Below, piece by piece: positions 1 through 64,000 of a DNA stretch of 64,000 bases. How positions within the stretch are numbered: the first letter of the stretch is position 1; each line of letters begins with the position of its first letter. The stretch is from positions 62,001 through 126,000 of the forward strand of contig JAIXMG010000026.1 in assembly GCA_025201345.1 (NCBI GenBank), given 5' to 3'. Made by a program: the position numbers and the translations under genes. A model generated the notes under the pieces. The model was not told the DNA's origin. It saw only the letters and a list, made by a program, of their open reading frames with translations, and did not search any database. This stretch comes from Thamnidium elegans. Taxonomy: Eukaryota > Mucoromycota > Mucoromycetes > Mucorales > Mucoraceae.

Positions 1-1
1 T

Positions 2-691
2 AATACCCTTCGATATGCTGACCGTGTAAAGCAACTAAAGGGAGAATCAGATCCACGAATTCTTAATAACCTACCAACCGCAAATGTAATAGAAGTTGAA
101 CCAATTGAAGTAGAAAACGATGGAGATATGACCAGTGTAGTCAGTTGGGGAGAAGATGAAAACTTGTTAGATGTTGATTTTCCAACGGATGTTACAGCGA
201 ATGCTTTAGCAACACCTACTAACGATCGATTTTGGACTACTACACCAGAAGATCGACAGGAAAAATATATGAAAAGACTTGAATCACCACCAGCAGAAGT
301 ATTTACTTCTAATAATATTATGGAAGATCCGTTTTTTTCAAAACCAGTACGTGCGCCACCCATAGATCCAAATATGGATTCAACAATGAGTAATTTGGAA
401 ATATCGAGTAAAAAACCAGATAATATGGATGTACGTCAAATTCGAAGTTTTTTAAGAGTTCATCGTAATCAAGTAAAACAATTTGAAGATTGTCTTGCAG
501 AAGAAAAGAAGATGATTTCAAAAATATCATTTACAATTGCACATCAAAAAGAACAAGATGAAGAAGTATCTGAAAAGACAAAAGAAGATTATGAAAATTA
601 TTTAAACGATTTAGATGAAATGCTGGATCGTAAAATTGGTTATATTGATCTTATTAGAAGCAAAATTAAAGGTGAATTAGTTGAAGATTAA
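2..691 (+). CDS. Kinesin-13 (KIF2/MCAK-like), C-terminal part, truncated by window edge
   Basis: The reading frame is open from base 2 and stops at 689-691. The first residues read NTLRYADRVK, the conserved end of the kinesin motor domain in the form typical of kinesin-13 microtubule depolymerases. About 220 residues follow: an acidic, low-complexity linker and then a Lys/Glu-rich stretch over the last ~90 residues that should form a coiled coil. Kinesin-13 proteins depolymerise microtubule ends and act at spindles and along cytoplasmic microtubules (family knowledge). The ATP- and microtubule-binding parts lie outside the window, so subfamily assignment rests on the short motor remnant. It converges with the sphingomyelinase gene, leaving only 16 bp between the stop codons. 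No intron is seen in this part. Confidence 0.8.
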   Translation, partial: NTLRYADRVKQLKGESDPRILNNLPTANVIEVEPIEVENDGDMTSVVSWGEDENLLDVDFPTDVTANALATPTNDRFWTTTPEDRQEKYMKRLESPPAEVFTSNNIMEDPFFSKPVRAPPIDPNMDSTMSNLEISSKKPDNMDVRQIRSFLRVHRNQVKQFEDCLAEEKKMISKISFTIAHQKEQDEEVSEKTKEDYENYLNDLDEMLDRKIGYIDLIRSKIKGELVED

Positions 692-707
692 ATCTTTTTT
701 TAATAAA

Positions 708-2434
708 TTATCTTTTTTTACTATCGGGAAATTCCACATGTTTTATAACTAATCCTTCAGAAGTCGAATTGGTTGAATAACTAGAACTAAAACTAGATTC
801 ATCTTGCGTTAAACAGTGTCCAGCTGGAATAGATGTTTCGGTCGATCCTAATGATTCCCTTCTAATTTGTGACTGTAATGTTTCGAGACATACTCTTAAA
901 TCAAGTGTATACTGATTAAGTGATCTCTCTTCGTTACCTCCAGATACAAAACCAACTATAAGGTATACAACTGCGGAAATGGAGAATACAATGATTAGAA
1001 ATCCACAGATAATAGTTGACAATAATATAGTATTTGTATCGTCCTTGTATTTCACTGACAATACAATTTGAGTAACATAAAGACCAAACATGACAATTAA
1101 TGATAAACTAGATTTAACAAGATTTTTGTTAGCAGTTGTTTTAGCCAATGCTTGATCAAGTGCAAGTATTTCAATTGCGGTATCCAAAGTAGAAGGTAAT
1201 AACTTTGTAAAATCAGGTCTAGCCAATTGACTAGGCACAGGAGCAAAATTACCAATAGCTCTATTAGAATGACCATTCATTGTAAACAAAGAATGAACAC
1301 CGAAATGATCAGAATAGTTCCATTGTGTTCCAGGAATATATTCTTCCAATACTACGGTAGATTGTTGGCATGTAATTTCAGGTGTACGACGGTAAAATAT
1401 ATAATCCAATCGGTCTCCGATATTTTTGGAGTGCGCTTCTTGCTTTAACATATGTTGTGTCCATGAATCTAAAGGAGAATCACATGTAATACCAAATAAT
1501 TGAATACAATCTGTAGCACTTAATTGATTTCGCTCTAAACGGCTAAGGCTGTCGGTCATTGAATCTTGATGTATTTCTAACCATGAGTCTGTTACGAACG
1601 CATGATTCTTAATTATTTGATAACAGTTACTACTAGGAATACTATTAAAGTCTCCGGCCTATATATATATATATGTGTGTGTATGTGTGAGCTTATTATT
1701 TTAATCACATTTAAAAAAGAAAAAAATTACCAAAATAACATGTCTGCCCTGAGCAGCGGATACTCTTACGCTATTTGCAATTTGCCAACATTCAGTGATA
1801 CGTTGGGCTTCGTACTCGTCCTTACCATCGTAGCACGCATGTAACTAAATTGGGTAATAAATACTATGTTTTTATAATATACATGTTCATATATACTTGC
1901 ATGCGTTGTATAAATATCCACCAATCCAATCTCTGGGTGATCGACGCAGACAGACCCACACCCTTTTCCCACATAAAAGTCACCTTGCAAAATTTTAAGC
2001 GGTCTTCCTGCCAATGTAAATTTCAAATAAGTGGATGATAGTATAGGAAAACGTGATAATATAGCTAATCCGCTTCCCAATGTACCACTTTTTTTTTTCG
2101 TACCAAAATGTTAGTTTCTATATGTCTTTCTTTTTTTTTTTTTAGTTTTACCTGCTAAAATATTTGGTAAATGGTAATTTCGTAGCTACTTTAGCTTTCA
2201 TGTACTCAAAATCGTCCCGCATCCAAATTTCTTGTAAGGCAACAATGTCATAGTCTTCTAGACTAATGCGATCGGCAATGGCATGTAACCGAAATTTACG
2301 TTCCTTGGAAACTATATTGAGTCCCCTAATGAAATCATTAGTAAACTATATTCGCTTATTTGACATGAAATAAACTTTTACCAGCAGTTTAGCGATAATA
2401 CAGATAAAGTCTCTTGTTTACTATTGTTCATCAT
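708..2434 (-). CDS. ISC1: Neutral sphingomyelinase / inositol phosphosphingolipid phospholipase C (ISC1-like)
   Basis: Five exons on the minus strand, complement(708..1658, 1731..1844, 1901..2087, 2152..2325, 2382..2434), give 492 residues; yeast Isc1 is of similar size. The start ATG at 2434 leads to LSVLSLNCWGLN, the N-terminal Asn strand of Mg-dependent endonuclease/exonuclease/phosphatase-fold sphingomyelinases. VALQEIW supplies the catalytic Glu, GSGLAILSRFPI and THLHACY follow, then AGDFNS and DRLDYIFYRR, with a final SDHFGVHS motif carrying the catalytic Asp-His. Two hydrophobic helices near residues 390-445 fit the C-terminal membrane anchor. The enzyme hydrolyses sphingolipid head groups to release ceramide. 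Intron 3 (1845..1900) has a GC donor (GCAAGT) because no GT donor keeps the THLHA motif in frame. The N-terminal exon is only 53 nt. High confidence in the family; head-group specificity is inferred. Confidence 0.9.
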
Positions 2435-2789
2435 AATAACAAAGATATAAAAAAGAAATACAGAGAGGGTTTTTTTTTTTAAAAAAAAACAGCGTAGTTC
2501 GGACCTGGGACTGGTTGATTTATAGTGGGATGGAAATTTTAGGCACATGAATATGCCTTTTCTTCCTTAATGTTAATTTAAGTATTACTATTATTATTAA
2601 TATTTTCAGTACATGATTGTTAGCATCGACATGTCTTAAAGTTTTTCTTTTAAAAAAAGCAAACGGAAAATATTAAACGTAAAAAAAGTTGTTCAGATAG
2701 AATTATAAAAAAGAACAATGTCATAGACTTTGATGCGTTTTTTTACTTTTTTTTTTTTTTTTATTAGAACATATCGTCAATCTAGTTAC

Positions 2790-2793
<4 letters not shown>
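2435..2793. other. Intergenic, sphingomyelinase upstream region
   Basis: AT-rich DNA with several T and A runs (for example around 2750). It must contain the promoter of the reverse-strand sphingomyelinase gene. No ORF, RNA gene or repeat other than homopolymers was recognised. Confidence 0.6.

Positions 2794-2853
<60 letters not shown>
2794..2853. repeat. (ATA)n trinucleotide microsatellite
   Basis: About 20 uninterrupted copies of an ATA/TAA trinucleotide between the sphingomyelinase promoter and the decayed Crypton. No coding meaning is apparent. Confidence 0.95.
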
Positions 2854-2905
2854 TTAGAGAATTTAGAAAAAGATTAGCTTGTTTGATTGTAAAAAAAAAA
2901 CTTTA

Positions 2906-4387
2906 TTAAAAATTAGTTGTGCTTTCTTTCTTAATTTTGAGCATCAATTGATCTATAGATATGGCAAGTCTTTTTCGAATCTCTTCGAGCCTTCTAGCCG
3001 ATTCTTCATTCGATATATTTTCGTTTTCTACTTTATTCTCAATGGCTTTGTACATTTCTTTTCTTCGACTAAAGTACCTGGATTCATGCTCTGGCTTACG
3101 CCATTTAGTACCATGAGTTTGTTCCAAATCCTTTACAGCAGGACAGCCAGACAAACTAACGTTATACTCTCTCCATACATTAGATATCATTACAATATTT
3201 CTGTTAAGATAATAACATTGATTAGATACAATGGGAAAAAACGAATTTGGTCCAGACTTATCTTCTTGTACATGATCCTTATCATTAAATTTATTAATCC
3301 AGTAGTCAACTTTAGGAAATATCATTTATTGTAATTCCTCAGAGGGTAAAACCTCACCACGAGGAAGAAAATAGTCGTATTTACTATCGGATCAAAACCG
3401 ACCAAACCTTTCACTGTTTGCATTGGCAAGGATATATTGTAATTGCCCATTGTACGATTGTCAACCCATCTTTCAGCCAAACTCTGTTGATCTGACGAAA
3501 CGATTTGACACCAGCTAAAGGTCTGGAAAGACTCATTTTCAAAGTGAAAGCGAGAAAACAATCTAAAAGCAAGTCTCTGGGTGAAGATGTCCTATGGAAG
3601 AAGTTACTTTGACTTTACCATATCGATTGGATTTGCTGAAATTGATGGTTATAACTAAAGCAATGATTGGGGTTACATCTACTTGTAGCATTTTCATAGA
3701 GTATAAATCTGCAAACTGAGTTCCTAGTGTCGTTTGACTGTGACCGAGAATAGAGTGGTCGAGCACAAAGCATAGCCTATCTCTACAACCAATGACATTG
3801 TTCTTTCTCTCAGAAAATATTCACCTGTTCTTTGATAATCCTCTTCATCGTAGCCATCGTCTAAAGTGGCAACGCTTTGATTTTCAGTACAATCACGTTT
3901 TTCTTGTGCTTTTTTTTTTTTTTTTTGAATATGTGTCTATAAATGCACGGACAAGAGGACCACGCACTTTGATCTAGGGGATGAAACTGTTGTTTCTGCG
4001 ATGTTGATTGTGAAGGTCAATAACGGCTTTGACATACTGTTGAATTGATTCGTTGCCAAGGGATTTTCCATCTTTTTTGATTTTCTTTAAGACATGATCT
4101 TCCAAAAAATAAGCTGACCTTTCATCAGTAACCAATTTTCCTGTGTGGATTGTGGCATGAGTTTTACATCATTCCTTTTTTTTTTTTAAAAAAAAAAAGG
4201 GGGGTTATTTTCAAAAGTAATATTTCATTTTATTCACTTACCATTCTAGCTGTCTTTTATCATAAACTTTGACAATGTTTTTAGGACAGAAGCTCATATG
4301 CTTATCAAGAAGCTTTTGATTACTACGGAGCATAGCTGTACTTGCTTCAGCTTTACGTTCAATGTTTTTACGATATTGTTCACTCAT
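2906..4387 (-). pseudogene. Decayed Crypton-type tyrosine recombinase with C-terminal GCR1-like DNA-binding domain
   Basis: Reading the minus strand gives ordered pieces of one protein in shifting frames. An N-terminal helical segment (start 4387, followed by a GTAAGT donor) leads into a SAM-like arm domain segment (VTDERSAYF onward). Next come RDRLCFVLDHSILGH and the recombinase core segment FSKSNRYGKVKV...HLHPETC, which resembles the Crypton signature in which a Lys-Thr-Asn-Gln-type loop precedes an RH-DP-CP motif. After a frame change, PRGEVLPSEELQ is followed by a stop and then IFPKVDYW. The C-terminal ORF (2906..3325) has the GCR1_C-type pattern NVWREYNV-GCPAV-L-THGTKWR. Stops near 3976 and 3311 and frame changes near 3370 and 3800 make it non-functional. 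Fungal Cryptons combine a tyrosine recombinase with this DNA-binding domain, so the assignment rests on both parts. Confidence 0.7.
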
Positions 4388-4639
4388 TTTAATGGTAATC
4401 TCTTTTTTCTTTTCTTTTTTTGATAAAATAAAATAAAAATAAAAAAAAGTATAATTTTAGGCTTTTTATATTGTACCAATTTTTATTCTCTTTATTCTAA
4501 TACTATCTATCTTAGTAAGCAGTTAGTGTTACAAGAACAGGTTAAAATTAACAGGTCAGGCATTACAAAAAAAAAAAAAAAAAAAAAAAATTACTCTATT
4601 TAGTAAAAAAAAAAAGAATCATTCTGGAGTGTCCGAATA

Positions 4640-5173
4640 CATCAAAATATTGAATCAAGATTAGATTACTTGTGTGATCAAATCAATTGTATCAAGACTG
4701 ATATAGACAACGTATCCAATTCAACAACCCCAACAGACACTACTGTCGTGACTAACGTACCAAAGCCTCGTATAAAGAGTGGGGGGGATATATATATACA
4801 TATTTTACAAATGTTTAAGGATAGTATATCAGAAATTATTAACGATGAAGCTAATAAACTTGTTCAGTATGTAAATGAAGCATCTAAAGATGTCTGCAGT
4901 ACTTTTGAACCTGAGACTGGCAAATGGAAGACAAAGTATTTTAATCTAACCGATGCTGATTGACAAAAATTGTTCAAAATAGTAGGGGAAGAAACAAGAG
5001 CGAGAGATGAAAGATGCTTCGTTGAAAATAGGTGTAGTGGTCTCTGGGCTTATAGTTTTTCTGCCCAACCTAAATGGAGCAACAATTCAAAAACGCAAGA
5101 AATAAGGACGTTTATTACAAAAGGAAACTTATCTCTATTATTAGTCATTAACACTTATAGTTCACAGAAATAA
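4640..5173 (+). pseudogene. Unrecognised eroded coding region next to the Crypton remnant
   Basis: A frame from about 4640 to 4963 encodes a hydrophilic, probably helical peptide containing KPRIKSGGDIYIHI and ending FNLTDAD before TGA; the same frame continues to 5173 as another 67 codons (FKIVGEETRARD onward). Codon-like composition and retention of frame across a single stop suggest an old gene rather than random ORFs. I do not recognise the family. It may be cargo or a second ORF of the adjacent Crypton, which is inference from position only. Confidence 0.35.
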
Positions 5174-5439
5174 GTTAGAGAGTATTGGTCTTTTGGCATT
5201 AAGTAATTAATAAGCAAGTACTTCTTCTTCTACTGACACTAATCAATATGTGCTGCCGCCTATTTACCCATTTTAAATAGCATACTTTTAATCTTAAATA
5301 TATATATATATATGTATATATTGCACAAAATGAATTTATTTAAGATGAGCATGAATGATATGTAGTTTTAGTGTTTTTAAATGTATGCATCAAATTAACA
5401 CCAAAATTATGTAATTTTGAAGATACCTCTAAATCGCAA

Positions 5440-5896
5440 AAAACTACCCGTGTTCTGACCATAATCAATTGAAAGCAGATTTAGCAAGTTATGAAGTGTC
5501 TCTCCCTGGCGCTGACGAAGGTAAGTTACGTTACGATTAACCAAAGTTTGTAAGAGAAGCTATGGTCAATACCGAAGCTACTCATCATATTGTACGAAGT
5601 TATGACTGTGTATACACTTGAACTATAAGAATAACTGGTTTAACTGCGGTGTTTTCGACACCTATTTATGACGATGAATGCAAGATATATGTTAACATTT
5701 ATCAATTAACTTTTATTTTCCAACCCGAATCGTTGAAACTGAAGATTTAAAAAGTAATCTTGAATTATTATTCAAGTTTAAAGAAAATGCCAAAGGAATA
5801 GCAAATAAAGTTCGTTGTGAACGAAAAGATTTTCATGCTGGAGACGTGTCACCAGAAACAAAACCCGCACCAGAATTAACCGTATACATCACCTAA
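5440..5896 (+). pseudogene. Unrecognised eroded coding region
   Basis: Translation in one frame gives protein-like stretches (ADLASYEVSLPGADEGKLRYD, then REAMVNTEATHHIVRSYD and AVFSTPIYDDECKIYVN) broken by stops. A second frame carries LKSNLELLFKFKENAKG through to a stop near 5896. The pattern is that of a decayed gene, not of a current one. No family was recognised. The remaining DNA up to 6346 holds only AT-rich sequence. Confidence 0.35.
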
Positions 5897-6346
5897 ACAG
5901 GCTTAAGTTAGGTTTCTTTTTCATTTAAAAATAGGGTTGATGTTTCCCTCAAATAAAACTTTTTACACTAAACTACAGTATATTTTATTTATTGCTTTAA
6001 AGTCTTAATTGCTCCAGTTAATCTTTTTAACTATCTTTTTTTTTTAACCTTTCTTATTTTTACTGTGAATAGAAAGCATCTCTAAAGTGTAACATTCGTT
6101 CTCAAGGTAGTTCTTGTAAAATAAATGTCTGATAAACCATCTTTACAAAGAACCTTACAACCTCTAATTAAATTGCGTATATTCTTGTCTTGAAAAGATT
6201 ACATCTTTAAAAGAGCAAGCTCCTTTCTTCTTGGTTTATTTAACTAATGTTAAAACAAATTGAGATGAAGATAAATTATACAACTTAAATTGATAGAAAA
6301 GCAAATTTTATTTTATTTTGAAGGTAGGGACGGAGACCTAGCGGAT

Positions 6347-7551
6347 TCAATGTAAGGCTTCATATGCCTTTAAAAAAATGGCATTAAAGTATGGCTTAAC
6401 ATGAGTGATGTAATAGAGATTAAGTTCAATAAAAATTGGACTTTTTTTAACATATGGGATTAATTCAAACTGAACAAAATCAACAACAGCAGCGTACACT
6501 CTCTTTAAAACAGGAATTAATTCGGTTGTTTCTGCTTCACGTATATCCGCAAAAATCTTTTCTTTTGCTTCGTAGAGTGGAGATGGTAATAAATCCAAAG
6601 CTTGTTCAGCTATTATTTGGAATTGAATTAGTTTTTCATTTAAAGTTTTACACACGCCATCAAAATGTTCAGGTCGAATAGATTGTAATTTGGTGATGTA
6701 AGGCTTTACACTATCGTAGTAAGGCATCGCAGCTTCATAGTAAGACATTGCAGCATCACGGTAAGGTTTAGCATAGGGAGCAGCTTTTACAAGATGAGGT
6801 TCAAGTTGGTCTTTAAGCAACACATGCATACGATTACAGCCCTGACTGATCTGGGGTCTAGCATATTGGGTGTAAAAGAAAGATAGTTTTTGGAGAGTAG
6901 GAATACCGTAATCGAAGCATAATTCATTTCCCTTCTTTAATACAGGACCAACGTAAGGATCGACATTTTTCTGGTAGAGATCGGATTGGTAAAGAGAATA
7001 AATATCTGCTTTGATTGGATCGATAGCTTCACATACTGCAGGCTTTCCAGTAGTAGTATCAAAGGGAGAGCCGCAAATATAACATACGTAAATCAAATAT
7101 GTTATAATGGATAAAGAGATCAAAGAGCGAACACAAGATTTACCTCTCTTTATCTTTTAATATATATTATGTTAGTTGGTTGTAATTTTTAAAAAACAAT
7201 ACATAGCTTACGTGTTCTCGCTTTGTTGGTTTATTTGGTTGTTCTTTTATCCGTTCTTTGGTTTGTTCTTTGGTTTGTTCTTTAGTTTGTTCTTTAGTTT
7301 GTTTCTTAGATTGCTTCTGGGGCTGTTTCTATAAATAAAAAGAAAAAGAAAGTATTAAATACAAGTACTATGTCGTGGTTTACTTGATGAGTACCTCTAT
7401 AGTTTTGGGAGTGAGAACTATACCATATTATTAAGTATTATTGTAATAACAGAATCAATATATTAAGCATTTTACCTTCAGTTTTCTCTGATTTAGGGGA
7501 AAGAGACTTCTTTCTTCCCTTTCTTGTTAATACATTTGTTTTATTTGGCAT
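6347..7551 (-). CDS. Membrane-anchored protein weakly like yeast SHE10/OSW7, four exons
   Basis: Exons complement(6347..7147, 7212..7328, 7395..7417, 7476..7551) keep frame and give 338 residues. Residues 1-73 are very basic and contain a fourfold KEQT-type repeat. A hydrophobic segment at about 80-95 (SLIISL-type, then YLIYVCYICG) is a likely signal anchor. The rest is rich in Tyr-Pro spacing (AKPYRDAAMSYYEAAMPYYD) with amphipathic helices, and the segment DPYVGPVLKKG resembles the SHE10 family of fungal membrane/spore-wall proteins. That likeness is loose, and an unrelated Mucoromycota-specific family is possible. The 23-nt micro-exon 7395..7417 is supported by perfect phase on both sides. 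The start lies only about 170 bp from the left end of the 3.8-kb inverted-repeat element, so that insertion sits in or next to its promoter. Confidence 0.6.
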
Positions 7552-7721
7552 TGTGACAAAGAAAAAAAAAAAAAGTGAAAGGATAAAAGAAAAACACGTC
7601 CAAACAAATACTAGTCTCCTTTTAAAAAATAATGACAACTTGCTTCATGCTACACTAAGTATTGTGACGAGTAGTGATAACGGAGTTTCTAGTTTTATAA
7701 ATTCCAATTTTTTTCTTATTG

Positions 7722-8253
7722 TGCTTCCACTCTCAATTTACCAGATGTTTAAAAATACCATCCACTTTTTTTGACACTTCTGTGAGGTTAAATTGTCCAA
7801 AAAAAAAAAATCAGACCGAATTGATCAGATGTTTGAAACTAACTTGCCCAGCATTTCCAGAATAAATTGCTTACTTTTAAGAAAATGATTTGACCAAATA
7901 TTTATTCAGGAATTTAGGGAATACGTCGAACTCTTGAAGCGAAGGTTTCTGCATTCGTCAATCCACCTCTTCTGGCCTGGTCCTTCAGTACTTTTTAAGA
8001 CACTTTGATAGGACCGAGTTCAAGGGAATAATGAGTAGTTAACGTCTAATGATATAGCTCCTATCTAAGATCGTGTGATCAGCAACAACATGATACTGGA
8101 TCAAGGCATTACCCACAGGTATAGCTATATTCTCTCAAGAGACAAAATATCTAGGTCTATCCGTCACAATGGCGCTCTTGACATCCAGTTTACTGTCACG
8201 GAGATGATAGGTTAACATCAAGAGAACATTAACGCAAGAGACAGATATGCCTC
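7722..8253 (+). repeat. Left 532-bp inverted-repeat arm
   Basis: Inverted partner of 10988-11519. The arm ends at ACAGATATGCCTC, after which the two sides diverge completely. No ORF of interest lies in it. Confidence 0.9.
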
Positions 8254-9135
8254 GCTGTCATGGATAGAATAGATGCATCAGCATGTTAAAATCCTCCTCT
8301 TTCTGAACGATGGTGACGCCTAATAGCTGTATCAGTATTTTACTTGAAGTTAACATCTCTGTAACTTTTTTACCTTGCAAACATAAATGCCTTGGTTTTA
8401 TATTATCTTGAAATCTATTATATGCATTTGCTGAGTTGTGTATAGCATTCATTTTGATGATGTCTAGAGTAAAATAAAGAGATGCGACTGAACAAAAAGA
8501 GCTAGTATACACTCGTAGATTATTTTACCTTTTTGAAAAATAAGAAATAGAAACATGCTACGTTGGATTTTCACAATTTCTCGGTACTTGAAAAAAAAAA
8601 ACTCCCGTTGATCGACTGTTAATCAAGAATCAGTTTTTCTAAATTATCAAACAAAATGAACAAGTGTTACACAATGACCTTTATTTATCCCCGTAACACT
8701 AAATCAAGAACGATGCTCTTTGAAGAGGATTCTCTTGGACGAGGATGGTTATAAACCTCCTTTGCCTTAAAATAATACTTTTATAATAATCTAAAATAAT
8801 ATAAATAACCATCAAAAAAAATCACAATCTAATAAAAATCAATTCACTTTTTGTAAACAATTTAATCTTATACTTCCCTTATTTTATAAAAGACCTTTAA
8901 AAGCAAGCTCTTTTATTTTATCTTTATTACTTTATTTTATTTTGTACTGGAATTCCCTTGGATCTTACTTTCCATTATATTTTTTACCTAAATCTTTTAT
9001 TCTACTTTATTACTTAAGTCGTTCTACTTATAAAACAGGAACTGGTGCTCACTTAAACTTACTATTACCTATTACCTTTTATTTTATTTCTCTACCGCAT
9101 ACCAAATTCTAACACAAGGCTAATTGATGGTACAT
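8254..9135. other. Left interior of the inverted-repeat element
   Basis: AT-rich DNA with a short minus-strand ORF (8258-8512) that ends inside the element. The ORF shows no recognisable family. Nothing else could be supported. Confidence 0.5.
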
Positions 9136-9944
9136 CACGGAGTACTTTCTTAGGGACCACGGTGGGCGCTCATAGGGATAGTGAGGATAAGGTACCCCGT
9201 AAGTGTTTGTATAGAACCATAACCTATTTACGCTATGGTGATGAAAATAGATATAAAGACGTCAAGAAGGTCATGCTTATAGCTTTAGATGCTAACAAAG
9301 ATGCGTATTCAAGACTATTCGATTTCGACACTGTCAATTTAGAAAAAGACATTAAGGCTGGCTTAGATGCAAAATGTAATACGTTGCCTGTTTGGTTTAA
9401 GACGCCTAAATGTGCTCAATTTGTTGCTGATGCTCACGATTTACCTGTATGTATTTACAACGAGTCTTCCTTCACATCATTTGCAGACGAACCATTTACT
9501 TGCTTACCACTCAAAGCTCCAGTAAAACTTAAGGTGAAAGTACAGCCTTTTATTCTTCAGAATTCATTAAATGTACATTGGCTGTTGCTAAATCAGGCCA
9601 TTTACAATTTAAGTATCCTTCCTTCCAAAAGCTGTATTTTAATGTCGACAAAACCTATTCTTCTCTTTTTAAAGTAACTTGGAATATTTTTGGCCAGTTT
9701 CCAAAACATAAAGAAAACGTACCTACTGATCCAAAAAATATAGTTTATGTTAACATTCTCTCTTCAGATGAATAATAACTTACTATTTATATATAAAATG
9801 AACTTTTTATTAAAGTCATTCATAAACTTTGATCAATTACTATTTGATCTGACATTAGGGACCACCGTGGTGTGACAAACTCTTACACCCGATCCTCTCT
9901 ATCCCTATGGGCGCCCATCATGGTCCCTAAGAAAGTACGCCGTG
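9136..9944 (+). mobile_element. Small nested element with 53-bp imperfect TIRs carrying an OTU-like ORF
   Basis: Bases 9136-9188 (CACGGAGTACTTTCTTAGG onward) and the reverse complement of 9892-9944 (CACGGCGTACTTTCTTAGG onward) align over 53 bp with a handful of mismatches and share the core TTAGGGACCA and GGGCGC-CATAGGGATAG. Further partial copies of the TTAGGGACCAC motif occur at 9853-9866 and just outside the right end at 9941-9954, so the terminus is a small repeat cluster. The element sits wholly inside the 3.8-kb inverted-repeat element. No transposase is encoded. Family not identified. Confidence 0.6.
9162..9775 (+). pseudogene. OTU-like cysteine protease, broken
   Basis: The first frame (9162-9677) has KCLYRTITYLRYGDE, matching the catalytic-Cys helix of OTU domains (usually DGNCLFR followed by a hydrophobic helix and YG), and continues through about 120 residues to NVHW, the expected catalytic His-hydrophobic pair. 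The frame then shifts: the continuation LAVAKSGHLQFKYP runs to 9775 in another frame. The Asp and Gly before the Cys are replaced (VPRKC), so activity is doubtful even before the shift. OTU proteases cleave ubiquitin chains and are recurrent cargo of eukaryotic transposons. The gene fills almost all of the nested TIR element. Assignment is moderate. Confidence 0.5.
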
Positions 9945-10142
9945 GTCCCTAAGAAAAACGTATAATCAAAGTATGGGCAGATCTCTTTGAGGTTCTTTTC
10001 TTTAATACTGGAATCCATATTCGATGATAAGTTTCACATAAAGTTTATTTCTATGAATAAAATTGACTTACATTATGAGGAATAGGGGGGAGAAAGGTTA
10101 AACCAGTGATGATGCTGATCATGTATTTTTCAATTTGAACGC

Positions 10143-10788
10143 AAAAATTGTCTTAGTATATGCTGATACAGAATATCCAGTTTTTTGTGTTGAATTTGCT
10201 CCATATTCTGGTAAAAAAAAAAATCAAAATGGACAGTAGTAAATTATTAGTTGAAGTCAAAACAATTTACAACCAAGTAATGGGTATGGACATTAGTGAG
10301 GAAAGCAAGGATTTGTTGAAAATTACCAACATCTAAATCATGGGTAAAATTGGAATCTATTCCTCCTTCTATTACATGACTAAATCTTTAACATGTCATT
10401 ATTTCAGGTCTAGAAGCTCACGTTCTGTCTCTAAACACTGCTGGTGATCATTTATACATTGTTAGTTCGATTGAATCATATATACTACCATTAACCGCTT
10501 CCCAATTTAAGACACGAAGCAAGTCTACCATTGGCAACCCACCCGACCCCAAGGTTAAAAAAAAAAAAAAAAAACGAAAATAGTAACCTAATACTAACAT
10601 ATTTTAAGTTTTAGCATTATACCTTGAACACTGCAGATACTATAAAACAGGGACTCAATGATAAAAAAATAAGAAACAAAAGTATGAAGCGTAAGATGCG
10701 AGAAGACGCTAATCAGGAAGAGGCATCACTTCCCCCTAAAAGAAAGCTTATATCAATTTGGAGGCATAAGAAAAATGCTAAAAGTTAA
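10143..10788 (+). pseudogene. Eroded ORF of unknown family inside the inverted-repeat element
   Basis: Protein-like segments in several frames: IVLVYADTEYPVFCVEFAPY near 10143-10210, LLVEVKTIYNQVMGMDISEE near 10240-10320, then GLEAHVLSLNTAGDHLYIV near 10410-10470, and a Lys-rich tail ending at 10788. Stops and frame changes separate them. The order is compatible with one former gene with an intron near 10340-10408. I do not recognise it. The rest of 9945-10987 shows nothing further apart from a short minus-strand ORF running out of the right arm. Confidence 0.35.
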
Positions 10789-10987
10789 TTATATTCATAT
10801 TTATTATCATTAACTAAAGATCAAGTTGAATCACACAGCCTTTATCTCATAATCCTTTGTTCCCTATGAATTTTCGTTTCGTTTTTGGTTTTCTCGTGAA
10901 CTAATAAACATATGACAATACCAATTGGATCATTTAGTAGCATAATAGCTTCAAGCATAATATTCATATCCTCTTCCGGATATAGAT

Positions 10988-11519
10988 GAGGCATATCTGT
11001 CTCTTGCGTTAATGTTCTCTTGATGTTAACCTATCATCTCCGTGACAGTAAACTGGATGTCAAGAGCGCCATTGTGACGGATAGACCTAGATATTTTGTC
11101 TCTTGAGAGAATATAGCTATACCTGTGGGTAATGCCTTGATCCAGTATCATGTTGTTGCTGATCACACGATCTTAGATAGGAGCTATATCATTAGACGTT
11201 AACTACTCATTATTCCCTTGAACTCGGTCCTATCAAAGTGTCTTAAAAAGTACTGAAGGACCAGGCCAGAAGAGGTGGATTGACGAATGCAGAAACCTTC
11301 GCTTCAAGAGTTCGACGTATTCCCTAAATTCCTGAATAAATATTTGGTCAAATCATTTTCTTAAAAGTAAGCAATTTATTCTGGAAATGCTGGGCAAGTT
11401 AGTTTCAAACATCTGATCAATTCGGTCTGATTTTTTTTTTTTGGACAATTTAACCTCACAGAAGTGTCAAAAAAAGTGGATGGTATTTTTAAACATCTGG
11501 TAAATTGAGAGTGGAAGCA
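10988..11519 (-). repeat. Right 532-bp inverted-repeat arm
   Basis: Reverse complement of 7722-8253, starting GAGGCATATCTGT and ending GTGGAAGCA. See the enclosing element. Confidence 0.9.
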
Positions 11520-11898
11520 TAGTATTTTTAATAAACCAGACCTTTTACCTACTAAACACTTTTACACATATATACCATATTGATACCTGGCAAAGTTTTG
11601 CTTTCAATTGAGCTTTTTTGTTGTGATATGGTTCTAATATTTAAACTCTTCCAAATGAAGACATAGAACATATTGTAAATTCAATAAGCTCAAGAACTAT
11701 ATCAAGTATTACAATACATCGATTGATCATCCATCATTTTTAGCGTGAACATCGCTACTGGATATATAATTATCCAAAGACGGTGACGTCGCAGACGTAT
11801 ATTTAAACGCCGGATTTTTCTTTTTCTGCGGGTTGAACGAGGGGTCATCGTGTTTTTTGTTCCCCCATTCTAATTTGACTTTATAAATTACATTAATC
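11520..11898. other. Intergenic, NDUFB7 upstream region
   Basis: DNA between the inverted-repeat element and the NDUFB7-like gene. It presumably holds the promoter of the latter. No ORF or RNA feature recognised. Confidence 0.5.
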
Positions 11899-12177
11899 AT
11901 GTCAGGTAAAAAAAAAAAGTGGAAAAAAAAGTGGAAAAAAAAGATTGACGTTTAGAATTGCATAGACGAAAAGGCATCTCAACAAGATATGGCAAAGTCC
12001 CGGATTCCTTTTGAATACCGTGACTATTGTGCTAAACTTTTGATTCCTCTCAACAAATGTAGAGGAGAAACTTTCTACCTTCCTTGGAAGTGTGAGACTG
12101 AACGTCACGCATATGAAAAGTGTCAATACGATGAGTAAGTTGATTATTAGAAAAAGATATCAATATCTTTATTTTTT

Positions 12178-12211
<34 letters not shown>

Positions 12212-12266
12212 TAGTTTCAAGCGTCGTATGAAGGAACAACAAGCAAAGGCAGAAGAAGAGGATTAA
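11899..12266 (+). CDS. NDUFB7: NADH dehydrogenase (complex I) subunit B18 / NDUFB7
   Basis: Exons 11899..11905, 11966..12134 and 12215..12266 give 75 residues. The protein has RDYCAKLLIPLNKC and CETERHAYEKC, a twin CX9C (CHCH) pair as in NDUFB7, and the family-typical ERHxYxxC and RRMKEQ near the C-terminus. NDUFB7 is an intermembrane-space accessory subunit of the complex I membrane arm, imported through the Mia40 disulfide relay. The first exon has only seven coding bases (ATGTCAG), so the gene is easily missed by ORF calling. Intron 2 has a T run of about 30 bases directly before its TAG acceptor. The protein is shorter than the animal homologue, as expected for fungi. Confidence 0.85.
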
Positions 12267-12412
12267 ATATTTTTTTAGAAAGAGAGCAAAAAAAAAAAAA
12301 AAATTACAATACAATACAATACATATACACGGGAAAAAAATAAAACATCAACTACGAAAAAGTCCTTTTCATTTCTTTCAAAAAATGTGTTTTTTACAAA
12401 ATGTTTATTTTT

Positions 12413-15400
12413 TTAATCAAGTAAAGTAAGGGAAGGTGTAGAATTATTCATAGGCGTATAAAAGAGTTCCATTAAGGATTCGAGATAATTCTCTGCAAAT
12501 GATGACATATAAAATTCATGTTCAGAATCATGTTGATGTACGAAATTATGAGCCAATTCATGACATAAGGTCATAAACCAATAAATCATGGCCTCCTTAC
12601 GTTTACTCTTTTCTTGTTGTGGATTACTTGGTTCATGCAATGCTAGATAATATCTCAAGTTCATAAATAAACTACCGCTAGTATTAAACGCAATGGCTGG
12701 TCCCTGACTATCGTAAAAGATTTGAATTGTATTGAGTCTTAATTCAAAAACCTTGGACAATTCTGTCAAAATATTGGTAAATCGTGCCATAGCATGTCCG
12801 TATTGTTCAAGTACATCATCAGCGCTTACACTACGATGTACATAGAATTCCATACCCATTACATTACCAACATAAGTCAAGTCTTGACCTGGTGTACTAT
12901 CACAGTAGTTTGCCGATTCATTCACTTGGTTAATACGGGGTGGTGAGTATATATCTTTTCCTGCATATGGTTTACATGAATGAATAGCTCGTTTCAAATT
13001 TTGACGAATATTAGAAGTAAAATTAGGTGTAATCGTAGATTCTGATTGAGGCAACTTTGACTTTTTCTCAATTTGTTTCGTAATTTCCGTAGGAGCAGAT
13101 ACATTATCTTGAGGAAGAGGTGATGGCGGTAAAGGATTTGCTGTAGGTTTCCAAGTAGACCAAATTCGATTCATAAACCCAGATTGTTTTTCATTTCGTT
13201 TAGCTATTTCTGCAGCTAATTTAACTTCATTTAATTGTCGCATCTTTTCTTCTTCTTCTTCTGATACAACAGATCCAATTACTTCTTTTTCATGTTGTTT
13301 TGATTTAGGATAATCTTCATGCAATAATTTATTAATTACATTCTGTACATGATCTTGAGTTTGCTGAGCAATAAGTTGTCGAATATATCCTTCTTGACAA
13401 TCACTAAATACATCTTGTACTTGCCTCGTATATTTATCAACATCTTTAGACGATAACAAAGGTAAACGAGAAGAAGGAGGGGATGGAGAGGAGGTGATAG
13501 CAGGTGATGGTGTAGGTGTTACTTGTTGTTTGCGAATATTTAAAATACGATCAACAGGTACACCTTTACGTCTCAAATTGTATAAACTGGCAGTCAAATA
13601 TCTTTCTACAATAATTGCATCGTTAAATCGAACACGGGCAAATATCAAACTACATAACGAATTAGCAATATCGTAATAATCAATATCGTTGGCGTTAGAT
13701 AAATAAATACCAAAGTTGACTCGATCAGCACACGATGTCGTAGGTTGAATATTCTTTTCGTTTGTATGCCTAAATGTACGAGTAATTTTTAGTTCACGAA
13801 CTTGAGTCACTTTAAGATTTTGCTTCACGTATCGTTCATCACGCAATAATTCTTTACGACGTTGTGGGTTATCGTTCATCATTTGGTAAATAATAATCGG
13901 TGTACGTTCAAAAATCATTTCCGTGATTTGTTTAGTTTTAGGTGTTACGCCCATACTATTAGCATACGAATAAACTTCGCGAATTTGACTATATGTATAA
14001 AAACATACGTTAATCAAATAATATACACACAAGTTATTATTATTATTATTTACCTGGAGAGAGTTTTGCTTCCCAATTGAGCATAAAAGTCTTCTAATAA
14101 AGGTTCCATAGGTGCAGATAAAGGAGAAAAGATTTGCTGACCCATAGTATCATCGATAATAAAGATATCGGAAGCCTTTGCTAATCTATATTGTACAAAC
14201 TCGTCATCTAATTTTTCTTCCGGTTCATCTTCTTTATTATCGGCGTTCTTTTTATCAGCATCTTGTTGTTCAGATAAAGTGGTACGTTTGATACCAACTA
14301 AAAATGGTTTGCTTTTCATATCACTGTAAAGTTGCTTATTGGATTTAATCATATAGAATTGTCCAGCAATTTGACGAAGTGCACCCAAGTATCTTTCACC
14401 ACCACTACTAAGATCCCAGAAACGTTGAGGATCCTTGACAATCATTGCTGCTAATTCAACTGTAGTAGGTTCATCCTTGACTCCGCAAGAACGTAAGAAA
14501 GAGTTTGCTAACGATCCAAAATTAACATACAAGAACAACTCCTTATGAAAATTAGTTGAGGACTCTGATTCAAAGTAACAGTAAGCAGGTGCCTTCAATA
14601 CATTTACATTATTTTCTACAACAGGAATAAACGAAAGCTGCCTTAATTGTTCCCATTGTGTTCTAGAAAATTCTCCCACACGACTAGCCATAAACTCAAA
14701 TACCTTTCGAGCCAAGCTTGGATCAGTCTCTTGCTTTTGTAAAAACGCATTTACTAAACGATCTGCAGGAGGATTTTCAGCTACACCTAATTTATCACGC
14801 ACAGAAATTAAATCAACATGTAATACTTGGAATCCAAGTAGTTGGACATCAGGGTTAGTAAAACAATCACGAGGCGTAGCAAATGTTTTTCCATCAGAAC
14901 AAGGCAAGAATTTGATTTGAATCTTATTTACATCGTAGGCACTAGCATAGTCTTGATGATGTTCAATCAAATAAGATAATGCACGCTTTTGAATTGTTCT
15001 TCTGTCGTTACTCATAACGGATTCAGGTGCAGCTAATAGTAATAGTGTGGCTAAAGGAGGAGACATAACTAACCCCAGTTTCTCCAAGAACTTGGCTTCG
15101 TCACTCATTGATCTCCATCGAGTTTGAGGTGTCCAGTAAATCAAAGGCAGTTTCAAATCACGCGCAATGTCAGTAGGAGCAAACAAATCTCCAGCACGAT
15201 ACCGTTTATATATCTTTTTGGTCTGTTTTTCAGCGACAGGAACTCCAGCTGTTGTGAATTTACCAGTGGGTTTTTCGATTTCTTTGATGCGAGGATCTTC
15301 TCCTTCTTTAGTAAAGATGGCAGTTTCACGTAATCGACGTGTCTCGAGATCAGTTAAGGTAGTTTGAACAGAGGTTAAATATTTAACAAGTTCAATATGA

Positions 15401-15501
15401 GACCAACTACCATCTGAAATCAAACGGTCAAAAACCATTTGTAATTCTACATGCTACATAATAAAAAAACGTTTAGATACTAAACATCCAATCTAATATC
15501 T

Positions 15502-15543
<42 letters not shown>

Positions 15544-18196
15544 TTTCGAACACCAAGCGAAGTCAAGAAAGCTTCATTTATATTTCTAGCCTGACTGAAT
15601 TCGAGAATAGGTAAATCATCAAATAAGTTAACCGAAGGGAAATACGCATCCTTTGGTAACTTCATACCGAATCGAGTGGGTATACAAGTTTTGTTGATAA
15701 GCAATGCAACGATTTCTTGTTGTGCCTTGGTTGAAATATGCTGATATTGCTTAGATAAAATACCCAATACTCGTTCAGAAAAATCCTTTGACGAACTTAT
15801 TTCTGGCTTAGAATTGACTATATATTGAGCCCAATAAACCACTGATAATTCGATCATACTACCAATAGAAGCTTTAGTACATGTATTTAAATATAGATGT
15901 TCTTTTTCTTTTTACCTAAAATAAGAAATCAGATCATTTGTTAAAAAGTTCTTTGAAATTGAAAAAGGCATTGTATCTTGAGGAATAGACATATCTAATG
16001 GAATGATCTTGGGATTTAACCAAAATCGGGTATGAGATAATTGTAGTAACCCTCTATCGTCTCCGCAATTCATGACAGCAGCATCCAAGAATTGTGAACG
16101 AGTTGTTTCATTGAGAGCAGTTCTGGTAGTAACAGGAATTGAGTTATTTCCTTTATTACACTCAATCCACCATTTCATACAGGCGACCATTTCATTAGGG
16201 TGTAAAGACCTTGTATCCAGTTCCTTCAAGACATCATTGATACCTAACGGTTGCAACAAATTTAATTTAGTCAACTTGACTAAACTTTCTTTACATTCTT
16301 GAAACAAAACTGGTGTGATGGTAGGAACTGTCTTTATAAATTTATCCAAAAGTTCTGTAATAACATGGCCTGTGAGACTGGTACCATCAGGTACAGTACG
16401 TGCAATATTGACAGGTTGAGTACCATGCGAAGTCATGATTTCTAAATGAGACTTACAGGAATTAAAAAACCTGTCTTCATGAACCTTTCCTACAACAGCA
16501 CTTGGAGTAGAATGTTGGAAGGTAAACGAATGGAGTGCATGCGCAGCTCTCTTTTCCAACATCATTTTAGCACTATCATCGTCTTCTAATTTAGATTTAT
16601 CGACTTCAGCAGAGTATCCTACCAATTCACGATATAATCTTGCAATTTGTTCCATTTCATCGCTATAAACCATTCTAGCTAATAATCCACCAACTGCTAA
16701 CAACTCTTTATTCCAAACACTAATATAACGATCAGCAAAATCAATACTTTCTCTTTCTACGGTGGGGATAAATCGAGATGCCATATGACAGCAAAAACCT
16801 GTGGTTTGATGCGTAGGGAATCCAATAAACACACGCCCTTGATGTGGAAAAGGAATCAAATCCTTGAATATTTGGTTTCGATTTTCAGACGCATCTAATT
16901 CTTCTTTTCCTGTATAGACCAATTGAAACTTTGTTGTCTTTGGTGGTTTTTTCTTTGTAGCACGTTCCATTTCTTTTTCATAGTCCCGGGATACACTCAC
17001 TTGCAATGATCCAGTAACCACGCGAAGAAATATACTGGCCTTTTCAGTAGGTAATATATTTTGAAATGATTCTGTTATAGTTGATTTAGATTTACCGGTC
17101 AAGAAATTAGCAAAAGGTGAGAACATAGAAGGTGGCGTGTATTTCTCTGAATCCAATTGAATCTGTCTCATATCCGCTCCATTTAAAGTAAACATACGTT
17201 GTGGCGAGGATAATATCATTTTACGGGCGTCTACAGTCATAGTACGAGGATCTGCAAAACGTTTAACGAGACTAAAGATTTCTTGGCCGTCGAAAAATAC
17301 AGATACTTGCTTCAAGTTGGCAGTAAACCCCATACTGGTAGTTAAGAATCTACAAAAGTGGTCAAAGTCTGGCATTTCCATAGGTTCTCTTAAATCCATC
17401 AAGAATGAGGTCCAAGTATCCACATCCTTTTCAGGTACATCTGCTCGTTTTGCAAATAACTGATCACCCTTGAAATAAAATGCCATACATTGTGACCCAG
17501 AAAACACACTTTTTTTAAAAAAAAAGTGATAAAATAGTTTTAGATGTGATTCGCAAGTCTTTGTTTTTTGTTAAATACTTACAATGGATTCTCACAAACC
17601 GAGAAAAGAGAATAAAATCCGACACCAAATGCACCAATCTTTTGTTCATCTGATATTTGATATTTGTGGTCAATTTTAATAATATAATAAAAGCATATAT
17701 ACTGTTTTCTTTACCTGGGTTTCCTTCTGCAATTCGTTTTAATCGTAACCAATCCTCAGGGCGAAAAGCCATTCCGTTATTTTTAAATACAATACGTTCA
17801 CATTTAGATAAGAGATTAGGAGGTTTGGTCGGATCGGGTGAACTACTATGAAAATGAATTTGGATGGCACTTGAAGAAGCGTCATCTATTTATGTGCAAT
17901 GAATTAATGTCTTTCTTTTTTTTTTTTTTCTGTTTCGATCGTTTTTTAATAACTTGCCAGCATTTTGCATTAATTCTCGATAAAGTACATATTCTGCTGA
18001 ATATCTCGCCAGGATTTTGTCAATTAAATGTCTTTGGTTTACTACGGATGAGTAATGAGCATAATATTAGGGAAAATAATAAATATTAAACCCAAGAATA
18101 AATATCTAGCGTACCTTCTACTTTCTCCTCAACGCCATTACTGTTCATAATATTAGAGCGTAATAGCTCCAATCGTTTATCTGACTCCATTGACAT
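12413..18196 (-). CDS. Large fungal DUF3684 protein with N-terminal GHKL (HSP90/sacsin-type) ATPase fold
   Basis: Eight exons, complement(12413..13988, 14054..15453, 15543..15858, 15916..17508, 17583..17649, 17715..17885, 17958..18041, 18115..18196), maintain frame and give 1762 residues. Residues 28-135 form a GHKL ATP-binding module: YRELMQNADDASSSAI is the Asn/Asp box, FKNNGMAFRPEDW the second box and IGAFGVGFYSLFSV the glycine-rich lid. This arrangement is shared with HSP90 and sacsin. The rest matches the long fungal DUF3684 architecture in order and length. Function is not established for the family; a chaperone-like role is inference. Intron 2 (17886..17957) needs a GC donor (GCAAGT) to keep NADDASS. 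A 36-base poly-T (poly-A on the coding strand) fills most of the intron at 15454..15542. MSMESDK is chosen as the start because an in-frame ATG precedes MESDK by two codons. Confidence 0.85.
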
Positions 18197-19711
18197 ACAA
18201 ATGAAATAAATGCGATAGAGGAACAAGAGAGGTGTAACTTTTTTTTTTCGATCAACCTAAATGCTTTATTTGGTATCACGTGCCACATTAAATTTAATGT
18301 TATCAGGATGCATATTGTCATTGTTTTCTTATAACAATAAAGTCAAAGGTACGTACCACTTTAATGAGATGAACATTTTAAGAGAGCGTACTTAACGTCC
18401 AGCATATATTTAATCTAAAGATAATAAGTATTTGTTTGTAAAAGAGGGGTCCTTTTTTCAATTCATGCAGGTTTTACAAAAGTTTGTAAAAGAGTATATA
18501 TGATTTCAATAAGAACAAGGAATTACGACGACTACGTACTCAAGTCAAAAATAATACACTGACAATATTTTTAATAGTCGAATAAAGAAAAAAATAACTT
18601 GTGACCAATTAATTTTGAGCTAACAACAAAAAAATGGTGCTTTCGGTATCAGCGCTTTGCAAAACTCTATTTATTTTATTAATGCTTGACATTCTGGACC
18701 ATTATTTTTATAGCTAATAATGAGTATTAATGTCGAGTATATCTCCGTAGTATTACTTGCTAAAACTGTTTTCGCACGTATAGATCGCCCGCTCTCCTCT
18801 TTTAGCGTACTATATCTCTCACTCTCTTCCTTGCTCAATATCTTAATTATATTTCGTAAGATAAGGATATAGATATCTATTAGATTTGAAGAGGAAAAAA
18901 GGCCATTAAGAAATAAAGTTATATCAGCTCCTAAATAGAATAAGATAAATCAACTCCTCGCCATTGACAAATTACATTTTGGGATGTGGTCAACAAGATT
19001 ATCATGAGCTATTTAAAAATGATGCCATCCTACAATTGAAAAACAAATAATCCATTATAAATTGTTACACCACTTTTGGTTGCAACAACATTCCCTTGTC
19101 CCGGTAAGACAATATGTCGCAATATCACTCGGATTTATTTCTTCGGGTTTTTGTATCGTATTACGCCATATTCTTATGAAATGAGTATAATATACTTCAT
19201 TTATATATTCTTTTATGTTTTAAACGTATCGACTTACACTTTGTAATACTTTTCATTGATGTACTATATAATTTTTTAAACAAAATATTGATTCCTGTTT
19301 TAATCCATCAATTGTTTTTTTTTAAATAAAAAGATAAAAATTTGGTTATACAAAAAAAAAATTCATCATAATAACAATGGTTGATGAAATTAGTATATCC
19401 TAATAATTGTAGAGATGGTTTTCATATTCGATTCGTCGCCATAAGCAACACAGGCGTGTAACTATAGTCCAAATAACCTCGGCTGTTAAGTATGACACCA
19501 CAGCGAGCCAAAAAAATATATACTATTACTGTTGATTTAAAAATATCCAACCAGTATGGCGACATGTTAAAAGTCATCAAGTCGCACGACGGTTCACGCA
19601 CAAAAAAAAGAGTTGTGTAAAAAATATTGCTTACGAGTAAGAAAAAAAATCGTTATAAATACAAAGGACTTTTTTATTTATCTGTATATCATTACTTTTT
19701 CTTTTCTCAAC
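18197..19711. other. Intergenic, divergent promoters
   Basis: 1.5 kb between the DUF3684 gene and the MFS gene, transcribed away from each other, so both promoters should be here. AT-rich with short homopolymers. No ORF of coding character, tRNA or repeat was recognised. Confidence 0.5.
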
Positions 19712-21591
19712 ATGAGTCCAAGTATTAAAGAGACAATTGAAATTGTAGACGAGAAAAAATTCAATGATGAACAGTCTAGTACAGATGTTGCTTCCATTGA
19801 CAGTACTAACGGAAGTGAGATCATACAAGAAGGTTATGTTCAAGACTTGCAATGGACTACAGAAGAAGAAAGAGCGCTTGTAAACAAAATTGATATCAAG
19901 TTGATGGCTTTTGTCCTTTTAATGACTTTTGTGTTAAATATGGACAGGACTAATATTTGTAAGCTTTTTTTTATTATAAATGAATCATAATTTACATTTT
20001 GCTTACTTAAAAAAAATAGCCAATGCTATTTCTGATAATTTACCTGGCGATCTAGGATTTGGTATTACTGGAATCAATACCGGCACATTAGTCCATGCAA
20101 TTGTATTCACCGTAGTTACCATTGTTACAAACCCTCTGGCCAAGCGTATGAGCGCTCATTTAGTGTTACCCGTCTTGATGAACTCATGGGCTATCTGCAC
20201 ATGGGCACACGCTTTAATTCATGCAAGTATTCCATATACTATATTTATTACTCTAGGTCTAACGCTTTTCTATAGAATTTTGATGGTTATATTGCTATTC
20301 GATTTGCTGTAGCTTTAACAGAAGCAGGATTTATTCCTGCTAGTTTAATCTACTTAACGTCTTGGTATAAAACCAACGAACTTGCTACACGTCTTTCTTG
20401 GTTCTGGGGTATTCAATATTTTGCTTCTGCTTTCTCTGGTTTAATTTCGTTTGGTATTTTTCGTATGTCCGGAATAGGTGGCCTTCATGGTTGGAAATGG
20501 CTTTTTATTATCGATGGTATATTTACTCATATTGTTGGCGTAGTAGCATTGTAAGGCAGTTGCTCTTCTTTTTTGTTGTACACATTATTTACTTACTTTT
20601 TTCTTCTTTTTAGCTTCTATATTCCTGGAGGTCCTTGCTCGACCGCCGGATTCTTGCGCGGTAAAAATGGTTGGTTTACAGAACGTGAACGTAATATTGC
20701 CGTTACTCGTATTATTCGCGATGACAAAACTAAAACTGAACAAAAGAAAGCTACGACTTGGCACGACGTCAAGATTTCTGTACTCGACACAAATCTTTGG
20801 ACACATTTGTTCATTACATTCCTTGGGTAAATATATACATATATCGGCATGCTTAAAATTGAAATGGCTAATATAAAAAATTAATAAAAAAAACTCTAGT
20901 ATTATGCCTCTCACACCAATTCATATATATTTCCCTACATTAATCAAAGGTTTCGGATTTGCAGTAACAACAAGTAACTTGCTTACGATTCCAGCTTGCT
21001 TTATTGGCCTTTTCTTCTCCATCTTAATTGCTAAAAGTGCAGATCGATACGGAAACTATGCCTTACACGCAATTATTGGTTGCGTGTGGTCTATGGTTGG
21101 TTTTCTAGCTATACAGTTTATTCCCGATGACACAGGTCGTTGGGGTTTCTACGCAGTCATGTTGTTTATGGCTTCTACACCTTCTTGGCACGGTATGCAA
21201 GTTGCTTGGATGTCTTCTAATTTAGCACCTGTTGGTAAACGTACTATTGCGCTGGGAGCAGTAGTAGGTGCAGCTAATATTTGTAGTGTTCCAGGATCAC
21301 AAATTTATCGTAAGTTCGGAAAAAAATAAAATGTACAAGTTTCTAACGATTTTTTTTTTTAAAAAAACAGAGGAAAATGATGCGCCTCGTTTCCATACTG
21401 GTAACTGGATCAATTTTGGCATTATCACAGCAAGTGCAATAATGTTTATTTTTCAACGGTTCCGATACAGCTACACTAACAAGTATCGAAGTCAAAAATG
21501 GAACGCCATGTCAGATGAGCGAAAGAAAGAATATTTAAAATCTACAACTGACGAAGGTAGTAATCGTTTGGATTTTAGATTTAGATTATAA
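19712..21591 (+). CDS. Major facilitator transporter, allantoate/nicotinate permease (DAL5/TNA1) type
   Basis: Exons 19712..19958, 20020..20222, 20276..20550, 20614..20826, 20900..21309 and 21371..21591 give 522 residues. A hydrophilic N-terminus is followed by KLMAFVLLMTFVLNMDRTNI (TM1 with the Asp-Arg-Asn motif of the anion:cation symporter family), then ALTEAGFIPASLIYLTSWY with the family's typical E-(A/S)-G-F-x-P pattern in TM4, a central loop with WFTERERNIAV, and a second set of helices ending near 485. Members import organic anions such as allantoate, nicotinate or pantothenate at the plasma membrane; the substrate here is unknown. Intron 2 (20223..20275) has a GC donor (GCAAGT): only this joins ALIH to NFDGYIAIRFAVA. 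The gene is divergent from the DUF3684 gene and converges on the CreC-like gene. Confidence 0.85.
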
Positions 21592-21743
21592 TATTCATCC
21601 CTACTCTACCCTGTATTCTTAATAATAATAATAATAATAATAATAAAATACATCATATACATATATATATATATATTTTTTTTTAAAAAAAAAATAAGAA
21701 AAAAGTACAAATCTATTTAAAAAAAATCTAATAAACTAAATTC

Positions 21744-23295
21744 TCAAGGCCTGCCCCAAGTACGAATTCTACCTCTTCTATCGGTTGTGACTAACGTAAA
21801 CTCTCTAAATGCGAGAGAGGTACAAGGATCGGCATGTATAGCTTTTACAGTGCTAGGTAGTAAAATGGCAGCTTGATGTTTTTTAAGCGGTGGATGCAAC
21901 ACAGGTAAATGTTGATGATTTTCTTCTTCATCAAAGTCAGTATCATTAATATGAGTGTTAAATAAGTTATTAGACTTGGAAGATCGTTTTCGGAATCGAC
22001 CAAAGGATCCAATACCGACTGTTGTAGTATCAGGCGAAGAAAATCCTCGAAATAGTCTATGATTCTTTAATGATTTTTTACGATCGATAGTGGTATGTTG
22101 TGGTTGAGTAGGTGGCCATTTAACTGGTGGAGGAGATGCGGCGTGTCCACGAGGCTAAAATATACGTTTCAGTATAATGTTATACATACATACACTCAAA
22201 CAGAAAAAGGAACGGGGCTTACATGTTTTGGCTTTTGTAAAGCACTAAATGAGAAATCCCACAGTATTAAATTACAATCTTCTCCTACACTACCAAACCT
22301 ATATGTTTGTTCATCACACCTCCATCTATCAAATGCGACACCTGTAACCCATGACTTATGACCCTGACACCTTGCAACCATCTTTCTTTCATGAAACGAC
22401 CATAACGTAACCAAATCATCTTCACCGCCTGTCTATTTTCAATTTTATATTGACCAATGTTAGTACAACTCTTTTCTCTAACCTTATATTTTTTCTTACC
22501 AATATATAACGTCCATCTGGACTCCAATCAACACATGTCAATTTTCCAAAATAACTTGTATAAATATCATCAAGTCTAAAATAAATTAAAAAGATCAGCA
22601 CACAATTATAAATATAGATATACTAGACGTTACCGTTCATTTCTGTAATCTATAATACGTAACAGCCCATCAACTCCAGTGATAGCCAAATGTATATTAT
22701 CAGAAGAATATGCAATATCTTTTTTTTTTTTTAATACTCGTTTAGAGAATAACCACCATTTTTTTTTTCTGTTTACCTGTTAATCCTCGGTTACTTATCT
22801 TCCAGAATGATACAGGGTTATATTTAGTATTTTTGTGAGGTCTAATTGCATTAAAATGAGTATCTACAAAACTGGATTCAGGTATAGTAAAAGCTTGATC
22901 ATCGCGTTCTTTATCCATAATCAAGGCAGCGCCATTTTTAAATACAGCTATAAATAATTCTTCGGAACCAGGAATCCATTTAATCATAGTTACTGCAGAG
23001 GGTATCATTGAACCCTAGCAATTAATAAATAGAAATAAGTATCTGTCTATTTTAGTCGAAAGTGAAAAACTTACTCCTTTATTTAACCGGACATATTTAC
23101 AACTAAGTGGATCATACCAGATGATATCACCAGTAGAAAATCCAATGATGATATCTAAATGATCTTCTGAACGAGTCGTCTCATTGATATCATGACATAA
23201 AGGGTAAGACTTTGAAAAAACAATTCTCGATAATGGTTCCTATATAATATTCCATCGCATTTTTCAATTAATACGCGTTCCTTTTTTTTAAACGA

Positions 23296-23326
<31 letters not shown>

Positions 23327-24472
23327 CCTTTGGTTTATTCTTGGAATCAACCCATATAAAACTAGATCCAATATTAAAAAACATGTATTCATCATCCAAT
23401 GCTTTTGCTGCTAATAGCTTTTGAAGATTATCATGAATTAAAAATCGCAATACAAATGTAGAATTGGTCTTTGTTAAATGGTTCTTGGGTCGGCTGGTGT
23501 TACTAATACTTGTACTTAGAATATGGTTGTTACGAGACGAACTAGATAATTGTGGTGTTGATTTTCCTGCAATCAAGTGGGTGCTGGTAGAGGATCTTCC
23601 AAACAGTGAAGAAATTGAACCTACACTGCTACTATTACCATTGTAAGAAGAAGAAATCAAATAATCATCTCGTGTCGCCGTACCACTGGTATTGTTATTA
23701 TTGTTATTAGCTGTAAAATCTTGTGACGAACTCATCATATAAGACCCAGATACAAATTGTTGTGGCGTTGTTAAATGCTGTGCCATTGTTGTAGGAGTAG
23801 TTGGAGTAAGATTGGAAGGAAATGAAGGTGAATTGGGTAAATAAGGACTTGCGTTATTTCCATTAGAATGAGTCATTATTTTTTGAGGAGAAGTAACTAT
23901 ATGTAAACCAGTGTTTGCCGTTACACCTATACTAGAAGAAGAAAGAGAAGCTGTCAGAGGAGTACGTAATTGCTTTTTGGAAGCAGCGTTTGGGATAGGT
24001 AAAGCAGCAGATTTATTGGCAGGCGTCATAGTAAATGCATTAAAACTAGAACCGTCATCGTCAGAAGAGTCAAGTAAATGATGATTAAATTGATGAGAGT
24101 CATTTCTTTGTAAATGAGGTACAGTATTTTCTTTTACGTTGATTATGGAAGCACGAGTGCCTGTTGTAAATTGGGGAGCAATTGTTTCGTAAAAGGTTTC
24201 GTGTAACAAGGGATAAATGCCATCGGGTGTATGTAACTCAGTGCAACTAAAATCTTTATTTGTTGGAGGAAAATGGGTTATCACTTTGGCTGCTTGAGCT
24301 AACGCATTATTTGTGTTGGTACGAGTAATATTTTGTTGCAAGCTGTTTGCAGCGAGAGTCTATTTTAACAAAATGAAAAATAAAAATAAAAAAAAGTGTT
24401 AACAAAATAAAAATAAAAAGGCTTGGTTAAAAAGTATTCACATTAGCTTACAGATTGAAAATAACCGTCCAT
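21744..24472 (-). CDS. WD40-repeat protein of the CreC/WDR20 family (deubiquitinase partner)
   Basis: Eight exons, complement(21744..22154, 22223..22432, 22500..22575, 22634..22718, 22777..23014, 23075..23239, 23328..23359 extended to 24359 as one exon, 24452..24472), give 745 residues. The first 300 residues are Ser/Asn/Thr-rich. Then [36 protein letters not shown] and [17 protein letters not shown] segments appear, followed by [27 protein letters not shown] and a C-terminal repeat ending [10 protein letters not shown]. Order and motifs match Aspergillus CreC and animal WDR20, which bind and activate the deubiquitinase CreB/USP12-46 in carbon catabolite regulation. The first exon is only seven codons. 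The function in this organism is inferred from the family. Confidence 0.85.
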
Positions 24473-25994
24473 TAATCACCAATTGGCATGTGCTTTTTTT
24501 TTTAAAAAAAAAACTGAAATCTAGTAAAAAAAAAAAGAGAGAATAAAAAGGAAAAAAATGACTTCACACGCTTTAATTGAACTTTAAAATTCTTTTTCAA
24601 TGTCTTACCGGACTTTTTATTATGTTTCTTAATACAAGGTAATTATCGGTCATGTCCGAGAAAAGAGCCGATACTCTTTATATAAAGAAAAATGATTACA
24701 TCATTATATTTTGCTTCGTGTATATCTTCTTTTTAGTACAATAACAATAAAGAGTGGCGCACGTTTATTTAATTTTGTACTCAATTTCCGAAATAGATTT
24801 CTTAATGCAGGTAACATAAACTATAAACGTTATTCCCGTTTGTTTCTTTTTTTTTTTTTTTGTTTCTGCCCAAGTCGTGCATGTAGCTTAAAACCTTGGC
24901 TTTTTATTTCGTAACTTTAAACCGAAGCGCTGGATAATTTAGTCGCTATTTTTTTTCCCTGGATAATTATATATCCAGGGTTGTAAAAGGTCATTAGGGT
25001 GCGTGGATATCGCTCATTTTATGTATAAATTGTATTATAAAACGTCCTTTTTCACACGCAAATAAACTCTGAAATGTGTATTTGTACATAAATTATTTGT
25101 TACTTTTGAAAAAAGTAGAACAACAAGCGGTTTTCAATATTTAATACTAAAGACATCTTCCTAACAATTAGCTTTTACTATATAACTTGGGTAAAATAAA
25201 GTTTTCCTGATTTTTGATTAACACTACTAAAATCATATCTCTTCATATAAAAAAATAAATAGTTCTGAGTTTCACGCAAGTTAACGTAAAAGGAATATAA
25301 CCTTTTGTCGACTTGATTGTAGACAATGTAATAGCACGAATTCAATAATTTTGTAAGTGGTGTATAAGAGAAAAGTACTTTATGATTACAACCTCGTTTT
25401 TATTACTAAAAAATACATAATTAAAAAAAAAAATACCTAGTACCTACTTTTTTCTCCTATATGTATAACCTTGCTCAAAAAGGCTGCAAATAAAAAATAG
25501 GTACAATAGAAAAGGAGGATTTTCTTGTTAGGTATGACAAAGTTGCATATACTCATACATTTCCTGAATATAACTCGGTTGACAATAAGTCGTCATGTAA
25601 TTTACAATTCCTTATTTTTATTGCCTAGTACATATTATAGGGGTGTTTATATGCAAAAATAGTTATGACTGATGCCTCTTATGATTAACCTCTACTGCCT
25701 CAATCCCCGAAAGATTTCTGAAGCTTTGAGCTTGCTACTGCAAAAAAAAAAAAAAAAATATGCCTTGGGAAGACATACACTGTTACCCAGTATAAAGACA
25801 TTTATTAACTAATAATAATAACACTAAATCATAGCTGAGACAATAACATAATCAATACAATATGATTAAAGATGTATCAAATTTTGAAAGTCACAAAGAG
25901 AGAGAAAAAAAAAAGGTTTAAACCAGGGAGCTTCAGTTTCTTTTTCTTTTTTTTTTTTCCCCCTCTTTTTTTTGTAACTTTTTATACAAGTGAA
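24473..25994. other. Intergenic, divergent promoters
   Basis: 1.5 kb between the divergent CreC-like and PSD1 genes. AT-rich; poly-A tract at 25741-25757 and pyrimidine-rich tract just upstream of the PSD1 start (25938-25975), a pattern seen before several starts in this window. No gene recognised. Confidence 0.5.
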
Positions 25995-27523
25995 ATGGTG
26001 TTGCAATTGACAGCACGTTCTTGTGCTTTAAATCTTAAAAGAAATTGTAAAGGTCTTGGTCCCATTCGATCTTTTCATTCTTCTTTAGCAAAAAGACAAC
26101 AACAACAACAACAACAACAAGAAAAACCTTTGCTTGGTAAGCTGTCAGTTTTTTTTTATTTATTTATTTTTTTATTTTACTTGCTTTTAATCGATTTTGA
26201 TGTCTAGGTCGCTTGGCTGACAGTTGGAATAATACGGAGACAAAATGGTATCCTATTCCTGTTGCACTTGGTTTAGGTGTTATTGGAACTATTCAATATC
26301 GTAGAGTTAGAGAACGTGAAGCAAATCAATTGGAAAAGCCTAAATATGTAGCAAGTGGACCATGGCAGGTAAAAAGCACTAAAAAGAGAGAGATATAAAT
26401 AATACTTATAAACGAAAATAGGTACACGTAGCAGCAGCTTTACCTTTAAGAACATTATCTCGTTTATGGGGAGCATTTAATTCAATGACCATTCCTGAAC
26501 CTTTACGACCTATGGGATATAAATTATATAGTTGGTTCTTTGGTTGTAATTTGGAAGAGATGAAAAATCCTAATCTTTATGATTACCGTAACCTTTCAGA
26601 ATTTTTTTTACCGAGAATTAAAGGAAGGAGTTAGACCAATTGCAGACGCTACACTTGTCTCACCTTCCGACGGTAAGATTTTACATTTTGGAGTAGTTCA
26701 AGGAGAGAATATTGAACAAATTAAGGGAGTATCATACAACGTACATGCATTATTGGGTAATGATGATAAACCTAGTTCACCTATTTCAGAAGCTATTCTC
26801 GGAAAGTCAGGTCAATTAGTTGTAGATGAAGAGGATTTTGCTAATGTCAATGGTATCGAATATTCTTTGGATGATATGATGAGTCAAGGACACTCAATTA
26901 AAACTGAATCAGCAGTTGGACCCGATGGTTTAGCTCGTTCAGAAAAGACAGATCCTAAAGATGAAAAGACACTTGTCAAATTAGCCGATGTTCAGCCTGA
27001 TATGGTTCATCATACAGTAAAGGAGGGAAATGCCATGTTCTTTTGTGTAGTTTACCTTGCACCAGGAGATTATCATAGATTCCATTCACCTACTAATTGG
27101 GTAGTTCAAACCAGAAGACATTTCGCTGGCGAACTCTTTTCTGTATCACCTTACTTTGTTAAATTATTACAAAACTTGTTCGTTTTAAATGAAAGAGTTG
27201 CATTGTTGGGTAAATGGAAGCACGGTTTCTTTTCAATGATTCCCGTTGGCGCAACTAATGTTGGCTCTATCAAGATTAACTTTGATGAAGCATTAAAGAC
27301 CAATCAAAAAGAAGATATTCCATTAGGTACATATACGGAAGTTACATATAAATCTGCTAGTAAGGTTTTAGGTGGTAAAGCATTAAAGTATGGTGATGAA
27401 ATGGGTGGTTTCTACCTTGGATCAACTGTAGTACTTGTATTTGAAGCACCTGAATCCTTCAAGTTTAAGGTAACATCAGGTCAAAAGATTCAAATGGGAG
27501 AAGTATTAGGTCAAATTGAATAA
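25995..27523 (+). CDS. PSD1: Phosphatidylserine decarboxylase, mitochondrial (PSD1), with one apparent frameshift
   Basis: Exons 25995..26136, 26208..26368 and 26422..27523. The N-terminus is basic with a poly-Gln stretch (mitochondrial presequence), then a membrane segment (PIPVALGLGVIGTI) and the decarboxylase domain: DATLVSPSDGKIL, the catalytic-centre HRFHSP (in GDYHRFHSPTNW) and FYLGSTVVLVFE, in which LGST is the self-cleavage site producing the pyruvoyl cofactor. The enzyme makes phosphatidylethanolamine at the inner mitochondrial membrane. The frame breaks inside an 8-T run at 26602-26609: upstream reads NLYDYRNLSE, downstream FYRELKEGV in the next frame. Seven Ts would restore continuity, and no plausible intron explains it. 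A sequencing error is the simplest reading, since the rest of the gene is intact. Confidence 0.9.
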
Positions 27524-28612
27524 AATAAAAAAAAAACAAAAAAAAAATATCAATATAAAATTGTTAATAAAAATGTTAAAAGATAAGATAAAAAGGAAGG
27601 GTTAAAAATATAAGCTACAAAAAATAGGGTTGCGACAAAATACCGCATGTAATAATGATCGACAATCACACGCGAGACTCCTACTATAAATTCAGATAAA
27701 TTAAAATTCGGAAAGGACATTTACCTGCATTAAGCGGAAAATATGTACTTTTTTTCAACTAAACAGAACAGGACGTTTACCAGTAGATCTTAAATTGCTC
27801 AAAGTTTTAAGTTAAGGGTAATGGTCATAGATTTTTGTCTTGCAATATAAGTCTATTTGGTATTATTAATCATTTTATGTACATGTTGTTCCAACTTGTT
27901 TAAAAAAAAAATACATCACACTCTTTGCTAAGCATGTTAATAAAACATGTGTATCATGTCAAACTCATATATTCGCATTAGAGATAAAATTTAAATTCAT
28001 ACTTTCGTAAAAATGGCTTCTATTTTATCATTGCCACGTTTTTGATATAAGAATATTTATGTTCGATTTAGGGGTGTATTTCTTCCATCCTTTAATAGAG
28101 TCGCTATTGTAACTATCAATAAAAAATAAGTATATAATAGTTATTGCATCTGATTTGGGACAGTTTTCTTCTTTAAAAGTCAAGACCATAAACCTTTCGT
28201 ACTCCCCTTTTCTCAATCCAATGGAGGAATGCAGATAAATAAAAGAGAAATTCACCTTCCTCGTGGCATATTTTGACACTCAAGATCAGGGACGCTTGAT
28301 GTGAAACTGTAAAGACTACGTTAGCTCTAATTAGTCATACTGGGACTTGATAGGAGTAGGATGTCTTAATAGAGAAATTATCATTGTTTAGTATGTTTTG
28401 TTTTTTAAAGTCTGCCTGAATATAATTTGCATTGTCTGGATTTAAGCGCGAGACTCCTATATGAATATATAGTCTTTTTCCCTTACATCTCCTTAAAACG
28501 CTGACATTTATAATTTCACCCCTTTTTTTATTTGCTTTCTTTTTCTTTTTTTTCTTTTTTTTTCTTCTCTTTTATACATATATAAAATAAATTCAAAATA
28601 TAGATAGAGAGA
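27524..28612. other. Intergenic region
   Basis: 1.1 kb without a supported gene. The 12-mer GCGAGACTCCTA occurs twice in direct orientation (27672 and 28448). A pyrimidine-rich stretch (28500-28570) precedes the next start. Nothing else seen. Confidence 0.5.
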
Positions 28613-29047
28613 ATGACCTCTTATTGGTATTCAAGAAATGGACTAGATCAACGTCGTTTATCGCATCGTCATTTATCAATATTAGATCAAGCTTTTGAAC
28701 GACATGCACGAATTCAATTATTTGACGATGAGGTATTTGGACAAAATGTAATAGCTATTGCTAATCCATACCAAGGTACCTTGACAGCAGGTGACCTTCA
28801 CTTTGGGCTTTATAGACAACCACCCATGTGGCGTATGAGTGACACAAGTCTTGATACACTTATTTTGATGGATAGTAATAGTCAAATCGACGAAACAAAT
28901 TCAAAGAATCGGCATTCTAACGGCGATGCAAGTTTAGATAGTAATAATAACTTACCACGCGACATCCAAACAAAGTACAAGATTATACAAAGAAAAAAGA
29001 ATTCTCAAACTGTAGAAGAAAATTGTATTTGCTGTAGAATCAGTTGA
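28613..29047 (+). CDS. Small hypothetical protein, 144 residues
   Basis: Intronless ORF preceded by a long pyrimidine-rich tract and an AT-rich leader, like other starts here. Residues 10-75 are well mixed (RRLSHRHLSILDQAFERHAR, then FGQNVIAIANPYQGTLTAG), residues 85-115 are Asn/Ser-rich, and the end is basic followed by ENCICCRIS. The terminal Cys cluster could be lipid-modified, but it is not a canonical CaaX box. I do not recognise the family. It is followed by the reverse-strand Cys-rich gene, so the two converge. Confidence 0.55.
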   Translation: MTSYWYSRNGLDQRRLSHRHLSILDQAFERHARIQLFDDEVFGQNVIAIANPYQGTLTAGDLHFGLYRQPPMWRMSDTSLDTLILMDSNSQIDETNSKNRHSNGDASLDSNNNLPRDIQTKYKIIQRKKNSQTVEENCICCRIS

Positions 29048-29174
29048 CATGACTTGACTTATATCCTTCTTCTTTTCTTTTCTTTTTTTTTTTTGTACAT
29101 AATTCATATATATTTATATAACTTCTTTATTAATAATTTTTTTTTTTAACACTTTCAATCCCATTTTTATTTTA

Positions 29175-30054
29175 TTAAAAATTCATAATATATGCATGGA
29201 AAAATATACAAACAGTAAATTTCATTATATAAACTACTGAATTTGCATTATTTGTTAAACTATAAGTTGGTTTGTCTTGTTCTTTTTCTACTCGAAGTCC
29301 ACTAGATGGACTTCCCGCTTTATCGCATCTATAATACTTATTACATGCTTTAATACAAATTTCTTTAGTGGTACCATATGTACATCCATTAATACAAGAA
29401 GCTTCTCTACCATGACATTCTGCTAATGTAATAGGCCAGTGATAAGGTGGTACATCTGGTACTTGATTCTGCATTAGGAGTTAAATACAACACCTCCCTT
29501 TTCATATCTCCTTATTTATTTTTACCTGGCACGAACACATCCAAGACATTGTAGTTTGATTACAATAACTATAAAAAATAAGTGTATATTTATTTATTAT
29601 TAAATATATACTTATATATATATATATATATATATATCCGTTTATATACTTTTTATCCACTAAAGTATCTCCACCACATTCTTCCTAATATATAATGAAC
29701 AGTTAGTAAATAAATATATATATATATATATATATATGAATGTTTCAAGACTTTACAGAGCAAAAACTTTTTTGTCGAGTACAAACATCTTGTTTTTCAG
29801 TTTCATTTAAATCTGTAATTTTCCAGGTACCAATAGGTATACCAACTTGTTTATATGTGTAACTATATTAGAATTATGATTTCAACTTGACAGTTAAAAT
29901 ATATATGTTTATATACATATATATAATTACCATAAGGATGATTTCTACTACTAGATAAAGAGTTTTCTGGACTAATATCATTATCTATAAAATCATGCTT
30001 TTCTGCGTACACATTTAATATAAAGTATATTATAATACAAGCGAATAATTTCAT
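29175..30054 (-). CDS. Secreted cysteine-rich protein, probable GPI-anchored cell-wall protein (DUF7707-like)
   Basis: Five exons, complement(29175..29468, 29526..29568, 29650..29684, 29757..29845, 29931..30054), give 194 residues with consistent phases. Residues 1-18 (MKLFACIIIYFILNVYAE) are a signal peptide. Regularly spaced Cys residues follow: DVCTRQKSFC, EECGG, NYCNQ, WMCSCQ, then TLAECHGREASCINGC and ICIKACNKYYRC. The C-terminus ends in a hydrophobic helix (VVYIMKFTVCIFFHAYIM) that could be a GPI signal. The Cys layout resembles fungal DUF7707-type wall proteins, a family call made from memory of the pattern. A cell-surface location is inferred. Introns are short and contain (TA)n tracts (29618-29637 and 29716-29737). 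Confidence 0.7.
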
Positions 30055-30086
30055 AAGTTCCAGGTTGAGGAAAAATAAATAAAGGA

Positions 30087-30117
<31 letters not shown>

Positions 30118-30437
30118 AATATATATTAAAAAAACATAAAAAAAACTCGTGCAAAAAAAAAAAAAAAAAATAGATTCATCTTTGTTCTCTTACACACACT
30201 TACAAGTCTCCTTATTTCTATACTAACTATTCTAAACAACATCCCTCAATTATAAACATAAGAAGGGCCTCTCGATAGAAACTTATAGGCAGGCGCAAGA
30301 TATAATATGTTACTCGATAGATACTTGTTTGCATTAATTTTTAAGTTGCAAGATTTATTCTATACCCTTACAGCAGCAGATATAAAAAACGGGAGTTGAA
30401 ATAACTAAAAAATATTCATCTTCTTCGTCTCAAGCAA
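30055..30437. other. Divergent promoter region
   Basis: About 380 bp between the Cys-rich gene and SMU1, transcribed away from each other. Contains two A runs (30089-30112 and 30153-30170). No other feature recognised. Confidence 0.5.
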
Positions 30438-32301
30438 ATGTCTGTAGAAATAGAATCGGAAGAGTAAAAAAAAAAACATATACACAGTAGAACCAACCTC
30501 ATTTTTAAAATATTCTAACATCTAAATAGCGTCATTCGTCTTATTTTACAGTTTTTAAAAGAAAATCAGTTACAAGAAACAGCACTCGCACTTGAATTAG
30601 AAACAACTGTTAAAATCAATACGATTGAGAATAAAGAGTCTTTTATAAAAGAGATTAGAGAAGGTGAATGGGATGTAGTGCTGCGTCATGTTATTGACTT
30701 GAAGATTCCTCCTCGCAAATTAATGGATCTGTATGAACAAGTCGTACTTGAACTTACTGAAATGCGCGAATTAGGCGCAGCGCGTACTTTACTTCGACAA
30801 ACGGAGCCCATGTTTATATTAAAACAAAGGCATCCTGAAAGATACTTGCGTTTAGAGCACGCTTTATCTAGATCCATGTTTGATCCTAAAGATAATTACC
30901 CTAATGGTATGACAAAAGAAAAGAGACGAAATATAATTGCGCAAGGTATTTTTTTTTTTTTTTAGAGTTTATTATGAATATTAACTACAAAAAAAAAAGC
31001 TTTAGCAAATGAAGTCACCGTAGTTGAACCTTCTAGATTAATAACTTTGTTGGAAGATTGTATCAAGTGGCAACAACACCAAGGTTTGTTGCCTTTAGAT
31101 ACAAAATTCGATTTGTTCTGTGGTTCAGACCAAGCTCAAAAGACAGAGGAGGATTCGTTTGCTAATAAAGAATATAGTAAAATTAAGGTAAGAAGCGTAT
31201 AACTTACATTGTAAGAATGACAAAAAAAAAAAGGGGGGGTATTTCTCATTCCATATACTATTACAGTTTCCTGGTAAGAATACTTATGCCGAATGTACAA
31301 CTTTCTCGCCAAATGGACAAAATTTGGTTACTGGTTCTGTAGATGGATTTATTGAAGTTTGGAATTACTTGACTGGAAAGTTAAGAAAGGATTTAAAGTA
31401 TCAAGCAGAAGAAAATTTGATGTCTATGGATCAATCTGTTATTTGTTTGAATTTTAGTAATGATAGTGAGTTATTAGCTTCTGGATCTACTGACGGAAAA
31501 ATTGCTGTAAGTTTTTTTTTTTTTTTTTTTTTTTTTGGCTTGGCTTGGCTTGGCTTGGCTTGGTATCATGTTGTTAATCCAAAGTGATAGATTTGGAAAT
31601 TACAGACTGGATTTTGTACTAGAAGGTTTTCACCTGCTCATAGTCAAGGTGTTACTTCATTATGCTTCAACAAAGATGCTAGCCAGATATTAAGCTGTAG
31701 TTACGACCATACTGTGAAAATTCATAATGTCAAGTCGGGCAAGTTGATCAAGTCGTTTGAAGGTCATACTTCGTTTGTAAATTCTGTTTTGTATGGTAGT
31801 AATGATACCATCATTATTAGTGCTAGTAGTGATGGTGAAGTAAAGGTAAGTTTAATTTGATTTTATTGTCACTGTAACTAAAAAGAATATACATAGACTT
31901 GGGATATAACGACAGGATCATGTCTTTCTACTACCAAACCCCAAGATAATTCAGCAGTTCAATTATTATTACCTATACCAAATACTATTGACCAGTTTAT
32001 AGGCGTAAATAAGAGCAACCAATTATCTTTATTAAATCAAAACGGAAAGCTGATAAAGGCAATTGGATATGAAAAAGCCAAGGATTTTGTTACAGCTACA
32101 GTATCTCATGAAGGAAAATTAGTGTATGCTGTATCTGAAGAATCTATTATGTATTGCTTTAATATTGTAACAGGAAAGTTAATTGGACAAACTACTTTAT
32201 GTAATTCCGAAATCATTGGTATTTCGAGCCATCCGTTTTCTAATGTTATTGCATCTAATGATGAAGCTGGACAAATACATTTATTGAAATCTGATGATTG
32301 A
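30438..32301 (+). CDS. SMU1: WD40 spliceosomal protein SMU1
   Basis: Exons 30438..30463, 30530..30945, 31000..31187, 31267..31506, 31591..31845 and 31897..32301 give 509 residues, close to animal SMU1. Residues 5-40 form a LisH motif (DVIRLILQFLKENQLQ), followed by a CTLH-like helical region with LYEQVVLELTEMRELGAART and KWQQHQGLLP, then seven WD40 blades including SPNGQNLVTGSVDGFIEVWN and SYDHTVKIHN. SMU1 works with RED/IK in the spliceosomal B complex and in alternative splicing. The acceptor of exon 5 at 31591 is fixed by the WD sequence IWKLQTGFC; intron 4 contains a T run and five GGCTT repeats. Identity is secure. Confidence 0.95.
31533..31562 (+). repeat. (GGCTT)n pentanucleotide repeat in SMU1 intron 4
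   Basis: Five tandem GGCTT units directly after a run of about 21 Ts, inside the intron between WD40-coding exons 4 and 5. Confidence 0.85.
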
Positions 32302-32439
32302 ACTTAAATAAACTCTTAAACCAACAATGCACACTTTTGTGACCCGAATTTTACAAGTCACGTCCCAGCTCCAAACTACCCATCCCAAATATTTTTTAAT
32401 AGACAGCCCTGTTCTTTTTTTTTTCGGTCAGATTTTAAC

Positions 32440-32665
32440 ATGCTTTCAACTTTGCTTAAAGGGTTAGGTTCTTCAGTAACCAGAGGTATGTTGTGGAATC
32501 TAAATTAACATAATCTCGATATTAACGTTTGTGTTTCTTTTTTCTTTTATTGTAGGCGCTGCTTCTATTAGACAACCCATTCAAAGTAAATAAATAGAAT
32601 GTCAAAAAAAAAAAAAAAAAAAATATATATATATAGGAAACTCGTCACTAAGGCCTACGCGTACC

Positions 32666-32699
<34 letters not shown>

Positions 32700-33104
32700 G
32701 ATACTTTACGTCAAGTTCAAACTTCAGCCGTAGAACAAGATACAACAGCTCCAGTTCAAAAGCTTCGTGAACAATTACGTTACTATGCAGTTGCAGAGAT
32801 TGCTGGTAGACCCTTTTTAATCACAAAGAATGACAAGGTTATTGTTAACCGTTTAAACGATGTCAAGGTTGGCGATGTAATCAAGTTGGATAAAGTTCGC
32901 GAATTAGGATCCAAGGATTATACTTTAAAGGGATCACCTTACGTTCCCGAGAATGTTTTCGATATCAATGCTACAGTCATTGAACATACCAAGAGCAAAT
33001 TGATTCAAATTGTCAAGAAGAAGAGAAGAAAGAATTATAAGCGTACTATCGAACATAAGCAAACTCATACTGTATTAAGGATCTCAAATGTTGATGTACT
33101 TTAA
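32440..33104 (+). CDS. MRPL21: Mitochondrial ribosomal protein bL21m
   Basis: Exons 32440..32485, 32556..32585 and 32701..33104 give 159 residues. The N-terminus is Arg/Ser-rich, a mitochondrial presequence. The body matches bacterial L21: YYAVAEIAGRPFLITKNDKV, VNRLNDVKVGDVIKLDKV, and the C-terminal KKKRRKNYKRTIEHKQTHT motif that binds 23S-like rRNA. It sits 138 bp downstream of SMU1 on the same strand. Intron 2 carries an A run, (TA)n and a (TTA)n acceptor tract. Confidence 0.9.
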
Positions 33105-33311
33105 AAAAAAAAAAAAGATTACATAATAAAAAAAAACATTGGATAGATTTATATAAAATTGATGCACAAAAAAAAAAGTTCTGTCACCCAAAAAAAAAAC
33201 GGAGACTAAATCTGCCTATAAAGAGTTGTTTTTTTTTCTTTTTCATCCTAGCTTCTTTTCTTCTTTTTTTATTTCTTTTTATATTTTAATATAATATACA
33301 CACATAAAACA

Positions 33312-35352
33312 ATGGCAAATTCCGCTTCAAAACCATCCGCATTAATTCGTTTTACTCAGTTATCGAGTGACGTTTTAGATAGTCGTTATCTTCAACAGTT
33401 GAAGAATATTGTATTCGTTTACGTACTGTTAAGTCTTTGGTCAAAGACTTACAACAAAGTATTAGTTGGTGGACCAGTTAGAGCATTCAAGGATCTCAAG
33501 ACATATATTATCAAGGTACAATATATATACCTTGATTTTTTTTTTTTTAAAAATTTTTTTTATTGTTTTAGGTTGTATTTAAACAATTACGTCGTCTTCC
33601 TTCTGTGCAAGCTAAAATCAACAAAGCATTAGGAAGTACTTTAGCTGATATGGAGGAATCCATGATGTCTAAAGAAGCTGGCTGTGAAGTCAATTTAACT
33701 TTACCTTCAAAGGGTTTATCAGAAAAAGAAGTTATGGACAGTTTACATAAGTAAGTTCGTTTTTTTTATAAAAAGTAATTTTATATATTTATGTTTTTTT
33801 GTGTGTGTAGATTTCAAACCTTAAAAGCTGCAGATTGGCAAAGCGGCAAAGTATCAGGTTCAATCTATCACGGTGGTGAACAACTTACTAGAATTCTTGG
33901 CGAAGCTTACAGTATTTTCGCAGTCGCAAATCCTCTTCATCCAGAAATTTTCCCTGGTGTAAGACGCATGGAGGCTGAATCTGTTGCTATGGTCTTATCC
34001 ATGTATAATGCTCCCGCCACCGGCTGTGGTACGATGACCAGTGGCGGTACTGAAAGTATTCTCATGGCATGTAAAACTTATCGTGATATGTATAAGGATT
34101 TGAAGGGTATTAATAATCCTGAAATGTAAAATGAAAAAATTAGACGAAAGTTTTTTTTTTTAGTTTTTTTAACGTATCTTTTTAATAGGGTTGTTCCCGA
34201 TACAATTCACGCTGCTTTTATGAAGGCCGCTGATTATTTTAAAATTAAGCTTATTACTGTTCCTATTGATCCCGTTACACTTAAAGTAGATATTAAGAAA
34301 GTTCAAAGAGCTATTACTAAGAATACGGTTATGGTAAGCTTTTTTTCAACTTTTTTAAACTTGTCGTGCTTATAAAAAAAAAAAAAAAAAAAAAATCGAA
34401 TGATGTAACACTAAACTTTCTGCTCCCTCTAGATTGCTGGTTCAGCAGTAAACTTTCCTCATGGTATTGCAGATGATATTGTTGAATTGGGTAAATTAGC
34501 AAAGAAATATGATATTGGTCTTCACGTCGATTGTTGTCTTGGTAGTTTTATTATGCCTTATTTAGAAAGAGCAGGATTTCCTACTACACCATTTGATTTT
34601 AGAGTTGACGGTGTTACTTCAATTTCTTGTGACACTCACAAATATGGTTTCGCTGCCAAGGGTTCATCTATTATCATGTACCGCAATCCCATAATCAGAA
34701 AGTATCAATATTTCTTGTATTCCCAATGGACTGGAGGTATTTATGCATCTCCTAGTATTGCTGGTTCTCGGTAAGAGTAAAAAAATATGACATAACTCTA
34801 ATTTATTCTAAACAACTACTTAAAAAGACCTGGTGCATTAATTGCTGGTTGTTGGTCTGCTCTTATGCACATGGGCGACGATGGTTATCTCCAAACATGT
34901 AAGCAAATTGTCGGTGCTCGTCGTATCATGGAAGCTGGGTAAGAAAACAAATTTTACCGAATTGAACTCCCATTAATAAATCTTCTTTTTTTAGTGTTCG
35001 ATCTATTCCACAGCTTCATGTCAAAGGTGAACCTATTGGACCCGTCCTTTCTTTCGGTGCCAATGAACCTCTTAATATTTATGATGTTGGTGATAAGTTA
35101 TCTGCTCGTGGCTGGAACTTGAGTGCTCTTCAAAACCCTGCTGCCCTTCATATATCCACTACCTTACCTTGGGTAAAGAGTGCTGACTTGTTTGTAAGCG
35201 ATCTTAAGGAATGCGTTAAAGAACTGGTTGATAACCCATCAAGTGGTAATGGTTCCACTGCTACCATTTATGGTACTGCTGCTAGTGTACCCGATAAAAC
35301 TATTATTGATGATGTTGCTGCAGGTTTCTTGGATCTCTTATATAAGGCATAA
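33312..35352 (+). CDS. DPL1: Sphingosine-1-phosphate lyase (dihydrosphingosine phosphate lyase)
   Basis: Exons 33312..33515, 33572..33750, 33811..34125, 34189..34333, 34433..34770, 34828..34938 and 34995..35352 give 549 residues. An N-terminal membrane helix ([13 protein letters not shown]) precedes a PLP-dependent decarboxylase-fold domain: [46 protein letters not shown] and [15 protein letters not shown], in which the Lys of HKYG binds PLP. The enzyme cleaves phosphorylated long-chain bases to a fatty aldehyde and phosphoethanolamine at the ER, the exit step of sphingolipid breakdown. With the ISC1-like gene at the start of the window this is a second sphingolipid-catabolic enzyme, but 31 kb of unrelated genes lie between, so no cluster is implied. 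Confidence 0.95.
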
Positions 35353-37866
35353 TTTTTACTATTATTATTTTATTTTTTACGTTTTGTCATCTATATATAC
35401 ATAAATAAGTATTACATATTCTGTAATTATTTTTTTCTCTCACATAATTAAAAAATGAGTGTGTGTGTGTGTGTGTGTATTCAATGGTTTATGTCAGTGT
35501 TTTATACGATTTTTTTATGTGCATTAAAAAAAAATGGATGTTTATATACGCAATGATCTTTGTATCACTAAACTATCTGTTGTCTTGTGATTTTTATCCG
35601 ATTTATGTCATTTTCTTTTACTCTTTTTTAGGAACTTGACTATTTTATGTAATGGTTTTTTAACCTGTTTGTAATTTTGATTACAATGAATCACAGCGCT
35701 ACTATATTTAGCATTTTTCTTTCTTGTTTTGCTATTTTACAGATAAACAAAAAATAGTACGATCGAACCTACTGATTATGCAATTATTATTCTTTTAGGT
35801 ATTTCCTTTAAAAAATGTAACTAATCTCAAATAATTATATAATCAGTATTTGAAAAAAACAAAAGTGACGCATATTTTAAGTTTTCGTTATTAATGTGCC
35901 GCAAGTTACAGTAGTACTATTTTTTTTCGAGCGTGAATTCGATTCAATGACCAATCTTATCTGTCAAAAAAAGGGGAGGGGTGGAGAAAGTAGGTATGAA
36001 AGAAACAGGCAGTTTTTCTTATATAATTTATATACAATTATAATTGAGGAAGTTTACAGCATGAGCACAGACAAACATCTGTAGCTCTTAAGAAAAAGCC
36101 TCATTTTCAGTTCTTGAAACCTACAAATTCATTTAAGGCTTTTTGTATAAATGAATTCGTACAACTTTACAGATTATGCAGAGTATATAAAGGTGACAGA
36201 TACACGTGTTTCTATTAGAAGTTCTATACTCGTTAAGACTGTGAGATCACGTTAAATGAATAAAGTTACATAGTAAAGGTGTGTAATGATGTTTCTTTTT
36301 TTTAATAAAAAAGGTTACTTGACTTATCGTATAACTCTTCCTCACTACAACCTTATTTTATAATGTATGCTTCATCTTCAAATATGTTGTAAGCTGCAAC
36401 AAGACGAGTATATTTATAGCGATTATTTTTTCCCAATAAGTCATAGTTTTAGTTCTCAACTGTAATAGTTTTGGCTGCAATATGGGTGGAAACATCTGCT
36501 TTTCCTTTCTTACTTCCTGTATCAGAGGAATTAATCGTAAGAGGACCTATAGTTTAAAAATTAGTATAAAGTAGAAATCTCATACAATATTTTCTATTCG
36601 TTTAAATAGATCTTGTTTTTTTTTCTAGATCAACATAGCTATATAGCACTAGAAATATCCCTACTAAATAAAATGCTTAAACGCAAAAACTGAATGACAA
36701 AGCCACCTATACTGACCATCATAAAGGAAGGGTACTTGAAAACTTCCATATTTGATATAGAAAAAAAAATTAATGAAAAAGGAAAACGAAGTAAGAAAAA
36801 AAAAGCTTTAAAATGAGACGAGTCAATAGAAATTGGTAAATTGACGCGTCTCACACGACCAGAGGGGATTGGTACGATATTCAAGAATATGATACGTATA
36901 TTTAAAAGTAGGTCCATTAAAGAAATTTCAAAAGCTACATCAAAAAACAAAAAGCAACTCATGAAATCGTCAAAAGATTATCCCAAAATAACGAAAAAAT
37001 ACAATAGTACAAGTACGAGAAAAAATAACGAAATAATGCTAGTTATTTTTTTCAAGCAGCTGGACTTATGTTTAACGGTAGATCAATTGTGTTTTAGTGA
37101 TTTAATCAAAAATTCATGTTAAATACCGAAGCTATGAAATATAAATTGTATTTAGTGCGATTTATTTGTACAGAAAAAAAATGCATTACAATGTGCTTTG
37201 GTAGACACTGACTAGAATATCAACTCATTCAATTTGATTATACGAAATGTATGTATATCTATTTAACTAAACCCTAAACAAAACTTGATTTTAAATAATA
37301 AAAGGCTATGGGATATTTAGTAGTATTAACCTGAGCAAGTACAGTAATAGTTTTATGGAGAAAATGTTCCAAATGTTTTTATGACTGCCGCCACTGGATA
37401 CAGACTCCAATTTTGTATTCATTTCGCTATCTTTTATATACCCAACGGGGTGATACATGTCCTTTTTCATCTAAAAAGAGTGCATTTTGTAACACAGTAG
37501 AATTCCCCTGAAAAAAAAAAGAAATACGATAAACTCACTAGAGTATTCACATATTGGCAAGACAAAGCAGCGTTGTACATATTTTAAATACTTTAAATTA
37601 CTAGATATTTTAGGTGTTTTTTTACGTGCAGTATACTAGCCTTAAAAGAAAGAGAGAGGTGTACATTAAAAATTGCAACAAAGTTTTGTGTACGCTGCAA
37701 ATGACTCGGATTTATTTTTAGGTATGTTTAAAGGCTGGGTTTTGTTTTATGGGGTACTCGATTGCATAAAAACGTTATTCAATATTATAGACCTAGTTAC
37801 AAAAAATCACACGATATTGCTTCAAGATTAAATGGAGAAGCATTGATATACTTGTATACACACATT

Positions 37867-37870
<4 letters not shown>

Positions 37871-37901
<31 letters not shown>
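37871..37901. repeat. (AT)n microsatellite
   Basis: About 15 AT units in intergenic DNA. Confidence 0.9.
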
Positions 37902-37903
<2 letters not shown>

Positions 37904-38154
37904 GTCGCGTATATTTGTCAAGGCTTGAGTGTTTATATACATACATAATTAATAGAAGATACAGGGCATAATTAATGATTAGAGTAATAAAAGTGTAACT
38001 ATAGAACTATTAAGTGGAAAAAAATGGAAAGGACGAAGGAGTGGAACGAGAAAGGAAGGGTAAAAATGTGATGGAAAGGAAAGGAAATATCAAGTGACTG
38101 TAATAAATACACTGTAATGGACAATAAAATTTTTTATCTTTATCCATATAGACA

Positions 38155-38157
<3 letters not shown>

Positions 38158-38186
<29 letters not shown>
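38158..38186. repeat. (AT)n microsatellite
   Basis: About 14 AT units just downstream of the methyltransferase gene. Confidence 0.9.
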
Positions 38187-38188
<2 letters not shown>

Positions 38189-38227
38189 TACATATTAGTC
38201 TTGACATACTATAAATTGCACGCTAAA

Positions 38228-39771
38228 TTATAAAAGAGGCTTCTGTCCAACACAACAATGGAATGCAGATTCTGACGACTCCATTCTACTCTCGACATAT
38301 ATACGCTTTAATTCTTGAAATTCTTCTTCTGACTCAATATCATATATCTCAAACATAAGACGTTTACAAGATTCGATACTGACATCAATAATGTACATCA
38401 ATTCTGTTTTTAACACATGAGTTTCTATTTATAATATCAGTATATCTAACACAAAATCATGTAAGGTTTCTGTTCACTTACGCAGATTGATAACTTTTTT
38501 AATATCTTCTATAGGTTTATATCCAGCCTCGGAAACTATAGCCGATAGTTTTTTACAAACTTCTGGGTCTTGGTCATTGTTTTCCATAAGGGAGCAGACT
38601 AATGAAAAGAAAGAATTAGTGACCCTGCATAAAATTGTTACAATAGCTTTTTTTTGTTTTTGTTTGTGTACCTTTTTCAACAAAAGTCTGTACGACTTCA
38701 TCTCCAGGATCCTAGATTACCAAGTAATATAACACATCAGTTATCACGATAGTTTATATTCTCTCTCTCCCTCTCTCTCTCTCTTTTATACTCCTTTTTC
38801 GTCCACATACCGTTATTTGAAGCTCTAATAATTGAATATATCCGCCTGGTTTGGTTACACGATATATCTCTTTTAAACTTTCAGCCCATTGGGTTCGAGT
38901 GAAAGCCAATGAAAACAAGCGCATTTGAACAAAATCAAATGTATTGTCTTCAAAATCAAGGCCCAAAAGAACATCTCGTTTTTGAAACAAAACATTTGCA
39001 GGGCGAATATCATGAGGAAATAAAGCCACTTGATCAATGCCAGTAAATTGCGCAGATGGGTACTCAGTGGCCATGTCCTAATGTTACATAAATGTTACAC
39101 ACATGTTATTTCGTTATGGTTACGGACAAAGTATGTTTTTAAAAAAAAACAAAATTACCATAATCCAGCTTCCAGAACCACATCCAATGTCTAATACTTG
39201 GACTGAAGAAGAACTAAAGTCAATGTTATCCTTGACAGTATTGAGCATATTTCTATATTGAATAATTAGTTTTATTTAAAAAGAGGTTTTTTGTTGGTCA
39301 GTTTTTTTTTTTTTGTTATTTTAATTGGTTCTTTTTACACTCGTCCCATTTTTTCATTCGTTTTTTTTTTTAACGTACCCATCAAATAAAACTTTAAGTG
39401 CAAAGTGATTCTATTGAATTGATTTAGGGACAGAATAGTGGCTAAATATATTGTGAGCTACTTACGGCATTCATTCTATCTTCTTGACCCTTTTGAAATG
39501 TGCTGAAACATAATAGATTTGTATCTGTAGTTGAGCTACCAGCGGAAAGTCTCGGTTCTCCATCTTTTATCGAATTTAAACGAGATATAGGTGCAGAAGA
39601 TCTTTTTTCCCCCGAGAGTTTTTCAATGGACCTTTTATCTACCGAGATTTTATCATTCGATCGTTTATCGAAGCTGTTATTTCCATGTTTAAAAGCGTTG
39701 GCGAGTATTGGCCTTTTCCTATTTGTTGAATGTGAATTATCGCGTGCATTTACTGATATTTTTGATCCCAT
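38228..39771 (-). CDS. LaeA/UMTA-like SAM-dependent methyltransferase
   Basis: Seven exons, complement(38228..38424, 38482..38598, 38672..38711, 38811..39077, 39159..39252, 39379..39410, 39466..39771), keep frame and give 350 residues. Residues 1-100 are a polar, repeat-like leader (DKRSNDKISVDKRSIEKL). RMNANHFALK is followed by motif I VLDIGCGSGSWIMDMA (SAM binding), FTGIDQ (acidic residue of motif II), FDFVQMRLFSLAFTRTQW and VTKPGGYIQLLE (motif post-I to III). The 32-nt exon 39379..39410 is needed to reach motif I in frame. Many fungal relatives regulate secondary metabolism or are uncharacterised; the substrate is unknown. Confidence 0.8.
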
Positions 39772-39859
39772 ATCGAAATAATAATAAAAATAATAAAAAA
39801 AGAATAAAATAAAAAAGAAAGACGGAAAAAAAAAATCTTTTTAGGATATTTTCAGTTTT

Positions 39860-39893
<34 letters not shown>

Positions 39894-39939
39894 TCTAAAA
39901 GAAGACACTGTAACTCAACGAGTATTTTTACTTTGCCAA

Positions 39940-39970
<31 letters not shown>

Positions 39971-42183
39971 AATTGAGCTTCCTTTATTTTTTCCTGCTTT
40001 ACCTGGGAAACCAACTTTTTTGTGTTTATTTTATAGCGAAATACCATGTGATTTGAACAAAATTGAATAAAAGCTTACATATACTTCATTTATTTACAAG
40101 CTCACAATAAATAAAGCTTAAAAAAAGCTGGGCGCACGGACTCATTTTTTTTAATCAATATGTGCACTAAAAAAACCTTTTTTTTTTTATCTTCTCTCTT
40201 AACCTTATCAATACGCATCGTAAGAAAAAAGAAAGATCGAAACTAGATGACGGTGTTACATCTACAAGATTTTATCGCATATTTTATTCTTTTTTTTTCG
40301 CGCCAAAAAACTACTACTTTAAATGATTTTGCTTTCAAGATCGTAATTTTAGTAAGCAATGGGATTTGAAATTTGAAATTTTTCTCCAATGTCGGCGGAA
40401 TAAATACTGTCCAAAAAAGAAATTACGCCTATTTGCCCCTGTGTAGCATTTCTAATTTACCACGTTTCTTATTATGGTGCATCCCATCTCTTTTTTGACT
40501 TGTTTGAGTTTTTTTTTTGCTTGTCAATTGTGTTATATAAATGGACGCTATTATTGGTCAAGATAAATATACAATAATAAAATAGAATACACCCATAGTT
40601 TCTATAATTATTTCTTTTTGGAAAGTCGTACTACTATCAACTAGTCGGAACGGTAAAAAGTCTTTAAAGTTATCGCTGGGCACTTCATAATTTAAAACCC
40701 CCTCCCCTCCCGAGGCAAAAAAAAAACCATTATTCTGGTATTATCTATCTAAAAAGCAACATATGTTTTAACCTAAATCTTGAAATTTATTTCCCTTCGA
40801 AAAAAAGGTTTAAATCCAATGAATAAGCAGTTCAGTTGAGGATTATCTGAATTAATTTTTATGGTTCAGCCAAATTTATTTACTACTAAACTTACTTAAT
40901 GAGATACTAGTGAATAAAATAATATACGTTCAATTCAATTGTTTTATACTATAATTGAACATGCTCTTTCCTTTTTAAAACAAAAAAGAAGAACAGATAC
41001 CTTCATTGCCATAATTAGTCGAGCCGATCGATTTCGATCTTAAATTCAACGAATAAACCATCATACAGTCTTAAAAAAAAACGTGATATATAAACTCATG
41101 GAACAAACTATTTCCTCAAATGTTAAAAAAATAAATAAATATCCCCATAAGTACCTCATGTTTAGTTTCTATTTATTTATGTTAATGTGTAATCAATCTA
41201 TTTAATGATGAGTTATATATATGCGCAGGATTAAAAAGTGAGAGCAAGGTTTATGTAGGCAGCTTATTTTACTAGCAAAAAAAAACATGGCATACTCCAT
41301 ATACGAATAAATGTACACCTAGAAACCCGCAAATTTACTGTATATATATTTATGTGTGTTTGGTATGACAATTTGGCAGCTTTGGTAATAGTTAGACATG
41401 TCCAATATGTAATGCATATATTATTTCCAATTTCTCGGCGGGGGCTAATTCTTTTAGTCCTCACGGGGTGGGGAGGCAAATAATCGTACGTTATTTATTC
41501 TGACAATGAAAAAAAAAGCTGGTTTTATTTGTATAGGCATTTGCTTGCAAGTAATACAATCAAATTATTGTATTACAAAGAAGAGGTAACTCTTCAAGGA
41601 ATTACAATAGGAGATTCTAAATGACTATATCGAATGTCTCGGAACTCTCAACGTACTGGTCTCCCGATAATATTTATCTGTACTCGTCAAATTGCAACGG
41701 CTGACAATCAAAATCGATTGTGCTGCATATGCCTTACAGGTAAGGCATAGCGATTACTTTTCCTGCATAATTCTAGTAGTTCGAATAAAAAACAATAGTT
41801 TACTGATAAAAAAAAAAGAGAAAAAAGGTTCAACTAATAATCAGAACTATTTTTATTTAGGTTAGACGGTATATTTCATGGATTAGATAGTATAAATATA
41901 CGCATTTTATTCTTTACAAAGCGATAGCATTGTAAATAGAATATTATTTTTTACAGCTTGATAAGATTTACAGTAAAGAAACTTTGACAGCAAAAAGCGC
42001 TAATTTATTTCGTTGCATTAAACATTTTAATGATAAAAATTAAATATTTAAACGAAAAAAGGGGTTTTTGCATATAATCTATCGTCTTTTATAGAATGTT
42101 TATATTTTATTTATATGAAAAGGATGATGATACAATAAATAAATGAAAAAAAAAATAAAAAAAAAAGAAAAAAAAAGAAGAGA
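39772..42183. other. Long intergenic region
   Basis: 2.4 kb between two minus-strand genes, upstream of the methyltransferase gene. Long T (39863-39890) and A (39940-39963) runs close to the methyltransferase start; otherwise AT-rich sequence with only short ORFs that lack coding character. No RNA gene recognised. Confidence 0.5.
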
Positions 42184-44450
<2,267 letters not shown>

Positions 44451-46089
44451 TGTTAAGTTACTTTTCTCTATTTTAAGCAGGGGTGATAATAATTAGATTT
44501 GTTTAATAAAGAGAGAGAAAAGAGAGAGAGAAAGAGAAGAGGGAAACCTGTACTATTTTAGCGCTTTAGATGGTATTTGCGGGGAACTAAGATTTTACTA
44601 AGCAAGTCACTTTTTTTTCTTTTTAAAATAAAATCACCGAGATACCCTTTTTATAATGGGTGGTTACGAAACAAATAGTTGCTTATCACTATAGTAACCA
44701 CTAGTTTCTTTTGAATCCGTTCATAAACAAAAACACTTTCTTTTGAATTGTTTATACTTTTTTCTCAATCTCGTGTAACCAAGTATCATTGTTTGGCACA
44801 ACCTTAGTTATATATCTTGTCAAAACTCTGTCATCATCATGGCATCTAAATATTTTTAAAGAAATAATGCACGAAATTTACTGAAGTAGATTACTTCGTT
44901 ATATTTTGTAGCGTAAACTATATTATTTGGTTTTTTATGAAAAAGATATATATACACAAGTGTAGCTTTCAATCAAGGTTCAGAATGTACAAGTGACTGT
45001 TAATCGTAGCAACGCCGCTTCAAATAGCTCTTTTACATGTTCCATCAAATGACTCAAGAAAAACGTTTGAAGCTATTTAAATATATGTAAACTTTGTTTA
45101 AGCGAAACTCACCGATGACCTCGTTTTAGTACTGCAAAGTATAATAAAAGAAAGTAGTTATCCTCTTTTTTTATTTTTTTTATTTTGCGAATCGAAATCT
45201 GAGATAAGAAACGTGTGTAATGACTGGTAATAGAAGACACTCCGAAGCTGCCGATAAATAATTAAAAAGTGGGGTTCACTATTAGGCTGAATACATTATG
45301 TGATGTTCAGGAACATGGCACCCACGTCTTTGTTTGAATATTTCAAGTGTATAAAAACTCTATTACATTCAAAATTAACAATTTAGGACACAATTAACTT
45401 GGTTAGATCCCTTTATTTTATGAAAACCGTAATCAAGATAATAACTTTCAGTTTACATTATAATATATCTTTTACAACTGTTACATGTGTCTATGCATAT
45501 GTTAAATCTGAGCTGCAACATTGAATCATCATTTTCTGCAGAAAAAAAGAAAAAAAAAAGAGATAAGTATCATTGAAAGATTTTAGCTATTCATTGAGAG
45601 CGCATAATGTCAATATGTTTCTTCCTTTACAGTTTGTTCCTATAATTGTAAAGTTTTAAGTAACTACAAATAAATAAACTCTTCTGTTTACCGATATAAA
45701 AAAAAGTAGATCAGAAAAAGATATGCATACAAGTAAAAAAAGCTTATATTTGTTTTAACTATCAAGTCAGATTGAGTTAACCGTTTCTAAATAAACCTTT
45801 TTGAAAGATTTATTTTGTATTTGACAAAGTCTTTTAAAAAGTATAAGAGTGCGCGTTTTCTTAACGTTATCATATATTTTTCAGTTACACATATTTACTA
45901 TAGACAATAAATATAGTGTACTACGTTCATATAGTACATGTATTAAGGTCATTGCATCAAATATAACTATGGCGGAGTTTTTTGAACTTGTAACAAACTA
46001 AAAAAAAAGGAAGCCAATTTAACTATAGTTAAGGCGTGAAAGGTTTAAGAATAAAAAGGATATACGGTTATCCTAACATTTTTATTAAG
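44451..46089. other. Intergenic region upstream of the SAP gene
   Basis: 1.6 kb of AT-rich DNA between the SAP gene start and the 3' end of the Kar5-like gene. A purine-rich (GA)n-like stretch lies at 44503-44545 just upstream of the SAP gene. No gene recognised. Confidence 0.5.
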
Positions 46090-48238
46090 TTATTTCACTC
46101 TGTCTTCATGGGATGACGACGATGACGGCAATGACGAGGAAGAAGAGGCATAATTGGAATGTAAATAAGGTGAAGTAGAAGTGGAAGAAGGATATGAAGA
46201 AGAGGGTGATGATGAAGACCTGTCATGCCTTTCAGGAGTCCTAGTGCCGACTCTCATTCTAATGAACAGCTTTCTAAGTAGCCACTTTTTTTTACAGTGT
46301 TAGTAATAAGGTATAAAAGAGATTTCTTATAGCGTACACACATTACCTCTATCAGTACAATTAATATTTTGATGGCCTCTTCATGCGGGTTTTCATTATA
46401 TACTGAAAGTATATTATGTATAATATATTGGTGTCCTTATGACTAAAAGTTAATATGTATAAAATTAGATTGCGAATATATATTTACCAATTGCAATTCC
46501 AGTCGACAGGAATAGTCTCATAAACTGATTGTATGACTTAAACAAGTAAAGCATGTGATAATAGAATGATACATATATTGCTGTATTAAAAAATACGCCT
46601 CTAAGATCTACATTTAATTTTTTCTTTGTAAATACATAGTACGTAAAACATGGGCAGTAACTTACTCATAATTACACCTACTGTCCATTCAAATGGAAGA
46701 AGGATACCTCGCAATTGATTGTGAATAACCAATATATCATCCTTCAAAAGCTGGATGCTTTCCAATGACGTGCTTAGTACTTGGCCGAAACTAGTATTTA
46801 ATTTGTCCATTGTATGTGTCCAGTTTTCCAAATACATATTTTGAAGATCCTAAAATGTACATATAAGATCATTACAGTTAAAAAAAAGGGGGTGGTGATG
46901 AGAATGTATACTTTTTCACGAGACCAATTAAGGATTGTCACTTGTTGAATTGTAACCATTTCCTCGATATTACGATCGATTGTTTTTAACCCGCTAATTA
47001 CGGTATCTATAACTTGGTTTACTTCAAACTCTTGTCTTATGACGAGTTGGTTTAACTGGGTTTGCATTTCCTTGACGTACTGTTGAACTACCTGGTTATA
47101 TTCAGCAACAGCCACTTTAGTTTGGTTTTGTACTAGAACTAGTGTCTCAAATATTTGTTGGATTTGATCGGCTGTTCTTGAATGCACTTGATGTATGGTA
47201 TCTATTTGGTTGAATACTTTTGACTGAGACTCTTTTAAACGACCCAGCGTCTTAAATTCATCGTTTCTCCAGTCGATTAATAATTCTTGTTGTTGTTGCA
47301 AGATGTTAAAATTTTTCACTTGGTTTAACGTGATGTTAGTATGTAATTTTTCAAGGATATCTGATAAGTAACAAGTTAACTATATATATATATATATGAT
47401 CTATCAGTATTATATATATCTTTGTACCTTTCTCTAAGGGATAATGTATGGCAAAGCACATTAAAACTATATATCTATATTTAATAACGTGTTCTATATT
47501 TATAATTTCTTAATACTTGCCTACATCTCGAAAATACCCTGTTTCGGTAATTTAAGTATTAAATAAGTATATACATAGTCGAGCTATATTTTATATATTA
47601 CCACTATAGGTCGTCCAAGTCTGAGGTGATCTTGCTATTTTGCTAAATTAGTTTAATAACAATATATTTTAAATGATGAAATAATAGTGTAGAATATATC
47701 AAGTTCATACTTTACGCATCTTTTCACATACTGATTTCTATTCTTGATTTCGCTCAAGAGTGAAGAGCATTCAATAGGGATAGTAATTTGAGCAGTATCT
47801 AATTCGCATAATGTCAGCATAACGGCATCTAAAAGAGAAAGAGAGAAAGTAAATTTACGGGAAGAAGTTTATGATGAAATATTTTACAATCCATGTTTTC
47901 CAGAGTATCAAAGTGAAGAGAATCACATCCATGCAAGAGTTTGATAGTAGCTTTTTTAAAGCAATCAGATTCATGGCTTTGTAGATTATTGTACAACTCT
48001 TGAAAAAGAAATTAGTATTATTGTTTATATTTATTGCATCAACAAAGTACCTAGACCATGGTCGATCACTATTTTTCGTAGACCTGAAAGAAAAAAGTGT
48101 CAGTTTTTCTTCTTTTTCTTTTTTTTTTTTTTTTTTTTTTACGAGAATATAACCTATTTTCTTCTTTTTTGCATCTTCATGAATGACATTTTCTACAAAC
48201 ATCAATATAAGCACGAAAATAATAATGATATATCTCAT
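46090..48238 (-). CDS. KAR5: Nuclear fusion (karyogamy) protein of the Kar5/Tht1 family
   Basis: Twelve exons, complement(46090..46284, 46347..46402, 46488..46580, 46666..46849, 46912..47360, 47428..47466, 47521..47538, 47602..47642, 47711..47828, 47888..47998, 48051..48083, 48154..48238), keep frame and give 473 residues. Residues 1-17 are a signal peptide. A Cys-rich lumenal part follows with ESDCFKKATIKLLHGCDSL, YAVMLTLCELDTAQI and SPQTWTTYSGYFRDV, the Kar5/Tht1 signature, then a long coiled coil (residues 165-330) and hydrophobic segments near 370-415. The tail is Ser-rich. The family acts in nuclear-envelope fusion after mating. Two exons are tiny (18 and 33 nt). Intron 6 (47467..47520) needs a GC donor (GCAAGT) so that YFRDV joins LMCFAIHYP. 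The family assignment is by motif order, not by alignment. Confidence 0.8.
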
Positions 48239-48944
48239 TGTAAATGTGTAGAAAGAAAAAGAAGAAGAAAAAAACTGTCTTGTCGAACATTGTGTTTAAA
48301 TAAATTTCATATCTTAAATAGTGAGTTTTCATAAAAATCGTTTTCTTTTCTTTTTGACAAGCTCATTACTTGTTTTTAAATGAAATTCGGAAGTACACTT
48401 CAGTTATGAATATATGTCTTTTCTTTTTCAAAATAAATATGCACACTTTTTTTTTACTTCTCTTATTATCCTCTAACGCTTTGTCAAGATAATATAGAGA
48501 ATACAACGCTTTTAAACGTTCGTGGTTACTGGTAAGATAAATTAACGTGCATCTACTAACTCCGATTTTTCGTATTTTTTATTTTTCTATAATACTCGAC
48601 GGCAAAACACTTTTAACATAAATTAATTGCAGTTTAACATTATAAATAAGATCACAAAGAGATATGCCGAAGTGTTTTTTTTGTCTTTGCGGTTTTTTTC
48701 GTGAAAAATATCGATTTGAAGTTTGGCTCTTTAGGCAGAGAAGTCTACAAATGACCTCCCCAAATTAGTATTACGGCCCAATAATATCACATACTTGCGT
48801 TTAAATATACAGTAATAAATTTATCTATGCAACATAAACATTTAAGTGGCAGATGATAAAAAAAAATATCTCACTTTCTTTTGACTGCTAACTATATTTT
48901 ATATCTTAAAACTATCAATTACACTACTTATAAATATTTAAATA
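48239..48944. other. Intergenic region, left flank of the transposase/Fanzor locus
   Basis: Holds the Kar5-like promoter and probably the left end of the transposon. A CCAAATTAG at 48760-48768 has an inverted partner CTAATTTGG at 54363-54371, too short to call a terminal repeat. No coding feature. Confidence 0.4.
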
Positions 48945-51226
48945 ATGGGAAGAATATCTAACAAAAAAAGGCTTGGGTGAAGAACTTACGTAACGTACGT
49001 AATTTTCCAGAGCAGGTTACTGAGCAACAAAGTGATATTTCTTCAGTAAACGATGAACCTGTTCAAATCATTGATGAAGCAGCCCTCCAATCAATTAATT
49101 TTAAACTGAAGGAAGACGGAGTCAATAAGAGAGAGGCATTTTCTAGGGGACTTGAATACAGAGCTAGATATCAGCGAAAGTTGAAGCAGAAAAACAGGGA
49201 AATGGCGAAAGGAAGCGCCAAAATATCCAGTTATTTTAGTAGCGTAACCGCAAGTTCTGCATCTGAGGAGGCGCCTGTCGAAACTGAAATGCAAAAACTT
49301 CAAGCAGCCTATGACTACTTAACCTCTGAGCTGGAACCAAAAATTAGCTTAGAAAGCGCCCAACAAAAGGCAGGCACATATGAGTGTACAAAATACTTGG
49401 CCGTTCATTTGTACTTGGAGGTCCGAATTGATGGTATCAAGCGAGTACAGGCTTCAGAACTTACAGCCAAAAGATTCTGGTATGGTAAGGCTACGGTTTA
49501 CCGTAGTATTGTAATTCGAAAATATGCCGCCGAATATATCATTACAGGGGAAATTACTAAGGGTTTGCAAGGAAAACACTCGAAGAGAATATCAATTTTA
49601 GATGACAACGATATCAAGAGAAAAGTTATTGAGTGGTTCAGATCTGTACCCAAAATTCAAAGAAATATTCCTGCGATCCAAAATGAGCTTCGTCACGTTA
49701 TTATACCGAATGCAATCGAAAATAACGCTCTTAATGTTGAAAGATACTCCAACGCGGTTACTTCTATTGAATGTATAAGAAAGAAGCTTATTGAATGGGG
49801 TTTTCATTTTAAGCGAGTTGGTAAATTAATTAATTATGAAAAAAAACAAATAACTAGTTACTAATAAAAAATCTTTTATTTTACAAGAAGAGTAATCTTT
49901 TTCGACGGACACGAAAGAGAAGATGTAGTCGCATACAGAAACGAATGGTCTAAAAGAATAATGTTATACCGCGAGTATTCTGAAACGTACAGTTATGATG
50001 ATGTTAGTATTGTAATCCCTCCAATTTTACCTGCCAATATCAGACGACATGTCTTTGTAACTCACGACGAAAGCACATTCTATGCTAATGACCATCAACA
50101 GTATGCTTGGCTGGAAGAAACTGAGAATTTTTGCTTGCCAAAATCTCAAGGTAGATCAATTATGATCTCTGAATTCCACTGTCCCTGTCACGGAACAATG
50201 AGGGCTATGATAAATGGCAAACCCATGACCTCGAGAGTGGTGTTTTATCCTGGAGCCCCTCACCAAGGATATCGGACGAGTGAGCACATGATCACTCAAT
50301 TGAAGGACGTGTTGGTCTTGTTTTCTGTTTTGCACCAAGATATGACTGCCGTATTCCTTTTCGATCAGAGTAGTAATCATAAGGCCTTCGCCAAAGATGC
50401 TTTGGTTGCTAGTAGAATGAATATGGGAGGAGGTGAAGTAAAAGAAGATGATGTCAAGTTTAGAGATGGTCGTTATACCGTGGTAGTAGATAGCCAACCT
50501 GTAGAGAAACGTCAAAGTTTTTACGTTGAAAGAAAGTTCAACTACCTCGAGCTACAAAAGCTTAGATTTAGCAAAATTTCCAGGGCTGATAAAGTTGCGA
50601 AATTTGATGCAATTATGAAAAACGTTCATCCCGTAAGTTTATAATTATCCATTCTTAGATTTCAAATTATATATATATAGAAATTTTCGTTTAACTCGTT
50701 TGCTTTATTTAAAAAATAGAATAATGAGATAAAAACATATTTCATAGGTATTAAAGAAATATTAACACAAAGAAATTTGTTCGGTAGTCAAAACAGATAT
50801 TGCAACAATGTAGAAGCTGCCAACCATGAATGTTGTGCGGTTCATTTGCTTGGCAGTCAGCCTGATTTCATAGAGCAAAAATCAATCTTGGCTGAAGCTA
50901 TTGAAAAAGCAGGTCACATTTTCGAACTTTACCCTCGGCATCATTGTGAATGTAACCCCATTGAACGTTTCTGGGGAGCCAGCAAAAAAATAGCGAGACG
51001 GAATTGTAACTACAATTTCCGCTCTCTCGATAACAACATCAATAGTTTTCTTGATAGCGTGAACCAACCTGGAGAGATCCCTTTGCAAATCCGTCGTTAC
51101 TTCAACAAAAGCTTCCGGTACATTGAAGCTTACAGTAACGAAAAAGATGTTGCTGAGGCATTTTCTCTCGTAAAAGAGTTCTCAAAGCTTCAAAAATCAC
51201 ACAGAAAGCTCCGCGAAAATCAATAA
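48945..51226 (+). pseudogene. IS630/Tc1-mariner-type DDE transposase, frame-disrupted
   Basis: The first part (48977-49830) encodes about 285 residues with a Lys-rich start and helix-turn-helix-like regions (RKKLIEWGFHFKRVG). The catalytic part follows: FFDGHEREDVVAYRNEW, THDESTFYANDH (first Asp), AVFLFDQSSNH (second Asp) and HHCECNPIERFWG (Glu), the arrangement of a group common in fungi. A GT-AG intron (50635..50719) joins KNVHP to NNEIKTYF. Two breaks remain: an A7 run at 48963-48969 one base off between the ATG at 48945 and the main frame, and a junction at 49815-49895 where no GT-AG splice restores frame. All three catalytic residues are retained. It lies 151 bp upstream of the Fanzor gene on the same strand, so it may be the mobilising enzyme of one composite element. 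Confidence 0.75.
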
Positions 51227-51377
51227 TTCACATAAAAAAATAAAAATAAAAAAAGGCAGTTTTAAATGCCAATATCCATATTAGGAGTCGGAATTGTAAT
51301 TCCAAAAAGTTTATTATAGAGTAGATGCACGTTATGTTTTTCTCTTTCTTTTTTTTTTTTTTTACCTAAATACCTTA

Positions 51378-54136
51378 ATGCGTCCTATTATCTATCCTGA
51401 AACAGAAGAACTAATCCGAAATAAAAAGCAACAGAAGTTTCAGGTACGTGTTGAAGAGGAAAGGCAATCTAGCAATAGAAGAAGAGGTAACATTGAACTA
51501 TAACAGTTTCTGTGAATTTTATTGATCATATTGATAACGTTATCTAACTGTTATATTGACTCAGGTGAAAGAAAAAAAGACACACCAGAGGAGAAAAAAG
51601 CCAAGGCGGATGCAAGAAAAAGAAGAAGAATAGAACAGGATTCTTCATCTTCTGGACCTGTTTGCAAGTCCTGTGGCCAACCTGGTCATACTACTTCTGC
51701 TTCTCGTTTATGTCCCAACCATGAATATACTATCAAAGAACGATTAGGAATGGCTTTCCCTACTTCTTATCAATTGTATACCGTTTCTATAACGCTTGAA
51801 TCTTTCATCAGGCAAGATGAAGGGAATCCGAACAAACTATTAGAATATCAAGAGAGAATAATTACACAGTCTTCATTTTTACGAGAGGTTGTTTATAAAG
51901 CACAGCTTTTAGTTAATTATTATATTTTAAATAATGCAAACAACAATGTCGAGTATCTCTCAAATGATATATTTGAAAAAAAACTTCTGGTACAGAGTTT
52001 GTAGATTAATTTATGGGAAAATCACCATTGAAGAACTACAAAACTTTTATCCAAGACTTCCTGGCATTCAAGAAGCCTATAACCATTTACAAGCGTTAGA
52101 AAATGTCAATCTTTTAGTTGAAAAAGAAGGTCTAGTAGGGTATGGCCAAATTGTTTCGTCTGCTTGTGATACTGTAGCTACTGCCTATAACAACTTCTAC
52201 GTGGAAAATTATGAAACGTATATTGGAAACTATTTTATATACAGACTAAAGCAGGAGTATACTGTAAGTATTAACGAAAATACTAGTTTACATAACTATT
52301 ATACTCATGAACTTTATTTATAAGAATATTAAAATGCCACTTGTAAAAAAGATTGTATATGATTATGTCTTAGATGAAGTCTTAAAGAACGACACAAGGT
52401 CAGATATGCCAGAAGATTTTATTACACAAGATGGTCTTAATAGTGCACCAAATCTACAAGCATTTTTAAACGATATCATTCAGCCAGTTAGAAACAGAGC
52501 ACCTCGGCTCCCACTTTCAAGAGAGGAAGTGACCAAAAACCCGTTCATTGTTCTATCGATAATGACTTATATTATCGAATTCTATGAGCAGGTCAATATA
52601 CAACTTCAGGAAAATGCGCAGCCAGAACAGTCAGAAGAGCTACTAGAACAAACAACAGAGCAACCGCTGGCTCAAACGGTTGAGTTAGTCCGTCCTCAAA
52701 CACGAATGCGACAACCCCAGAGGCCTCGCTTGTTTTCTCTTTTTCCAAATCCTAGTCTTAAATGGCGGTTCATAAAGATTGATGGTCAAAATTTGTCAAC
52801 TCTTTTCCTTGATACACGGCTTCAAAGAGAAGAAAACGAAACAAATTTCGCATTCGCTACACGTTGCTTTTTCAATTCTTTCGATTTTACCAAGCTGAAA
52901 ATCAGAAAGTATGTTTTTTTTAATCCCCCCTCTCCCAATTAAGATCATTATTAATATTTATTACAATAGCTTGACAAAATTACAAGAATTACCAAGACAG
53001 AAAAGACGGATGTTCTTGAACAGTATATACACTGATGGATATACCTGTAGAATTTCTTTTGCAAGGAGTGTCCCAGAAACCCTTGAAGAAGATAAAGTCA
53101 ATCTTGAAATCGCAGATTTCAACGCAGACGAAATTGAAAACTTTTTCCGTCCTTGTTTTCTAGACCCTGGCCGTAAGAATGCATATGTGGCATATTATGG
53201 AAATGAACAGGTCAGGTCTCTGACAGTAAATGAATACTATTGCTCTTCTGGATCTGTAAATCGAGCAAGAAAACAAGATACCTTCAAAATCGAACAAGGC
53301 ATAAAGGATCTAGAGACTCAAATCCCGACGACTAAAACTTCTTCTGTTGATTCTTACATCAACCACCTAGCATATGTACTGACTCATTTGAGGCGTTTTT
53401 TTTTAATTTTTATGACTTCAGAACAGCTTCAATTAAATGGAACAATTATTATGGAAGGCAATGTGCCCTCGAAGAAGCTTGCAATATTCTGATTAATGGT
53501 GGGAAAAAAATATAACCCCAATCGAAGAAAGAAAACAAAATCAAATAGACGGAAACGAAAAAAAATGGTCAACCGACGAACTCTCGATTCTCGCAATCTA
53601 CCAATAGAAATAAAGTAATAGTATATTTTCCAAGTATATGATCATCTTACTAACATCCATTTATATTTTAGACGGACTAACCACAAAAGTCATTTCGTTG
53701 AAGGGGACAGAACAAAGATGCCTTTGGTGATTTTCGGTGATGGTTTAAAAGGGAGTAGCCATGTGAAGTACAAAGGACGACGAGTTGGCGTTTCTGATGT
53801 CATCTATAAGAATTTAAAAAGAAGACAAAACCTCGGGGAGGTGTTATTGCTTGATATAAATGAGTTCCGGACCTCTTCTGTAAGTCATTACAATACAATT
53901 AAGCGCTTATTAAGTCAATTAATTATCCTTCTATAAAATAGGTCTGTCCGAATTGCAAAGAAATGAAGCTTAGAACTCATAAAGTTGACGACAAATCTTT
54001 CTTTAATATATTGATCTGCAACGATTGTAATATATTTTGGAATAGAGATATCCTCGCTGCAAAAAATATTATGTTCATCGCACGCCAGATCTGGGCTGGT
54101 ATGGACCGACCAACAATTTTTACACGTCAAAATTGA
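51378..54136 (+). pseudogene. Fanzor (eukaryotic TnpB-like RNA-guided DNA endonuclease), three homopolymer frame breaks
   Basis: Exons 51378..51486, 51565..52263, 52325..52908, 52970..53614, 53672..53879 and 53942..54136 (about 810 codons) with GT-AG introns. N-terminus: basic leader, then a zinc knuckle CKSCGQPGHTTSASRLCPNH. Middle: helical region (NFWYRVCRLIYGKITIEEL). Nuclease part: RuvC-I LDPGRKNAYVAYYG, VIFGDGLKG, then YKGRRVGVSDVIYKNLKRR, INEFRTSSV with the rearranged Fanzor glutamate, zinc ribbon CPNC...CNDC and RuvC-III WNRDILAAKNI. These are hallmarks of Fanzor/OrfB proteins, which cut DNA guided by an RNA encoded next to the gene. Frame breaks are at an A8 (51976-51983, one extra), a T9 (53396-53404, one short) and an A7 (53504-53510, one extra). 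No other lesion is seen in the nuclease core, so either recent decay or sequence error is possible. Marked pseudogene only because the frame is not continuous as given. Confidence 0.85.
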
Positions 54137-54210
54137 CAACGCACCACATAGAACGTGGTTGTTTCGCGTCTTCGGACAAAAAACTTAAAGATTGCTACAG
54201 GTAAGAGAGT
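54120..54210 (+). ncRNA. Candidate Fanzor guide-RNA scaffold (fRNA/omegaRNA-like) at the 3' end of the Fanzor gene
   Basis: Immediately after the stop, 54137-54161 can fold into a bulged hairpin (CCAC 54144-54147 with GTGG 54155-54158, CAA with TTG outside). Then GTTT 54161-54164 pairs with AAAC 54181-54184 around GTC-TTCG-GAC, a UUCG tetraloop. In TnpB and Fanzor systems the guide scaffold overlaps or follows the nuclease 3' end. This is a positional and structural prediction only; extent and guide are unknown. Confidence 0.35.
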
Positions 54211-54657
54211 ATATAAATACATGACTAATAGAAACTTGATATATACTAACACTCAATATGCCCTATTTTTGAATCTGTATTCTGTTTTCCTATTGCTGTC
54301 CCATATTCCCTTCTATATCTCATATTCCCTTCTGTGTCCCAATTTTGTAACCTTGTCCCAATCTAATTTGGAAATGATCAAAAATTTATTTACTTTGTCC
54401 AAAAAAAGGTAAGAGTATATAACCCGCAAAAAATGACCGTTATATAAAACAAATTCGATTTTAAAATAGATGCACTGTACCTAAGTTTTTCTCTTTTTCT
54501 TTGTAACTTGGTTACAAATTGCATATTTTTCTGCACATTTTTTAGTCATACTTGTGTCCAGGCTCGAATAGGAATAAAAAGGAAATTCAAAATAATCGTG
54601 TCGCACTTGAAAAAAATAAAATGTTGTATAGAATTCTATATGAACTTTAAAGACCAC

Positions 54658-54658
<1 letters not shown>

Positions 54659-54718
<60 letters not shown>
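54659..54718. repeat. Poly-A tract, 60 bases
   Basis: Uninterrupted run of A, the longest homopolymer in the window. It could be a retroposon tail or an assembly-length estimate; no upstream retroposon body was recognised. Confidence 0.9.
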
Positions 54719-54720
<2 letters not shown>

Positions 54721-55022
54721 AGGATTGTAGTCTTAATTGGTGCGGTTGATTTTTTTTTTTTTTTTTGGTGATTAATCTATAATCAGTGCTCTCACCCATA
54801 AAAGGGTTATGTATCTATCTGCTCTTTTTAACTTACAATTTTGTCATGCTGAGGCCATCTTATTTATTTTCTAAAAGTCTATAAAAAGGCTCATATCTTC
54901 AATTTAATAAAACAATAATCTCTTTTAGTCTGATAAACTTTTTTTTTTTTTTTTGATATTTACTCTGTCAATATCACACTCATATAGCTCAGCGGTAACA
55001 AAAAAAAATGAAATAACAAAAT

Positions 55023-55131
55023 TTGTTACCTCATCATGTTACCTTTTGTTACCTTTTGTTACCTTTTGTTACCTTTTGTTACCGCATAGTTGTTTTGTTA
55101 CCTCAACATATTACCTCAACATGTTACCTTC
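55023..55131 (+). repeat. GTTACC minisatellite
   Basis: Five perfect 10-bp units of the type GTTACCTTTT at about 55038-55083, flanked by degenerate GTTACCTCA/ATGTTACC copies to 55131. Not a TTAGGG-type telomere repeat. Function unknown. Confidence 0.8.
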
Positions 55132-55348
55132 TCATGTCATAGGATTTGGAAAATATTTGGTCATTTACTTTACCTAACAAGTATACTCCTGGTACTGACC
55201 TAATGAGCAAGTGGATTCTAGATGATAAATAGGTAATAAACATCATCGTTACAAAAGTTATTGGTAGGTATAACCGTAGACATTGAAAGGACTTAGGAAT
55301 AATCATTAACTGTTATTAACCTATTTATGTGGAGCTGCAAAAGATAAA

Positions 55349-55620
55349 GGTTAATTCTTGGTACACCACCAATGCTAATTTAAGACGTAATTTTTTGGTG
55401 CACTTCCAACAATAACAGGTGCTTTACATGTAAAAACGGCTTTTTTTAATATCGTGAGAAAAGAAATTGTAATATAAATATCACAATGATTAAATAAATC
55501 CTTTTTATCATGATTAAAATGACCTATTTATCCATTATTTTTTAACAATGAATCCATATACAAGCAAGTACTTTTTATATAAATATTTCGAAAAGAGCTT
55601 CCCTAAATATTTAAAAGCTT
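55349..55620 (+). repeat. Copy 1 of a non-autonomous repeat family
   Basis: Starts GGTTAATTCTTGGTACACC and shares, in the same orientation and order, long stretches with 58277-58620: GGTGCACTTCCAA-AATAACAGG, TTTACATGTAAAAACG, GATTAAATAAATCC and ATATACAAGCAAGTAC. Its first ~35 bases are also an imperfect inverted match to 58661-58692. Likely a MITE-type element; this copy lacks a clear right end. Confidence 0.6.
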
Positions 55621-55656
55621 GCGTTTTACACTAGACGCTTTCATCCTTAATATATC

Positions 55657-55975
55657 GTGGCTTTGTACCCCCATATATGGACAGAATCTCGAATTATTCC
55701 CAGAAACAGTAATGGTGAATATAAGAACCCACTATTTAAAACGTATCATGAAAATATTAAAGACGAGGTACATCAAATTCCAGCTTTATTAGATATACTT
55801 TTAGAAAATAAATGCGTAGTTGATTTTGATAAAGCTTTATTTGCAACAACTCAAAACAGTACTTTCTCGAATTTCATGAAAAAAAAAAAGGTGATATAAG
55901 TCCCGAATTATTGATTGCATCATATGAGAGTTATATAAAAGATGACATTATTACCTTAAAAAAGAACTCTCAATA
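55657..55975 (+). pseudogene. Unrecognised ORF, possibly a gene fragment
   Basis: A frame without ATG at its start reads LYPHIWTESRIIPRNSNGEY and continues to 55880, where a 10-base A run separates it from GDISPELLIASYESYIKDD in another frame ending with TAA at 55975. It lies directly upstream of the DUF3425-like ORF and could once have been its N-terminal part or a separate gene. Family unknown. Confidence 0.35.
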
Positions 55976-55982
55976 ACCAAGA

Positions 55983-56752
55983 ATGAATTTTCCAAAAGAG
56001 AATACGAAAAGGGCAAAGTTCTCTCCTGTTCAGCCTGAAGAAACCATAGATCAAGATATGTCACTGAATAAAGAACGATCTTCTCCGCCTGAAGACACTA
56101 TGTCTCCTGTACAACAGTATACTCGTCTATATGATGCTTCACCTTCTATAGTTCAATTAAAACCACAATCTCAGCCAATCCCACAAACAACGCAGCAACC
56201 ATATATACCACAACCTACTAGTAATAGTCAAGCTATTACTATTCAACGAAAGCCTCTCGTTGGTGTCATTTATGAATCACCTCTATTAAAAACATCTGAG
56301 AATTTTGTGAATATGCCATCATCACAGGCTTTACATATTTTAAGTCTTCAATTAAAGTTGGGTAGTATTCTGGGGAATATGAAATCTGCTGCATTATTAC
56401 GAAGTATGTACACAAAAAAGTAACAATTTAAAATGTGTGTGTTTACCAATTATATATTTTTTTCTTTGCGGCTTTACAAAGAGTGATACCACACGATATG
56501 AGAATTGATTATGTCCCAGGAGCATCAATTCGTAATCGAATGATTTTATTCCAAAGTTATTATGATATTGATAAATGTTTTGATTATTTGACACAGAAAT
56601 CAGTATTTATGGGAGACGATGTGCGTGATTCCAGAAACTGGGAAGCAGACCCTAAATATTCGATGCAATTTTGGTTTATCTCTCACTTATTAGTGGATCA
56701 AAGCTACAAGGATTTTATGGATAACGACGATGCGAATATATTACGTAAATAA
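55983..56752 (+). CDS. DUF3425-like protein (bZIP-associated domain), possibly C-terminally truncated
   Basis: Exons 55983..56403 and 56484..56752 give 229 residues. The first ~100 residues are Pro/Gln/Ser-rich (QSQPIPQTTQQPYIPQPT). The second exon reads IPHDMRIDYVPGASIRNRM and later NWEADPKYSMQFWFISHLL, which fits the DUF3425 pattern (Pro-Gly-Arg-type start, then W-E...F...WF), a domain found after bZIP regions in fungal transcription factors. No bZIP is seen here. The frame ends at TAA 56750-56752, but stays open afterwards to 56878 with a basic Ser/Arg tail (TAFTRKSFRRSRRMALPS), so the stop may be a truncating mutation. It lies between two copies of a repeat family. Confidence 0.5.
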
Positions 56753-56878
56753 TACGTGGGAGATAATTCTAATGATTCTGACGGTGCTAACAATGGAGAA
56801 CATATATCTGTTGAAAGATCGACTGCTTTCACACGTAAATCATTTAGAAGAAGCCGTAGAATGGCACTTCCTTCTTAA

Positions 56879-58088
56879 AGTAGTCGCCCCAAAATATAAT
56901 GGATAACTGTGTGTTTCTAAAACGTAATAAAAACTAATTCATAAATTATATGTGGCGTTGAACACTACTTGAACAAACCTCATTATTTATTTGTATATTC
57001 TCTTTTGGAATTACTAGAGCTATCCTTAGTGAGAGGATTAATAAATGAAAGATTAGTTTATTGTAGGGGGAAAGTAATCCTCGGTTGTAAAATACAGACA
57101 TGGTACTGATACTGTATTTAAAGAGATAAATAATATTGTCAAGCGTATAACAAAGAACTAAAACCATAAAAGTAAATTCTTCTGTCTCGAACATTATATT
57201 GTTCTTTTTTTTTTAAAAAAAAAATAGATTCTATCAATTTATCACTAGGGAAAATTGGAATGATTAAATAGGCTGTTATGGAAACAGATTATATTTTGAC
57301 GGGTAATATTAATTTATCACTTATAAAGAGAAAGAAAAAGGTATTATTTCGTAAGCTGATGATACTTGCGTGAGAAGTGTTTTGTCAAGTTTTTTTTTGT
57401 TAAAAGTAAACAAATCTGCACAATTTTTTATTATAAACTGCGAATACTTTCACATACTCTTTATATATATATACTTACTCTGGTAGTAGTATCACCACTT
57501 CCTATATAAAAAAACAAATAATATTGATGTTTCCCGAGAGGTACATAGTTAAAGAGATATAAAGATGAAGAAAATAAAAAAAATTAAAAGGAAAAGTATG
57601 TCTAATTTGTACTACCTTTTTTCTTTTTGCATGATTTGTTTACTTTGCTGTAAAAAAAAAAATTACAAGCAAACCGAGCACGGTAACCTTTTCCAAAAAT
57701 GGTTTATTATAAATATTTCTGTTAAAAATACTGCAGTTATAAAAGTATTAAATTGTAGAACACGTTTGGTGTATGGTATTATCTTGGTCGTTTTTTTTTC
57801 TTAAGAACTTTAAAGCAACTAAAATTATCAAGGGTTTATCGTTAATGTTTGTAGCACACATTAAAAAAAGAATCATGCAAAGAGTTTTAGCAATTACTGA
57901 TTATGCGCAATTACAGGTCCGAAAAAAATAAGGCGTGGGCCTGAAAGCTTTGAAAAGTAACCAATAACCTCTCTTTGAGGGTTTCAAGCTCCGTCATGAA
58001 CCAACTTTTTTTTTTCTTTTTTTTTCACTTTTCAGAACCACAATTTGGTTGAAACAATCCTTCTCCCTTATAAATAAGTCTGTAGATA
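56879..58088. other. Intergenic region
   Basis: 1.2 kb with only short, composition-driven ORFs. Nothing supported apart from a possible promoter of the structured segment that follows (TATAAATA at 58069-58076). Confidence 0.5.
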
Positions 58089-58206
58089 AGCTTGTGCTGC
58101 ATCTTCAGGCGATCAAAGACGACCACATCTCTAGGGAGGGTGTGGTAAGAGAGGTGCCCGGCAGGTGTCCTATGTATGCAAGCTAAGTTGCACAGGTCTG
58201 TCTTTT
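58089..58206 (+). ncRNA. Candidate structured small RNA of unknown class
   Basis: A conspicuously G+C-richer block in AT-rich DNA. AGCTTG (58089-58094) pairs with CAAGCT (58179-58184), and CCACA (58122-58126) pairs with TGTGG (58140-58144) inside it. A TATA-like box lies about 20 bp upstream and a T4 run follows the block, as for polymerase III genes with upstream promoters. I could not match it to U-snRNAs, U3, RNase P/MRP, SRP or 5S RNA. Low confidence. Confidence 0.3.
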
Positions 58207-58276
58207 CCCTTCGTATTTAAAATGAAAATGAAAAATAACTTTTATAGCTACTTAATAATTGCGAAAGAGTGACTTT

Positions 58277-58692
58277 TAGGTGAATTCTTGGTACACCACT
58301 ATTTACATCACCTGTGCCAATTTATGACGTATTTTTCGGTGCACTTCCAATAATAACAGGTTCTTTACATGTAAAAACGACTTTAATATCGTGATATTTA
58401 TAGTACAATTTCCTTTCTCACGATGATTAAATAAATCCTTTGAATAAACCTCGTTTTATCATGGTTGAATAAACCCCATTTTATCATAGTTAAATAAACT
58501 CCTTTTTATCATAATTAAAATCACCTATTTATTCTTTCCTTTTCCTTTCCTTTTTTTTTTAACAATGAATTCATATACAAGCAAGTACCTTTTATATAAT
58601 CAAATATCTAGCCATTTCAAAAGACCTTCCCTATGATACGGTGGTGTACCAGGAATTTCCCTAAATTGGCATTGGTGTGCCAAGAATTAACC
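58277..58692 (+). mobile_element. MITE-like element, copy 2 of the repeat family
   Basis: About 415 bp. The left end (TTCTTGGTACACCAC) and the right end, read inversely (GGTTAATTCTTGGCACACCA at 58692 backwards, and CCTGGTACACCACC at 58655 backwards), are imperfect inverted repeats. The interior matches 55349-55620 in direct orientation and has extra GTTTTATCATGGTT-type tandem units (58449-58520). No coding capacity. Confidence 0.6.
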
Positions 58693-58850
58693 AAAATAAA
58701 TATACCGATTTTGATTGAGGTACAGCACACCGCAAATACGAGCTTCTATAGAAGACTCATAAAGTATTCTTTATCAGTTCGGGAGCAGTACCCCGTATTA
58801 CGATTGTGGTCGCTATATGCGTTCACAACACCTCCAATGAACTTCTTGAA

Positions 58851-59494
58851 ATGAGCTCCGTTTCTGATTCTGTACCTTCTATGAAAGAATTGCCTTCACA
58901 TGGCTGGGGCTAAGTCTTGTTTTTTGATTAACAAAGAATCAATACTGAACTTTGTAAATGAAACGTCTTTGGAACCACTTGTTACGCTCGCTCATTTCTT
59001 TGTTGAACAACAACTTTCTTTACTTCATATTAAAAGACATGATGATGCTGCTGTTCAACTTCTTTACAGTATTGCAAAACTTATATTTGAAGGTGAAATT
59101 GTTGCTGATAAAGACAAAGATGATGCTTTAGAAGAAATTTATACTGAATCGTACAACCAATTAACTATGGCTAAGGGGTTATTAGCCGAAGATGTTTCTA
59201 ATGACACCGCTCGTAAACGTACTATTGATTGCCTCGATAGCGGTATTAAATTTATAAATGATTTCAAAAAAGAAACACAAGATCAGCCCGTATTCTTCTG
59301 ATAAGATAATCCAACCTACTGCTCGTGTTCAAAGAATAAATCGTGATTGGAGATTTGTTGATTCTTACCACGAAGAAAAAGATAAAGATATGGATTGGAA
59401 CAAATGCTTTGAACTTGCAAAAGAAAAAGGATTATTTAAAAAGTACACTAAGATAGATAGTGCAAAAGCAGCCTACTTTCGTGCCAAAAAATGA
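58851..59494 (+). pseudogene. Unrecognised helical protein gene with frame breaks
   Basis: Three overlapping frames together look like one protein: MSSVSDSVPSMKELPSHGWG from 58851, then ILNFVNETSLEPLVTLAHFF to 59301, then PTARVQRINRDWRFVDSYHE to 59494. The composition is helical and well mixed, unlike the surrounding DNA. The changes at about 58900 and 59295 are not explained by introns with good signals. No family recognised; transposon cargo is possible given the neighbourhood. Confidence 0.4.
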
Positions 59495-59865
59495 ATAAAA
59501 AATATTTTTACCGCATTTTGTTGCCTCTTTTTTTGTTGTTGCTTTTGTCATCCTCATAACCTCCCATGAATTACAAACTTCCACAAAGTGCGTTAGATCT
59601 TAAATAGACAAAAATTAATTTTGGTTTCAAATCAAAAAATAATTGATAATAGAAATTGGTTACTTTTTTTTTTTTAGGATTGAATGACATAAGTTGTTAT
59701 ATGATTAACATTTTTTTTTTGAACTAAATCTTTTATGACTACATTATTGGTGTTAAGTCCGAAGGACAAAAGGAAGATGTAGCCTTTTAATATGGCGATA
59801 TCGAAAAGATAATTGACTTCGATTCAGTTACTGAAACCATATTACCGAAAATTTAAAAACTGTAT

Positions 59866-60500
59866 CGATTGATGACGGTAAGAGAAAGTACAAGAAGTAC
59901 ACTCCCGAGCAAGTCCGTCTGTTTATTTAGATAATGCAAAATGAAGGCACTACTGTACCTAAAACGGCAGTACGCTGCAATATTCCAAGACAAAGCGCTT
60001 ACACCCTGCTCAAGGAGTTCAACGCTGGCAACGGTAATGTATTGCCTGGTTTTGCTCCGAATTTGGAACGGTCAATTTTCCCAAAGTTGACTCTTAAACA
60101 AAGGCGGATGCAGAAAAGCTAAAACAAGAGTATTCGAACCCTGCCACCAGAAAAAGAGAAGCAAAAGTCCCTGAAAAGAAACAGCCTTTAAAAACGGGTA
60201 CCACACCTTAGCATATTGTGAAGCTCTTGGAAATTTTAATGACCACTCTTGATAGGCACAACAAAAAGAATTCTTTATCCTAATGGATAATTGGAGAATT
60301 CATCAATCCGCATCTGTTGCTGATGTTGTCAATAAAAGAGGTTACAAACCTTTGTCCATGTCTCCCGTACTCTCCTTTTTTGAATCCTATCGAATAATGC
60401 TGATCAAAAATAAAGAGCAGTATTAAGAGTAACCCACTTGATAAAGCAAATACATTGACATATCGCCTTCCTGCAGCTTATTGATCAGTTACTGTTTAGG
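59866..60500 (+). pseudogene. Decayed Tc1/mariner-like transposase
   Basis: An N-terminal segment KRKYKKYTPEQVRLFI, a stop at 59928-59930, then the helix-turn-helix-like MQNEGTTVPKTAVRCNIPRQ. Downstream, after frame changes, LMDNWRIHQSASVADVVNKRG gives the second Asp region and LNPIE near 60390 the Glu region, as in Tc1/mariner transposases. The first Asp region was not found, so it is a truncated, dead copy, different from the 48.9-kb transposase. The 59495-59865 flank holds nothing else. Confidence 0.65.
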
Positions 60501-62124
60501 ATTGCCAAGATTGGGTGTTAAGTATGCTGAGATACACTGAGTTAGGTGCATTGATAAATAAATAGGCTTAAGGTAAATGTTATAGCTATATGTTATCTTT
60601 TTTTCAAGTATTTCGTCCGAAATAAAAAATCATTTTGTCCCAAATGTTTATTTCATTTGTAGCCATTAAACGTCGTATTTCATTTACAGCTTCTCTTGGA
60701 ATATCATCAGTATTTTGTATTGTTCGAAGAGCATTTAGATACGCATTTTTTTGGTTTGTTTTGCGTGTATTAGGTTTGATAGTTGATTGCAGCTTCGAAC
60801 GTCATATAATTTACATTTTTCTGACAAATCAGACATATTTATCTTGAAGAAAATCAAATTATAATTTAATGTATAATCCACTTGGCGGATTTTGTTTAGT
60901 TCTTTTAACGCTCGTTACCTTTTTAGCTTAGCTTTTGTTACTTCGAAAGCTCTTTTTCTTTTTCTATGAACAATAGACTCAGCCCTACTTCTATCTCTAT
61001 CCTTTTTTTTTGTAGGGAAACAACCGGAGACTGCTTCAGTTTTTTATAATGTCGCGGGGACGTCTATCTCTATCCTTAGTTCTATCTTCAGTAGAATCTG
61101 TTTGTACAGACACTGCTGTATCACAGGAAAAGCTTATTTTGAAAGACGTGCACGTACTATATGAAAAGGTACTTTGCTTGTGCACAAGCTAATTTTTAAA
61201 AGAAAAAAGGAAAAGTTGGTTTATTAGCTACTAAAAAAAAAGGACGCTAAAAAAGTGGTCTATTTTATCATACAATATAGCTCTTTTTTTTTCACGCACT
61301 GGTTTTTTTATACGAAAGAGAAACTCGTTTACATATACATTTATGTACTTATTGTGCATCGAGAATTTCTCCACAAAAAACATGAGGCATTCTTTTTTTT
61401 AAGCGTCATTTTGGCAAAAGGATGTGCTAGAAAGTCCTGCTTTTCTATCGTCATAGTTCACTAGTTAATTTACGGTGAAAAAAAAAATATTTTTAGAAGA
61501 AAAGGAGACCGGGGACGAACGGTAAATGCAAAAAGACATAAACGGAAAAAACGGGGAAGAAGACCAGCGGTAAGCAAGAATCATTCGTAATTGTAACTCG
61601 TGCGGCTAAACTAGCTAGGACTAAATAGATAAAAAGGATAATCCTGTAGAAACTATCTTAAAAATACTAGTATCGAACTGGAGCAAAAGCCTTTCACAGA
61701 CACGAAAAAATAATCGAGGTTAAACGCATTTGATTAGTAATGTACCTTTTTTGGATATTTTTGAAGCGTCAATACAAGCAAAGATATCTTGAGATAATGA
61801 TCCTTTTTTCGGCCTGTAAATCCGGATTCACTGCTACCAAAACTTATTTCCCCGGAGCGTTTAGATACGGATTTTAAAAAACCCTGCTGACTTTGTCTCT
61901 GACACTCCAGGCACATATTGCTCGTGGAGAGACTCTCTTTCAACCTAAAATTCGTCAATAAAAAACGTGACCTATCCTCATGAGTAATCTTAAAATCTGA
62001 TAATCGCTTAAGAATCTGATTAAACTTAAAAAAAAAAAAATATTAAAAAGAGGACTTTAAATAGCACAGGGTTCCCTGTTTTCCTTTTTTCTCTCTCTTA
62101 ACTCATTTTTTTATAATAACCCAA
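60501..62124. other. Intergenic region with relic ORFs
   Basis: Upstream of the mitoferrin gene. Minus-strand 60620-60840 reads LNALRTIQNTDDIPREAVNE and MSDLSEKCKLYDVRS in two frames, a possible gene relic of unknown family. The plus-strand segment 61495-61570 is Lys/Arg-rich. The final ~100 bp, with a pyrimidine-rich stretch, should include the promoter of the carrier gene. Confidence 0.4.
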
Positions 62125-62276
62125 ATGGACACTGACGAGTATGATTATGAATCCCTTGGTAGTAATACTACCATGACACAAAACGCATTTGCTGGTGCTT
62201 TAGCTGGTATTGCGGAACATTGTGCCATGTATCCTGTCGATAGTATCAAGGTACAGCGAAGAGAGAGAAAAAAAAC

Positions 62277-62312
<36 letters not shown>

Positions 62313-63196
62313 CTATTATATATAGACCCGAATGCAAGTGATTACAAGCGTAACAGAAAAAGCAGTAAAACAACCACCTGTAACTCTTCGTAATTTATGG
62401 AAAGGTGTAAATTCAGTCGTTTTAGGAGCCGGACCAGCACATGCTTTACATTTCGCAACTTATGAATACTGTAAAGATTATTTTGGAGCCAATGGCAATG
62501 GACATCATCCACTTGCGTCTGCAGCAGCAGGTGCATGTGCTACATTAGTTCATGATGGTCTTATGAATCCTTTTGATGGTAAATTTTTTATAATTATTTT
62601 TTTTTAGGGTTAATTATGGATGACTAAAAGTATTTTTTTTTTTTTTTTTTTTTTAACTAGTTGTCAAGCAACGAATGCAGTTACGAGATTCAGCTTACAA
62701 AACAATTAGAGAATGTGCACGTAGCGTGTATGCAAAGGAAGGTTTCACAGCATTTTATATATCACTTCCTACAACACTTGTCATGTCAGTTCCATTTCAA
62801 TCGATCCAGTTTGCCACATACGAGTTCTTCCGTAAAGTATTAAATCCGGATGGACCTCATTACGATCCCAAGTCACATGTGATTGCAGGTGCCTTGGCAG
62901 GTGCAATAGCTTCGTCCGTTACAACACCTTTAGATGTAATTAAAACTTTACTTCAAACACGTGGATCAAATCAAGATAGTCGTATACGAAATGCAAGAGG
63001 GTTTAGAGAGGCTGCTAGTATTATTATGGAACGACACGGTATAAAGGGTTTCTTTAGAGGATTTAGGCCTCGTGTGTTGACACATATGCCAAGTGCTGCT
63101 ATTAGTTGGAGTGTATATGAATATATTAAGTGGATTATTAATACCAGAAATAATACTCAGCAACAAAAGGAGAAGGAGAACTTTATATCTCTCTAA
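62125..63196 (+). CDS. MRS3: Mitochondrial carrier, mitoferrin (MRS3/MRS4) type
   Basis: Exons 62125..62250, 62326..62578 and 62661..63196 give 304 residues. Three tandem mitochondrial-carrier repeats each have the PX[D/E]XX[K/R] signature: YPVDSIKTRM, NPFDVVKQRM and TPLDVIKTLL, with FATYEY-type ends. The text around the second signature (HDGLMNPFDVVKQRMQL) and the lack of a presequence fit Mrs3/Mrs4 mitoferrins, which import ferrous iron across the inner membrane for haem and Fe-S synthesis. Intron 1 contains (TTA)n and intron 2 a long T tract before the acceptor. Carrier family certain; iron specificity by motif resemblance. Confidence 0.85.
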
Positions 63197-63367
63197 ATTT
63201 TTTTTTATAAGATTGCGTATATATATATATATAACAAAAACACATTTTAATATAGAGGATTAGAATTGTATATGCGTGTTCACTTTGTACTATAGTTTTT
63301 TCTTTTTTCTTTTTATTTTATAAACTCCTTTTTTATTTTATCATTAAAGATGTTCTATTCGTAAATT

Positions 63368-64000
63368 TTATTTTTTGGAAATCCATTTGAACACACTAGA
63401 AAAGTCTAAAGAATCAAAATCCTTGGTAGTAGAAAGCTTTTGATAGACATTGGAAGCCATTGTACCCAACTCAGGGCTCGTTTGGCAACCTTCAGCAGCC
63501 TTCATGGCCAGACGAAGATCCTTTGCCATCAACTTATTACTGAACCCACCGGAATACTCTCGGGAAGCAGGTGCAGTAGCAATAACACCAGGATAAGGGT
63601 TATAAGTATCCGAACTCCAACAACGACCAGTCGAATTGTTCAAGATGGAAGCCAACAACTGAGGATCCATACCCAACTTGGTTCCTAAAAGCATCGCTTC
63701 CGAAACACCAATCATGGAGATACCAAGCAACATATTGTTACATAACTTTGCTACTTGTCCTGTACCATTATCACCACAATAAATAACGTTCTTACCCATC
63801 AAGGACAACAATGGTTTCACAGACTCAAAGGATTCAACGGAGGGAGCACCTACCATAAACGTAAGTGTACCTGCGTCAGCACCCAAGGTACCGCCACTGA
63901 CAGGTGCGTCAAATGCGAAACCACCTTTAGCACGTACCTTTTCTGCTACGGCTTTAGCAACACTTGCTTCAATGGTACTAGAGTCAATACAGTAACTGGA
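63368..64000 (-). CDS. HIBADH: 3-hydroxyisobutyrate dehydrogenase, mitochondrial, C-terminal part
   Basis: The frame is open from the window end (64000) to the stop at 63368, 210 residues with no intron. It begins SSYCIDSSTIEASVAKAVAEK, the end of the NAD-binding domain, then DAPVSGGTLGADAGTLTFMVGG-like substrate motif, GTGQVAKLCNNMLLGI with the catalytic Lys and Asn, and a helical C-terminal domain containing KDLRLAMKAAE. The enzyme oxidises 3-hydroxyisobutyrate in valine catabolism. The N-terminal NAD-binding motif lies outside the window. Converges with the mitoferrin gene. Confidence 0.92.
   Translation of the reverse strand, partial: SSYCIDSSTIEASVAKAVAEKVRAKGGFAFDAPVSGGTLGADAGTLTFMVGAPSVESFESVKPLLSLMGKNVIYCGDNGTGQVAKLCNNMLLGISMIGVSEAMLLGTKLGMDPQLLASILNNSTGRCWSSDTYNPYPGVIATAPASREYSGGFSNKLMAKDLRLAMKAAEGCQTSPELGTMASNVYQKLSTTKDFDSLDFSSVFKWISKK

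Follow-up and report, generated by a model that had tools for sequence, protein, structure and literature searches.

Interrupted Fanzor1 genes in a composite Tc1/mariner-like transposon family of the mould Thamnidium elegans

The window analyzed here is a stretch of 64,000 nucleotides that corresponds to positions 62001-126000 of contig C19 in a T. elegans assembly of 34.1 Mb in 64 contigs (copies of the element elsewhere are named below by their contigs). Window positions 51378-54136 hold, on the + strand, an interrupted Fanzor1 gene of six exons (51378-51486, 51565-52263, 52325-52908, 52970-53614, 53672-53879 and 53942-54136). Fanzors are eukaryotic relatives of RNA-guided nucleases that cut DNA in bacteria. 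The splice sites of all five introns are GT/AG, in agreement with the initial annotation, which had described an RNA-guided endonuclease locus with plausible introns. The motifs listed there (zinc knuckle, LDPGRKN, EFRTS, CPNC/CNDC and NRDILAAKN) are likewise all present on the + strand in that order. The N-terminal zinc-knuckle-like motif, CKSCGQPGH...CPNH, lies at 51663-51722 (zf-CCHC_6, E=0.015, under the cut-off); the pattern CxSCx4H near the N-terminus is kept in seven of 11 aligned homologues, two of these seven being T. elegans sequences. The TDG motif of the WED domain (YTDGYTC) was located with TDGYTC at 53031. The codon of the RuvC-I catalytic Asp, at 53163-53165 within LDPGRKN (53160), aligns to that of SpuFz1, the Fanzor1 of Spizellomyces punctatus (PDB 8gkh). 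FGDGLK at 53730 stands at about the position of the canonical Glu of TnpB, and the codon of the shifted RuvC-II Glu is found at 53862-53864 within NEFRTSS (53859), which aligns to LDEYKTS of SpuFz1. Six residues separate the shifted Glu from the first Cys of a C4 zinc ribbon, CPNC...CNDC, which together with the RuvC-III NRD occupies 53942-54067 (VCPNC at 53942, ICNDCNI at 54014 and NRDILAAKN at 54041). The order of fingerprint motifs on the + strand is thus DPG, shifted Glu, C4 ribbon and NRD.

The family assignment was examined by similarity searches. The joined translation of a closely related copy, C2, matched SpuFz1 with E=2.1e-6 in phmmer. A profile built from 11 homologues, of which three are T. 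elegans sequences, matched it with E=8.5e-12, and the first Asp, shifted Glu and NRD correspond in that alignment. The profile search proposed in the initial annotation was therefore positive, and the identification as a Fanzor is upheld. Two window pieces used alone gave weak matches (E=0.26 and 0.024), the former ranking behind an unrelated protein (0.21). PF07282 matched the last window exon with E=4.5e-5 and 24.0 bits, just below the 26.3-bit cut-off, which was passed by five of the six homologues scanned, the sixth being the truncated protein P0007. The Fanzor1 motif given in PMC3627910, D-X(125-275)-[TS][TS]-X2-C4-X(5-50)-RD, is present in copy C2 as D-X214-TS-SV-C4-X5-RD, and the same motifs stand at the window coordinates. 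Three fingerprints of Fanzors described in PMC10711439, namely DPG in RuvC-I, a Glu six residues ahead of the zinc finger and TDG in the WED domain, all occur at the window locus. DPG is not universal among relatives, being DPN in P0003 and DLG in P0005; the complete motif set is found in homologues P0001 and P0006. On its sequence, the segment 51378-54136 is a genuine Fanzor1-type gene in a fungal nuclear genome.

A protein database search returned 11 proteins at first and 53 when an alignment was used as the query. Homologues bearing organism names come from Mucor, Rhizopus, Gilbertella, Backusella, Cokeromyces, Benjaminiella and Thamnidium, all of them genera of the Mucorales. Two of the database proteins, P0007 and P0002, are from T. 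elegans contigs C19 and C21, respectively. Genome-wide, there were 57 matches to the Asp-bearing exon and 21 to PF07282 (counted as pieces, not loci), from which it follows that Fanzors of several kinds are present in T. elegans. Three other origins of the gene were considered. A single-copy or domesticated host gene is ruled out by 12 other copies, and bacterial contamination by the five GT/AG introns and by the fact that all organism-named homologues are fungal (a few are unnamed). A Fanzor2/IS607 element was rejected, as none of the nine scanned pieces of the element's two genes gave a Pfam match to a serine recombinase at E 0.1.

The limits of the locus as initially annotated proved too narrow. 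The Fanzor gene forms the 3′ half of a composite Tc1/mariner-like transposon of 5.93 kb (48545-54477, + strand), present in many copies, with TA dinucleotides at 48543-48544 and 54478-54479. The ends were placed where identity to genomic copies stops and flanks diverge; the aligned region was 48552-54479, and the exact ends were set by eye. The terminal sequences of the window copy are TTA-ACGTGCATCTAC on the left and GATGCACTG-TA on the right. The left terminal repeat (48545-48568, + strand), which begins with ACGTGCATCTAC and has T-TA outside it, was defined by comparing left ends by eye and by pattern searches; 17 bp of the left repeat region that most other copies have are missing from the window copy. 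A gene for a probable DDE-type transposase follows at 48962-51226 on the + strand, with exons 48962-49820, 49893-50632 and 50720-51226 and 701 open codons. Comparison with copy C56 shows that a run of A residues puts the probable start codon, ATG at 48945, out of frame with these codons. DDE_3 matched this transposase with E=0.0039 and 17.5 bits, below the cut-off of 28.6; 232 homologues were found, and PF13358 was present in 30 of the best 120 listed.

The mariner half ends in an inner right terminal repeat of 24 bp, recognized from junction sequences (51309-51332, + strand), which is one base off the usual repeat and is followed by TA. This repeat directly abuts the Fanzor unit (51335-54477, + strand), and the same repeat forms the outer end of a Fanzor-less copy on C12. 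At C56:985051, the mariner half carries terminal inverted repeats: the 24 bp inside TA at its left end recur identically at its inner right end. The outer right end has only a GTGCATCTA core in common with the mariner repeats, and this core, plus AAAAATGACCGTT further in, is found behind both right ends of C56:985051. The outer right end thus resembles a mariner right end from which it may have diverged. TA stands at both ends of copies with divergent flanks, and we infer TA target duplication and excision footprints. The right flank of the element (window 54759-58680) contains dispersed repeats, with stretches matched at ~73-97% at many genomic places.

Copies of the element differ in which parts they retain. 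The transposase half is present in C19, C21, C2 and C3 (it was read in part for the last three); its frame is broken in C2 and C3 and open in C19 and C21 over the 455 codons compared. Five copies (C26, C1, C10, C33 and C11) have lost 48849-50499, i.e., most of the transposase gene, and keep the Fanzor. The same segment is also gone from Fanzor-less derivatives that retain both ends, C1:2107146-2109339, C1:2157702-2159887 and C56:985051-986260. The Fanzor unit stands alone at C31 and C32, both of which read ATTAG|TTATG at the left edge, a junction interpretable as the left TTA plus a short remnant left after excision of the mariner half. At C56, the Fanzor unit lies beside a mariner half that is inverted at the same junction, and at C63 the left end is truncated. 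The C63 copy also has ~145 extra bases inside the Fanzor gene, at about window 52105-52111, flanked by a repeated 7-bp overlap; this insert is possibly another small transposon. Transposon ends of this family were not found at either of the more distant Fanzor loci (C12 and C17).

The state of the Fanzor reading frames was compared in an alignment of 13 Fanzor-unit copies (the window copy and 12 others) out of 20 genomic loci; the seven loci outside the alignment were second pieces of C56, C63 and C3, two Fanzor-deleted C1 copies, a C62 fragment and the distant C12 locus. The window copy contains three frame-changing indels, near 51976, 53396 and 53504, each in a homopolymer. Since its exons do not share one joint frame, the catalytic residues, which had been described as retained as far as they could be identified, are indeed present and are spread over broken frames rather than carried on one translatable chain. 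None of the 13 aligned copies has an intact Fanzor reading frame: the nearest to intact are C1 and C2, with one interruption each, and C21, with one net frame change, while in-frame stops occur in nine of the 13 (C32, C3, C26, C2, C33, C11, C31, C63 and C56). The public model of the window locus, P0007 (BDF21DRAFT_402712, 564 aa), ends before the shifted Glu and the zinc ribbon. The suggestion of a working endonuclease locus is not supported.

One could argue that the window Fanzor is intact and working and that its breaks are homopolymer assembly errors, given that all three lie in homopolymers and that the window copy has no in-frame stop codon. Against this, the break near 53504 is common to the window copy and C21, that near 53396 to the window copy and C3, and that near 51976 is found in six of the 11 other copies that retain that stretch; being common to several copies, the breaks look inherited or recurrent, not random. 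On the best tree, the commonest of them (51976) requires three changes, of which only one is demanded by well-supported branches. In-frame stops are not produced by indel errors, so that those in nine of 13 copies also speak against assembly error. As a control, the four best host matches to HSP70 were inspected. Their frames stay open over 650, 628, 575 and 587 aa, and one of the matches contains a TAG; judged by the HSP70 family alone, frameshifts are thus not rife in the assembly (weaker or split HSP70 matches also report stops, which introns could explain). In addition, P0010 (INT48), a separate T. elegans record with a different locus-tag prefix, terminates at the second break in the same disrupted reading as the window model. 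Assembly error is thus an unlikely cause of the window breaks, and a working gene at this locus appears highly improbable.

Coding changes among the copies comprise 75 silent, 127 replacement and 13 stop changes; from the same spectrum, 58.8, 144.7 and 11.2, respectively, would be expected (ratio 0.69). The Fanzor coding changes thus carry a weak residual constraint and reflect mostly drift. Identity among copies is 97-99%, and the copy tree is star-like, with one of 10 inner branches well supported and a median end branch of 0.0068. As far as such comparisons of sequences can tell, the element family is the result of a recent burst of multiplication followed by decay.

Several copies are mosaics of one another. 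The window segment 52014-53396 has no differences from C26 over ~1.4 kb, with differences on both sides, as in gene conversion. Copies C10 and C11 have their left flank in common over the ~510 bp compared and have different right flanks, a sign of exchange. Window 53585-61382 matches C21:484700-492506 at 100% (rounded) over ~7.8 kb, reaching the terminus of contig C21; to the left of 53585, 39 of 2380 columns of the Fanzor part show differences, and the left flanks do not match. This stretch may reflect either break-induced copying or an assembly artefact. Mosaic identity among the copies is a mark of exchange between them, a process that would not require Fanzor.

By analogy with described Fanzor systems (PMC10432273, PMC10711439), the right-end region at 54380-54479 on the + strand would encode the guide RNA scaffold, with the guide itself presumed to start at 54480. 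Among the 13 copies, 10 of the last 100 columns vary, which is no less than in exons (gap-free variation 0.091 vs. 0.082). Folding of four right-end stretches was no better than that of shuffled sequences (z of -0.46, 0.27, -0.42 and -0.70), and no Rfam match was obtained in this region at E 0.1. Special conservation or folding was accordingly rejected as evidence for a guide RNA, and a right-end guide RNA of the T. elegans Fanzor is presumed from the analogy. Short tandem repeats whose unit number varies among copies lie between the Fanzor stop and the right end (window 54300-54360).

The left ends of the family have a further base in common. T precedes TA at all 12 external left ends of standard orientation (C19, C26, C1, C10, C33, C11, two C1 derivatives, C21, C3, C2 and C56:985051), eight of which were also retrieved by an exact pattern; as C10 and C11 have a common left flank, 11 of the ends are independent. 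Taking 0.326 as the background frequency with which T precedes TA in the window, the chance of finding T throughout is 1.4e-6 for 12 ends and 4.4e-6 for 11. A single exact match to the left repeat, the inner left repeat of C56, has a different base there (ATA). Read in the same sense, the inverted C56 copy has ATA at its outer end too, which counts against a strict TTA rule. By analogy with other Fanzors, the pattern hints that 5′-TTA may be the recognition motif of the T. elegans Fanzor.

Mariner transposases can have flank preferences of their own. The left T-TA may accordingly be a target preference of the transposase, unrelated to Fanzor; this would explain it at least as well as a TTA recognition motif, and we put its chances slightly above even. 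Fanzor-less copies (two on C1 and one on C56) also have T-TA, as such a preference would predict. The bias is, however, one-sided, since the mirror-image A follows TA at only two of 16 right ends, and a similar conserved CA is found upstream of the left repeat of Spu-1 elements, whose SpuFz1 needs CATA (PMC10432273). CATA is taken here for SpuFz1 because PMC11423790, where the word order of CATA/TTAA for GtFz1/SpuFz1 contradicts the later text, gives TTAA for GtFz1 in that later text. A bolder and decidedly improbable idea is that the Fanzor unit is a module acquired by mariners, transported by them in either orientation and later abandoned, and that the one-sided T-TA is an imprint of the Fanzor motif, only TTA-adjacent insertions having been re-cut and copied back. 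If this were true, a Fanzor would have filtered surviving insertions in a eukaryotic genome.

The family has mariner-type ends at TA, a probable DDE-type transposase together with Fanzor1, and about a dozen near-identical copies in a star-like arrangement, and every aligned Fanzor is interrupted. We consider it likely that the window holds one decayed copy of a composite mariner-Fanzor1 family with the following history. The transposase would have acted by cut-and-paste at TA, using as partners the left end of the mariner half and the outer right end that follows Fanzor (the GTGCATCTA core is present in both). In some copies, the inner right end would have been paired instead, so that the mariner half was lost and the Fanzor unit was left behind. 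An intact Fanzor, by analogy with known systems, may have bound an RNA transcribed from the right end outward into the flanking DNA and cleaved the corresponding site where it was still empty, perhaps beside TTA, whereupon repair from the occupied copy would have kept or spread the element. Later transposition would have proceeded in trans, because shortened copies also spread, while the Fanzor genes drifted.

Alternatively, the Fanzor unit could be mobile on its own, with TTATG at its left edge, mariners having inserted alongside it in opposite orientations. Such behavior would fit the two solo copies, which have a common left edge and different flanks, and the C56 copy, in which the junction is the same and the mariner half is inverted. 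Yet the left edge has, by eye, no repeat matching the right end, the distant Fanzor loci on C12 and C17 lack these ends, and ATTAG precedes the edge in both solo copies, as expected of an excision remnant. Independent mobility of the unit therefore seems unlikely to us, and the composite mariner-Fanzor1 family remains the preferred reading.

Parasitella is a genus of the Mucorales, and the PpFz1 chain of Parasitella parasitica was not among the matches in our PDB searches with window pieces, C2 and the profile. PpFz1 is, like the T. elegans gene, a fungal Fanzor1; DNA cleavage has been shown for PpFz1, which bears a cyclophilin-binding RuvC insertion, and its motif is ATN, as opposed to the guessed TTA of T. 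elegans (PMC11423790). The catalytic D, shifted E and NRD of the T. elegans family align with those of SpuFz1, and Spu-1 elements similarly are multi-copy, have Fanzor-less derivatives with ends kept and show conserved bases upstream of the left repeat (PMC10432273). Differences from Spu-1 are that its authors report no transposase between the repeats, whereas a probable DDE-type transposase lies inside the T. elegans element; that the upstream bases are CA rather than T; and that the guide RNA was sequenced for Spu and is only inferred for T. elegans (PMC10432273). The elements PGv-1, PUl-1 and PUl-4 combine, as here, a mariner-like transposase with Fanzor1, TA sites and Fanzor-only relatives (PMC3627910). 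They come from an algal virus and the oomycete Pythium, whereas the carrier here is a Mucorales mould, and, unlike in them, the mariner half of the T. elegans element has retained an inner right end of its own and is inverted or missing in some copies (PMC3627910). MCi-2 of Mucor circinelloides, also from the Mucorales, resembles the T. elegans family in that the 3′ Fanzor part is near-identical and the 5′ part different, but it has 11-12 bp duplications and, as described, no terminal repeats, in contrast to the mariner ends at TA found here (PMC3627910).

Fanzor1 in mariner elements, with and without a transposase, was described in 2013 (PMC3627910). Our search of the literature on Fanzor transposons, fungi, Mucorales and the T. 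elegans genome, which covered few subscription papers, found no description of a mariner-Fanzor family in T. elegans. Mariner-borne Fanzor1 is thus already known, and what is new here is the T. elegans family. Its copies are of value as a fossil family, not as a new kind of enzyme, and they carry two warnings: motif-complete Fanzor loci can be dead, and the public gene model at the window locus omits the C-terminal part. The role that Fanzors play for their transposons is stated to be unknown in the Discussion of PMC10432273. A single genome here contains near-identical copies with or without the transposase and with or without Fanzor; in some the mariner half has been excised or inverted, and the right flanks are of about a dozen kinds. 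Together these copies make up a natural set from which the guide and the recognition motif could be read, and they offer a natural experiment on whether guided cutting helps a DDE transposon persist.
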